Shown here: in pieces, positions 1 through 54,609 of the stretch | Layout: each line of letters starts with the position of its first letter | Numbering within the stretch: position 1 is the first letter of the stretch | From: Stramenopiles sp. TOSAG23-2 | Taxonomy: Eukaryota > Sar | DNA length: 54,609 bases | Direction: 5' to 3' | Assembly: GCA_900128395.1 (NCBI GenBank) | Contig: LT649260.1 | Coordinates: 1-54,609 of the forward strand | Program-made: the position numbers and the translations under genes | The notes under the pieces: generated by a model | The model's database searches: none | What the model was told of the DNA's origin: nothing | The model's input: only the letters and a program-made list of their open reading frames with translations

Positions 1-20
1 TTTTTTTTTGGTGGCATCTT

Positions 21-55
<35 letters not shown>

Positions 56-877
56 TAATATATTCTACGTGTATTTGTAAATATCTTGATAATATATATA
101 TATATTAACAATAGTATTGATGATAGTTTCTTGTTCTTCTACAATATACTATTTCTGCATGTGTTATATATATATATATATATCGATATTCGTTTTTCTT
201 AATAATCCAATACACATAGTTATACTGTTTTTTCTAATAATAAAATAACGATTAAACCGATAAAAAATTGATGAAGAATAATAATAATTATGATGTGTGA
301 TGTTCATGTAACGTTCTAATAATATGAAATAGCATTATTAATAGAATTAATGGCCAATTAATGAAATTAACAGCATAGCAGCAGCAGGAAATACCAACAA
401 CACTAACACATCAACATCATGTAAATTGAACATTGTCCTATTTCCAGCTTGTTTAGTATACTAATTTCCCATCCAAGTACTGTATACAATTATCACACAA
501 TACTAATACACAATACACAATTTGATAGACAAATGCGATTATCTATACTTATTAGTATATATAATACATCTATGGTAATCTGGTAATCCAGGTAATCTCA
601 GGCAATCACCTATTGCCTGGATTGCCTGGATTGCCTGGATTGCCAGGATTGCCGTTATTTCAGGCTTTCGGCTTTCAATCAAACAACTGCATTTTATCAT
701 TATTATATATATGGAAAGAAAATAATAATAAATTATAGAAAGTATAGGTAAATATGATTATATTAGAAATGAATAAAATAGAAAATATATCTACATAAAT
801 ATAATTATTAAATAATCATATATCTACATATATATATACATAATATAGCTAGCAATAGTGTGTAATTAATAGTATTC
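1..877. other. AT-rich non-coding flank
   Basis: No gene is visible. The stretch holds several (TA)n runs (about 28-52, 98-106, 168-182), short AT-rich homopolymers, and a small GC-richer minisatellite near 575-660. The last 150 bases before the CFAP74 start are very AT-rich and probably include its 5' leader and promoter, but no clear core-promoter motif can be named. Confidence 0.7.
575..660. repeat. GC-richer minisatellite, unit near ggattgcct
   Basis: About eight imperfect copies of a 9-10 base unit (forms such as ggattgcct, ggtaatcca, ggcaatcac) lie in tandem. The block stands out as a GC-rich island in AT-rich DNA. No coding function is seen. Confidence 0.75.
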
Positions 878-3800
878 ATGGATGAGTCTTCTACAAATCA
901 ATCACAACTATGGAGAGATAGTATTGATGAAAATACCATAGCGGAAAATGAAGCAACGGACGAAATTATAGATGATATGAAAGATCCTAGTCCTGTTAGA
1001 AAAGGAAGAAGATCATCTCCAACGAAAAAAGAAATAATACAAAAGCATATGACGCCCGGCGGTGTCGTCTCATCTTATAAAACTGTCGCTGCATGTGAAG
1101 ATGAACTGGAACGTGGACGTTTACAAGAAAAAATTGAAAAAGCACAGTTGGACGTACTGGCAAAACGGAAAGTTGCTTTAGAAGCTAGGGAAAAAGCTGA
1201 TCGCGAAATAGCGAAGCGACGGGAACTGGAACAACATATAGTGAAATTAAACAATGATATTGAACGATTAGGCCCACACAAAGAAAACGTGATTTTAGTT
1301 CAAAAAGTTAAAAAAGAACTAGCACAAACTGAATATCAATTACGAGAACAAAAACAATTTGAAGAGCGTGAAATAAAATTAATGTATCACTCGGAGAAAG
1401 AAGCTGATTATGCAGATATGTTACTGGAAAAATATAGTGATGCAGTTGGTGTATTGGAAAGGCACAAGGTGGAAGAACGTGATGAAAGTAAAATAGTAGC
1501 TAGGTATCGCAATAAGAAAGAGCAACAAAGTGCAATGCGATTTGAAAAAAGGCGTAAGAAGAAACAAGCACGGTTTGCAAAACAAATGGCTGCACAAGAT
1601 AAATTAGCACATAATCAAGTACAGGTAACAAAAATTCAACACGCTATTGCGAAGGATAATTATCGTACATTATTGAAAGAGCAAAAGGAAACATACAAAG
1701 AGGTAATGGATGTCCATGCAAAAGAGCATGATGAGCGTACTCGCGCATTGTTAAAATTGAAAAAAAGTACTGAAGTTGCAAATGCACAAATGCAAGGCAA
1801 AACTGCGAAGAAGAAAGCAAGGGAAAAGAAAATTGAGCAGAAACAAAAACAAGAGTTTGATGCTATCTTGGCAGATGGTCGGAATCCATATGAAGAATTT
1901 CGACGTAGGAAGCAACAAGCTAAATTTAAAGCAGATAAGCAAAAATTAATTGAAAAAGAAATTTATAATAAAAATGAAATAGCACGTAAAATGATCAAGG
2001 AAGAAATTCATTTTGTAAAAGAAGATAAAGTTATACGGGAACATGCAAAATTTGCTGATGTGTACCGTGCAAGCCTTGGACGCCATGTAACGGAGGAAAG
2101 AACGAAGAAATATATTCAAAAATTAACGAAAACTGGTTCCGATTTCGTCGATCCAACTGGTCGAATGTTTCGCATTGAAGGTTCTCAACATACAGCAATA
2201 CCGGACAATTCATTAGGCATTGGTCGTTTAGCGAAGGAAAGGCCAGATGTTATTGCAAAAAAAGCAAGCGAACGTGCAATGAGAGGTGTTTCTCATAATG
2301 AATTGCATTCATATGTCAAAGGTGCTGCGTTAGAACCTGATTCGGATGATGAAGGTGATAGCAAACCGACTGATAAATATGAGGAACTGCTAGGAAAAGT
2401 GGAAAAACCTGGTGCAACGTTGCAAATAAATAAAAATAATAGTGGCGCAGCACCAGTCATGACAGATTTCGAGAGTGATATTTTGAAGTCAGAGAAAGCG
2501 TCAACAAGAGCTTCCTCCGTTGCAACTACAGTAACTGATTCAGGGCGAAAAGTATATAAACAGCGCGAGTTGACGAAATTGGAAAAACAATATCAAGAGA
2601 AAGCAAAAATTAGGCATAGGGAAAATATCGTTGGCAAGCAAATTGTTTGGGGTAAAGAATTTAAAGGCGATGCATTTATTTCAAAACCAGCAAAAATAAT
2701 ATTTAAAGATTTTGATGTAGGGAAAAAAATGAAAATACGTTTTTCATTGACAAACGTTTCCTATACATTTAATCATTTCAAATTGCTTGATTTAGATGAT
2801 GAAATCAAAGATTTTTTTGAGATTACATATGACAAGCCAGGACGTATGAGTGCCGGTACCTCGTGTTCCATTTTAATTGAGTTTGATCCGAAGTTGAATA
2901 AAGATATTGTATCCATATTGCCAGTTTTGTCACACACCGGGCCGATTAATATTCCATTAGAATGTTACACAAAAAAAGTAGTCCCTTCCATATCTACTGC
3001 ATTGATTGATATGGGAACTGTTGTTTTAGGCGATGATGTTCAATCCACGTGCAAATTTTTAAATGATGGCGCTTTACCAACAAATTATCATATAGAAGAA
3101 ATTACATCGTTAGATGAGTTTAATTTTGATGCAGAGACCAATGAATTATTAGTTGATCCCGTGAAAGATATGGAAGTGAAACCAGCAATGTTAAATTATG
3201 CCGCAAATGATTCTATGAAGGGTTATAGTAAAAACAAAGTCCCATTTACATTTCGTCCTCGGCAACCGGGGAAGCTACATCGCGTTTTAAAAGTAACTTT
3301 TGATGGGTCTGACGTTGAGATTATTTTGACCATAACAGCATTATCATTGAAAGTTCCAATCTACGTCGATAAACGTTTAATCGATATGAAATGTTGTGTA
3401 TATGATAAATTATATCGTGCACCTGTTCGAGTCCGTAACCGTGGAAATGTGGCGTTAAAAATGCAAACGAAGGTACCAAAGGAATTACAACATGCATTAG
3501 GTATGTTTCCACCGATGGGTTTTGTTCAAGCTGCTGACAAAGCAAGTGGGGAAGCCGGCTTATTTGTCGTGCAAATGAAATTCAGAACTACGTCTGAGAC
3601 GCTAAAATTGTGTGAAAAATATCGAACGGATCCAAGTGATCCAAATATAATTGTCGTCCCCGTTACAATAGACGTTCCAGATCAAACATTAGCTGTTATT
3701 TTTCGCATTAAAAGCAAATTGACGTCATCTGATATCATTTTTGAACCGAAAGAAATTAATTTTGGACCGTGTTTTACCGAACAATCGGTTCACGTACCGT

Positions 3801-6019
3801 TAACAATCACCAATACATGTGCACTGCCACAAAAATTTGGCTTTGTAAATCTACCACGAGAAATTTCCGTTCCAGAAGACGATGGTTTCGGTACATTGTT
3901 ACCGAACGAAACGATTGTTCGAAATATAGTCTTTAGCCCAGTAGCAGCTGTGCCTGTGAAATTGAAATTAAAAATGTGCACATATTTAGATAGGGAATTT
4001 AACATAACATGTAATGGTGTAGGCGTCGAGCCAGTCATATCTTTAAATTATAATTTGATCAAAATGCAAGCTTGTCCAATAGGTGAAAAAGTTGTCAAGT
4101 CAATCATGGTACGAAATATATCGAAAAAAATGCAGATGTTTGAATTTAATGCCCCAAGTACGAAAATTGCTGGGATAACTGTATGTCCTAGTGTGGGAAA
4201 ATTAAAACCGAACGAGGCGTGTAGAGTGGAGGTTACATATAAGCCAGATTTGATCAAAATTGCGGCAGATGGTAGCGATACAAGCAAACCACCACCACCA
4301 CCACAAAAGAGCATTGAAGATCTAGAAGATGAAAATGCCAGTACGACGAGTAGCAGGCCTGGTAGTAAAAATAGCAAGAAAGGCAAAGGGAAAGGAAAAA
4401 AGTCAAGACCAAATTCAAGAGCTAGTAAGAAAAGTGATAAAAGCGAGGAAAAAGCTGAAAGTGAAGAAAAGAAAGAGGATCCATTAGCGTATTTAAATGA
4501 AACTGCGCTAGTGGTAGAGGAACCACCGTTTGTGATGCCACCACCATTTGAAGGATCGGTAGACTGGAGCGAGAAAGTAAATGGTGGTGAAGAGGATTGG
4601 AGTCGTCATGGTGTTTGGAAAATTCCATGTTATACAAAGCAATTAAATGACGATGGAAGTAGTACGAATGATAGCATTATGGACCAACCATTAGTCTGTT
4701 TGGAAGTACACACCGTGTCAACTGAAAAAATGTTTAATGCAGAAGTTCCCCACGACGTAATTAGCCGCTTCCCTGCATCTACCAGTAGCAAATTAGACTT
4801 TGGACAAATGGCTGTTGGCCAAGTCGAAGTTGCGCCAATTGTCGTTGCAAACTTGAACGCAAAAGCAACCATTTTAAGGATGATACAACCCCCAAATACG
4901 CATGGGCCATTTTCAGTTGTAAATGCATTGCGACCACTTGCTGAATTTGGAGATTTGCATGGCAAAGCTACACGAAATCTTTTTATACAATTCAGGCCAG
5001 AAAGGCAATTAAAATATGCAGAAAAAATTATAATAGAAACTGATTTTGGTGCTGCTACTATTCGTTTAATTGGACAAGGTGTCGAGCCTGTCTTGCAAGT
5101 AACGCCAGAGGATGGACAAGTTGATTTAGGCCAAGTCTTGGCAGGTGATTCTGCAAGGAAAACAATAATGTTGAAAAATTGCAGTGTATTCCCGTTGACA
5201 TACAATATCGTTGGAAGAGGTAGCATGCCGACTAATTACAATGGCACAAGCGTTTTTAGCTGCGTTCCAGAAGGTGCTGTGATACAACCGAATGCAGAGC
5301 AAGAAGTTACTGTATCTATACGACCTGATCACGAATTGGCTGAACCGTATTCGTGCGTCATGATGGTACGTGTGCCGACAACGGATGAAAAAAAGGCAGT
5401 CGAAAAAAGATTAACGTTAAAGGGCCGTTGCTGGCAAAGACAATTGTACGTTCGCGCGTTACAAGCGGCGGATGATGTTAAACCAGGATCCAAGGAAGCA
5501 GTTGATGATACCTTTTCGATACCACCTGAATTGGGTGTAGATACTGCAGAAGGTAGGGAAGATTTAAAAACCCCAGCAAGAACGCATAAGATTACTTTGA
5601 AATTCCCGAAAAAATCTGAAAATGCGGAAGTACCAACAAACGATGGTGGTAAAGGTCAAGGTGGATTAGTATTGGAAAAAGAAATCGCAATAGGTGCAAC
5701 TGCAATAAATGAACCAGGTCGGGATGGTAAGGGTGGTACGTTTGAAATCGGTGCACCGCTTGGTGGAGGTGCTGGTGCAGAATATTTTTCATTTGAACCA
5801 AATAAAGGTAGTTTATCTGCTGGTGGAGAAGTTATCGTTAAAGTTAAGTTTACGCCTCCAGCTGAGGAAGAAAAATCTGAGGATGATCCATGTGTTACAA
5901 TAGGTCGTTGGAATGAGTTGACTTATCCATGTATTTTAAAGGGTGGATATGTACCAGAAGGGGTCGAACCAGAAGAGCAAGTAGAGATTGTAGTGAGTGG
6001 TTTTGTTGTTGGCAATTAA
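878..6019 (+). CDS. CFAP74: CFAP74-like central-pair (C1d) axonemal protein
   Basis: A single uninterrupted 1713-codon frame. CFAP74 is a component of the C1d projection of the ciliary central pair and helps control beating. Seen here: a Lys/Glu-rich coiled coil over residues ~75-400, a linker, then from ~575 a run of ASH/MSP-like beta-sandwich domains to the C terminus. The block after residue ~580 (KQIVWGKEF, then FKDFDVGK, then SAGTSC and FDPKLNKD) matches the conserved core of animal CFAP74 in order and spacing. A Ser/Lys-rich low-complexity insert lies at ~1130-1210, preceded by a run of prolines. Length is within the family range (animal ~1580, algal ~1950). The start is the first ATG after upstream stops. 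The frame carries none of the tandem duplications seen in the next gene. The neighbouring TTLL gene fits a flagellar context. Confidence 0.9.
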   Translation: MDESSTNQSQLWRDSIDENTIAENEATDEIIDDMKDPSPVRKGRRSSPTKKEIIQKHMTPGGVVSSYKTVAACEDELERGRLQEKIEKAQLDVLAKRKVALEAREKADREIAKRRELEQHIVKLNNDIERLGPHKENVILVQKVKKELAQTEYQLREQKQFEEREIKLMYHSEKEADYADMLLEKYSDAVGVLERHKVEERDESKIVARYRNKKEQQSAMRFEKRRKKKQARFAKQMAAQDKLAHNQVQVTKIQHAIAKDNYRTLLKEQKETYKEVMDVHAKEHDERTRALLKLKKSTEVANAQMQGKTAKKKAREKKIEQKQKQEFDAILADGRNPYEEFRRRKQQAKFKADKQKLIEKEIYNKNEIARKMIKEEIHFVKEDKVIREHAKFADVYRASLGRHVTEERTKKYIQKLTKTGSDFVDPTGRMFRIEGSQHTAIPDNSLGIGRLAKERPDVIAKKASERAMRGVSHNELHSYVKGAALEPDSDDEGDSKPTDKYEELLGKVEKPGATLQINKNNSGAAPVMTDFESDILKSEKASTRASSVATTVTDSGRKVYKQRELTKLEKQYQEKAKIRHRENIVGKQIVWGKEFKGDAFISKPAKIIFKDFDVGKKMKIRFSLTNVSYTFNHFKLLDLDDEIKDFFEITYDKPGRMSAGTSCSILIEFDPKLNKDIVSILPVLSHTGPINIPLECYTKKVVPSISTALIDMGTVVLGDDVQSTCKFLNDGALPTNYHIEEITSLDEFNFDAETNELLVDPVKDMEVKPAMLNYAANDSMKGYSKNKVPFTFRPRQPGKLHRVLKVTFDGSDVEIILTITALSLKVPIYVDKRLIDMKCCVYDKLYRAPVRVRNRGNVALKMQTKVPKELQHALGMFPPMGFVQAADKASGEAGLFVVQMKFRTTSETLKLCEKYRTDPSDPNIIVVPVTIDVPDQTLAVIFRIKSKLTSSDIIFEPKEINFGPCFTEQSVHVPLTITNTCALPQKFGFVNLPREISVPEDDGFGTLLPNETIVRNIVFSPVAAVPVKLKLKMCTYLDREFNITCNGVGVEPVISLNYNLIKMQACPIGEKVVKSIMVRNISKKMQMFEFNAPSTKIAGITVCPSVGKLKPNEACRVEVTYKPDLIKIAADGSDTSKPPPPPQKSIEDLEDENASTTSSRPGSKNSKKGKGKGKKSRPNSRASKKSDKSEEKAESEEKKEDPLAYLNETALVVEEPPFVMPPPFEGSVDWSEKVNGGEEDWSRHGVWKIPCYTKQLNDDGSSTNDSIMDQPLVCLEVHTVSTEKMFNAEVPHDVISRFPASTSSKLDFGQMAVGQVEVAPIVVANLNAKATILRMIQPPNTHGPFSVVNALRPLAEFGDLHGKATRNLFIQFRPERQLKYAEKIIIETDFGAATIRLIGQGVEPVLQVTPEDGQVDLGQVLAGDSARKTIMLKNCSVFPLTYNIVGRGSMPTNYNGTSVFSCVPEGAVIQPNAEQEVTVSIRPDHELAEPYSCVMMVRVPTTDEKKAVEKRLTLKGRCWQRQLYVRALQAADDVKPGSKEAVDDTFSIPPELGVDTAEGREDLKTPARTHKITLKFPKKSENAEVPTNDGGKGQGGLVLEKEIAIGATAINEPGRDGKGGTFEIGAPLGGGAGAEYFSFEPNKGSLSAGGEVIVKVKFTPPAEEEKSEDDPCVTIGRWNELTYPCILKGGYVPEGVEPEEQVEIVVSGFVVGN

Positions 6020-6566
6020 ACGGTATTTTAATTACTATGAGATATATAAAAAAATCTTTGAGAATAATCAAAAATAATTGATAATTCATACACTCTCAAT
6101 ATGTAATATCTCCCCTCTACACCTTTTTTTATATTATACAACATTTTTATTTCAATTTATTTTGGTATACTATTAAGTATAAGTTTCTATATGTGATTTT
6201 ATTTGTTCATTTTTACATTAAAAAATGCATAAAAAATTTAATAAATGGATATGAAAAAATATAAAATAAAACGGTACACTATTGTATTTTTTAATGTAAA
6301 AATGAACAAATAAAATCAGAAAACAGGATACATGATGTATTAGTCTAGCTGGGCTAGCCAGCTAGCTCAAAGACGTTACGTTTACACCCCACTGTTAAAT
6401 GTTAAATAGTGCAATAATAATTATCAAAACACAAAGAATTTATAGACGACATGTATAGGCTATGTATTAATACATACAATTGATACAAAACAAGAAAACA
6501 AATACAATCATCACATCCACTTTTTCATTTTCAACCTCTCATTTTGCAAATCGGGATAAACAAAAT
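6020..6566. other. Intergenic, with a foldback repeat
   Basis: This spacer between CFAP74 and the tubulin-ligase gene contains the perfect 32-base inverted repeat listed separately. Otherwise it is AT-rich DNA without a supported gene. Confidence 0.7.
6195..6317. repeat. Foldback: perfect 32-bp inverted repeat with a 59-base loop
   Basis: Arms 6195-6226 and 6286-6317 are exact reverse complements (gattttatttgttcattttt and onward). The stem would be strong in either DNA or RNA. It lies about 175 bases past the CFAP74 stop, so it is either a small MITE-like element or a 3' UTR hairpin. No target-site duplication is obvious. Confidence 0.85.
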
Positions 6567-9500
6567 ATGTACATATCTGGATTTAAATTGGATGCAGCGC
6601 CAACACCTGCCGTGCAAGCAAGGCAATTGAGGCAAGATAGGCAAAATGCTTTTTGGGATTCACGCAACAAGAATAATAAATTGGATGCAGCGCCAACACC
6701 TGCCGTGCAAGCAAGGCAATTGAGGCAAGATAGGCAAAATGCTTTTTGGGATTCACGCAACAAGAATAATACTAATAATGATAAACTAGATAAATTTCCA
6801 TTAATTTTAACTAATAAAATGAAACAACTTGCCAGTAATAATCCAAACAATCGTCGTTTAAAAAAACATAGTATAAATAATTATGTAAACAATAAGAATC
6901 GAGAGTATATATCTATGAATAAGCCGGGATTTAATGATGGGAATATAAATAAAAAAAAGAGTTACGATAAAAAATATAATTTTTTCCCAAAACAATCAAT
7001 CATACCTCCAAATAACAATAATAACAACAGTTTTGATATGAATAATAATGATAACAACGATATCGTCTCGATATTTGAAAATAGCTTTAATAACAGCAAT
7101 AAAATAAATAAACAACAATATTTTATTGATAATAACAACCAAATACACGAAAGAAATGTGAAAAAAATCATGCCAAGAAAGCCACGCCCATCTGATATAA
7201 TGGGAAACATAAGACGTACAAACACTGCACCAGAAACATCAGTGAATAATAATAATAACAATAACAATAAAAACAAACAATATCATGCAAGACAAACAAC
7301 CACCTATAATAAAAAAGTCAAGCAACGACCAATTTCATGCCAAGAAAGCCACGCCCATCTGATATAATGGGAAACATAAGACGTACAAACACTGCACCAG
7401 AAACATCAGTGAATAATAATAATAACAATAACAATAAAAACAAACAATATCATGCAAGACAAACAACCACCTATAATAAAAAAGTCAAGCAACGACCAAT
7501 TACAACATCTATTGTTGCTTCACCGAACAAAATAAAACGAACAAATTCGAGCAAAAGAAAATCTAATGATCAAAAAAAGAAACAACAACAAGAGAAAGAA
7601 GAAGAAGTTGTGATTAAAATTCCACCACCAGTACGAATGTATTATGTCATTGGAAAAGGTAATAATTCTATCTTATTGATGAAAGTTGCTTCACCGAACA
7701 AAATAAAACGAACAAATTCGAGCAAAAGAAAATCTAATGATCAAAAAAAGAAACAACAACAAGAGAAAGAAGAAGAAGTTGTGATTAAAATTCCACCACC
7801 AGTACGAATGTATTATGTCATTGGAAAAGGTAATAATTCTATCTTATTGATGAAAATGTTTCGATTACGAAATGGTTGGTCACCAGTGGAATTAGATGAT
7901 CCAAGAGCTAATTTCATTTGGACCATGTATAAAAAAACAAGTACTTTTCAAATGTTAAAAAAATGTAAAGATAAGAATCAACCGTTATTAATTAATCATT
8001 TTCCTGGCAATAGTTGCTTAGTGACTAAAAAAGGTTTATTCCATTCCTTATCGAAATATCACAAAAACCATGGTACCGATGTTGGACAATCTGTACCAAT
8101 GACTTTTCATTTAATTAAAGATGTCAAAGATGAGCAATATGAACAATTTATAGACCGTGCAAGAAAGTTAGATCAACAATGCAGGGAACAACTTGGAAAG
8201 AATGGTAGTAAACAGAAAATAAATGATGAAGATGGTAAAATAAATAATGAAGAAATATTGATGGAGGGAGAAAATGATGAAGGAGGGACACCAGAAATGC
8301 CACCTTCTTCCTCCCCGGAAAAAACACAAAACAATAATAATAACATGATACAATCGAAGAAAAAGAAAAAAACAACAAAGAAAAAATCATCAAAGAAAAT
8401 AGTAAAACCGAAAAAACGTACAGGTGCATATTGGATAGTAAAACCAGCATCCATGACCAATCGTGGCTATGGTATTAAAGTAGTAGCTTCTGCAGAAGAA
8501 GTAATGAAAATTGTAAATGGCACAAATAAAAAAAATAGTAATAATAATACCAACGACGATGGTGGTAATAGTAATAATAATACATCATAAAACCAGCATC
8601 CATGACCAATCGTGGCTATGGTATTAAAGTAGTAGCTTCTGCAGAAGAAGTAATGAAAATTGTAAATGGCACAAATAAAAAAAATAGTAATAATAATACC
8701 AACGACGATGGTGGTAATAGTAATAATAATACATCAAATGAAGAGCAAGGTGATATGGATGATAATGATGATAATAAGACTAGTGCTAGTAAAAAGACTT
8801 CATCAAAAAAATCTTCAACTAGAAAAGAATGGATTGTACAGAAATATATGGAAAATCCATTATTATACCATCAACGTAAATTTGATATACGATGTTTTAT
8901 ATTAGTAACCGGTGGTGATTTTTCACGAAATAGCGAGAAGCCGAAGCAAAAAAGAATGGATTGTACAGAAATATATGGAAAATCCATTATTATACCATCA
9001 ACGTAAATTTGATATACGATGTTTTATATTAGTAACCGGTGGTGATTTTTCACGAAATAGCGAGAAGCCGAAGCAACATTTAACATGTTATTTATATACT
9101 GAAGGTTACTTACGAACATCATCTGTTAAATTTAGTTTAGATGAGAAAAAATTAAAAAATATATTAATGCATTTAACAAATGATGGAATACAAAATAAGG
9201 ATTCAAAAAATTATGGAAAACATGAGCAAGGGAATAAAATCTCGTATGAAAAATTCCAATCTTATTTGACATCTTTATATCCAAATAAACCAGAATATGC
9301 TGATGCAATGAAGAAAATTATTTTACCACAAATTAAACAACTTATCATAGAAACAATGGAAGCTGTACAAGATAAAATTGCTGGGAAAACATCTTCGTGT
9401 TTTGAATTGTATGGGTATGATTTTATGGTAGATACAGATTTGAAAGTTTGGTTGATTGAAGTAAATTCTAATCCATGCTTGGAAGATTGGTCGTGTCCAT

Positions 9501-10151
9501 TATTAGGTAAAATGATATCTAATATGTTGGCATGTATGATGAAGATTGCAGTTGATAAGCCATTAAAACGAGAGCAGCATACGAAAGATTTTGAATCGAA
9601 AGCAGCAGCAATTATTGAAGATGGTGAAGGGGGTGGTCTAAAATTGAATCTTAACAAAAAACGATCAAAAAAAGGAGGAATTGAAGGTTGGTCTAAACCA
9701 GAAGAATCTCCTGTATTATCAGAAGCTCAAATAGAACGTCGAAAACGTCTTCAACAACGACATGATTTCGAAAAAATTTGGAGTCAAGAGAAAAAAATAT
9801 TTAAAAATAATAATAATAAAATAATGAAGAAAAAAGTCGAAGGTAATGTTCTTGCTATTAATGACGATGGGGAAGCCAAAGAGGAACCAGAGAATGTGCA
9901 AGAAGGAAAGGAAGAAAATAGTAGTGGCTCAATTCGAAAAAATTTGGAGTCAAGAGAAAAAAATATTTAAAAATAATAATAATAAAATAATGAAGAAAAA
10001 AGTCGAAGGTAATGTTCTTGCTATTAATGACGATGGGGAAGCCAAAGAGGAACCAGAGAATGTGCAAGAAGGAAAGGAAGAAAATAGTAGTGGCTCAAAC
10101 AGTGAGGTAAAAGGTAGAAAGATCGATACGAAAGAAGAAGAATCTGTTTGA
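6567..10151 (+). CDS. Tubulin-tyrosine-ligase-like (TTLL) ligase, frame broken by tandem duplications
   Basis: TTLL enzymes add Glu, Gly or Tyr to tubulin with ATP, often in axonemes. The first ATG in frame is 6567; the frame upstream is open but lacks ATG. After an Asn-rich, disordered N-terminal part come TTL motifs in order: YYVIGKG (7636, again 7807), INHFPG (~7998), WIVKPASMTNRGYGI (8431), DIRCFILV (8884, again ~9011), HLTNDGIQ (~9170) and WLIEVNSNPCLEDW (9448). ATP-grasp residues thus look intact. As given the gene is split by six direct duplications with periods 93, 167, 171, 149, 127 and 166. Four of them (167, 149, 127, 166) shift the frame. Taking one copy of each away gives 2712 bases, 903 codons plus stop, in one frame, so the gene is either misassembled or recently broken. 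The subtype (polyglutamylase or glycylase) is not decided. Confidence 0.85.
6584..6769 (+). repeat. Direct tandem duplication, 2 x 93 bp (in frame)
   Basis: 6584-6676 is repeated exactly at 6677-6769. It duplicates 31 residues (begins KLDAAPTPAVQARQLRQ) near the N terminus of the TTLL protein without shifting frame. Confidence 0.97.
7168..7501 (+). repeat. Direct tandem duplication, 2 x 167 bp (frame-shifting)
   Basis: 7168-7334 is repeated exactly at 7335-7501. The period leaves remainder 2 modulo 3, so the TTLL frame shifts at the junction. Subtracting 167 from positions downstream brings the following frame back into line. Confidence 0.97.
7514..7855 (+). repeat. Direct tandem duplication, 2 x 171 bp (in frame)
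   Basis: 7514-7684 is repeated exactly at 7685-7855. It duplicates 57 residues including the YYVIGKG motif at the start of the TTL domain. Confidence 0.97.
8439..8736 (+). repeat. Direct tandem duplication, 2 x 149 bp (frame-shifting)
   Basis: 8439-8587 is repeated exactly at 8588-8736. It copies the KPASMTNRGYGI nucleotide-binding motif and an Asn-rich tract. An in-frame TAA (8588) appears at the junction. Confidence 0.97.
8823..9076 (+). repeat. Direct tandem duplication, 2 x 127 bp (frame-shifting)
   Basis: 8823-8949 is repeated exactly at 8950-9076 and copies the DIRCFILV motif. The remainder modulo 3 is 1. Confidence 0.97.
9767..10098 (+). repeat. Direct tandem duplication, 2 x 166 bp (frame-shifting)
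   Basis: 9767-9932 is repeated exactly at 9933-10098 in the charged C-terminal tail of the TTLL protein. The first copy runs into a stop at 9968-9970. Confidence 0.97.
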
Positions 10152-10365
10152 GTGTGTGTGGGGGGTTAAATGTGTACGCTGTGTTTATATATATTGTATT
10201 TTAATATGTATGATATATATGATGATAACACTGTGTGTAAAAATATGAATAAAATATGAATTATAGTTTATTTATACGAACAAGAATATGAAAAAGAATA
10301 CGATCGTAATATGGATTTTTTTATAATTTTAACACGCACAACACACGAACGTGTGTTGTTTTTGT

Positions 10366-11802
10366 TTACATAGTTTTATTTTTTACATTTCTTAAATATG
10401 CTTCAATTTGAGGATCCAATTTCAACGTATTTTGTTTTTGCTCTACACCACTACTACTATTGTTATTGCTAATATTATTATTACCTAATGCAGAAGGTAT
10501 TCTTATAGAACCATCATGTGTTTCTGAATATTCCTCTTCGTTGCCAAAACCTTCTTCCTCTTCATTTGCCAATTCTTCTTGCGTAGGTGGAAACAATGCG
10601 TCATACAAATATGCAAGTACTTCATCTTTAGACATTAATTCTTCAATTACACGACGACGATCCATTTGCGTGAATTGATTCAATTTAATAGGTGGTGATA
10701 CGCGACCGTTGTTTGATGCACCATGACTATCTTTACGAGCTAACTGTGTTGGTTTAAATCCTGTAGATGGATTTGCTTTGCGTCTTTCCACATCTTTTTT
10801 AATAGTATCAACGCAACGTAAAAACAATTCCTCTAACGAAGAGCGCTCTTGCTGCCCACCAACATCTGCAGCACGCATTTTAATCATTTCATTCTGCGCA
10901 TTTTTCAATTGCCTTTTTAACATTCGTATTTCTTCTTTTTTCTCTTTGTTTTCTTTTATTAATTTTTCTTGTCCAATACTTTTACGATTTGGATTATACG
11001 ATGCATTGCGATTCATTCCACGATTACTATTATCATTTTTACGGAATCCCATGCTAGGCGTAGTTGTCATCGAGCGTCGATTGCTATCTCTTGTTGGTGG
11101 AAACATTGGTGACATTGCCCTAGGATCATCAATCGGTGTATGCACTGGTGTGGAGCTTAAACGTATTTCTAGTTCAGCACGTAAAAGTTTATTTTGTTTT
11201 TTACTAGCTTTTAATTGTTTCTCAAGCCAGTTCCTATCTTCCTCAATGGTTACTAATTTTTCTCAACGTATTTCTAGTTCAGCACGTAAAAGTTTATTTT
11301 GTTTTTTACTAGCTTTTAATTGTTTCTCAAGCCAGTTCCTATCTTCCTCAATGGTTACTAATTTTTCTCTCATGAATTTCAAATCTTTTTTAATATTCGT
11401 TGCAAACCCATCCAATCGCAATGCTTCTTTTCTGAACCAATTGCGTTCTTTTTGCAAACCAACAATTTTAGCATCTTTCTTCATAGCTAACTCTGCTTCA
11501 TCAACTTTACTTCGTAAGTTTTGTAACTCTTTTTGTACATTATACATATGGGCACGATATGCAGATAAAAAATCTTTTTCTTGCTTCTTCAATACCATTC
11601 CAAGCTTATCGCTCAAATTTTGAACAATATGCGTTACTTTCCCATGCAAATCCTGTACATTGCCATATCCTTGCGGTTGATATATTGTTTTTAATGCATC
11701 TTCCGTTGCTTTTGATGCTTCTTTTTCTAACGCAGTAATAAAAGTATTTTCATCTAACGCAGATGCTAATTGTTCTGGTACTTGTTCATTTTCCTTCGAC
11801 AT
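10366..11802 (-). CDS. Conserved coiled-coil protein, frame broken by a tandem duplication
   Basis: I do not recognise a named family. Starting at 11802 (MSKENEQVPEQLASALD), the protein is mostly coiled coil, with a strongly patterned block (YRAHMYNVQKELQNLRSK, ERNWFRKEALRLDGF, EEDRNWLEKQLKASKKQNKL) of the type seen in ciliary or centriolar coiled-coil proteins. A Ser/Pro/Arg-rich middle follows, then an acidic, Asn-rich C-terminal part. An exact 105-base direct duplication (11160-11369) makes a TGA at its junction although its length is a multiple of three. With one copy removed the gene encodes 443 residues in one frame. It converges on the TTLL gene with a ~215-base gap. A flagellar role is inferred only from neighbours and composition. 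Confidence 0.75.
11160..11369 (-). repeat. Direct tandem duplication, 2 x 105 bp (junction stop)
   Basis: 11160-11264 is repeated exactly at 11265-11369. The period is 35 codons, but the junction creates CGT TGA on the coding strand and so ends the protein after LLRAELEIR. Confidence 0.97.
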
Positions 11803-11949
11803 AATGATGTAAATACTATGTTTATAAATATCTTTTAAACAAGGCAATATATCTAACGCAGATGCTAATTGTTCTGGTACTTGTTCATTTTCCTTCGACA
11901 TAATGATGTAAATACTATGTTTATAAATATCTTTTAAACAAGGCAATAT
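11752..11949 (-). repeat. Direct tandem duplication, 2 x 99 bp at a gene 5' end
   Basis: 11752-11850 is repeated exactly at 11851-11949. Each copy holds a start codon, the first 16-17 codons (MSKENEQVPEQLASALD) and ~50 bases of leader. The start codon nearer the gene body (11802) gives the shortest protein; the outer one (11901) would read through both copies in frame. Confidence 0.95.
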
Positions 11950-12572
11950 ATCTCTCTATAAAATATATATAATTACTTGCTATTCTTGCGTAATCCTTTT
12001 TATGTGGTCTCTACAAACGGGGAATATATATACGTAATATATTGCATCAAGTTTATTTTGTCCCATGGAAGTACACACTGTTTAATATAATTATTATACA
12101 TATATATGCACATATGTAAATAATAAAAGTATATATTATTATTTTTTCAACAGACATTACTACAACTTGTAATTATTATACTATGGCGATAGGCTTAGCT
12201 ATACACATCGGTTCCAGTGACAGTTTCGAAGAAGCAAGAAGTAATACGTATAGCTTTTAGTGTACCAATAAATTTTTATATAGGGAGATAATATGAATGT
12301 CATAAAATCGGATATTTCTTATTTTCATCCAAATTAACGTTTTTGGAGTTTTTGAATTATCCAACATATTCCTATATAAATATAGGTATACTAAATATAT
12401 ACTAAATCTATAAATCAATATTCCCCTTCATCCACTCAATGTGCTAATAAAATAATAATGGTGCAATGATGCTATTTTTGGGAATGATGATGAATATGAA
12501 TAAACAACTACCTAGTATTATTATTCCAAAAAGATATATATACGTATATATATAAAATTAATAATATAATAG
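11950..12572. other. Divergent intergenic region
   Basis: AT-rich DNA between the diverging coiled-coil gene and EMC2. It presumably carries both promoters. No gene, RNA or strong repeat is seen. Confidence 0.6.
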
Positions 12573-13568
12573 ATGAACAAAGTCAAAGAAGAAAAAAAAG
12601 AAGGAGATATAGATATTATAATAACAACAACACAAATGGCGGAATTAATTGAATTAGCAAAATTAGAAACAAAGGCAGAAAGGGCCAAAAGCAATGGTGG
12701 GTGGAAAGATGCATTGGATGTCTTAAATCATATACGTTTTCATCATATACGTAAACCACGTACAGTTATTAATTATGGTATATATTTACTTAGTGAACAT
12801 CAAAGTAAACTAGGTCCAGCACGATGGGATGTATATGAACAAACATGTGTAGCTGCATTGGATTTCGGGGAAACAAGCATTGCGGATCAATATGTAAAAT
12901 TATTGGAAGTACGCTGGCCCGATAGCGCACGTGTTGCGCGATTAAAAGGTATGGTTCACGAGGCAAAAGGGGAATACGATGAAGCTAATAAAATTTATAA
13001 TAATATGCTTGATAAAAGCGAAGCGAATACACTTGCATTAAAACGACAAGTTAGTATTTTACGTGCAAAGGGTGATTATAGGGCTGCTGTTATGATGTTG
13101 ACGGATTATATGAAAAATTTTTCAGCTGATGTTGGTGGTTGGCAAGAATTAGGAAATTTACAACATTCATTAGGTCAAATGAACGAAGCAGCATATTGTT
13201 ATGAGGAATTAATACTTGGTGACCCTCATAACTATCTTTTACATACAAGATATGCGGAGTTGCTTTATTCTATTGGTGGTATTGATAAAATACGTGCTGC
13301 AAGACGACATTTCGTACAAGCTGTACATTTTAAAAATAAAATGAATGCCAGGGCAACACTTGGTGCTTGTATGAGTGCAAATGCATTAATCACGGCAAAA
13401 GGTAGAAATACGGAAGATGATGGACCTTTAAATAAGGAAGTGCATAGCAGAGCATCTAGTGATTTATTAGATGTATATGAAAATGGAAATGCACCTAATG
13501 ATATAAAAAATGCAATGAAAAATATTTTAAAGCGTCAAAGTGATAAATTAAAATCAAGTGTAAAGTAA
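12573..13568 (+). CDS. EMC2: EMC2: TPR subunit of the ER membrane protein complex
   Basis: EMC2 is a soluble cytosolic TPR subunit that scaffolds the ER membrane complex, which inserts tail-anchored and multipass membrane proteins. The 331-residue frame is all helical, with TPR-like repeats over ~85-270. Family landmarks line up with animal EMC2: the YEQTCVAALDFGETSIAD segment, then RVARLKGMVHEA, then WQELGNL and the CYEELILGDPHNYLLHTRYAE block, followed by GGIDKIRAARRHFVQAVH. The human protein is 297 residues. A second ATG at 12636 (MAELIELAK) is an equally good start, since the first 21 residues are Lys/Glu- and Ile/Thr-rich and look unconserved. No intron and no duplication. Confidence 0.9.
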   Translation: MNKVKEEKKEGDIDIIITTTQMAELIELAKLETKAERAKSNGGWKDALDVLNHIRFHHIRKPRTVINYGIYLLSEHQSKLGPARWDVYEQTCVAALDFGETSIADQYVKLLEVRWPDSARVARLKGMVHEAKGEYDEANKIYNNMLDKSEANTLALKRQVSILRAKGDYRAAVMMLTDYMKNFSADVGGWQELGNLQHSLGQMNEAAYCYEELILGDPHNYLLHTRYAELLYSIGGIDKIRAARRHFVQAVHFKNKMNARATLGACMSANALITAKGRNTEDDGPLNKEVHSRASSDLLDVYENGNAPNDIKNAMKNILKRQSDKLKSSVK

Positions 13569-14051
13569 AGAAAAAAGAAGAGAGAGAAGAAACACAAGGA
13601 GAAAAAAATATCGTGTGTAGTATTGTGTGTGTGTATAAAAATAAAATTTAAAATACGCGCGCGATCATTTGTGTGTGGTGTGTTACTCTAATATTTTAGT
13701 TAAAAGTTTACGCATAATTTATTTTTTTTTTTAATTTACACACTCATAATAATTCCTACTCTTCAAATTATTATAATTATATCATATATATTCGTAAAGT
13801 TAAAATGCATTAATTACTAATGATATATGATACTATGATATTATCTATTCGTAATACGGTTCGTCAAAAAAATAATCGGTGTGTGTGGATTAAAACACCG
13901 TCCCCCCACCCCCCCACCCCTCTCTCTGAATATAATCTATACAATGCATCATATGTTCTAGTTTTTTTAACATATCATACATAGAATATTTTTTGTTCTT
14001 TTTTTTTTTTATTTTTAATATTAATGGCACCGTTATATCATATTAATGCTT
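13569..14051. other. Convergent intergenic region with a C-rich tract
   Basis: This spacer between EMC2 and the exchanger contains a short GT-rich run (~13616-13633), a CG alternation at 13655-13663 and a C-tract (about 13899-13920) that stands out in AT-rich DNA. No gene is seen. Confidence 0.6.
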
Positions 14052-16508
14052 TTATACGACTTTGTATACCCGCAGTAAGTCTTGTATGACAAATACGACA
14101 TAAAGGGCAAACATCGCCATACCTAAACTTTTTGTCATTCTAAATTTACTATAAATAATAACGCCAATAACAGACGCTAACATCAGCAGCAAGATTAATA
14201 AAGACAAAAACAATGTCCCATCGTTTGCTAAAGCAACAGGTTCCCCAAATACTGCTAATGCTAATAACCATGGAAATGGCAACCCTACTGTAACATCAAA
14301 GATGTTACTCCCAATTGAACTAGATACCGCCATATCGCCATGTCCTTGACGTGCTACAATAACACTAGAAATTAAATCAGGCACACTAGTACCAGCAGCT
14401 AATATGGTTAATCCCATAACAGGTTGTGGAATTCCGAGCAAGTCACCAGTAATTGTTGCTGACCATACCATAAAATATGAATATGCCCCAATCCAAGCAA
14501 TCGATCCAAAGAATGAAACCATATAAGTTTTTTCCCAACCACCACCCCAACGTACATCAGGCACCGTGAAATATAACAATCCATTCAATGGTAGCAAAAG
14601 AGCCCAAACAATTCTGTTGCACGTACCTTCTGGCATAGCTAGGCTAACACCTTCTTCTGGATCCTCGTGGTCTTCTAGTTCATCATGCTTTTGCATTTCA
14701 TCATCATGTGCAGATTTTTGTTCCTCGCTTAGTAAATGAGTATGAAGTACATTGTGTTTGTACCATTCATTGAAATCCTCTTTTGTAATTTTACCTTCAT
14801 GGCCACCGAATAATTCTAAACCATGTGCAATTTCATCATCAGTTAAATCTCTTTCTTTTACATGTAACTTTTTCATAACGTCTCGAAATTCTGCTTCAGC
14901 TAAGTAGCCAAGTTTCTTTGTATCTATCTCTGCAAATATTCGATCTCTCTCTGCATCAACACGAAGTTCGCTATCTTTATACCATTTCTCAAATTCTGCA
15001 AATGTAACTTCTTCTGCTCCACCCGTATCGGTATTTGTTACCATTGATTTTAATATACGTGCTACTTCATCGTCACTTGGTTTTGCATTAAGCAACTTTT
15101 CCAACACATTTCCTAACGCACTCGCATCAATATTTCCGTTTTTATTTGTATCAAATTGGTCAAACGTTTCTTTGCAATCCCCTAGAAATCCAGATACAGA
15201 TTGCACACGCATTTTATCGATTGTATCTTTCTCGCCCATTAAAATGTCTAAAATACCAGCACGAAAACGTACCGAGGTACGTGTCCTTGCATCTTTTTTA
15301 CGACGATTACGAAATGATAATCCAGCATTACCGCCATGTACACTTTCTAAATCTTTATTGTCGTGTCTATCTTTGCTTGAGTGCCCTTTGTCATCGTGGT
15401 GGGTTATTTTGTCTGTCATATCATGCATACTCGCCTGTACTTTTGACATTCTATATGCTGCTTTTTTCTTACAACTTGCAAATTTTACTTTTAACTTTTC
15501 ATTTTGGGACATTAAAAGTACATATCCAGCGTACAATAAAAATTGTACTATAGCTTCTATTGCCGTGATGCATTTTGCAGGGGTCTTGCCACTTTTCATT
15601 TCGCAAGACTCCCCAAATATATTAAATTCATAAAACATTGCTAACAGAAGTAATGTAATTGAATAGTAAATACTATCACGAGTTATTGGCCATCCTGTTA
15701 AGACTAAAATTTCTTTAGCAAAAAAAGCGCACATCCCAATAACAAACAATACGTTAAAAACGGCACTACCAACAATTGTACTAAATCCAACATCACTTCG
15801 CGCAATGAAAACTCCGATGATTGAAGTAAATAACTCTGGTGCAGAACCACCTGCTGCCATCAAAGTAGCCCCGGCGACGTCATCTGACACATCTAGTTTC
15901 TCTGCCAAAACTTCCAAGGATGGTACAAAGTATTCATCACAAATTACAGCCAAACCAGTAAACATGTAAAATAGTAATATGATATATAAAATGACGCCAG
16001 GACCAAAGCCATTAACGCCACCCATACTAGGGTATGAGCTCATATCTGAGCATTTCTTTTTCAGTTCCAGGCATGCTGTTGTTAAAGAATCCCCGACGCA
16101 AGCTTCATCTAGCACAATTGGATTTTTGTACCAATTTGATATACATTCGAAATATGGGCCTCCACTCATAACCTCATCGTAACAAACATCCGTCGTTCCA
16201 CCTTTCGTACACTTGTCTGTAGCAATGTAACCTGTTGTAGTACTACTACAACATGCATGCCAATCTTTTACGTCAGCTTCAGTTGTTGGGCTTTTGCAAC
16301 AAAATGTATTGTCGCTTGATGAATTGGCAGCATTTAATGCACGAGTTTGCAAATGGCGAATTGACATATCATTTGTACCTTTTGGGTGTATTGTTGATAA
16401 ACTTGGTGCGAAATATAAAAACAAACAGCCTAATAACGCCATTCGAAAATATACACGTACTTTCATCTTCGTAGATAGTGCTACCTTTGACATTTTCTTA
16501 AATTTCAT
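14052..16508 (-). CDS. K-dependent-type Na+/Ca2+ exchanger (NCKX/SLC24-like) with a cytosolic EF-hand insert
   Basis: A cation/Ca2+ antiporter of the CaCA superfamily that would export Ca2+ using the Na+ gradient. First ATG at 16508; 818 residues. Layout: N-terminal hydrophobic segment (~20-40), Cys-rich extracellular part (~65-160), membrane block with alpha-1 (GGSAPELFTSIIG, ~215-230), a long cytosolic loop, then the second block with alpha-2 (AAGTSVPDLISSVIVARQG, ~715-735; GSNIFDV after it). The alpha-2 wording is of the NCKX kind. The loop holds one good EF-hand (DTNKNGNIDASA, ~455) and two weaker ones (near DTKKLGYLAEAEF and GGHEGKITKEDF), so Ca2+ sensing inside the transporter is likely. 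Flagellar or plasma-membrane location is not shown by the sequence. Confidence 0.9.
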   Translation of the reverse strand: MKFKKMSKVALSTKMKVRVYFRMALLGCLFLYFAPSLSTIHPKGTNDMSIRHLQTRALNAANSSSDNTFCCKSPTTEADVKDWHACCSSTTTGYIATDKCTKGGTTDVCYDEVMSGGPYFECISNWYKNPIVLDEACVGDSLTTACLELKKKCSDMSSYPSMGGVNGFGPGVILYIILLFYMFTGLAVICDEYFVPSLEVLAEKLDVSDDVAGATLMAAGGSAPELFTSIIGVFIARSDVGFSTIVGSAVFNVLFVIGMCAFFAKEILVLTGWPITRDSIYYSITLLLLAMFYEFNIFGESCEMKSGKTPAKCITAIEAIVQFLLYAGYVLLMSQNEKLKVKFASCKKKAAYRMSKVQASMHDMTDKITHHDDKGHSSKDRHDNKDLESVHGGNAGLSFRNRRKKDARTRTSVRFRAGILDILMGEKDTIDKMRVQSVSGFLGDCKETFDQFDTNKNGNIDASALGNVLEKLLNAKPSDDEVARILKSMVTNTDTGGAEEVTFAEFEKWYKDSELRVDAERDRIFAEIDTKKLGYLAEAEFRDVMKKLHVKERDLTDDEIAHGLELFGGHEGKITKEDFNEWYKHNVLHTHLLSEEQKSAHDDEMQKHDELEDHEDPEEGVSLAMPEGTCNRIVWALLLPLNGLLYFTVPDVRWGGGWEKTYMVSFFGSIAWIGAYSYFMVWSATITGDLLGIPQPVMGLTILAAGTSVPDLISSVIVARQGHGDMAVSSSIGSNIFDVTVGLPFPWLLALAVFGEPVALANDGTLFLSLLILLLMLASVIGVIIYSKFRMTKSLGMAMFALYVVFVIQDLLRVYKVV

Positions 16509-17338
16509 CCTGGTCACTGTGTATGTTTAGTGTATATCTACTTATATAGTTCTTGCTTTATATATATGTAATACTAAAAATAATACTGTTAATTATATAC
16601 CAATACTGATAGTAATAATGTATATGTTTGTGGTGATGTGTATTAATAGATATATTAAATATTAATAATAATAATAATGACGTGTGATGTGTGGTGGACT
16701 ATAAAAGCCACAAGAATTCCAGAATTAGAATGGGGTATAACAGAGATATTTTTATGCCTGATTTTTTGCTCGTTGGATATAGAAATGGGGTATTAAAACA
16801 TGTCAATAAAATATAAAATATAAAAGTAAGAATACTATTTTAGAGACCTGTAATGTTATTTCTCAATAGAAAAAAATATTGCCAATCTTTGCGGGCCTCT
16901 GGAATTTTAATACAGTAGCTAATACGGTTTTAAGTGTAGTAGGTGATGCAGTTGTTGTTCTTTTGGATGGAAAAAAGTCTGTTGTACTTTGTAATTTAAG
17001 GTTTTTCTAGGAGATTTTCGCTTTCCGCTTACGAAAGAGTCTGACGACGCAGACTACTTTCCGCTTTTTCACTGCTTTTTTCCATCAATACAAAGGTGGA
17101 AAGGCATCATTATTCCAAATTGTTCCAAGAACTTTTTCTCCTCATATACATACGACCATAAGCATTAGAGTTTTTATTTCCCATTTTAGCTTCTCTGTAA
17201 CAAATAATAAAGGCATGCATGCACATCATTTATGTAGTGAATTAAGAAATCCCGATAGAAACGTTGAGAAATTTCTATTCTAAAATAAAATCGTTGGAAA
17301 CATTGAAGCTAATTGTTGAGACTGTGTTTGCTATTAGT
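16509..17338. other. Intergenic region
   Basis: AT-rich with a somewhat GC-richer part at ~16970-17090 containing a short hairpin (agtctg-acgacg-cagact near 17037). No gene is supported except the small ORF that follows. Confidence 0.55.
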
Positions 17339-17578
17339 ATGAAACATACGGAAAAGCAATCAAATGCGTTAATTAACTATTTTGTGAAGCATGCTGTTTA
17401 CGAAAGAATATGGAACACGTATAAGCATACCGATAAAGAGCTTAAGGACAAAGAAGCATCCCAAACAGTAGGCAACTATGTTCGACATGTTATGAAACCG
17501 ATGGATATTCGCCTGAAGAAAATGGAAGCAAGACTGGAAAGGGTGGAAAAACTCCTTTTGAAATTAGTGGAAAAGTGA
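17339..17578 (+). CDS. Small Lys/Glu-rich helical ORF, unrecognised
   Basis: From the first ATG (17339) the frame encodes 79 residues; it is open upstream to ~17264 without ATG. The product is basic and helical, with a heptad-like end (KKMEARLERVEKLLLKLVEK) that could form a coiled coil. Codon usage is less AT-biased than in the neighbouring spacers, which favours real coding. Three copies of a ~57-base repeat follow it directly, so it may belong to a small mobile or repeat-associated unit. No family is recognised. Confidence 0.4.
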   Translation: MKHTEKQSNALINYFVKHAVYERIWNTYKHTDKELKDKEASQTVGNYVRHVMKPMDIRLKKMEARLERVEKLLLKLVEK

Positions 17579-18053
17579 AGTCTCCTATATTAATGTATAA
17601 TCGATTACGATAATTGATTGGGTTCATTTGATAGATCAGCTGTGAGTCTTAGTAACCTTAAAAATCATTTTAAATTACAGTGTGCGTTAAGAGAACTATA
17701 ATAAATAATATATAAAAATCGACATGTGTTAGTAACCTTTTGGTTCATTCGATAGATCAGCCGTGAATCTTAGTAAACTTAAAATCATTTTAAATTATTC
17801 CATATATAATTATTTCTATATATAATGTGTAGTCCCTTTTAGGTTCGTTGGATAGTACAGCTGGATACTTAGTAACCTTAAAATCATTTTAAATTATTGA
17901 TTAGAAATTAATATATAATCGATTTAAACTTTCTTTTCATTTTTTTTTCTGCTGCTACTGCTGGTAAAATCCCTATACAAACCACTGTTTGTATCTTAAT
18001 GATACCAACAGAAAGAACAATTCATCATTTCCAGAGGCTCGGCTGGTCAAGAC
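17579..18053. other. Intergenic region with three dispersed repeat copies
   Basis: The spacer is dominated by the three ~57-base direct repeats listed separately and by poly-T near 17941. Confidence 0.7.
17631..17898. repeat. Three degenerate ~57-base direct repeats
   Basis: Copies at about 17631-17688, 17742-17798 and 17842-17898 share ggttcattcgatagatcag, then cttagtaaccttaaa and atcattttaaatta, spaced by ~100-110 bases. Identity falls from copy 1 to 3. They lie just downstream of the small ORF and resemble remains of a repeated 3' end. Confidence 0.8.
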
Positions 18054-19451
18054 CTACTCAAATTTTCCTCTCCAAGCCCATAAACCAGTAGCTGGTTGAG
18101 GAATAAAATAGATAATTTCTTCTTGGCATTCGCCCAAGTCGGAAGACACCCCACTCTCCAAAGTGTTCCACCCTGGTTGCAGCGTTTGCGGGTTATACTT
18201 AGCAAGGTATGCTGAGATATCCCCATACTCGTACCCCACACTTTCAACCTCTTCTTTTGTCAAACTGCCAGGGCAGTAGATAATGCGAAATCGGCCCTCG
18301 GATGTTCCATGTATTAAATGAGCGGCGGCGCTCAAATTCTTCATCAGATCTCGGTTGTTTTTCACGTGTTCCATAACTTCTGGTGTTGTCCGGTATCCAT
18401 ATTTTCTAATTAACTCATCTATTTTGGGATCTTCTCCAAATGTGTTCACGCCGGGTGCAAGCACTATTAGCTCGCCTTTGTCTGCGATTGCCATTCTCGT
18501 TCGATATATGCTTTTATTTCCCAGCCATGTAGAATGAAACTCGTTTGGATCTAAGTAGACCACAACTTTATGAATTGGCTTTTCAAGCATAAAAAAGTTG
18601 CACTGAAGGCTTAGTTTGCTCGCTCGATAGAAGCATTCAGTTCCAGAACCAATATACAATCCACGTGTAACGTACGACTGTGATAATGCATCATTTCCTC
18701 GGACTGTCAAAATGTAAACAATGGGTTTTTCGCTTAGAAATTTATCGCTAGCATAATCGAAAATTTTTCGTAGAGGATTTGCAGCTTGCCCCATCATCTT
18801 TTCCATACCATAACACGCACCTATGAAGTGGCTAAAGTTTATTGCATCGCTGCCACCTATGCCAACGAAAATGTTCTTGCTGTGATTTGCCATTCCAAGT
18901 ACTTCATGGGGAACAACTTGTCCAATAGATAGAATTAAATCATGATCGCCCTCCCAGAGGAGTTTATTCACCTGTGCTGGCCAAGGCTCGTTCACTGCGC
19001 CATCGCTCGCGGCGGCAACTAGTTCCTTTGGCACGTGGCCTACCGTTATAACGTCGTTACGCCAATCATGAACTCGGAAAATTGAATCTGGAATATCATC
19101 GCCAAACATTTTTTTACGTTGCTCTGCTGTCATGGGCTTGTGTGTGCCAAGGGCGGGCATTATATCAGTTATTTTTTCGCCGTAGTATTGATAGGCAAAG
19201 GACGTGACAACTCCGGCATTCGAGTGAAATCGGGTGTAGTCTGGTGGGACGATTAGTACTTTCTTCCTTTCTCCAAGTTTATCAAATGTTTCCCTAAGCG
19301 CATCTTGCAGCTGTGAGTCTGTCAAAATTTTGTCTGGTGCACCATTTTCATAGTGCAGCATTTGAAGATTGCGTCTATTCGATGTATCAAATTCGGTTTC
19401 GACTGAATTGGATTCTCTTGGTAAGTGTAGAGCAAACGGAGGAGTTTTCAT
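18054..19451 (-). CDS. LarA/DUF2088-family protein (nickel-pincer racemase-like)
   Basis: The family contains lactate racemase LarA, which uses a nickel-pincer nucleotide cofactor, and many 2-hydroxyacid racemase or epimerase relatives. I chose the ATG at 19451 (MKTPPFALHLPRESN); the frame is open 25 codons further but starts only with TTG and is hydrophobic. The protein has 465 residues, close to family length (~420-450). Motifs: PPDYTRFHS (~residue 70), ALGTHKPMT (~100), and SIGQVVPHEVLGMANHSKN with FVGIGGSDAINFSHFIGA (~175-210), which carry the expected Arg and His residues. The wording PHEVLGMAN...HFIGACYGME is that of bacterial DUF2088 subgroups rather than classic LarA. A bacterial origin by transfer is inferred. 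Its substrate is unknown. Confidence 0.8.
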   Translation of the reverse strand: MKTPPFALHLPRESNSVETEFDTSNRRNLQMLHYENGAPDKILTDSQLQDALRETFDKLGERKKVLIVPPDYTRFHSNAGVVTSFAYQYYGEKITDIMPALGTHKPMTAEQRKKMFGDDIPDSIFRVHDWRNDVITVGHVPKELVAAASDGAVNEPWPAQVNKLLWEGDHDLILSIGQVVPHEVLGMANHSKNIFVGIGGSDAINFSHFIGACYGMEKMMGQAANPLRKIFDYASDKFLSEKPIVYILTVRGNDALSQSYVTRGLYIGSGTECFYRASKLSLQCNFFMLEKPIHKVVVYLDPNEFHSTWLGNKSIYRTRMAIADKGELIVLAPGVNTFGEDPKIDELIRKYGYRTTPEVMEHVKNNRDLMKNLSAAAHLIHGTSEGRFRIIYCPGSLTKEEVESVGYEYGDISAYLAKYNPQTLQPGWNTLESGVSSDLGECQEEIIYFIPQPATGLWAWRGKFE

Positions 19452-20027
19452 ATTCAAAAGACGCAAAAGAACAACAAACAACAACAATAAACAATAGAGA
19501 GTAATAAAAATAAAATAATAAAACAAACAAATATAATATAATAATTGGAATTAGAATATTAATAAAATATACGACGACGGGCCCTTCCAGGCTTGCCCAG
19601 CTTGCCAGCTCTTGGTGGTAATTGCAACAACAACAACAATTGAAGTAATAATTAAAATTATTATATTATTAGGTACATGGATACAGTAGAAAGTATGAAA
19701 ATACGTATTGATATATTAATATTAATATTAATATTGATATCCCTTAAAAACAAAAAATAGCGATCACGTGCAACATCCCACCCAGACTTTAAATTTTAAA
19801 TATCAGTATCGACTATCATAGTATACTATTTTTAAAAAAATCCTATTATAGCACTAGTACTATAGTGGCCCCGATGAATGTCCCCATGAGGCCCCAATGT
19901 TCCCAATGGCCCCGGTTTAAGGTGAATTGCGAACTTTGAAAAACAAAAAAAGAAATTTTAGCCAGCTGCCGGAATCGCTAATATTGTGATTTTCCTATGT
20001 TAGCAGTGTTATTTATGTCACTTTTAA

Positions 20028-20100
20028 AGTTATTCGAAAACTTACAACCGACGACCTTGGGCTTACGAAACCCACGCTCTACCATCTGAGCTAAACCGGC
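20028..20100 (-). pseudogene. Truncated tRNA-Thr(CGT)-like gene
   Basis: Read on the minus strand from 20100, the sequence begins GCCGGTTTAGCTCAGATGG, a canonical tRNA 5' half with A box. A D-arm (GCTC/GAGC) and an anticodon arm (TGGGT-TTCGTAA-GCCCA) with anticodon CGT (Thr) follow. The expected T arm breaks off after CGTCGGTT and no 3' acceptor strand (AACCGGC) is found. A second T-arm-like hairpin (AAGTT-TTCGAAT-AACTT) lies directly after, leaving an oversized variable region. It is a damaged tRNA or the head of a tRNA-derived SINE. Confidence 0.7.
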
Positions 20101-20509
20101 ATGTCTTCAAATGATGAACACATGTTTTTTTATCTTATGTTTTTCACATAAGGGTTTAATGGCTATTATCGATATTTGGAAATTATTGATATATATACTA
20201 ATATCTTATTTAGCAAGGGAATAGCATTGGGATACCAAAATAGCATTAGCAATAATCGAAAGGATCTATATTTTCCATCAGCATAGAAATAGCTCCTGAA
20301 TCCTTGAAATCCCAGAAATCATCCACTCTTACTCTAATCAAAAAATACACCCGTCATCCGTCATTTTGTGCCATTCCAGCTTTTTGCCACGCCACCATGA
20401 TCGTGATGCACACATATAAAACGAATTCTTGTCCAATCATCATCAATAATAATAATATATATAATAATAAACCAATTATATTTTTGTCCTCCAATCATTT
20501 CAGAAAGTT

Positions 20510-20660
20510 GTAATAACACGGTAGACAGGATTTTTTAACGTTTCACCAAAATCCCTGGCCCACAAACACGGTACGTACAGGATTTTTATCGTTTCACTAA
20601 AACCGCTGGAAGGTACAAAATATACTTCGTTCCCACAAACACGGTATACAGGATTTTCCC
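20510..20660. repeat. Three imperfect copies of an aacacggta-acaggatttt unit
   Basis: Units start near 20515, 20565 and 20638 with spacings of ~50 and ~73 bases. The last copy ends at the AK-HSDH start codon. They lie where the 5' leader or promoter should be. Confidence 0.7.
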
Positions 20661-23600
20661 ATGTTATCTCCATCTGCAGCAGTGCCAAGTGTCAAAAGAA
20701 ATGCATCATTTAACCATATACCAAAAAAAAGAAAAATTCAACCAGTAGATGAAGACGACGACAATAAAAATATCAATAATACAAACAATAACAAAAATAC
20801 TGCAATTGAAGCAAATCATCAATTAGCCTTATCTGGTATATGCCCACCATTAGCATCAACAACCATACCACCTCTAACACCTTCCTCTAACGAACCAAAT
20901 GGTAATAATAATAATAATAAACCACCACCAAAAAATGTATATTCTGTATTTAAATTTGGTGGTTCCTCCGTTGGTACACCATCACGTTTACGTTCTGTTA
21001 TATCAACAATTGAACGTTTAGCTTCTAACAATAAAACAAATTCTGAAAAGCTAGCCGTTGTAGTATCTGCTCAGGGTAATACTACAGATTGGTTATTAGA
21101 TGCTGCTGACTATGCAACAGCTGGTAACTTAGAAGCAGCATTAGCATGTGTTGATCGTGTTGCGGAATTAGCTATTACTAATGCAGTAGCAGTTAGCGGT
21201 CGTGGTGAAGTTGCATCAGTACGTAAATTTTTAGATCCATTACGTAAAATTATACGCGGTATGTCTTTATTGAAAGAAGGTACATCCGTATCATTAGATT
21301 TTGCATTATCATTTGGTGAACGTCTTTCTGCATTTATTATGACTCAAATTTTAAATGCAAGAAATATAAATGCAATTTATCTCGATGCAAGAAGTTGGGT
21401 TGAAACAGATGATAGTTTTGGACAAGCAAAAGTTAATTTTGCAAAATCTTGTCAACATATAAATCATTTATGGCATGCATGGGGAGACGCTGTAGTTGTA
21501 TGCACTGGTTTTGTAGGGCAAACATGTGATGGACGGACAACTACATTAGGTAGAAATGGATCAGATTACACCGCAACATTATTAGCTGGTGCATTACGTG
21601 CTAATAAAGTAGTGATTAATACAGATGTTGATGGTGTTATGACTGCTGATCCACGTATAGTACAAGATGCTGTACCAGTTGCAGAATTATCGTATAGGGA
21701 AGCATTAGGATTAGCTGATTATGGAACTGGTATGTTCCATCCAAGAACATTTATACCATTAATTGAAACAAATGTACCAATGTATATACGAAATAGTGTT
21801 GGAAGACCAGATGCGATAGGTACAAGAATATCTAGTAATGGTTTAAAAGAGCCAACAAGTGATGACAATGAAGATGACAATAATAATAATAATAGTAGTA
21901 GTAATAATAATAATAACAGTAATGTAAAAAATAAGCGACCAACATGTGTCACATCATTAGAAAAATTAGCAATGATTGAAATTGTTTCAAGACGCGAGCA
22001 AGGTGCATTGAATCTATTTCAATTTGGTGGTAAAATTTCTAAAATTTTAGCTGAAGCAGGTGTAAATGTGTTTATGGAATCACAAGCTGCACATGGCCAA
22101 AGTGTTGTTGTATTGGTGCATATGAATGAATTAGAACGAAGTAAGAAATTAATAGGAAAAGATTTAGATGCATGGTTTAAAAGTAAAGATTTAGATCCAA
22201 TACATATTATTAAAAATGTCACCATGTTAAGCGTTGTACAAGGGAATATACGGGAAATGACAAATGTAGCAGCACGATTTACTGGTACGTTAGGTGCATT
22301 AGGTGTAAATATATTAGCAGTTGCGGAAGGATCACATTCATTTACATGTACAATACCTGGTGCTATGACTCAACGAGCAGTACTTGGTGTGCATTCATCC
22401 TTTAATTTATCATGTCAACGTTGTTCATTAGTTATAGTTGCTGGAACAAAAGGTTTACACGGTTCTGGAACAACATCATCATCATTAATAAAAGTGTTAG
22501 AAGAACAAGCGAATATGTTGGAACGTGATCAAGAAGTACAATTAAAAGTTGTTGGTACTGTTAGTGAATATGGATGCTTGTTTGAAAAAGAAGGATTAGG
22601 TTTAAAAGATGCTTTGGATTCATTATTGAGAACTGATCGCCATAGTAATAACAATAATAATAATAACGGCGATACAATTGAAGGAAAATTATTTCATGCT
22701 ATTGAATTCTTAAAGGATTTACCAAATCCTATATTTGTTGATTGTTCAGGTCGCAATGGTGAACAACAAAATGCAATATATAAACGATGTTTGGATCTCG
22801 GCATTAGCATCGTTTTAAGCAGTTCAATGTCTATTTGTGGATTAAGTGAAAATGTATTGCCAATGACAGCATCTGCGCGTTTATTTGGTGGTCATAGCAC
22901 AATCTCTCGAAATTACTGTGGTTCTATGTCACCTAAGCCTTCTTCATCGCCGGTATTTTCTTCTTCATCATCATCATCAGATGATGATAATAATAATTAT
23001 TATGATAATGCAAATGGTGAAAGCAATCATGTTGTACCATTCGGTACATCTGCAAAAGGCGCTTATTTATTTTTTGATTCTACCGTTGGAGGATCTTTGC
23101 CAATATTATCAACATTACGATCGTTGTTAAAAACAGGCGATCGCGTAGTATCATTGGAATGTGCATTATCTGGATCCATGAATGCAATTACATGCGACAT
23201 ATCGCAAGGCACAAGTTTGTCAAATGCTATTGAAAAAGCATGTATGAATAAATATATGGAGGAAGATCCACGTGTTGATTTGTTAGGTCTTGATTTTGTT
23301 AGAAAACTAGTTGTTATTGCAAGACAAATTGGCGTTGCGATGACTGTAGATGATGTGGAAGTTACGCCGTTGATACCCGAAGATGTCCTTGGAACACCAG
23401 ATTTAAGTAATTTATTAATGACAAATGATGAAGATAAAGAAATGAAAAAAAATATTATAAAATATGAAACAACATTTCAGAAATTGTATGGTCATCAAAA
23501 AGATAAAGTCATACGGTTTGCTGGTTGTATAAATATTGAATATAGTAATGATTCAAATCATAATAAAACTATAACAAGAGCAAAGGCGACAATTGGACCA

Positions 23601-23795
23601 AAAATTATTTCAAACGAAAGTCCATTATACAATTTACGTGGTAAAGAAGTGTTTGCATCATTTAAAACGGAAAGGCATAGTACATTTCCATTGATTTTAT
23701 TTGGTGCTGGGCAAGGTGGTAAAGAAGGTGCATGTGGTGTATTAGGTGATATTATACGTGTTTCACAACAATTACGAGGTGTAGGTAGTTATTGA
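20661..23795 (+). CDS. Bifunctional aspartokinase-homoserine dehydrogenase, HSDH part degenerate
   Basis: Fused enzyme of the type that starts and branches the aspartate pathway (Thr, Met, Ile). 1044 residues, longer than the usual ~820-920 because of Asn-rich inserts. After a disordered N-terminal stretch (1-~92) the aspartokinase shows K98-FGGSSVG, SFGERLSAF, TTTLGRNGSDYTA and DVDGVMTADPR, all expected kinase signatures. Two ACT-type regulatory segments lie at ~435-600, implying amino-acid feedback. The HSDH part has the C-terminal catalytic block (FFDSTVGGSLPI, LSGSMNAI, EEDPRVDLLGLDFVRK). Its nucleotide-binding Gly motif is changed (GTKGLHGSG, 595-603) and the usual PNKKA lysine motif is replaced (LSSSMSICG, ~719-727). 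So kinase activity is likely, dehydrogenase activity doubtful. No plain transit peptide is visible. Confidence 0.88.
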   Translation: MLSPSAAVPSVKRNASFNHIPKKRKIQPVDEDDDNKNINNTNNNKNTAIEANHQLALSGICPPLASTTIPPLTPSSNEPNGNNNNNKPPPKNVYSVFKFGGSSVGTPSRLRSVISTIERLASNNKTNSEKLAVVVSAQGNTTDWLLDAADYATAGNLEAALACVDRVAELAITNAVAVSGRGEVASVRKFLDPLRKIIRGMSLLKEGTSVSLDFALSFGERLSAFIMTQILNARNINAIYLDARSWVETDDSFGQAKVNFAKSCQHINHLWHAWGDAVVVCTGFVGQTCDGRTTTLGRNGSDYTATLLAGALRANKVVINTDVDGVMTADPRIVQDAVPVAELSYREALGLADYGTGMFHPRTFIPLIETNVPMYIRNSVGRPDAIGTRISSNGLKEPTSDDNEDDNNNNNSSSNNNNNSNVKNKRPTCVTSLEKLAMIEIVSRREQGALNLFQFGGKISKILAEAGVNVFMESQAAHGQSVVVLVHMNELERSKKLIGKDLDAWFKSKDLDPIHIIKNVTMLSVVQGNIREMTNVAARFTGTLGALGVNILAVAEGSHSFTCTIPGAMTQRAVLGVHSSFNLSCQRCSLVIVAGTKGLHGSGTTSSSLIKVLEEQANMLERDQEVQLKVVGTVSEYGCLFEKEGLGLKDALDSLLRTDRHSNNNNNNNGDTIEGKLFHAIEFLKDLPNPIFVDCSGRNGEQQNAIYKRCLDLGISIVLSSSMSICGLSENVLPMTASARLFGGHSTISRNYCGSMSPKPSSSPVFSSSSSSSDDDNNNYYDNANGESNHVVPFGTSAKGAYLFFDSTVGGSLPILSTLRSLLKTGDRVVSLECALSGSMNAITCDISQGTSLSNAIEKACMNKYMEEDPRVDLLGLDFVRKLVVIARQIGVAMTVDDVEVTPLIPEDVLGTPDLSNLLMTNDEDKEMKKNIIKYETTFQKLYGHQKDKVIRFAGCINIEYSNDSNHNKTITRAKATIGPKIISNESPLYNLRGKEVFASFKTERHSTFPLILFGAGQGGKEGACGVLGDIIRVSQQLRGVGSY

Positions 23796-24688
23796 TTTTA
23801 AAAATATTTGTATTACATATTAGAGAGAGAGAGGATGGGAGGTGACATAAACGAATGTTACCACATTACATCATACACGCCTGATTTCGAAGAAGAGCAC
23901 AAAAGAGTGTTAGTAGTGGGGAAAGGACTTTTCTGAGAGAAGAAAAATATAACAACCACCACAGCAAATATAATAAAACACATCATATTTTTATACTTTT
24001 GTTCAATTTTTTTCACACACATACATATATTTATAAGCTTCCTTGTAAATGAGACGGCAGATCCAGTCGATCTCTCAAAATTTAAAACGTCGGGTTTGGT
24101 GATTTAGTATGGGAATAGCAGGTATTATAATTTAGTGCTGTGTATATATTATTGCGATAGACATATTTGTACTTAGTAGAATATATATATTACATAGGAA
24201 ACAGATAATACAAATTTTGATAGGAGTAGAAATTGTTAATGTTAATAATTTAAGTACGTCTATCGCAATAATATATACACAGCATTAAATTATAACATCA
24301 TTGCGAGAGACATATTTATACTTAGTAGAATATACATGTTACATAGGAAACAGCTCATACAAATTTTGATAGGAGTAGAAATTGTTAGTGTTAGTGCTAC
24401 GTCTATTGCAATAATATATACACAGCATTAAATTATACCACCTGTTATTCCCATACTAAATCACCAACCCGACGTTTAAATGAGCATTAAATTATAACAC
24501 CTGCTATTCCCATACTAAATCACCACGGTTTAAATTTTGAGATCTGCCGTCTCAATTACAATTTACAAAAGCTATATGATGGATCAAGATTATTTTTTAA
24601 ACAAATTTATAATCCGTATTTAATATCTTTACTCGGTTTACTCAGTAGGCATAGTCCAGATAATTTAGGAGAAAGAGATGAAAATAAC
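23796..24688. other. Intergenic region occupied by an inverted-repeat element
   Basis: The spacer starts with ~250 bases of plain DNA, then the ~505-base foldback element fills it up to ~24555. Downstream the frame of the next gene is already open from 24491 but has no ATG before 24689. Confidence 0.7.
24051..24555. mobile_element. MITE-like foldback element with nested inverted and direct repeats
   Basis: The outer arms begin GAGACGGCAGATC at 24051 and end with its reverse complement at 24555. They stay similar for ~65 bases (gtgatttagtatgggaatag in both). A second inverted match follows inside (gcaataatatatacacagca against tgctgtgtatatattattgc). The middle also contains a direct repeat (acatatttgtacttagtaga, then acataggaaacag and attttgataggagtagaaat, at ~24160 and ~24308). 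There is no coding capacity, so it is a non-autonomous element. A target-site duplication is not clear; flanks gcttccttgtaaat and its inverted likeness gcttttgtaaattg suggest the arms reach a little further out. Confidence 0.85.
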
Positions 24689-25596
24689 ATGGATAATGAT
24701 AATAATAGTGAAGACGAAGATGATGATGATTATGAAAATAGTATGAACAATCCATATGTAAGAGAAAAAGCATATCGCACGAAAACAGCATCTACACTTT
24801 CACGTGTTGAAAAACTTCAAGATTTTGAAAGTTTATTACGAGAATCATTTTTGCGTCGCAAAGGTATTCCACCATTTCTATTTGGAAAACCATTTAAACA
24901 TGTAATGGAAGTTTTTACTGAAAAGTACAATACATTGCCTGTTGCATTAATCACTTCCAGTGGCAAATTGATTATATGCCCAAATCAAAACCACATAGTT
25001 GATAAATCTGATTCTTTATTATGCACGGTACGTGTAAATTCTATTTCCCTAAACCCAACATAGGTATCCTCTCTAACACATCTCTCATTTTCACACGCTA
25101 CGCTCCACAGGTACCAATGGAATATGATCAATTTTTGAATCAATCAATCAATGCAGTTAGACATGCTCGTGGCAAAGATAGTATGAAAGAAAGAAGAGAA
25201 TTATTACGATCTACGCATCGTTTAATATTGCAACAACTACAAGCAGTTGAAAATATTCTAGAACGAATTAATTACGTTTTGAGGCAGGTAGAAAAAGAAA
25301 ATCCAGATCAGTTTCATGATGATCGTGATGGAAAAAAGAATAATGAAACAAATAATAATAATAATAATGAAGAAGAAACATTAAGTGAAAAAGCTGAAAA
25401 TTTATTAAATGCTGTAATTGGAGTAAGGAAAACTTTAAGGGAAAAACAACATGTACTGAAAGGCATTGCATTAGAAAAAAGTGAAAGTGTAGAAGCAGCT
25501 GAAGTTGTATTTCAACAAGTTACTATTAATCAATCTTTAATGAATATATTAGAAGAAAAATGTACTGAATTGCAAAAAAAAGCTGTCGTACATTGA
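24689..25596 (+). CDS. Unrecognised helical protein, two exons
   Basis: Exon 1 24689-25027, exon 2 25111-25596, giving 274 residues from the first ATG. After an acidic start (SEDEDDDDYENS) comes a conserved-looking block (KLQDFESLLRESFLRRKG, PPFLFGKPF, NTLPVALITSSGKL), then across the intron MEYDQFLNQSINAVRHARG and a long amphipathic helix with coiled-coil character interrupted by an Asn/Glu-rich loop. The frame is open back to 24491 and the upstream residues (SRLFFKQIYNPYLISLLG) look coding-like, so the true start may lie in an unseen upstream exon or have been cut off by the neighbouring foldback element. I cannot name the family. Confidence 0.65.
25028..25110 (+). other. Intron, 83 bp, GT-AG, phase 0
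   Basis: Donor GTACGTGTAA, acceptor CTCCACAG. Splicing joins ...SLLCT to VPMEYDQF in frame; read without splicing, the frame stops at a TAG inside the intron. Confidence 0.85.
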
Positions 25597-26259
25597 TAGA
25601 ATTGATGATTGATTTAAAATAATCTAGAAATATATAAGTATCTCTTCACAATAAATTCATTTTATACAACACAAGTTATTAATTTCATTTATGATCTAGA
25701 ATTGATCTTGATTTAAAATAATCTAGAAAATATATAAGTATCTCTTCATAAATTATTAATATTTCATATTATTGTTATATAGGAAAGAAAAGGGGGAAAG
25801 AATACAGTATTTTTGTATTTTGAGCATAAACACCACATTTCCCACCTTAACCTTCACACCAGCAAAAGAACACCACCTGCCTACTGCCTCTACTGGTAAA
25901 AATGGATCAGGCTAAAGTGTTTTTGTGATAGGTATATATGCTTGGTAGTATACTAAATTGAAAAAACATCCCGAAAAAACTTCAAAAATTTTTTTTTTTT
26001 TTTCTTTTTTATTTTTTATTTTTTTTAAATTAAAAAATTAAAAGAGCAATGTATGCCCACCGTTGTGCATCGTTCGTCGTTCGTTCTTTCGTGTATTTAT
26101 ATAGGTTTGTTTTATTTATTTGGTAAATAGTCTATCAATAATATTCATTTTAGTGTGTGTGTGTGTGTGTGTGTGTGGATATATACTATATACGATAGAA
26201 AAAATATTTTATTTTTTTTTTTTTAATTTTTTGGGTGTGCTATAATTGTTAATATAAAT
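25597..26259. other. Intergenic region with a direct repeat, poly-T and a GT microsatellite
   Basis: A ~47-base sequence (ttgatttaaaataatctaga, then atataagtatctcttca) occurs twice, near 25609 and 25708. Poly-T/A tracts follow at ~25988-26040, and a (GT)n run at ~26154-26176. The long T-run just before the ROCO start at 26213-26224 is probably leader or promoter. Confidence 0.7.
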
Positions 26260-29200
26260 ATGTCAACGGAACAAGAGGATAATAATAAACCAAAACATGT
26301 GACACGTGAAGGAAAAGATGGCTCTGGGTATGTAGGAGGCTGGTTAGGTGGCAAGGCACAAGGTAAGGGGAAATATACATGGCCAGACGGTGCTTATTAT
26401 GACGGTGACTGGGATAAAGGTTTAAGTCATGGATTTGGTGAATTAGTCGAAGCTAATGGGCGTATATATAAAGGATTTTGGGTTCGTGATAAACAACATG
26501 GCCACGGAAATATCACATATCCAGACGGTACGACGTATCAAGGTGATTTTAAAAATGGGAAGAAACATGGTAGTGGTACTATGAACATTTCAACCGGGGA
26601 TGTGTATGTTGGTGAATTTGAAAATGATAAAATGCATGGAAATGGTAAAATGGTACGGAACAAAACTGGCATTGAATTTGAAGGTGTCTTTGTAAATGGT
26701 ATCATCAAAGAAGGTACATTTAAGTCACCTAATGGCGGTTCATATGTTGGTCAATTTTTAAGGAAAGGCCAACAACATGGGAAAGGAATTTACTTTGATC
26801 CTAATGGAGAGAAAGAATATGACGGATATTTTATATTAGGGAAAACATGTTCAAAAGAAGAATTTGATAAATATGAAATAGAACATCCAATGTCATCCGA
26901 AGAACAGCAACAAAATGTTAATAACACCGATAATAATAATAATAAAAACAACAACAACAACAATAATAATAATAATGCAAATGTCACAGATTATAAAGGG
27001 AATTATCCAATTTATTATTTAATACATGAAAATCGACCAGCGGAGGAAATTTTACAATACATCGACAACAATTCACCAACGGAGAAAGTTTTAGGTAGTA
27101 TTGATATCAAGACTGGTCGTACATTATTACATACATGTTGTTACAGGGGAGATGATATTAGGACAATACGTAAATTAATAAAATATGCACCAAAAAATGT
27201 ATTGGTGAGAGATAATCGTGGTGGTTATCCACTGCATAGTTTTTGTTTTGGACTTCGTGAGGACAATCGTTTGGATATTTTATATGAGTTACTGAAAGCG
27301 TATCCTGGTGCCATTAAAGAAAAAACACGCAATGGAAATACCCCATTGAGCCTTGCATGTTGGAGGGGTTTAAAGGCTATAATACCGGCCTTGTTAGCAT
27401 TTGATAAAAACCAGATAAACGTGCCAAACAATAGGGGAGAAAGACCACGAGATTTTGTAGTCAATAATCCAGAAATATTAAATATGTTGGAAAATGTTGA
27501 GCAAGTAATCAATACAGTTAAATCTACAATGTTAGAAAGCGAAAGCGGTAAATTGATGGTTGATTTAATCGAACGTGTAAATAAGAATACAACGGCTAAA
27601 AATGAAGAATTAGAAAAAGCAAAGAGGAAATTACGAGATGTGTTAAAAATGAAAAATAGCCAACCTTGGATGAGGTCTAAATTAATGATCGTTGGTGAAG
27701 GTAGAAGTGGAAAAACTAGTACGTTACGTAATTTAATGGGTCAAGAATTTCGCCATGATGAGAAAAGCACGATTGGTGCAAAAACAGATGAATGCATTGT
27801 AAACCATTTTAGTGTAAACATAAATCGATTAAATAGTGAAGAGGCTTGGAGGTCTATAAAGAATGATCCAAATTCAGAAGGTGATTTTGATCATGCAGCT
27901 GCGATGGCATTGAACAAAGAGCTGGAACGTGGAGCAGATCATAATAGTAATAATAACAATACACCTATCAACCAAATGGAAACAAAGAAAGACAATGTTG
28001 ATATGGATGAGGCAAACATTGATGAAGAAACTAATTCTATGAATGGTAAGATTAAAAAAAAAACACCACCACCAAGTCTAAATATTGAAACATCAAATGT
28101 AAATAATAATAATAATATGGAAAATGGCACAACAATTACAAACACAAAAAAGCCATTAATAACATCATCTCAATTGCCGCCCGAAATAATTAAACATTAT
28201 GGTGAAATGAACATAGAAAACTTGTTAAAAGTAAGTGATAGTTTAAAGCTTGGTGTTTGGGACTATGGGGGGCAAGAAATATTCTATGCAATACATCATC
28301 TATTTTTAACTAGATTTGGCGTATATTTAGTATTATTTGACATGCAAAAATTATTAGTTGTTGATTCGGAAACTTCGAATGAATATGCAAAAGCAATGAA
28401 ACTTCTTCATTTTTGGTTGAATTCCATTGCATTATATGGCCGATCCACCTTTCATAACAATAATAACAATGATAGTAAAATGGAAGATAAAGGATCCCCA
28501 ATTTTATTAATTGGCTCGCACAAGGATATCATTAAAGACAAAGATAAACATCGTGAAATATCTGAAAAGTTAAAGTTAGAATTTTCGAATCATTTTAAAG
28601 ATCAGAGAATTATACAAAACGATGAAGACACTTTATGTTTCTTCCCTGTTGATAATACGGATAATAATGATGAGATAATAAAACGTGTGCGCAACAAAGC
28701 GGCGCAAGCCATAGCAGAAGAATCATATATACAAGATGAATATCCGATGCCATGGATGAAAGTTTGTGATGAATTAAAGAAGAAAAGTCGACAAATAGCA
28801 CATTTGAGTTTTGATGAAGTTTGTGATCTGAGTCGGGAAGCTGGAATAATTGATAAAGATGAAGTAAAAGCCATGTTGGAGCATTTTCATGAACTAGGTG
28901 TAGTCATTTACTATGGAAATCGGGAGGAATTAAATAAATTAGTTATCTTAGATCCACAGTGGATTGTTGATCGTATATCTGACGTTATACGAGAGTACAG
29001 TGCTGAAGCCGCGTTGCATTCCAGGGCACGTGATCAAATAGCAATGTCCATGTCAGCAGAATGGACTGAATTGACTACTAGAGGAATTTTAAGTAAACGT
29101 TTATTGCGACATTTGTGGAGAGGTGATAGGCCAAATCTACAATTTCTGTTAACATTGATGCAAACATTTGCCTTGATTGTACCGCTAAAAATTCCTGCAG

Positions 29201-31449
29201 AAGGTTCCATTCTGTTGGAATATATGGTGCCAAATTTGTTGCCAAGTAATGAAAGGTTGAAAGCAACAATTCTTAGTAAAATAAATAGTGAGAATTCCAA
29301 TAAAAACAAGGTTATAGAAATTTCTTTTAAAGATTTTGTACCAAATGGCATCTTTGGTCGATTTTTAGTTGTGGCTTTGGAGTATAATTTTTCCTTGCAA
29401 CTGCAACAAATGGATATAGCTCCTCCAAACGCTGCACGATTAACAACATTAGCAGAAATAAATATCAATTCTCCTAAAAATATTGCACGAAGCTTTTCAT
29501 CTAAAGATCTGGAAGAGAACGGCTCGGAATTGTATAGATCATGGGCTGCATTTTCTATTGAAAAAATTGGCTTTGTAATTACGAAAGAAAAATATGGCTT
29601 TACTGTGTATGTATTAGGCGATAACAATGATACGAGGAACGATAATTTAACCCGTTTATGCAAATTACTTAGTGGTTTATTAGATATCTTAAATACTGAA
29701 TTTTACAATTCAAGGTTAGAAATATATATGAAAACGCCAAACGATGTTGATCCTGTGCCTTTGAATAGTAACAATTTTACTTGGCCTAGACCATCACCAA
29801 ATTTATTGGCTACACCAAAATCAAAAACGGCCCCGGCATATTTACGGCGGAAAGCTGTTGAACAAGGTTACTATACCCTGCCGGATTTAACTAATAGAAG
29901 ACAGGGTAATAACGAACGAGATTCAAACTTTGATTTAGTTCAAGTTGAAAACTTTGTTGTCGGGCGTAATGGGTATGGGAAAATACATTGGTTAACACCA
30001 TTGGATTTAACTGGCGTTGGTGCAATTGATGATATTATTTACATTCAAAATGGTGACGTTTCCCTATATGAATTCCATGAGAAAGAACCAGCGGTTGGGG
30101 AAGAGTTAAATAATCCTGCTAGAATTACATTTGAAAATGTGTACCCGAATGTAGTGACGTTTAAAACAGAAAATAAAGAAGCTAGTGAGGATGAACAGAA
30201 AAAAATTATGGCGCGCTTTAAACGTCGTATTCAGCGTATTGCAAATAAACGCAACTATAAAAACAATAAATATGACGAAAATACGGGCATTTGGCAGTTT
30301 GAGGTAGAGCATTTTTCTCGTCATGGTTATCACGGCGATGATGATGATTTAGTGAAATGGCTACAGGAAACACTATGGTCAAAACCGAAAATCCAAGAGA
30401 AGAAGAAGGAACAAGCTGAAGATTACGCTGGGGGTCTCATTTTTCATGAATTTTATTATGAAGAAGTAATAGGTGACGATCCTCCATCCGAATTGGTATT
30501 AGTATCGGCTGGAATTCATCCCGTGCATGTGAAGAAATTAATACGTGTATTGTATAAGCTCAACCCTAATCGGGAAGATTATAAACAGCTAGTTGAGCAT
30601 TATAATAAAGGGGGAGGTGTGGTAGCTACGTATAACCACCCACAAGACACATCTACTACAAATTCGGGAAATCAAAAACAATCTAGTTCAAATAATAATA
30701 ATAATAACAAGCCGGAAAAACAGAAGCCGGCAGCTGTCGTCTCACAAGTGAAACCGGTAGAAACAACACTTGCTTATGATGTGTTTTTAAGTCATGACTG
30801 GGGGACATTCAAATGCCCAGACAAAGGTACTGCTGTAAAAAATCATGAAAGAGTCAAGCTTATTAATGAAGCTTTAAAGGAAAGTGGCTTGGTAACTTGG
30901 TTTGATGAAGAAGAAATGAGTGGATGTTTAGATGATGCAATGGAGAAGGGAATATCGCAATCTACTTGCTTCTTAGCCTTTATTACAGAAAATTATATGA
31001 AGAAAGTAGGCGGATTAGCACCTGCTGGCGATGCCGACAATTGTCGGAGGGAGTTTGTCTACGCGGCTTTGAAAAAACAACGGCCAAATAAAATGATGAT
31101 ACCTATAGTCATGGATGCTACACAAAGAACTCCAGCTGAGTGGATTTCACTTGTTGCTTTTCATTTAGGCAGTGATCTGTATATGGATATGTCTTCTCCT
31201 AAACTATGGGATGCTACAAAACCTGAATCTAAAGACGAGTTTAAAAAATGTGTTTCAAAACTAATAACTGATTTTATTGAGAGGAAAATTAAGAAAGACG
31301 GAAAGACTTTGATTAAATCGAAAAATGTAGTGGTTGGCTCTGCTAGAAATGCTGTAAATGCTATTAGAGGTACCACAAGTAACAACACAACTAGTGCACC
31401 ACTGTCGAAGCCATCATTGAAACAAAGAAAAAATTCTGGGCCTAAATGA
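26260..31449 (+). CDS. MORN-ankyrin-Roc-COR protein with a Nup98-type autoproteolytic domain and a C-terminal TIR domain
   Basis: One intact 1729-codon frame. In order: about seven or eight MORN repeats (~20-195; GYVGGWLGGKAQGKG onward), an Asn run, ankyrin-like repeats (~250-420), Roc GTPase with P-loop GEGRSGKT (479-486), switch DYGGQ (668-672) and SHKD in place of NKxD (753-756), then COR (~790-1040). At ~1212-1360 is a domain that matches the Nup98 autoproteolytic domain: GYYTLPDL, then ENFVVGRNGYGKIHW, DDIIYIQNGDVSLYEF, PAVGEELNNPARITFENVYP, and WQFEVEHFSRHGY. H1351-F1352-S1353 is the known HF/S self-cleavage triad. A linker and Asn run precede TIR (~1504-1690; YDVFLSHDWG, WFDEEEM), with E1598 in NCRREF at the place of the catalytic Glu of NAD-cleaving TIRs. 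Cleavage would yield 1352- and 377-residue parts. An immune-type or stress receptor role is inferred. Confidence 0.9.
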   Translation: MSTEQEDNNKPKHVTREGKDGSGYVGGWLGGKAQGKGKYTWPDGAYYDGDWDKGLSHGFGELVEANGRIYKGFWVRDKQHGHGNITYPDGTTYQGDFKNGKKHGSGTMNISTGDVYVGEFENDKMHGNGKMVRNKTGIEFEGVFVNGIIKEGTFKSPNGGSYVGQFLRKGQQHGKGIYFDPNGEKEYDGYFILGKTCSKEEFDKYEIEHPMSSEEQQQNVNNTDNNNNKNNNNNNNNNNANVTDYKGNYPIYYLIHENRPAEEILQYIDNNSPTEKVLGSIDIKTGRTLLHTCCYRGDDIRTIRKLIKYAPKNVLVRDNRGGYPLHSFCFGLREDNRLDILYELLKAYPGAIKEKTRNGNTPLSLACWRGLKAIIPALLAFDKNQINVPNNRGERPRDFVVNNPEILNMLENVEQVINTVKSTMLESESGKLMVDLIERVNKNTTAKNEELEKAKRKLRDVLKMKNSQPWMRSKLMIVGEGRSGKTSTLRNLMGQEFRHDEKSTIGAKTDECIVNHFSVNINRLNSEEAWRSIKNDPNSEGDFDHAAAMALNKELERGADHNSNNNNTPINQMETKKDNVDMDEANIDEETNSMNGKIKKKTPPPSLNIETSNVNNNNNMENGTTITNTKKPLITSSQLPPEIIKHYGEMNIENLLKVSDSLKLGVWDYGGQEIFYAIHHLFLTRFGVYLVLFDMQKLLVVDSETSNEYAKAMKLLHFWLNSIALYGRSTFHNNNNNDSKMEDKGSPILLIGSHKDIIKDKDKHREISEKLKLEFSNHFKDQRIIQNDEDTLCFFPVDNTDNNDEIIKRVRNKAAQAIAEESYIQDEYPMPWMKVCDELKKKSRQIAHLSFDEVCDLSREAGIIDKDEVKAMLEHFHELGVVIYYGNREELNKLVILDPQWIVDRISDVIREYSAEAALHSRARDQIAMSMSAEWTELTTRGILSKRLLRHLWRGDRPNLQFLLTLMQTFALIVPLKIPAEGSILLEYMVPNLLPSNERLKATILSKINSENSNKNKVIEISFKDFVPNGIFGRFLVVALEYNFSLQLQQMDIAPPNAARLTTLAEININSPKNIARSFSSKDLEENGSELYRSWAAFSIEKIGFVITKEKYGFTVYVLGDNNDTRNDNLTRLCKLLSGLLDILNTEFYNSRLEIYMKTPNDVDPVPLNSNNFTWPRPSPNLLATPKSKTAPAYLRRKAVEQGYYTLPDLTNRRQGNNERDSNFDLVQVENFVVGRNGYGKIHWLTPLDLTGVGAIDDIIYIQNGDVSLYEFHEKEPAVGEELNNPARITFENVYPNVVTFKTENKEASEDEQKKIMARFKRRIQRIANKRNYKNNKYDENTGIWQFEVEHFSRHGYHGDDDDLVKWLQETLWSKPKIQEKKKEQAEDYAGGLIFHEFYYEEVIGDDPPSELVLVSAGIHPVHVKKLIRVLYKLNPNREDYKQLVEHYNKGGGVVATYNHPQDTSTTNSGNQKQSSSNNNNNNKPEKQKPAAVVSQVKPVETTLAYDVFLSHDWGTFKCPDKGTAVKNHERVKLINEALKESGLVTWFDEEEMSGCLDDAMEKGISQSTCFLAFITENYMKKVGGLAPAGDADNCRREFVYAALKKQRPNKMMIPIVMDATQRTPAEWISLVAFHLGSDLYMDMSSPKLWDATKPESKDEFKKCVSKLITDFIERKIKKDGKTLIKSKNVVVGSARNAVNAIRGTTSNNTTSAPLSKPSLKQRKNSGPK

Positions 31450-32213
31450 GGTAGATGGTAAATAATGATAATCTTTTATATATATATTATAATAATGATG
31501 TTTAAAATGATGGTTAAAATCTATAAGATATTTAAAAATATATCGGTGATAAGATTGCATCTACTCCCGGGTTCCGGGATAATGCGGAAACAAAAGAATA
31601 TACTTGTAAACACAAGTAAGATGATATAATGTGTGGTTAATGATGTAGAAGATAGTTTAAAAGAGAATGAGAGAGAATGAATTGATCATCAAAAGAATAT
31701 ATACATATGTAAATACTATGATGATGATGTATGATAGAAGATGTGTTTGAAGAGAATTAATTGATAATATTGATTTAAAATAAAAGTTAGAGTAATGCAT
31801 TAATTTTATACGGAATTTTACGAGTATATTTTATTTTATAATTTAGTCATTATTAATATACGTACAAATAATATGTCATTACGTACATATTAAAAAAAAT
31901 ATTTTTACTCTTCCTCTCAAGACTCAAGACGATTGTCTTTGAATACATTGAGCTGTAACTTCGGTACGTATAATATATTTGTGTACAGTGTACAGTGTAC
32001 ACAATACACACACACACATACGCCTTTTCCCTTCTTTTTTCTTTTTTATTTTTTTCTCTTGTACGAACGCTTCGTAATATCTTTAATTTTCAGATTTTTC
32101 GACACAAAATGTAATTTAAAAGAACACACCATATTTTATTTAACCATACTTCTCCAACCTCCGCGCTTTCTTTTCTTTTTACTAGTTCTTTTTAACATCT
32201 TGACTTTCTTATT
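31450..32213. other. Convergent intergenic region
   Basis: AT-rich spacer between the ROCO gene and the Hsp110 gene. It holds a small GC-rich palindrome-like patch (cccgggttccggg, ~31567-31579) and a CA run near 32003-32016. No gene is supported. Confidence 0.6.
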
Positions 32214-35200
32214 TCATTCCTTATCAACATCCATTGGCTTTTCTTCACCACCTTCCTCGGTCTTAGATGCTTCACCATCAGTCTTTGCATCTTCACCTTC
32301 GTCACCCTCTGTTTTCTTTCCTTCATCTGTTTTTGTGCCATCTTCAGCGCCACTTTCTTTTGTTGCGCCTTCATCAGTTTTCGTTGCTTCTTCCTCTTTT
32401 ACCGGTTCTGGTTTCTTTTTGTTAACAATAGGTTTACATTTCTTATCCACTTCGGACCAACGCTTAGAAATATCTCCAACTAATAAGACTGGGTCGGCTG
32501 ACAATGGTAATATCTGCTGTTTTTCTTGCTGGTCGGATAACCATTGCTGTGCGCTATTGCAGCAATTACGGACCTCGTCGCGGTCTTCATCTGTTAAATG
32601 TGCATATTTCTCATCGGACCCATTAACAAGACCTAAAAAGGATTCTGTCAATATACGCAATTGATTACATGCATTTGGCCGTCCGTTCGACTCCACTTCT
32701 CTTTGCGTGATTGGCTTTGTTAAATCTTTTAAATCTGATAATTTGTTCACAAAAACTTTTTTTTTCGCATCATCTGCCTCTTCCGTATAAAGCCAATCTT
32801 CCTCCTTTGCTAACCTGTCGTTTATATTTTGTTTTTCTTCATCCGTTGCAAACTGTGAAAGTTGTCTATCCAATTTATCACGGAAGTCGTATACAAACGT
32901 TTCCAAATCATTTCTCGCATCATGCGTCTCGCGTATGATGCGATCTACTTGTGCCATATTTGCTTCTCGTGATTGTTGAGCAACTATAACTTCCCTTGCT
33001 GGCATACCAGTGTAAACGGCTTCTACTTTCAATTGAACGCGCTTGAATTTCTTTTTCTTTTTCTTTGGTTCCTCATTTTTATTTTCCTCCTCGGTTTTTT
33101 TCGCTTCATCTTCCTTTGGTTTCTCACCTTCTTCACCTTCCTTTTTAGCTGCTTCCTCATTACCTTCTTTACTTTCATCTTTCATAGTAACATCTTCCTC
33201 CTCTGGCTGCTCTACTTTTTCTTCCATATACAAAGCAGATTGTGCACGTAATACACCACTGTGATCTTGAGTTAAAAATACTCGGATACGTGGAATTTCA
33301 CCACCAGTTCCTTTGTCTGGCATACCAGAAATAGTAAATTTGGCAATATGTTGATTGCCACCTGGAAATTGCTCATTGCTGACAACAGCATCGTCATAGG
33401 TTGCTTCCAACGTGAATGGCTATACAAAATATATTTATTTTATTTGTTGTTGTTAGTAACGTTAAAGTTGTACATGTGCAATAATAGAGAAGACACAAGT
33501 TTTGTGTTTATATATATATATATAAATTGTAGTGTCACGATCATAGTAACATTAGGTAATGTAATCAAAAAAGATTGCCTAAAATGTAACTAAATGTTAT
33601 GTGACACCAATTTCATCTTGCACTAATTCCTTAGGATTTTGACATCATACCAAAGCCCTTACACATGGAGTGCTGAAGGTTATATCACATGTAAACACGT
33701 AAAAACACATGAAATTTATAATATGTATATGTATCTGTTTATGTCTGTCTGTCGGTGTGTTTGTGTGTCTGTCTGTCTGTCTGTCGGTATGTCTGTCTGT
33801 CTGTCTATGTTTTGTATATCAATATGTTTTATACTTACTTTATTTCTACGAAAGTTGATTTTTCTTGTACCACTGATACCATTTTTAGAAAATAATGTTA
33901 AGGAATTGACACCTTTACTTTCTACACCTGCACCGCCATCTTCTTCCTCCACCTCCATTTTATTTTCATCTGCAGCTTCAACTACATCTGTTTGGTCCCA
34001 AGAAATTGTTATTGGGTATTGCGTGCCATGTTGGATCTCAAAGGCTTTTACGTTGAATTTTGGTGAGATCATAGCACATTGCAATGCACAACCATGTCCT
34101 GCAGATTCATCCATATCCATAGTTGTCATTAATCCATAATTTGGTTCAACAGGTTCAAGGCCGAAAAATCCACCAATCTTCCTTTTAAATTGAGCCATGC
34201 GCATTGTACCTCCCGTCGCTTCGATGCTTTTTAAATCACTATTTTGAATGCCAACTTCATTCAATGCTTGTTGTATTGGAACTATCATACGATCAGCTAA
34301 AGGTGCGCAAATTTCTTCCAATTCCTCTCGTGTCAATGTTACATTCACTAAATCCCTATCGTTCATTAAGCATTCCACATTTATTTTCACCGATGGAATA
34401 CCACCAGCTAAATTTTTCTTTGCTTTTCCTGCAGCAATTAATAATTTAATATACGCTTTTGGATTCGCTTCCCTGCTCGCATCTAAGCCCGTCTTTGCTT
34501 TAAACTCTGCAACTAATTTATTTGCAATTGCAATGTCGATAATACGTCCACCTAAGAAACGATCATGTGTTGTTGAAAGTACACGCATAGTACCTGTTTT
34601 AAAATGTACAATAGATACAGTGTATTGTGTTGCACCACAATTTATGAACATGGTATAGAAATTTTCTTGGCCATCAAATGCTTTTCGTTGATTTTTCCAA
34701 ATGCCATAATTCAATGCCACTGCAGTGGTATCACTCATCACCCCTAAACATGCAACATTTGCAATTTCACAAGCAGCTAATACTTCATGTCGTTGGGCAT
34801 CGGTAAACCAAGCTGGAACACTTATCACGACATCGGAAGTCTTCACGCCTGGAGTATCAGCAATGGCATCACGTTGGAGTTGTCCAATCAACATAGCAAG
34901 TAGTTGCGTAGCCGTAAATTCTTCATCTTCGCCATCAACTTGTAATGTTGCAACCAATTCCCCAGGAGTTTTTTTGCTTTCACTGAACATTTTAGCATAT
35001 GGTAAAAGCGATAACTCTTTCTCCGTATCTGGTAAACCTAATTTCCGTCCAATTAAACGATTGATGTACCATACTGTATTTTTGTAATTTGATTTGACCA
35101 TAGTATCCGCATTTGCAGCTAATGCACGTTCTTTGCCACTGATGGACACAAGGGTACTGCTACGTCGTTGCGATGCACCATTTAAGACGGTTTTAATACC

Positions 35201-35263
35201 ACCTTTTTGTGCTTGTGCAATAACACTATACGCACCACCTAAATCAATTCCAATAACAGACAT
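32214..35263 (-). CDS. Hsp110-type chaperone (Hsp70 superfamily nucleotide exchange factor)
   Basis: Hsp110 proteins (HSPA4/SSE) release ADP from Hsp70 and help dissolve aggregates. Two exons, 35263-33839 and 33419-32214, give 876 residues (family ~780-860). The N-terminal ATPase domain starts GIDLGGAYSVIAQAQKGG, with VVISVPAWFTDAQR, INCGATQYTVSIV, RFLGGRIIDIAIA and SIEATGGTMRM. The changes from canonical Hsp70 (IGIDLGTT, DLGGGT) are those of the Hsp110 branch. After the join RNK-PFTLEATYDD comes the substrate-binding part with a long acidic/Lys-rich insert (~560-625) and a helical lid. The C-terminal tail is very acidic (Glu/Asp/Lys/Thr-rich) and ends KPMDVDKE. No ER signal, so cytosolic. 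Confidence 0.92.
33420..33838 (-). other. Intron, 419 bp, GT-AG, phase 0, with a GTCT microsatellite
   Basis: On the minus strand the donor is GTAAGTATAA after AAA (Lys 475) and the acceptor is TTTTGTATAG before CCA TTC ACG. It contains a (gtct)n tract at ~33745-33807 and a (TA)n run near 33511-33524. Reading into it yields an artefactual QTD-rich tail. Confidence 0.92.
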
Positions 35264-35708
35264 TATTATATATATTTATTAATTTTTATTACTATATTTA
35301 TTATATGTATATATATATATATCTTATACAATCAATGTCTTTTTTCTTGGTGTATATAATATATTTTGATCTTCTTTTATATATTTTTCAGTTTTTCTAA
35401 ATGACACTAAACAAATTGCAATAATTATTATCATCAATGTGTTGTGATCACCTTTGCATTTGTTTCTGTATCAACATATATCTCTGGATGGGATTTCTTT
35501 TTCTCTTTGTTTCTTCTTCTAGAAGAAAAATTCTATCGGAAAAATATTGATAGGCATGTAATTTAATAGTCTAAGAAATTAATATGGATTGATAATGTAA
35601 TTTTGAATCGATATTTTATACTTAAGTAATTGATGTCAGTCCAAAAAATAAAAAAATTGTGGTAATTTTTTTATTTATTATTAGAATTATTGAAAACTGA
35701 AAACAACA

Positions 35709-35932
35709 TAGAGTTATTGGCATTAAAGATGGTGAATTTAAATTTCTTTTATTTTTTTCGACTTTCTCTCTAGTATCTAAATAGCATTACATGTATAGTT
35801 TAAGGTATTGTAGTAAATCCCCCTGAAATTGTGTGTGTAATGCTATGTTTATATACTAAAGGGTCTGGGAAAAAAAAGTTAAAAAAAAATAAAACACATT
35901 ATAATTTGCCATCTTTAACGTCAACAACTCTA
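35709..35932. mobile_element. Imperfect foldback element, ~224 bp
   Basis: Left arm 35709-~35793 (tagagttattggcattaaag, then atggtgaattt) pairs with right arm ~35838-35932, whose reverse complement reads tagagttgttgacgttaaag, then atggcaaatt. The arms are ~85-95 bases, diverged, with a ~45-base loop. The form is MITE-like; there is no coding. Confidence 0.7.
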
Positions 35933-36110
35933 AAATGATTTATTTCTTATTTTATCGGGAATTTTAATAGGGGATGATGAGATTACTATACGTAAATTTC
36001 ATACTGACCTTCTGGAAGAACATTTTGTAATTTTTAGGTGTGCTTTTTTGAAAAATGAAAAATGTTGGCTTTTTTTGTGGTCGGAGGGAGTTTAATGCTG
36101 TGTCCATGCC

Positions 36111-36268
36111 TTATTGATCCTGGTCACTATTTAAAACAGTACACTATTGATTTTATAAAATAGCATATGTATAGCATTGTAACAAAAGATTATTGATCCT
36201 GGTCACTATTTAAAACAGTACACTATTGATTTAATAAAATAGCATCTGTATAGCATTGTAACAAAAGA
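36111..36268. repeat. Direct tandem repeat, 2 x 79 bp, nearly identical
   Basis: 36111-36189 and 36190-36268 (starting ttattgatcctggtcactat) differ at only about two positions. Non-coding. Confidence 0.9.
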
Positions 36269-36962
36269 TTATATATTTAGCATTATCACGTCCGCAGTCC
36301 CCAATCCCCACATCAGAATATCAGGAATCAGGAATAGCGAGACATGTATCACGATTTACATTGTTGTTGCCTTTGGTATATATTTCGGTAATTTCCATTC
36401 TTCCCTTTAAATTTAAATTCATTAAAGTTACAATAATAGTGAATGCACGAATGGTGTTATTTGGTGGACTTACACTGTGAAAAATAAATGATTAAGAAAA
36501 TGTCTTCGGTCTTCGGTATTCTAATTTCCATTCAATTGTAGATATAGCGATCTGCAAAATAATTGTGCCATCCCTTTTCCATATAGTAGTGAATAAAATA
36601 GTTTTATTTTTGAGTATGAGAGTACATAAAATTCTAAACGATCTCCTGGATCATCTGCAAAATAATTCCATAGTGAATAGTTTTATTATTTTTGGTGGTG
36701 GACTTAGATAGGTAATGATAGATTCATACCACTTTTGCACTTTTTGGGACCGGGACTTTTCTGGTACAAAGTCCTTAAAAATACTAAAATAGATTGTCTG
36801 AAAAACATTGGTGGTATATATATATACCAATTGGATGGATCAGTATGTGTGCATGATATATTGATCACTATATTCATCACAACTAACTACTTCAAAACAT
36901 TACACCGCTTATCCTCCTCCTCCTCTTCCTCCTAATCCTAATCATCACTACTACTACAAATA

Positions 36963-38642
36963 ATGAGTAACAATAACGAGGGTCAAATGCGTTTAGATGC
37001 ATTAAATATATTAGGATTAACAGAAAATCAAGATAATGAGAAAGAAATTAGACAAGCCTATTTATTAAAAAGTCGAATCTATCATCCAGATAAACGAAAT
37101 CGTATGATAAATAATAATAATAATAATAATCATGAAATGTTTTACATTATAAAAGAAGCATATGAATATTTATTGTCCAAAAATATCATGGAAGAATATT
37201 TTTGTGTATCTAGTGATAATAATGGATCTAGTGTGTCATTTAATAAACAAAACCCTTCATTATTTTCCAATAATAATAATAATAATAATAATACAAATGA
37301 AAATGTAAATAATAATGAAAACAATAATAATACAACGAACGATGATGTAGCTGATGATAATAATAATTCTACTGTTACGTTTCTCTTATGTCCTTTATGC
37401 AATCAACCATTTAAAAAAGGCAGACCATTACGTGCCCATTTGCAATCACCAAAACATGATCTATCTGATGCATCAACGCCATCATTAGCAAATGTCATAA
37501 AAGATGCATTGCAAGGTATTTCGATTGAAGGAAAAGTTGTCTCATCCACTGAACCATATTCAACAACGGCAACGAAAGGATTGAATCAAAAAACATCTAC
37601 ACATGTTGCTGTTAGTATTAAAGGTGTTAGACGTTTAAAATTTCATCCAGAAAAATTAGTAGTATTAAATAGCAATGGTAAAAAAACAAATCAAAATAAT
37701 AACAATCAAAGAGGAAATGGTGTTAGCAAACGTAGGAAAGGTGAAATAACACTTCATCAAGGTAAAATACGAGCAAAAAAAAAAGCAGCTGCAGCTGCTG
37801 CTACGATGGCTTTACGTAAAAAGAAAATATTACATCCTGGTTTGACAGCATGTAGAGATGGTGATTTTCAAGCAGTAAAAGAACTATTAAATAATGGAAG
37901 TTATAATGTTCTTGATGATATAGATAACAATGGATCAAATGGTATACATTGGTGTGCTGGTTCTGGATATTTGGATATATTGAAATATTTATTAAATTGG
38001 TGTAAAATAAAATATGATAAGGATGATATCGTACATTATCGCGATAAACGTAGTGGGCGTAATGCTTTTCATTGGGCAAGTCGTAATGGTCGTATACATA
38101 TATGTCAATATTTATTAGATGAGTATAACATGGATATAAATAGTATTACAAATGATGGTACATCTGCATTTCATTTGACTGCTTGGTCTGGTGAATTTGA
38201 TATGTGTAAATGGCTAGTTGCAAATAAATGTGATCCACATATTATCAATATATTTGGTTGCAATGCAATACATTTTGCCTGTTTAGCTGGAAATTTGAAT
38301 ATGTGTAAATGGTTATATCAAGATTTAAAATTAGATGTGCGATTGGTTCAATTACAAGGCCATCATACATTACACAAGGCAGCATGGGCGGGTCATAAAG
38401 ATATTTGCGAATGGTTACAAGATGATATTGGTATAGATCCTATGAGTAACGTAATGGATAATAAAGGCCATACAGCTGTAAGTAGATATTTATATAGAGA
38501 AACAGAGAGAGATTCTTTATGATATTTTTTAACCTTTTTCATCTCTTCTAACAATATAAAATACACACACACACAGTCAAGACTTGCTGAGATTGCTGGT
38601 CATGTTGAATTAGCAGAATGGTTAGTAAGACATCGCGTGTAA
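36963..38642 (+). CDS. J-domain / C2H2 zinc finger / ankyrin-repeat protein
   Basis: Two exons, 36963-38477 and 38577-38642, 526 residues. An N-terminal J-domain (~10-75; HPD intact in SRIYHPDKRNR) would activate an Hsp70 partner. After an Asn-rich spacer a C2H2 finger follows (CPLCNQPF...HLQSPKH, ~140-163, spacing 2-12-5), then a basic Ala/Lys-rich stretch (KKKAAAAAATMALRKKK) that could bind nucleic acid or act in nuclear import. Ankyrin repeats fill ~270 to the end. The last repeat is completed only by exon 2 (SRLAEIAGHVELAEWLVRH), which makes the join convincing. The closest partner in the window is the Hsp110 gene ~1.7 kb upstream, diverging from it; a shared chaperone network is possible but not shown. 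Confidence 0.88.
38478..38576 (+). other. Intron, 99 bp, GT-AG, phase 0
   Basis: Donor GTAAGTAGAT after ...GHTA, acceptor in a CA-rich tract (ACACACAG). Without splicing the frame stops at 38520-38522 and loses half an ankyrin repeat. Confidence 0.92.
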
Positions 38643-39083
38643 TTTTCAGTATTGAGATTGTATTTTAAAATATACGGGAGTATGTCGGGAAAACAAGTAT
38701 TTTTAACATGAAACTAAAAAGTATGATGATACAGGGGTGTTTAGATAAAAAGTCATGTAAAAAATTGTAAAAAAAATCTAACGAAATATAACACTTTTCG
38801 CACACTGAACAACAAACAACAAACTACTCACTTTTTGACTCTGGCAAAAAAAACGTTTTTCATCTCTCGCCTTTTTTCTTGTCTCCACACACCAGTCCAA
38901 TACAAGGGCGCACACCTCTAAAAAATTTTTCATAAAAAAAAACATATTTTTAGTACACGAACCAATATCTCTTAAAATATTCTTCATTTTTATAAAACAT
39001 CATTTATTAAAAACACAAAGACATTCCAATTCTATTTATCATATTATCATATTTTGTTTAATTTTTTATTTTTCTCATCTTTC
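38643..39083. other. Convergent intergenic region
   Basis: AT-rich spacer without a supported gene or a clear repeat. Confidence 0.6.
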
Positions 39084-39869
39084 TCACTCCTCATCGCCTT
39101 CTTGTCTCCACCATCCAACAATACCTAAACCAGGTTCATTCATACGTCCATGAATTTTCATGCAACTTTCATTTTGTGTATACATATGGTGATGTGGATA
39201 TATTGATGTATTATTATTATTATTATTATTATTGTTATTATTATTATTAGTTGTTGTTGTTGTTGTTGGTTGGATATCAAAACTAACGCTACGTGATCGA
39301 GGTCGAGAAATGGAACGTGATATAGTTGGGCTGACACCTTCATATTTAAGTATGGCTTCCTGTTGGCTTGTCACCGTTGCCAATGTCCGTTTTGCGCTTT
39401 GCTTTTTATTTATAAATTCTGTTTTATATACTTTAAAATTTACAATATCGTCAGTAAACAATATAAAATCAGTCCCTTTGTATTTCCACACCCATTCTTT
39501 TCCGTCAAAAACACAAGGTGCTGGTAATTGAGAAGCTTGAATATATACGTGGTCAAAAAAAGGATATAATGTTACAACGACACCTTCCTCGTCTTGCTTA
39601 TAAATAGTGCCTTGCAATACTTCGCCAACGAATGGGCCAAATACTAATAGTCTGAATTTAACCATAGTATATGCCGAACCTTCACCTTGGTATATCTGCG
39701 ATTCCTCAATTTGGATGATATCATATAACGATACTACTAAACCAACATCTTGTAATATATTATTCGAATATTTTTCATTAATTAAAAATTTAATTACATC
39801 TTCTAAATTATCACCAAAATATTCCGGCTGGACGACGATGATATCTTTCCTCTCTACTAATATAAACAT
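39084..39869 (-). CDS. POLR3H: RNA polymerase III subunit RPC8 (POLR3H/Rpc25)
   Basis: RPC8 forms, with RPC9, the stalk of RNA polymerase III needed for initiation on tRNA and 5S genes; it is the Pol III counterpart of Rpb7. Start chosen at 39869 because MFILVERKDIIVVQP matches the family N terminus; the frame upstream is open but hydrophobic and unrelated. 261 residues. Matching blocks: VGLVVSLYDI, the YQGEGSAYTMVKFRLLVFGPF stretch, GEVLQGTI, then the OB-fold with FFDHVYIQASQLPAP and EWVWKYKGTDFILF. The C terminus keeps the conserved NEPGLGIVGWW, but a Ser/Arg/Thr/Asn-rich insert of ~60 residues, with a long Asn run from AAT repeats, separates it from the OB-fold. Confidence 0.92.
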   Translation of the reverse strand: MFILVERKDIIVVQPEYFGDNLEDVIKFLINEKYSNNILQDVGLVVSLYDIIQIEESQIYQGEGSAYTMVKFRLLVFGPFVGEVLQGTIYKQDEEGVVVTLYPFFDHVYIQASQLPAPCVFDGKEWVWKYKGTDFILFTDDIVNFKVYKTEFINKKQSAKRTLATVTSQQEAILKYEGVSPTISRSISRPRSRSVSFDIQPTTTTTTNNNNNNNNNNNNNTSIYPHHHMYTQNESCMKIHGRMNEPGLGIVGWWRQEGDEE

Positions 39870-41207
39870 GGTCGTTGCTGTTATTATTATTATTTTACAT
39901 GAATATACAGAAAATGAACAGAGAAAAAAAATGTATAAGCCAACAGCCAACAAATATATATATATATGTGAACAATCAATCTATGTTAATGTAAAAAAGA
40001 TATTTATGGTGATTTGTACTTAAAGATAATTTATAGTATACTAAAAATGCATAAATCCTATTTATCCCTAAAATAAAAAAAATATTTATAGACTGGAACT
40101 TAAACTGGAGAACTGGAGTACTTTTTCTTTGAAAAGTCTAGTAATAGGACCTAGATTACTGTAGTACCAGATGATGGATATGAGTATACAATATATAACT
40201 TAATTATTCCCGATCAACGTATCTTGTTATTTACTTTACTTTGTATTGCACTATTGTTTCTTTCTAAATTTTGTTTTGTTTGTTGAATAAAATAGTTTAA
40301 ATATGACAAATGACAAATGACGACTACAGATATATATATTATGTCATATAAACTAACAACTAACAACCAAGAACCCAGAAGATATTAACGTCTACGTCTC
40401 ACGAATATTAAGGGATGAGATATGAGTGAGCTGTTTTGATATATTATATTCTAATTTCCGATTTCCGCATTCAAAGTTACCCGACACAATCGTGTATACT
40501 CGTATACTCGCTCTGGAATACCAGAATACAAAATCTGATAGGGATATAAATTGATATGATGCTATGTGTATATTATCTTCGAATACAGTGCTATACACAT
40601 CCTATTTTTAAAAAACAATAGTGTATCGTTTTAATTAGTGACAGGATCGAGGAGCGGAGCGAGTATACTTTCAAGTATTACATATTTTAGTCATTTGATA
40701 GGTGTGAAACCGAAATCGATGAGTATAAGGAGTAAGGAATAAGGAGTAAGAGTAAAAGAGTATATTGGAGTATTCTAATTTCCGCTTTCAAGTATAAATT
40801 ATGTGTCATTTGATAGGTAGACAGTGAAAAAAACACCAACATTTTTAATTAAATCGAAAAAAATGAAGAACTAAGAAATACATCAATATATTATCTGTAT
40901 GGAAAATATCCAACACCAAATATCAAAAAAAAAAAAACATTTGAGATGACATCATTGCCATAAAATACTAAAAACATGCTATGCTCCTGAGGAAACTTAG
41001 TGTTATTTTACTGATAGTTTCCTGGGAGTAGTCGCAACATTACATCTATATTATTGTTTCTATATCTAACATTACCATTATTCCCATTTTGGTATATCTA
41101 GTTTTGTATATATCCGAGCAATGTTCAATATGATTATTTTTTTATGATCCCCCAAATAACATAGACTATTATACTTAGTAGTATATATATATATATATTG
41201 TTGAAGG
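39870..41207. other. Divergent intergenic region, 1.3 kb
   Basis: No gene is supported. Short related stretches recur (attctaatttccgctttcaa-like pieces near 40447 and 40773, gtatactcg pieces near 40493-40510, catttgataggt near 40694 and 40806), suggesting decayed repeats. GGAGTAAG-type short repeats lie at 40725-40760. Confidence 0.6.
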
Positions 41208-41318
41208 ATGAAATTGCAAAGTGTATATATCGATAGTGTATCAGGGAAGAAAACAATAACATTTACATCATATATTCATTTTGTGTCTGTTTGTGAGAGA
41301 GGTAATTGTAAGAACAAT

Positions 41319-42521
41319 ATGGCATCGTTAACGGTAAATGTATCGACTATAGTAGAAGAAGAAATACAACAAGCAAAGGCATTGGACGCTGTTCAATTAC
41401 GTTTAGCTATTAAACAATTACGAAAAGCTAGGATTAAAATAGATAAATTAAATTCTGGATATGTAAAGGACCAGTTGAAAAAGACGCTAGAACGTACCAT
41501 GGCTGTATTGGCGTTGGTAAGTGTCCCAAGGGGAGGATGTATCGGTGAGAATCAAGGCGTAGGTACTACTATCGCTGCTATGGGTTCTGAAATTGTATCT
41601 CGTGAAGATTTAATAGTTTTATTTACGCATGTTATTTTCTTACAAAATAATTTTATGTGCCAATGTTCGAATGGTGCTTTGCCAACAGATTGGTCAGACA
41701 AAGCTGGTGGTTATTCTATTACATATACACATCCAAAAATCGATAATTTTAGAATAGGTTTAAAAGGTCTTGTAGTAGATGGTAAAATTTTACTGCATGT
41801 AGGTATAGATGGAGATAGTAAAGTATATGATTTCGAGACTAACTCAAATTTATATCTTGAAAGCCATGTCAAAATACCAAACGATACATTAAAATTAAAT
41901 GCCAAAACGATTGATGGCACGCTTCAATATGCACGCGCTATAAATTCATGTTTTAAAGAAAAAGATGGTATGAAAATTTTAAGAGGTAACGTAGAAACAG
42001 AATTAGTGAAGAAAATATTAAATACTGCTGGAAGTAATGGCAATAGTAATAATAATAACAATATGAAGGTTGAGGATGATAAAAAACGCCAAAAAAGAAG
42101 CAATGATAATAATAATAACCCATCATTACGTATACCACCAACGAATCCATTTGGTGGTGTTGGTATGCCTTCAATACAACCACCATTAGTAAATGTAGGG
42201 CATGATGATTTAGGTCCAAATTTAGGTGGTATGATGGGTGGAGTTGGACGTGGTGGTGGTGGTGGTGGAAGTTTAGTTGGGCCAAATCATCCAATGTTCA
42301 ATGGACGCAATAATATGCAAGATCCACGATTTGGTGGTGGTAGAGGCCAAGTACCTCCAGGTGTACCCCCTGGTGCACGTTTTGATCCATTTGGTCCAGG
42401 TGTGCCACGTCCAAGACGCTTTCCACAGAATGGTAGAGGTAGAGGTGGTTTTACTGGTGGTATGCCAGATAATGATCATCTAAGAATGCCTGGTGGTGAG
42501 GAAGATTTTATGTATATGTAA
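41319..42521 (+). CDS. PSMF1: PI31 (PSMF1-like) proteasome regulator
   Basis: PI31 binds the 20S proteasome and acts in its inhibition, transport or assembly. Start preferred at 41319 (MASLTVNVS); an earlier ATG at 41208 is in frame but adds 37 residues with no family likeness. 400 residues. The N-terminal FP domain (~65-230) shows EDLIVLFTHVIFLQNNF, ALPTDWSDKAGGYSITYTHP and GIDGDSKVYDF. After an Asn/Lys-rich linker the C-terminal half is Pro/Gly/Arg-rich, as in animals, with NPFGGVGMP, GPNHPMF, PPGARFDPFGP and PDNDHLRMPGG. It ends FMYM, a good HbYX tail of the kind that inserts into 20S pockets. A conserved pattern across eukaryotes; only the poly-Asn linker is local. Confidence 0.92.
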   Translation: MASLTVNVSTIVEEEIQQAKALDAVQLRLAIKQLRKARIKIDKLNSGYVKDQLKKTLERTMAVLALVSVPRGGCIGENQGVGTTIAAMGSEIVSREDLIVLFTHVIFLQNNFMCQCSNGALPTDWSDKAGGYSITYTHPKIDNFRIGLKGLVVDGKILLHVGIDGDSKVYDFETNSNLYLESHVKIPNDTLKLNAKTIDGTLQYARAINSCFKEKDGMKILRGNVETELVKKILNTAGSNGNSNNNNNMKVEDDKKRQKRSNDNNNNPSLRIPPTNPFGGVGMPSIQPPLVNVGHDDLGPNLGGMMGGVGRGGGGGGSLVGPNHPMFNGRNNMQDPRFGGGRGQVPPGVPPGARFDPFGPGVPRPRRFPQNGRGRGGFTGGMPDNDHLRMPGGEEDFMYM

Positions 42522-43051
42522 AATATATATGTGAAAATTGTTTTTTTATTAAAAATTAGTTATAGTTCGTTCGTATTTCTCAGTGTAGTCGTATTTATAA
42601 ATTAATACGTGTTCGTTTTGTTCGTAAAAAAGTACGAAGTCGTATGATATGTGTGATGTGTGATGTGTGTAATATATGCATACCAGTAGTTGCAGTATGT
42701 ACGAGAAAGAAAAGAGTTTGAGTAAATATGAAATATGAAATACGTTGTCGTATAATATGACACACACCACATTTTATTTAGAATTTAAAATTTAAATTTT
42801 AAATATTTTAAATTTTTACATTTTTTCATGTGGTACATCATATCATACCTCTCCTTAAATTATTAATTATTATTCTTCTTCTTTTTTTTGAATAAAACTC
42901 TCTTTGCCACCCTTTTCCCCTTACTTGGCTTACAATTTTTCTTTCTCGCGTGTATCATATTTATTTTATATTAAAAAAATATAAACATATGTACATAATA
43001 TTACTACACGTCATCTGAGATTTTTTAACTAGTCGCTTGTCCATTTTGTAT
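42522..43051. other. Convergent intergenic region
   Basis: AT-rich spacer; a short AT palindrome (aaatttaaattttaaat) lies near 42785-42805. No gene is supported. Confidence 0.6.
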
Positions 43052-45676
43052 TTAATTCCATTTTCTGAATACTGGTTGACATGCTTCGCCAACTAACAGT
43101 CCATCTGTATTTCCTTGATCCAATGCTTTTTTGTATACAACTAATGATTCTTTATATGCACGAATAATGTAATCAATATCTTTTTCAGTATGTGTATAAC
43201 AAGGTACAAAAATACCTTGGTAAAGAACACCACGAGCAATCATCTCTTGCAAAAATAATGTTCTTAATGCAGCATTAAAGACACCTTCACTATCTTTAAA
43301 GATGGAAATGCTTACCCAGGTGTTATTCATGACTTGGATATTTTTTTCCATACCAGCATCTATAACAGCTTGCCTTATGCCAGCATCTAAACGCGCTACC
43401 ATACGATGTTGATGCCCAATAACATCATTGTCACGGTATGTTTGTATTACAGCTAATGCAGCGGCTAAGCCGTGTGCTTCAGCACCATGTGTAGTTGAGC
43501 ATAAAAATAAACGTGGATATTCTTTTCCATCTTTATCAAAATGTTTTTTTATGCCACCAATATCCATAATTGCTGCTTTCCCTGTCATTGCACAGAAGGA
43601 ATAACCATTTCCAATGGATTTACCCCAACAGCAAATATCAGCATCATAACCATATACAGTTGTGGCACCAGGGAAACCGGAACGATAACCACTAACCATT
43701 TCATCCACAATGAATACAATACCATTTTCTTTACAAATTTGTCCAATTTCTAGATGTGCCTTAGCAACTTCTTCTTTTGAATATTTACATGCATCTGCAA
43801 TGGAATCTGGCTCAGTAATTAATCCAGCGATTTGATCTGGGTATTTAGCAATCAAATCTCTCAATGACTGTGGATTCATACTATCATACGTTACTGTCAT
43901 AGCTGCAATTTCTTTTGGGATACCAAAATCACATGGCGTAGTGCAAATAAACCAATCATCGTAAGAGTAAAATGGATGATTATGTGGCCTTGCAACCAAT
44001 TTTCTGCCAGTATAACCGCGTGCTAATTTCATAGCAGCAGTTGTTACCGTCGAACCATTTTTTGCCATTTTAATACGATCATGACCTGGAATTTGTGCTA
44101 GAAATTCTTTTGCTAATTTCCTTTCCAAATCTGCTGGACGTTGAAAATTTGCACCTAAATATAGTTGTTTAACGACTTCTTCAATTACAGGTTTATATGC
44201 ATGGCCTAGACTGATACTAGTCAACCCCATGGAGCAATCGACATATTCATTACCATCAATATCCCATACGTGAGAACCATCTCCACGTGCAATTGCTGCT
44301 GGGGATCGTTCTGGGAATTGATCATCGCCTTTTGAATACGTATGGGCGCCACCTGGGATCAATTGGTGAATTTCACTGCGGTATACATTCGATTTGGTGA
44401 AGTTTGTGATCAATTTGATTGGACGTACTTCCCCTTCTGCCATTGTACCTGGTGTGACCGGCATTTCAATACCAGTTTTTGTATATGCATTGGAAATTTT
44501 TGCAACTGCAGCAATAACATCATTGACATCATCGTTCGTCATCAATGGGAAACATGGCAATGTGATCATTTGTCTGTATGTTGCCATTGCATTTGGACAA
44601 GTCGTTTCTAACGGATATTTACCGTCAAAATTTTTTTGGTAAAAAGCATGTGCATGGACTGGCATGTAATGAACATTTACACCAATATTTTCCTTACGTA
44701 AAGCAACGTAAAATGCATCACGATCACATGATAATTTTTCCAAATCAATCCTGATAACATATATATGATGTGCATTTAAAACATCAGGTATGTTAACGAT
44801 TGGGTTGATTGTATCGAATTTGCTGAATGCATCATTGTACATTGATGCAATTTCATTACGGCGTTTTATGAATTTGTCAATTTTGTTCACTTGACTGGAA
44901 CCCAATCCACATTGCATATCAGTAATACGATAATTATATCCTAAACTAACCATATCATAACGATGGGATGCTTGTGCTTCCCGTGCACGATAATCACGGT
45001 TGATACCATGTGAACGGAATATACACATTTGTTTGTAGTAATCTTCATTGTTAGTCACAATCATACCACCTTCTCCAGTAGTAATATTTTTCACTGGATG
45101 GAAGCTTAATGTTGTCAAATCAGCGATGCTACCAACTTTACGTCCTTTGTAAGTTGCACCAAGTGCATGCGAAGCGTCTTCAATTAAAATCAAATTATGA
45201 CGTCTACATATTTCAAGTAGAGGATCTAAATCAACTGGTTGACCACACATATCAACTGCTATGATTGCTTTCGTGCGTGGCGTGATCAACCCTTCGACAC
45301 TATCCACATCGATATTAAGCGTATCTGGGTTGACATCAGCAAAGACTACAGTTGCGCCTTCATAAAGAACAGAGTTGGATGATGCAACAAAAGTAACATC
45401 TGCGACAATAACTTCGTCACCTTTTGTAATACCAGCAGCATTCACAGCAACATGCAAAGCAGCAGTACCATTGCAAACAGCTACGCCATACTTTGCACCA
45501 GTATAATCGCATACATCTTGTTCAAATTTTCCAACACGTGGACCAGTTGTTAAGTATGGATCGGTAATACATTTCACCACTTCTTTGATATCATTTTCAT
45601 CAATTGTTTGTTTACCATATGGTAAATTGGACTCACGTACTGGTTTGCCACCATTCACAGCTAAAAAGGATGCCAT
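43052..45676 (-). CDS. Fusion of a PseC-like DegT aminotransferase with a GSA-aminomutase-like class III aminotransferase
   Basis: One 874-residue frame, no stop between halves. Residues ~8-400 form a DegT/DnrJ/EryC1/StrS sugar aminotransferase. Its wording (LPYGKQTIDENDIKEVV, LTTGPRVGKFEQ, FHPVKNITTGEGGM, SLGYNYRITDMQCGLG, IGVNVHYMPVH) is closest to PseC-type UDP-4-keto-sugar C4 aminotransferases of pseudaminic acid synthesis; K196 is the PLP lysine. Residues ~415-874 form a fold-type I class III enzyme like glutamate-1-semialdehyde 2,1-aminomutase (LIPGGAHTYSKGDDQFPE, GLTSISLGHAY, FIVDEMVSGYRSGFPG, K686 in WGKSIGNGY, STTHGAEAHGLA). Both active-site lysines are intact. Both halves look bacterial; transfer as, or later formation of, a fusion is inferred. 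No transit or signal peptide. The role may lie in an amino-sugar or nonulosonic-acid-like surface glycan. Confidence 0.9.
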   Translation of the reverse strand: MASFLAVNGGKPVRESNLPYGKQTIDENDIKEVVKCITDPYLTTGPRVGKFEQDVCDYTGAKYGVAVCNGTAALHVAVNAAGITKGDEVIVADVTFVASSNSVLYEGATVVFADVNPDTLNIDVDSVEGLITPRTKAIIAVDMCGQPVDLDPLLEICRRHNLILIEDASHALGATYKGRKVGSIADLTTLSFHPVKNITTGEGGMIVTNNEDYYKQMCIFRSHGINRDYRAREAQASHRYDMVSLGYNYRITDMQCGLGSSQVNKIDKFIKRRNEIASMYNDAFSKFDTINPIVNIPDVLNAHHIYVIRIDLEKLSCDRDAFYVALRKENIGVNVHYMPVHAHAFYQKNFDGKYPLETTCPNAMATYRQMITLPCFPLMTNDDVNDVIAAVAKISNAYTKTGIEMPVTPGTMAEGEVRPIKLITNFTKSNVYRSEIHQLIPGGAHTYSKGDDQFPERSPAAIARGDGSHVWDIDGNEYVDCSMGLTSISLGHAYKPVIEEVVKQLYLGANFQRPADLERKLAKEFLAQIPGHDRIKMAKNGSTVTTAAMKLARGYTGRKLVARPHNHPFYSYDDWFICTTPCDFGIPKEIAAMTVTYDSMNPQSLRDLIAKYPDQIAGLITEPDSIADACKYSKEEVAKAHLEIGQICKENGIVFIVDEMVSGYRSGFPGATTVYGYDADICCWGKSIGNGYSFCAMTGKAAIMDIGGIKKHFDKDGKEYPRLFLCSTTHGAEAHGLAAALAVIQTYRDNDVIGHQHRMVARLDAGIRQAVIDAGMEKNIQVMNNTWVSISIFKDSEGVFNAALRTLFLQEMIARGVLYQGIFVPCYTHTEKDIDYIIRAYKESLVVYKKALDQGNTDGLLVGEACQPVFRKWN

Positions 45677-47035
45677 AATTTATAATAAAATAAAAATTTA
45701 TATAAAATAATATAATTTTAAAAATATAATATATAATCTACCGTGGTTGTTTTTTTTTAACTTGATTGATTCGACTATTGCTACAAATAAACAGAAGTAG
45801 AATGCTTTATATTTTGTTTTTCTCGTAATCAACAGGAATAGGACACATATGTTTCTCTACCACAACTCGTCGATCAATATGTGCATATTGCATATATATA
45901 TATGTAAAATGACATTGATTGTATTTTTGTGTTTTCAATAGTGTGTCGTTAATCAACATACTTCGGATTATTCATCTATCTCTCTTCTCATGTGCATTAA
46001 TAAATATTATTTAATATATAAATGTAAAATGACATTGATTGTATTTTTGTGTTTTCAATAGTGTGTCGTTATGTATTTGTATAGATTGACATGACAATTA
46101 TCACGATTAAACAGGTATGGATGGAATTATTTCTATATATACATTATGTGCATAAATGAACCTATTCGGGATAATTATACAGCAAAATCTACCAAGACTG
46201 TGAAATTGAAATATTTAAATAAAATTTGTTACATTATAATTAGTGTTAAATTTTACAATTCAGATTGAGTCATTTTTATGACATGTTCCCTACAACTAAA
46301 ATCGTATCTCAATAGGTTTTGTTATTTTTCAACCAGAATTTTGGAAATTTCGAAGGGAATATATGGAAATATTTCGGAAACAACTGGAAAATTGCTAAAA
46401 ATATTATATGAAAAGAGTGATGGTTATTGGTTGCTAAAATCAATTATGAAATAGTTGCAACGATAGCCATGTATCGAAAACTGCTCTTTTTTAGCAAACG
46501 TTTCAAGTCGATAGGCACGTGCGCCGGCATGTGCAGTTGATCGATGAAGTAAGTTTTACAATAGTACAGTATAGTATAGTATTACAAGAGTGTATGGCAA
46601 TATAGATGTATATAGTGTGTAGTGTTAATAATAGTTAATATAGATGTTGACATGTTGATATCAGAAACAACAAATTTTTTAGTACCAAATGTATTAGTCA
46701 AATACGCAGTAAAAATACCTATTTAAATGTAAAATTACAAAAAAGAAGGTTAAGGTTTTTTCAATTTTTTTATTATTTTTGGTTAAGGTGTTTGTTAAGG
46801 TAAAGGTGTTTTATTTTATTTTCTTTTCTTTATTTTATTGAATTTTTTTATTGAATTTTTTCATGAAAAGTATAGATGTTTATGAGCAACGTAAACGTGC
46901 TTCCATGTGATTTCATGAATTTTTTTATAAATTTCTTTTCTTTGAATTATCATATATATTATTTGTTCATTTATCATTATTACTATTAAATCATAAATGG
47001 AGAGATCGTCATAACAATAATTGAATAGAATCATC
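45677..47035. other. Divergent intergenic region, 1.36 kb, with a 52-base direct repeat
   Basis: No gene is supported. It contains the separated direct repeat listed below, a GC-richer patch near 46515-46545 and a TTTTATTG-rich stretch just before the hydroxylase gene. Confidence 0.65.
45903..46075. repeat. Separated direct repeat, ~50 bp x 2
   Basis: The sequence starting tgtaaaatgacattgattgt and ending tagtgtgtcgtt occurs exactly at ~45903-45951 and again at ~46023-46071, spaced 120 bases apart. Confidence 0.9.
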
Positions 47036-47248
47036 ATGGAAAAAAAAATATTCACATTTAGTATACCAATTGTCATTTTAATTTTAAGCATTATAATATA
47101 TCAGAGTTATTATAATATTTCACTATCATCCAATAATAATATCATGGAAAAAAAAATATTCACATTTAGTATACCAATTGTCATTTTAATTTTAAGCATT
47201 ATAATATATCAGAGTTATTATAATATTTCACTATCATCCAATAATAAT
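47033..47248 (+). repeat. Direct tandem duplication, 2 x 108 bp (in frame, copies a membrane segment)
   Basis: 47033-47140 is repeated exactly at 47141-47248. The unit encodes 36 residues starting with Met and holding the single hydrophobic segment (FTFSIPIVILILSIIIY). Confidence 0.97.
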
Positions 47249-48676
47249 AGTAATAATAATAATGAACCATTTTCTGATAATAAACAAAAACAATTATCAA
47301 ACCAAGATATTAATGATATTCAACAATTTTTTCATAAAGCATCAGAAAACCATTATCAAGGAAAAATTGAACAAGCATTTTTGTATTATGATAAGATAGA
47401 TAAAATATTTCTAAATCCATCAACACCTCGAAAAAATGAAAAACAAAAAAAAAATCTATCTAATTTATCCATTTCACGTATAAAATATGAAATTAATATG
47501 GGACGTGGTAGCATTAAACAAGAGCAAGGTCAATTCAAAGACGCGATAAAATATTTCATAATTGCCAGTAAACACAATGTAAAAGAAGATTTAGCATTAT
47601 TTAGTATGATTACGCATTTAGCAAATAAAGCTAAACAATTTAATTTGGCAAAGACTTATCATAAAAAATGGATTGAACAAGATCCAAATAATATAGAAGC
47701 ATGGTATTTCTTTGCAGTTCATTTAGAAAAGTATTATAATAACAAACGAAATAACGATGCGTTGGAGAAATATTTGAAAGCTATAGATTTATTGAAAGGA
47801 AAAAAAATATCGATATTTGAAACTATAAAAAGTCTCCCGGCATCATCATCATCATCATCATCATCGTCCAATCAATTTTTAATATGGAATGCTGTATATC
47901 ATAGTATTGGTAGACTTTTACGTAAAATGAAGCGTGGGAATGAAGCGGAAGATTATTATGAGCAAGGATATGAATATAAATTATGGCCACATCCATTAAG
48001 GAGATTTATATCAAATAATAGACGGCCAAAATATAATAGTTTACCACATATACCAGCATCAAATACAAAATTTTATCCAAAAAAAGTTGTTACCATGTTG
48101 GAAATGAATTATCGTAAAATAAAAGAAGAATTATATCAATTTGTCGCTTCAAGTGTTAATGAAAATAATAGGAATATTAACAATAGCAATAATAAAGAAT
48201 TATTATCATTTAAATTAGAAAATGAAATGTTACATAATAATGGTAAATGGAATCAACTACGGATATATGAAAATAATATGTATAATGATGATAAAAAACA
48301 TATCTGCCATATTTTTAAGACTACGTGTTCCATATTCGATAAAATAATACGTTTCAATAAAGATAAATGTCGTCGTCGTAGTGGTAATGATGATGCATGT
48401 TTAGATTTAATGATTTATTTTTCTAAATTATCACCTGGTACAGTTATAACACCACATTGTGGACCAAGTTTTCGGCGTTTACGAATTCATTTAGGAATAT
48501 CAATCCCAGAACCAAAAAAATGCAGCATAAACGTTGCAAATAGATTAATCTATCAATGGAAAGAAGGGGAAGTATTTGTATTTGATGATTCGTTTGAACA
48601 TTTTGTAAAACATGATGGTAAAAAAGATCGAATTATTTTAGTCGTTGATATCGTACATCCAAATGAATATTTATAA
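47036..48676 (+). CDS. Membrane-anchored aspartyl/asparaginyl beta-hydroxylase-like protein with TPR region
   Basis: Fe(II)/2-oxoglutarate dioxygenase of the ASPH type, which hydroxylates Asp/Asn in EGF-like domains in the ER lumen. First ATG 47036; 546 residues as given. It begins with a hydrophobic signal-anchor that is present twice because of the 108-base tandem duplication; a single copy would give the usual type II topology. A TPR-like helical region follows (~110-320; YLAKTYHKKWIEQDPNNIEAWYFFA-like repeats), then the double-stranded beta-helix domain (~350-546) with SPGTVITPHCGPSFRRLRIHLG and FVFDDSFEHFVKH. The two His (in TPHCG and FEHF) are the expected iron ligands of this family, which lacks the usual carboxylate, and the Arg after them fits the 2-oxoglutarate site. 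ASPH from animals has the same anchor-TPR-catalytic order. Confidence 0.9.
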   Translation: MEKKIFTFSIPIVILILSIIIYQSYYNISLSSNNNIMEKKIFTFSIPIVILILSIIIYQSYYNISLSSNNNSNNNNEPFSDNKQKQLSNQDINDIQQFFHKASENHYQGKIEQAFLYYDKIDKIFLNPSTPRKNEKQKKNLSNLSISRIKYEINMGRGSIKQEQGQFKDAIKYFIIASKHNVKEDLALFSMITHLANKAKQFNLAKTYHKKWIEQDPNNIEAWYFFAVHLEKYYNNKRNNDALEKYLKAIDLLKGKKISIFETIKSLPASSSSSSSSSNQFLIWNAVYHSIGRLLRKMKRGNEAEDYYEQGYEYKLWPHPLRRFISNNRRPKYNSLPHIPASNTKFYPKKVVTMLEMNYRKIKEELYQFVASSVNENNRNINNSNNKELLSFKLENEMLHNNGKWNQLRIYENNMYNDDKKHICHIFKTTCSIFDKIIRFNKDKCRRRSGNDDACLDLMIYFSKLSPGTVITPHCGPSFRRLRIHLGISIPEPKKCSINVANRLIYQWKEGEVFVFDDSFEHFVKHDGKKDRIILVVDIVHPNEYL

Positions 48677-49124
48677 AAATTTTTATATGATCTCCTCAAA
48701 AAATGTATTCTTTTGAAGGAGTATTAGGAAATTATCAGAGTGTACGAAGTTTGTAATGAGTAAAATTAAAAAATTCTGGTGCAAAATATTAAAAAACCTA
48801 CATGTGCGTAAAATTATATACGCCGTATATTTAAATACGAACCGGTTCGAATTTAATAATTACGAGAGAGAGTATTTAATCATTATATATATATCATAGA
48901 GATTCCCTGAGGAGATGAGAGATGGAGAATTTTTTTTAATTATCTTCAACACTCTTCAAGTTTTTGTATTTTTTCATCACTGGCCAGATTTATACTGAAA
49001 AACAATTAACCGCTATCACATGGCAGTTACAACAATAATGTCGATATATTTGCCTCTAATATAATTCATTTTCAACAACAATATAATTGATATGGACAAA
49101 ATGTCGTTTTATACTCAATGTAAT
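48677..49124. other. Convergent intergenic region
   Basis: AT-rich spacer with no supported gene or repeat. Confidence 0.6.
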
Positions 49125-49591
49125 TCATTTGTCATAAATTTCATTTGAATATTCCTTATAATTAAATTTATCATTAAAGATTGGATTGTGAATATAACCA
49201 TCTTTATCCGGTTTAAGCTCATTTTTTTCCTTTGTAGTAAGTTCTACATCATTTTTTCTCTTTATTTGCTTCCATTTTGCAAATTTACTTTTCATTTCCG
49301 TATACATTTCTTTTATAGATGTATATTGTATCTTTAAAGTCTATATTTTATTGTGTGTGTATTTATACAAAATAGTAAAATATTTTTTAATTAAATGTTA
49401 GTTCTTTTACATATTTTCATATATCTCTAGCAAAATTATAATATAGGGGAAAAAATAAATATAAAAAAACTTACTTGATATACGAAAATACTAATTGCAA
49501 CAACAAACAAAAGTAATCCAAGCCATTCAGAAATTACAATAAAAGAATAACTTCCTTTACTTTTTGCAAGAAGTTTTTCTGGTATGGACAT
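49125..49591 (-). CDS. Small single-pass membrane protein, two exons
   Basis: Unrecognised. Exon 1 49591-49475 (39 codons from the ATG, MSIPEKLLAKSKGS) holds one clear transmembrane helix (WLGLLLFVVAISIFVY). Exon 2 49331-49125 encodes a basic then acidic tail (KSKFAKWKQIKRKNDVELT, KPDKDGYIHNP) ending KEYSNEIYDK. The donor GTAAGT and phase-0 join to IQYTSIKEMYTEM give 107 residues; an alternative acceptor 9 bases earlier would add three. The size and layout resemble small SMIM-type or NADH-dehydrogenase accessory proteins, but nothing more can be said. Confidence 0.55.
49332..49474 (-). other. Probable intron, 143 bp, GT-AG, phase 0
   Basis: Donor GTAAGTTTTT directly after TAT CAA. Acceptors ACTTTAAAG (used here) or AAAATATAG nine bases earlier are both in phase. 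Confidence 0.65.
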
Positions 49592-49599
49592 GGTTGAAT

Positions 49600-49827
49600 T
49601 TAACATATATCTATATTTGAACCTGTAATTTCCAATGTATTCGATACAGCAACATGATTATTTCCAGAAATCGTACAATTTATCGACCGTGTAAATATCC
49701 CAGTATTTGTTGATGAAACACAATCCCATTCGATACCGTGAACATTATCAAATAATTTTAACATATATATTATGATAACACTGATATATACGTTTATTGA
49801 TTGTCGTACCCATTTTCTCGTCATCAT
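49600..49827 (-). CDS. Small ORF with a signal-like N terminus, unrecognised
   Basis: 75 residues. A hydrophobic stretch (VYISVIIIYMLKLF) after a basic start looks like a signal peptide; the rest (IEWDCVSSTNTGIF, NCTISGNNHVAV, NTLEITGSN) has three Cys and beta-rich wording like the start of a secreted beta-helix protein. It ends eight bases before the start of the small membrane protein, so both could be pieces of one spliced gene, but no convincing intron joins them. Confidence 0.35.
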   Translation of the reverse strand: MMTRKWVRQSINVYISVIIIYMLKLFDNVHGIEWDCVSSTNTGIFTRSINCTISGNNHVAVSNTLEITGSNIDIC

Positions 49828-50442
49828 TATTGTAAATTAAAGAGTCAATTATATATAATTATCCAATGGAACCAATGATTCGAAAAAAAGAAAAAAAAAG
49901 CGTATGAGTTGTCGGGTGGTATATTCGACAATGGATAAAAATATAGTAGTTATCTTATAAATATGTATTTAATCTATATTAAATTGTCTTTTTTTTGTCA
50001 TTACACCAGAGGGAAGACGGGAAGAAACTTGTCTATCACATGTGTGTAAATGTGTCCTCCATTCATGCAATTTTGCAATTTTTTGATAATTTTTATTCTT
50101 CTGCAAACCGGGCCGATTCCCTATATCTACATCAGGGAAGGAGTATTGTATATATTAATAAGTACATACAAATCACTCGGTAACATTTTGATACATGTTA
50201 GTATATTAACGTAAAATCCAGGTGGAGGGTTGATAGGCAGATTTTACGAACCCAGCACCCCTATATCTTCATTTGGGGATTGGGTTATTACATATACTAA
50301 TATATACACTTAATAAATCGATTGCACAATTAGTACATATTAGTATACTAATTTACGATCCATTGGGATGGTAGATAGGTTGGGAAAAAAACGAAAACAC
50401 CTTAACTCTTCTTTTAACTCTTTTTTTTCTTTTTGTGAAAAT
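49828..50442. other. Intergenic region with short diverged repeats
   Basis: Two related stretches (attagtatactaattta/catgttagtatattaacgta, and cctatatcttcatttgggga/ccctatatctacatcaggga) occur near 50120-50210 and 50259-50352. No gene is supported. Confidence 0.6.
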
Positions 50443-53168
50443 CTACGCATTAAAACGTGCACGATTCATAGTAGACATATTAGTCCACATGGCGCTGCTT
50501 CCAAGTCTTATTGTACTTGCATAATTTTTCGTATCACTACTACGATTGTTTGCATTACTACGAGACATACTTGGTTTTCCTCCTTTTCTTATTTTTTCCT
50601 TCTCGTTTTGTTCTTCTAATTCTTTTCTTGCCTCTTCTATTGCTTTTTCTGAAACAGATTTCATACCTTGCTCTAACGCTTCTAGTAAATGATTATACGA
50701 TTCCCATCCAATACTAGCATCATTTACTACAATGGCTGCTTTCAAAGCTTTCATAAAAGCATGTTTACAACGCTGTGCTTTATTATAATATTTATCATCA
50801 CCAATAACAGCACAACCACATTTTGCTAAAATCAATAATTCATTATCGATTCTAACAATCGATCTATTCCATTCTTGTTGCAATTCCAATAAATCCTCTT
50901 TATTTTTACGGAATATAGCATTTTTCTTACGTTTGATATCATCCATATCGTTTTTAACATATTGTAACAAGCGCCTTGATGATCGAATAAATATTTTGAA
51001 CGCATTTCTATCCATAAATTCATTCGAAGAGGATGATTTGCATCCATTCCTAAACATAGTAGTAATTCGTACTTGTGGCAATGTTGGATCAATTTCTAAC
51101 AATAATGATTTAAATTCATTGATCATCAATCCTTTCTTTTTCTCTTTCACTGCTTTTTCGGTATATATTTTATCCAATGTCTCTTCCATACGATTTCCTG
51201 CTTTTAAATATTCCGCTACTAGAACATCCATGAAAACATCTAATGTAGTTGGAAGCAAAGCATCGATGTGCTCCATTGTAGCTTTAATTTCAACCGGTTG
51301 TAATCGCAATGCAAATGGCCCTATCTCTGACATTGTGTCTGAATTTAACGTACTTTTCACAATTACACGTTTTGCAATGCTAATTCCAATCCATTGGCTA
51401 ATTTCATAATCCCCGCGTTCTATTGAATGCCAAATACTTCCATGCGTATTGTTGCCCTGTAAATTTAAAAAATTATCCCAACATAACAAGTAGAAATTTA
51501 ACACGTTGTCATCTAAAAATGGACCTGGGCCAAGCATACAAAAGCGTTCAATGGCTCTAACTCGAGGAGATACATTGCGGTGAGTGGACACCGATGCCAT
51601 CAATGATACGACACGTTTATCTGCAATTTCAAATGTCCCATATTGATTTAAATAATAATCATATATGTAATCAGTCATATTTTGCCGACTTAAACACATA
51701 CGATCATCCGCATCGTCTGCTTTGATTTTAGATATAATCAATTCCAAAATTTGTTTTAATAATTTATCAGGTTTAAGTAAGCTTACAGCATGTTGATCCC
51801 GTGTTTTTTTCTTTCCTTTTTTAAGGAACACACGTTTTGGCGGCTTTGATGCCTGTGCTAGCGCGCCGAAAAACGTACCTTCCGCTTCTAATAATTGTTC
51901 TACTTGATGACTTGCTTTTGATAAATGAGAATGATCCGAGCGAGATTTTCTTCGTTTCTTATATTTTTTATGTTTTGGTTCGACCATTGTAATATTCGAA
52001 TCAATTTTAAATGGATTGCTTGCCAATGCAACAAAATCAATATCCTCATCAACTTTTTCCTTCTCTATTCTTTTTTCAACAAGTTCAGTTTGTACACTTA
52101 CATGCCTTAGATTGTCTTTATTACCAGCCAATAAATGTTCATAGCTTTCAATTGTCGTATTTGCCATCTTTAAATCTCGATCTAATTCCTTTATATGTTT
52201 CCTCATATCATTGTTGTCGGCACGATAAAAACTTATTTTCTGTCTTGATGTTACTAATTCTTCCTCTTGATCTTTTAATTGGATTGTTTGTTCTGCAAGT
52301 TGCTTTTTTAAACCATTCGATAATGTTGTTAAACGTTCCACGTGATCCATGTTTTTTTTTAGTCCATGTTCTGTCGTAGATAAATATTTACGACCACATT
52401 GTTCCGCTTGATTCATAATCGCAATTGATCTTCCAAGCAATGTATATAATAATTCAATTAAATCTGCGGCATTTCTACATTTAGATGCCGGGTGTGTACC
52501 TTTCTTAATATTTTTTAAACTAACCAATTCCTCATCAATTGCTTCAATTTCATTATACAACTCTGTTTCTGCATTTGTCAATTGTCGTGTGGTATATTTA
52601 CTCATAATTCGACTAATAGTTTTGCGACATTGTTCTAAAAGATCCATTTTAAATTTTTCACTAACTGTTACTACGGTAGTGATTAAATGTTCCGTTGCAC
52701 TTATGAAATCATTTGATTCTAAAAATGCAGCATCCGCATCGCCTTGCAAATCAACATTTGTTTCCTTTAATCCAGTTGCAAGTGATTTCCAATATATTAT
52801 TTGATTGATTTGACTCTCATTTAGACGATTTTGTTCTTTCTTGCCATTTATCATCTTTTTAAATAAAATATTACATGTATTTTGATATGTTTCTTTTACA
52901 AGATTCATATATGATAAAAATACTTTAGCCATAATCTCTCCACGTTCTTTACACAAAGAAGCACATTGTGCAGTAACTTTTTGATAAAATGATAATATTA
53001 TTTGTAATGATTCATTATAATAACGTATTGACGTTTCAAATTCTTTGCGAAATGATGATAATGTAACTGATGAATTCATAGTATTTTGAATATTCTTACC
53101 ACCATTTTTCCCTTCATTTTTATTATATTTCGGTTTATAATCCTCACTATCACGCTTCTCTTGATTTC

Positions 53169-53216
<48 letters not shown>

Positions 53217-53373
53217 TCATTATAATAACGTATTGACGTTTCAAATTCTTTGCGAAATGATGATAATGTAACTGATGAATTCATAGTATTTTGAATATTC
53301 TTACCACCATTTTTCCCTTCATTTTTATTATATTTCGGTTTATAATCCTCACTATCACGCTTCTCTTGATTTC

Positions 53374-53433
<60 letters not shown>

Positions 53434-54206
53434 GCATGTTGTTTCCATTCTTTTTTTCTATAGTATTGTCTTCAAGTTGTTGCAAATTATTAATAGCATT
53501 AAACATTTTTAAATGTGTAATATTTTCTGTACAATCATACGAATATAATGCTGATAAGACTGGGAAATTATTAGGCAAATCATCGTCGGCATATTTAGGT
53601 GTCATTCTAGTTGCTGGATACCGATTATGTGATCGTTGTAACTGAGGTTTCTGTTGCTTTTTCTTTGGAATTTGTTCGTTCATTTGAATATAATGCTGAT
53701 AAGACTGGGAAATTATTAGGCAAATCATCGTCGGCAAAATTAGGTGTCATTCTAGTTGCTGGATACCGATTATGTGATCGTTGTAACTGAGGTTTCTGTT
53801 GCTTTTTCTTTGGAATTTGTTCGTTCATTTCTTCTAATAATTTTATTGCTTGACTTCTTGCTCCTAATATAGATGTAGGTAAATCTGGCATATCAACTAA
53901 AGAATGTAAACGCAACGCTTCAAACCGTGCAAGGGCAGACACGTCATTTACAGTATTATTTGATAATTTTGTTTTAAATTTTACGTTGTTTTTCCGTTCA
54001 CGTCGTTTTAAAAGTGGAGAAGATGGTAATTTTCTTCTACTATTGTTCTTGAACATATTATCGTAATTATTATTTTTATTATTATATTTATTGTATAATT
54101 TAGGTGAACTTTCATTTAATATTTCTTTGGCACGTTCCTCCGTCATAGGTGCTGGCTTTTTTGTTGTTCTTGCATGTGCCGAACTTGGTCTTTTTTTTCG
54201 TGTCAT
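50443..54206 (-). CDS. Large coiled-coil protein, frame broken by two tandem duplications
   Basis: Unrecognised. It starts at 54206 (MTRKKRPSSAHARTTKK). As given the gene falls into three frames; removing one copy of the 145- and 205-base direct duplications gives 3414 bases, 1137 residues in one frame. The first ~250 residues are disordered and basic with a long Asn run. A long helical/coiled-coil region follows (FETSIRYYNESLQIILSFYQ, HVERLTTLSNGLKKQLAEQ, YRADNNDMRKHIKELDRDL). A conserved-looking globular block (LKQILELIISKIKADDADDR, TDYIYDYYLNQYGTFEIADK, VSPRVRAIERFCMLGPGPFL) lies in the second half, followed by helices and a basic Ser/Asn-rich tail. This organisation is common in protist basal-body or axonemal scaffolds; the role is an inference. 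Confidence 0.7.
53010..53419 (-). repeat. Direct tandem duplication, 2 x ~205 bp (frame-shifting), ending in AAT repeats
   Basis: 53010-53214 and 53215-~53419 match base for base until the (tta)n tract, where the copies differ in length and by an interrupting g (tattattagtatta). The duplicated protein part runs from the Asn tract through EKRDSEDYKPKYNKNEGKN to ETSIRYYNE. Remainder modulo 3 is 1. Confidence 0.95.
53541..53830 (-). repeat. Direct tandem duplication, 2 x 145 bp (frame-shifting), with two base differences
   Basis: 53541-53685 and 53686-53830 differ only at cggcatattta versus cggcaaaatta, which changes TPKYADDD to TPNFADDD on the coding strand. Remainder modulo 3 is 1. Confidence 0.96.
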
Positions 54207-54573
54207 CCTTTAAAATATATATAAATGTCAAAAAACAACTGGAAAAAATGAATTTGTAACTATCTATTTCTGCTGTTTCCTACCTCTTTATCTATTTATA
54301 TGTGTATCAAACACAAACAAAAAAAAAAACAACAACAAAAAAAAGAACACAACAATGAAATTGATTTTTTGTTGTTCTTGCATGTGCCGAACTTGGTCTT
54401 TTTTTTCGTGTCATCCTTTTAAATATATATATCTATTCACGTGTGTCAAAAAACAACTGGAAAAAATGAATTTATATTTATTTATTTCTACGTCTTTATC
54501 TATTTATATGTGTATCAAACACAAACAAAAAAAAAACACAACAACAAAAAAAAAAACACAACAATGAAATTGA
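54157..54573 (-). repeat. Diverged direct tandem duplication, 2 x ~208 bp, at a gene 5' end
   Basis: ~54157-54364 and ~54365-54573 share ttttttgttgttcttgcatg, then aaaaacaactggaaaaaatg and the AAACACAAACAAAAA tract, but differ by indels and substitutions. Each copy carries a start codon followed by the same first ~17 codons; the outer copy lacks the rest of the gene. Confidence 0.9.
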
Positions 54574-54609
54574 ATGTATATCTCTATCTGTTGTTTCCTT
54601 GAAGAACAT
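54207..54609. other. 5' flank of the coiled-coil gene, made of the diverged repeat copy
   Basis: Contains the second copy of the gene's 5' end and leader. No other gene is seen before the window ends. Confidence 0.7.

Follow-up and report, generated by a model that had tools for sequence, protein, structure and literature searches.

Architecture of the ROCO gene

The window analysed here, a 54,609-nucleotide stretch of DNA from Stramenopiles sp. TOSAG23-2, carries a gene on its forward strand (26260..31449, +) that is translated into 1729 amino acids in a single open frame with zero internal stops. The other five frames of the same interval hold 53 to 237 stops apiece, and 1729 open codons would be expected by chance with a probability of about 10^-64 at the base composition of the ORF itself. 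GC3 along the frame is fairly even, ranging from 0.247 to 0.326 across eight segments. Pfam finds, in this order, MORN, ankyrin, Roc, COR-A, peptidase S59 and TIR, with a helical spacer between S59 and TIR. This matches the MORN-ankyrin-Roc-COR-APD-TIR architecture that an earlier, sequence-only reading had claimed for one frame, and the motifs it had quoted were recovered at the same residues: the P-loop GEGRSGKT at 479-486 and DYGGQ at 668-672 in Roc, H1351-F1352-S1353 at the end of the S59 domain and E1598 in the TIR domain. Of that reading as a whole, the architecture and the cleavage motif stand by Pfam and by motif position; cleavage itself, a lasting complex of the products, gating, NADase activity and an immune role are what we infer from them.

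All features named below lie on the forward strand. The MORN repeats (residues about 20-205; 26317..26874) are matched by Pfam PF02493 at E 5.7e-23 and by MORN1 structures in the PDB. They are followed by ankyrin repeats (residues about 250-410; 27007..27489), for which Ank_2 reaches E 3.6e-7 with the whole protein and 7.2e-12 with the N-terminal piece. The Roc GTPase (residues about 470-818; 27667..28713; PF08477, E 9.8e-15) is matched from residue 474, its end boundary being assigned in this analysis. COR-A follows at residues 829-994 (28744..29241; Pfam E 6.4e-22), and next to it lies a stretch that we call COR-B-like (29242..29739), boundary and name being assigned here without a library match. 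With Roc followed by COR in one chain, the protein is by Pfam a ROCO protein. ROCO GTPases are the family to which LRRK2 belongs. The Nup98-type autoproteolytic domain (APD; residues 1200-1356; 29857..30327) is followed by the helical spacer (1357-1445; 30328..30594), a low-complexity linker (1446-1503; 30595..30768) and the TIR domain (1504-1675; 30769..31284; PF13676, TIR_2, E 1.7e-12, matched at 1527-1644). Among the Pfam hits of the protein up to E 1 there are no FG-repeat or Nup96 families, and none of ZU5 or FIIND.

The assembly of this organism comprises 17.45 Mb in 793 contigs and may be incomplete. Elsewhere in the window, at 878-6019 (+), the flagellar protein CFAP74 occupies one 1713-amino-acid frame, which points to an organism with a flagellum and few introns.

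Relatives and conservation

A protein search with residues 440-1729, in which the best 7999 candidates by common words were scored, returned 11 proteins. P0002 (2063 amino acids, ENA source) repeats the order MORN, ankyrin, Roc, COR-A, S59 and TIR, with 44% identity over the alignment. Over the stretch searched, P0003 (EukProt g7604.t1) and P0002 are 100% identical, and P0003 misses internal stretches, including part of Roc; it looks like a model of the same gene, and the two are counted as one. P0004 contains Roc, COR-A and TIR with no S59 match up to E 0.1, and the remaining eight (P0005-P0012) contain Roc and COR-A, S59 and TIR being absent from their precomputed domains. A second search, with residues 1092-1620 of P0002, gave five proteins out of 6035 candidates: P0003, P0002, P0013, P0014 and P0015. 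P0013 (2726 amino acids) carries Roc, COR-A and, after COR, an S59 domain (E 4e-18), with no TIR match up to E 0.1. P0014 is a fungal Nup98-Nup96, and P0015 combines Roc, COR-A and a weak TIR match (E 1.3e-4) without an S59 match. Judged by these domain matches, three divergent proteins, representing two genomes or more, have S59 after Roc-COR: a single COR-A match was found in the 17.45 Mb assembly, that of the ROCO gene itself, so P0002 and P0013 lie outside this genome.

The continuous frame, the even GC3 and the same domain order in P0002 rule out an assembly or annotation artefact. The sequence-only reading depended on the APD and TIR parts belonging together, and they do lie in a single uninterrupted frame, both here and in P0002 from another genome.

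Four further searches define how far the family was followed. Two scans of viral contigs found no relative, the patterns of the second coming from the MORN repeats only, and a scan of prokaryote genome contigs with two short APD stretches found none either; the reach of all these scans is close relatives. A protein search with residues 1190-1470 yielded none from 1127 candidates. It also missed P0002, which marks this search as insensitive and makes its result no evidence of rarity.

P0013 has a long C-terminal part (residues about 1940-2726), of which the piece 2381-2640 is without a significant Pfam match. Near residue 2514, the letters RNFIAH resemble a HEPN motif. We rejected a HEPN-like effector, as no HEPN family matches up to E 10 and the R-x4-H pattern occurs three times in the protein, placing RNFIAH at chance level.

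Between the window protein and P0002, with segment borders set in this analysis, identity is highest in COR-A (63%), followed by the APD (50%, 69/138), TIR (48%), MORN (46%) and Roc (45%). It is lower in the spacer (40%, 35/87), the ankyrin repeats (36%) and the COR-B-like stretch (33%, 50/151), and drops to 23-24% in the linker (7 of 31 aligned positions) and the C-terminal tail. The APD is as conserved as TIR and Roc, indicating that it is kept by selection.

The autoproteolytic domain and its predicted cleavage site

The peptidase S59/Nucleoporin2 profile (PF04096) matches residues 1202-1356 along nearly its entire length (positions 2-147 of 148) with E 1e-29 and a score of 104 bits, the cut-off being 28.4. 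The domain that had been recognised from its motifs alone is thus significant by profile, far above the cut-off. Compared with solved structures by sequence alone, it finds Nup98 APDs, the best at E 4.8e-20. An AlphaFold2 model of the APD, built with five sequences in the alignment, is of low confidence (mean pLDDT 59.5), and its most confident part is the helical segment after the cleavage site, where 10-residue blocks from about residue 1366 reach pLDDT 71-91. In a Foldseek search with this low-confidence model, the best 13 PDB matches are all APDs of Nup98, Nup145 or Nup116; nine of the 13 have E values of 0.001 or lower (best 3.3e-5), but the TM-scores by target are low (0.36-0.45).

The predicted site reads VEHF/SRHGY. 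In alignment with Nup98 and Nup145N sites, H1351-F1352-S1353 (30310..30318) coincides with the human HFS and the fungal sites at the C-terminal end of the APD, and the scissile bond would fall between 30315 and 30316. HFS is present once more, at residue 516 within Roc; the S59 match does not extend there, and we attribute this copy to chance. The site reads HF/S-RHGY in the window protein, HF/T-IQGW in P0002 and HF/T-VDPE in P0013, so that Ser or Thr directly follows HF in all three ROCO APDs. This makes S1353, or Thr in the relatives, a possible nucleophile. Self-cleavage reactions of this kind begin from Ser, Thr or Cys, the Phe before the nucleophile is structurally important, and cleavage of Nup98 is only slightly affected by H862A or H862Q, according to the relevant passages of PMC3210808. 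PDB entry 5hb6 is, by its title, the T994A mutant of the Nup145N APD from C. thermophilum, and VEHFATYGL in its chain has Ala at the nucleophile position; Thr therefore appears to be the natural nucleophile in this studied fungal APD, a point that is based on title and chain, with no paper on it found among open-licence papers.

Behind the nucleophile, R1354-H1355-G1356-Y1357 (30319..30330) aligns with K-Y-G-L of human Nup98-Nup96. Sun and Guo (2008) reportedly found the human Nup98 tail to be held via Tyr866, Gly867 and Leu868. These tail-holding residues are partly kept in the ROCO APDs: against the human KYGL, the window protein has RHGY, P0002 IQGW and P0013 VDPE, so that Gly is present in two of the three and an aromatic residue replaces Leu in the same two.

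But what about the organism's own Nup98? With a threshold of E 0.001, a six-frame search of the assembly, exon by exon, found S59 twice, once in the ROCO gene and once on another contig, C383 (L002:1495-3381, -). The latter belongs to a stand-alone frame of 628 amino acids rich in FG/GLFG-type repeats, which by its sequence is a canonical Nup98. The ROCO protein is accordingly not a Nup98 by sequence, the FG Nup98 being a separate gene. A displaced or duplicated Nup98 gene is ruled out as well, since the FG Nup98 is separate and on another contig and the ROCO APD is 29% identical to its APD over 127 positions. The own Nup98 APD ends in PHFNM followed by a stop, with Asn at the nucleophile position and no Nup96 part following in frame. 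The DNA at this end reads CATTTTAATATGTAA; even with the GTAA as a splice donor, the residue following HF would remain Asn. A search of the assembly for Nup96 gave no match, and its control was silent too. The ROCO APD is thus the only one of the assembly's two S59 matches to keep Ser or Thr. The text of PMC6062611 describes HFS as lost in the Nup98 homologue of Plasmodium and kept in Toxoplasma, and HFN in the own Nup98 may accordingly have no connection with the ROCO gene.

The two S59 domains bear on two further explanations of why a ROCO protein would carry an APD. One is that a dead APD is retained as a scaffold domain without cleavage, for which the own Nup98 provides a precedent of a nucleophile-less APD in the same genome; the post-site residues, which are unlike those in human, also speak for it. 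We regard this as highly doubtful, because Ser or Thr after HF is retained in all three ROCO APDs and the APD is conserved to the same degree as the TIR domain. The other is nuclear pore docking, in which the APD, cleaved or not, would anchor the protein at the pore by way of Nup88 or Nup96. The APD of Nup98 does serve as an anchor of this kind, binding the Nup96 N terminus or the Nup88 propeller, as described in the sections of PMC11148069 on this domain. However, the ROCO protein has no FG-repeat family by Pfam, and docking needs no nucleophile, yet all three ROCO APDs keep Ser or Thr where the own Nup98 has Asn. Docking thus seems very unlikely to us.

In unrooted trees of nine APDs, the three ROCO APDs cluster together (UFBoot 97 in IQ-TREE; 0.963 in FastTree). 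The own Nup98 APD falls outside this cluster and is its neighbour in FastTree with weak support (0.740). With nine APDs of about 150 residues each, the data set is small, and the tip branches of P0013, the own Nup98 and human are at least 1.0 long. As to the origin of the domain, a ROCO ancestor may have captured the pore APD once, as the self-cleaving latch of an immune-type receptor. In this organism, whose own pore protein has lost the site, the receptor would then be the one place found in which the chemistry can survive, and the C-terminal cargo would vary, with TIR in two proteins and something else in P0013. To us the balance between this scenario and its negation is even. If true, the principle seen in NLRP1 would have arisen a second time, on an unrelated fold.

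TIR effector and proposed release mechanism

TIR_2 matches number at least 14 in the 17.45 Mb assembly, that of the ROCO gene among them. With the TIR of the window protein alone, the PDB search up to E 0.1 finds only Cat1 (E 0.0038), in an alignment that does not cover E1598. A profile of five TIRs, three of which are other TIRs of the same genome, finds 59 PDB sequences up to E 0.1, with Cat1 (3.2e-11) and AbTIR (4.4e-10) in the lead. In this profile, E1598 (31051..31053) is invariant in five of five aligned TIRs and lies over the Glu of the NAD-cleaving Cat1 and AbTIR, which we take to be catalytic there. Among the 13 other TIRs of the genome, 12 have C-x-x-E at this place by eye; it is absent in L038. 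E1598 is hence a candidate catalytic Glu in a C-x-x-E helix, on the strength of the alignment. As side observations, at least 14 matches are a sizeable set for a small protist genome, and several of these TIRs are alike by eye, for example L042, L044, L045 and L047.

A structure model of spacer and TIR had a mean pLDDT of 47.0 and was discarded. By eye, the last helix of the spacer is SAM-like, and this pattern suggested a SAM domain after the APD. Pfam gives no match on the spacer, the PDB profile search lends SAM no support, and a comparison by hhalign with own-genome SAM domains gives a probability of 0.4% in global and 0.9% in local mode (P 0.097 and 0.061); the likeness to SAM is thus not significant. 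The hhalign set consisted of ten SAM domains, 11 having been extracted from 17 SAM_1 places and one dropped for containing a stop.

We propose that a ROCO-TIR receptor acquired a Nup98 APD between COR and TIR, and that the self-cleaved, tethered TIR chain is freed on disturbance of the N-terminal part, a mechanism that we consider reasonably probable. After translation, the APD would fold and strain the F1352-S1353 bond, which S1353, or Thr in the relatives, would attack in an N-to-O acyl shift as proposed for Nup98. A single cut after F1352 would yield two chains, the spacer becoming the N-terminal part of the C-terminal chain. With its new N terminus seated in the APD groove, the C-terminal chain would remain bound to the N-terminal one. 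The N-terminal chain, consisting of the MORN/ankyrin sensor, the Roc-COR switch and the APD, would keep the TIR chain inactive until the N-terminal chain changes conformation or is degraded and the spacer-TIR chain is released. Once freed, this chain would assemble and signal, probably by NAD cleavage. That the APD would retain the TIR chain and let it go upon disturbance of the N-terminal part is drawn by analogy with known self-cleaving proteins. As laid out in PMC11148069, where it treats Nup98, the APD cleaves during or soon after translation, and cleavage serves biogenesis and anchoring at the pore. For NLRP1, the account in PMC8081665 makes cleavage a prerequisite, with degradation of the N-terminal part releasing the C-terminal fragment; NLRP1 and CARD8 both employ self-cleavage as a principle of release (PMC8081665, PMC3210808).

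Could the APD simply split the protein? In constitutive splitting without gating, two proteins would be made in equal amounts from one mRNA and the TIR chain would act on its own. Splitting is what the APD achieves in Nup98-Nup96, in the description given by PMC11148069, and the site is intact in the ROCO APD. However, both TIR-bearing proteins with an APD place it precisely between switch and effector, and a ROCO-TIR protein without an S59 match also exists. Moreover, the cleaved Nup98 APD rebinds the Nup96 N terminus, again as reported in PMC11148069, so that full separation is not expected. Such splitting therefore appears rather unlikely to us, and we retain release of a tethered TIR chain as the preferred reading.

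The ROCO protein resembles several known systems in part. With NLRP1, CARD8 (FIIND, ZU5-UPA) and PIDD it shares the layout of a multidomain receptor with a self-cleaving domain beside the effector, and these proteins cut before a Ser that follows Phe, as is predicted here (PMC8081665, PMC3210808, in their treatment of these receptors). It differs from them in the cleaving domain, the Roc-COR switch and the TIR effector. NLRP1, CARD8 and PIDD share the ZU5-UPA fold, and their effectors are CARD or death domains. With the Nup98-Nup96 and Nup145 precursors, the ROCO protein has the same autoproteolytic domain in common, with HF/S or HF/T, but it lacks FG-repeat and Nup96 families and holds the APD inside a ROCO-TIR chain. 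SARM1, a TIR NAD hydrolase, likewise has a helical domain before its TIR. Its architecture is ARM-SAM-TIR, and we know of no self-cleavage in SARM1; the spacer of the ROCO protein, in contrast, has no significant SAM match.

Roc-COR and TIR in one chain are also found in P0004, but without an S59 match, and in a TPR-ROCO-TIR protein of Chondrus crispus (PMC11378527). The main text of that article, which discusses brown-algal ROCO genes as candidate immune receptors, contains neither 'nucleoporin' nor 'autoproteol' (0 occurrences). For the ROC-COR proteins of Trichoplax, a legend in PMC4104024 gives TIR as one of the domains and names no APD, and PMC7159879 names Roco in the references only. 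No description of a ROCO or TIR protein with a Nup98 APD was found in the open-licence literature searched, in agreement with the sequence-only reading, which knew of no described system with the nucleoporin APD as latch of an immune-type receptor. ROCO-TIR proteins are thus already known, whereas the combination of ROCO or TIR with a Nup98 APD is undescribed, as far as open-licence papers were searched. If the protein cleaves, protists would have independently built a way of holding an effector by a broken bond, from a nucleoporin domain, a ROCO GTPase and a TIR domain, and the APD would gain a role outside the nuclear pore. The ROCO-APD-TIR arrangement would also be a direct test of whether tethering across a broken bond generally gates effectors.

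Finally, three other frames in the window merit mention in their own right. At 43052-45676 (-), two aminotransferase matches, DegT/DnrJ/EryC1 (E 1.2e-120) and class-III (E 1.1e-31), are combined in one 874-amino-acid frame, which looked unusual. A 519-amino-acid frame at 36963-38522 (+) has a DnaJ domain followed by ankyrin repeats, and at 18054-19526 (-) there is a match to the N-terminal domain of lactate racemase (LarA-like, E 1.9e-12) on this eukaryotic contig.
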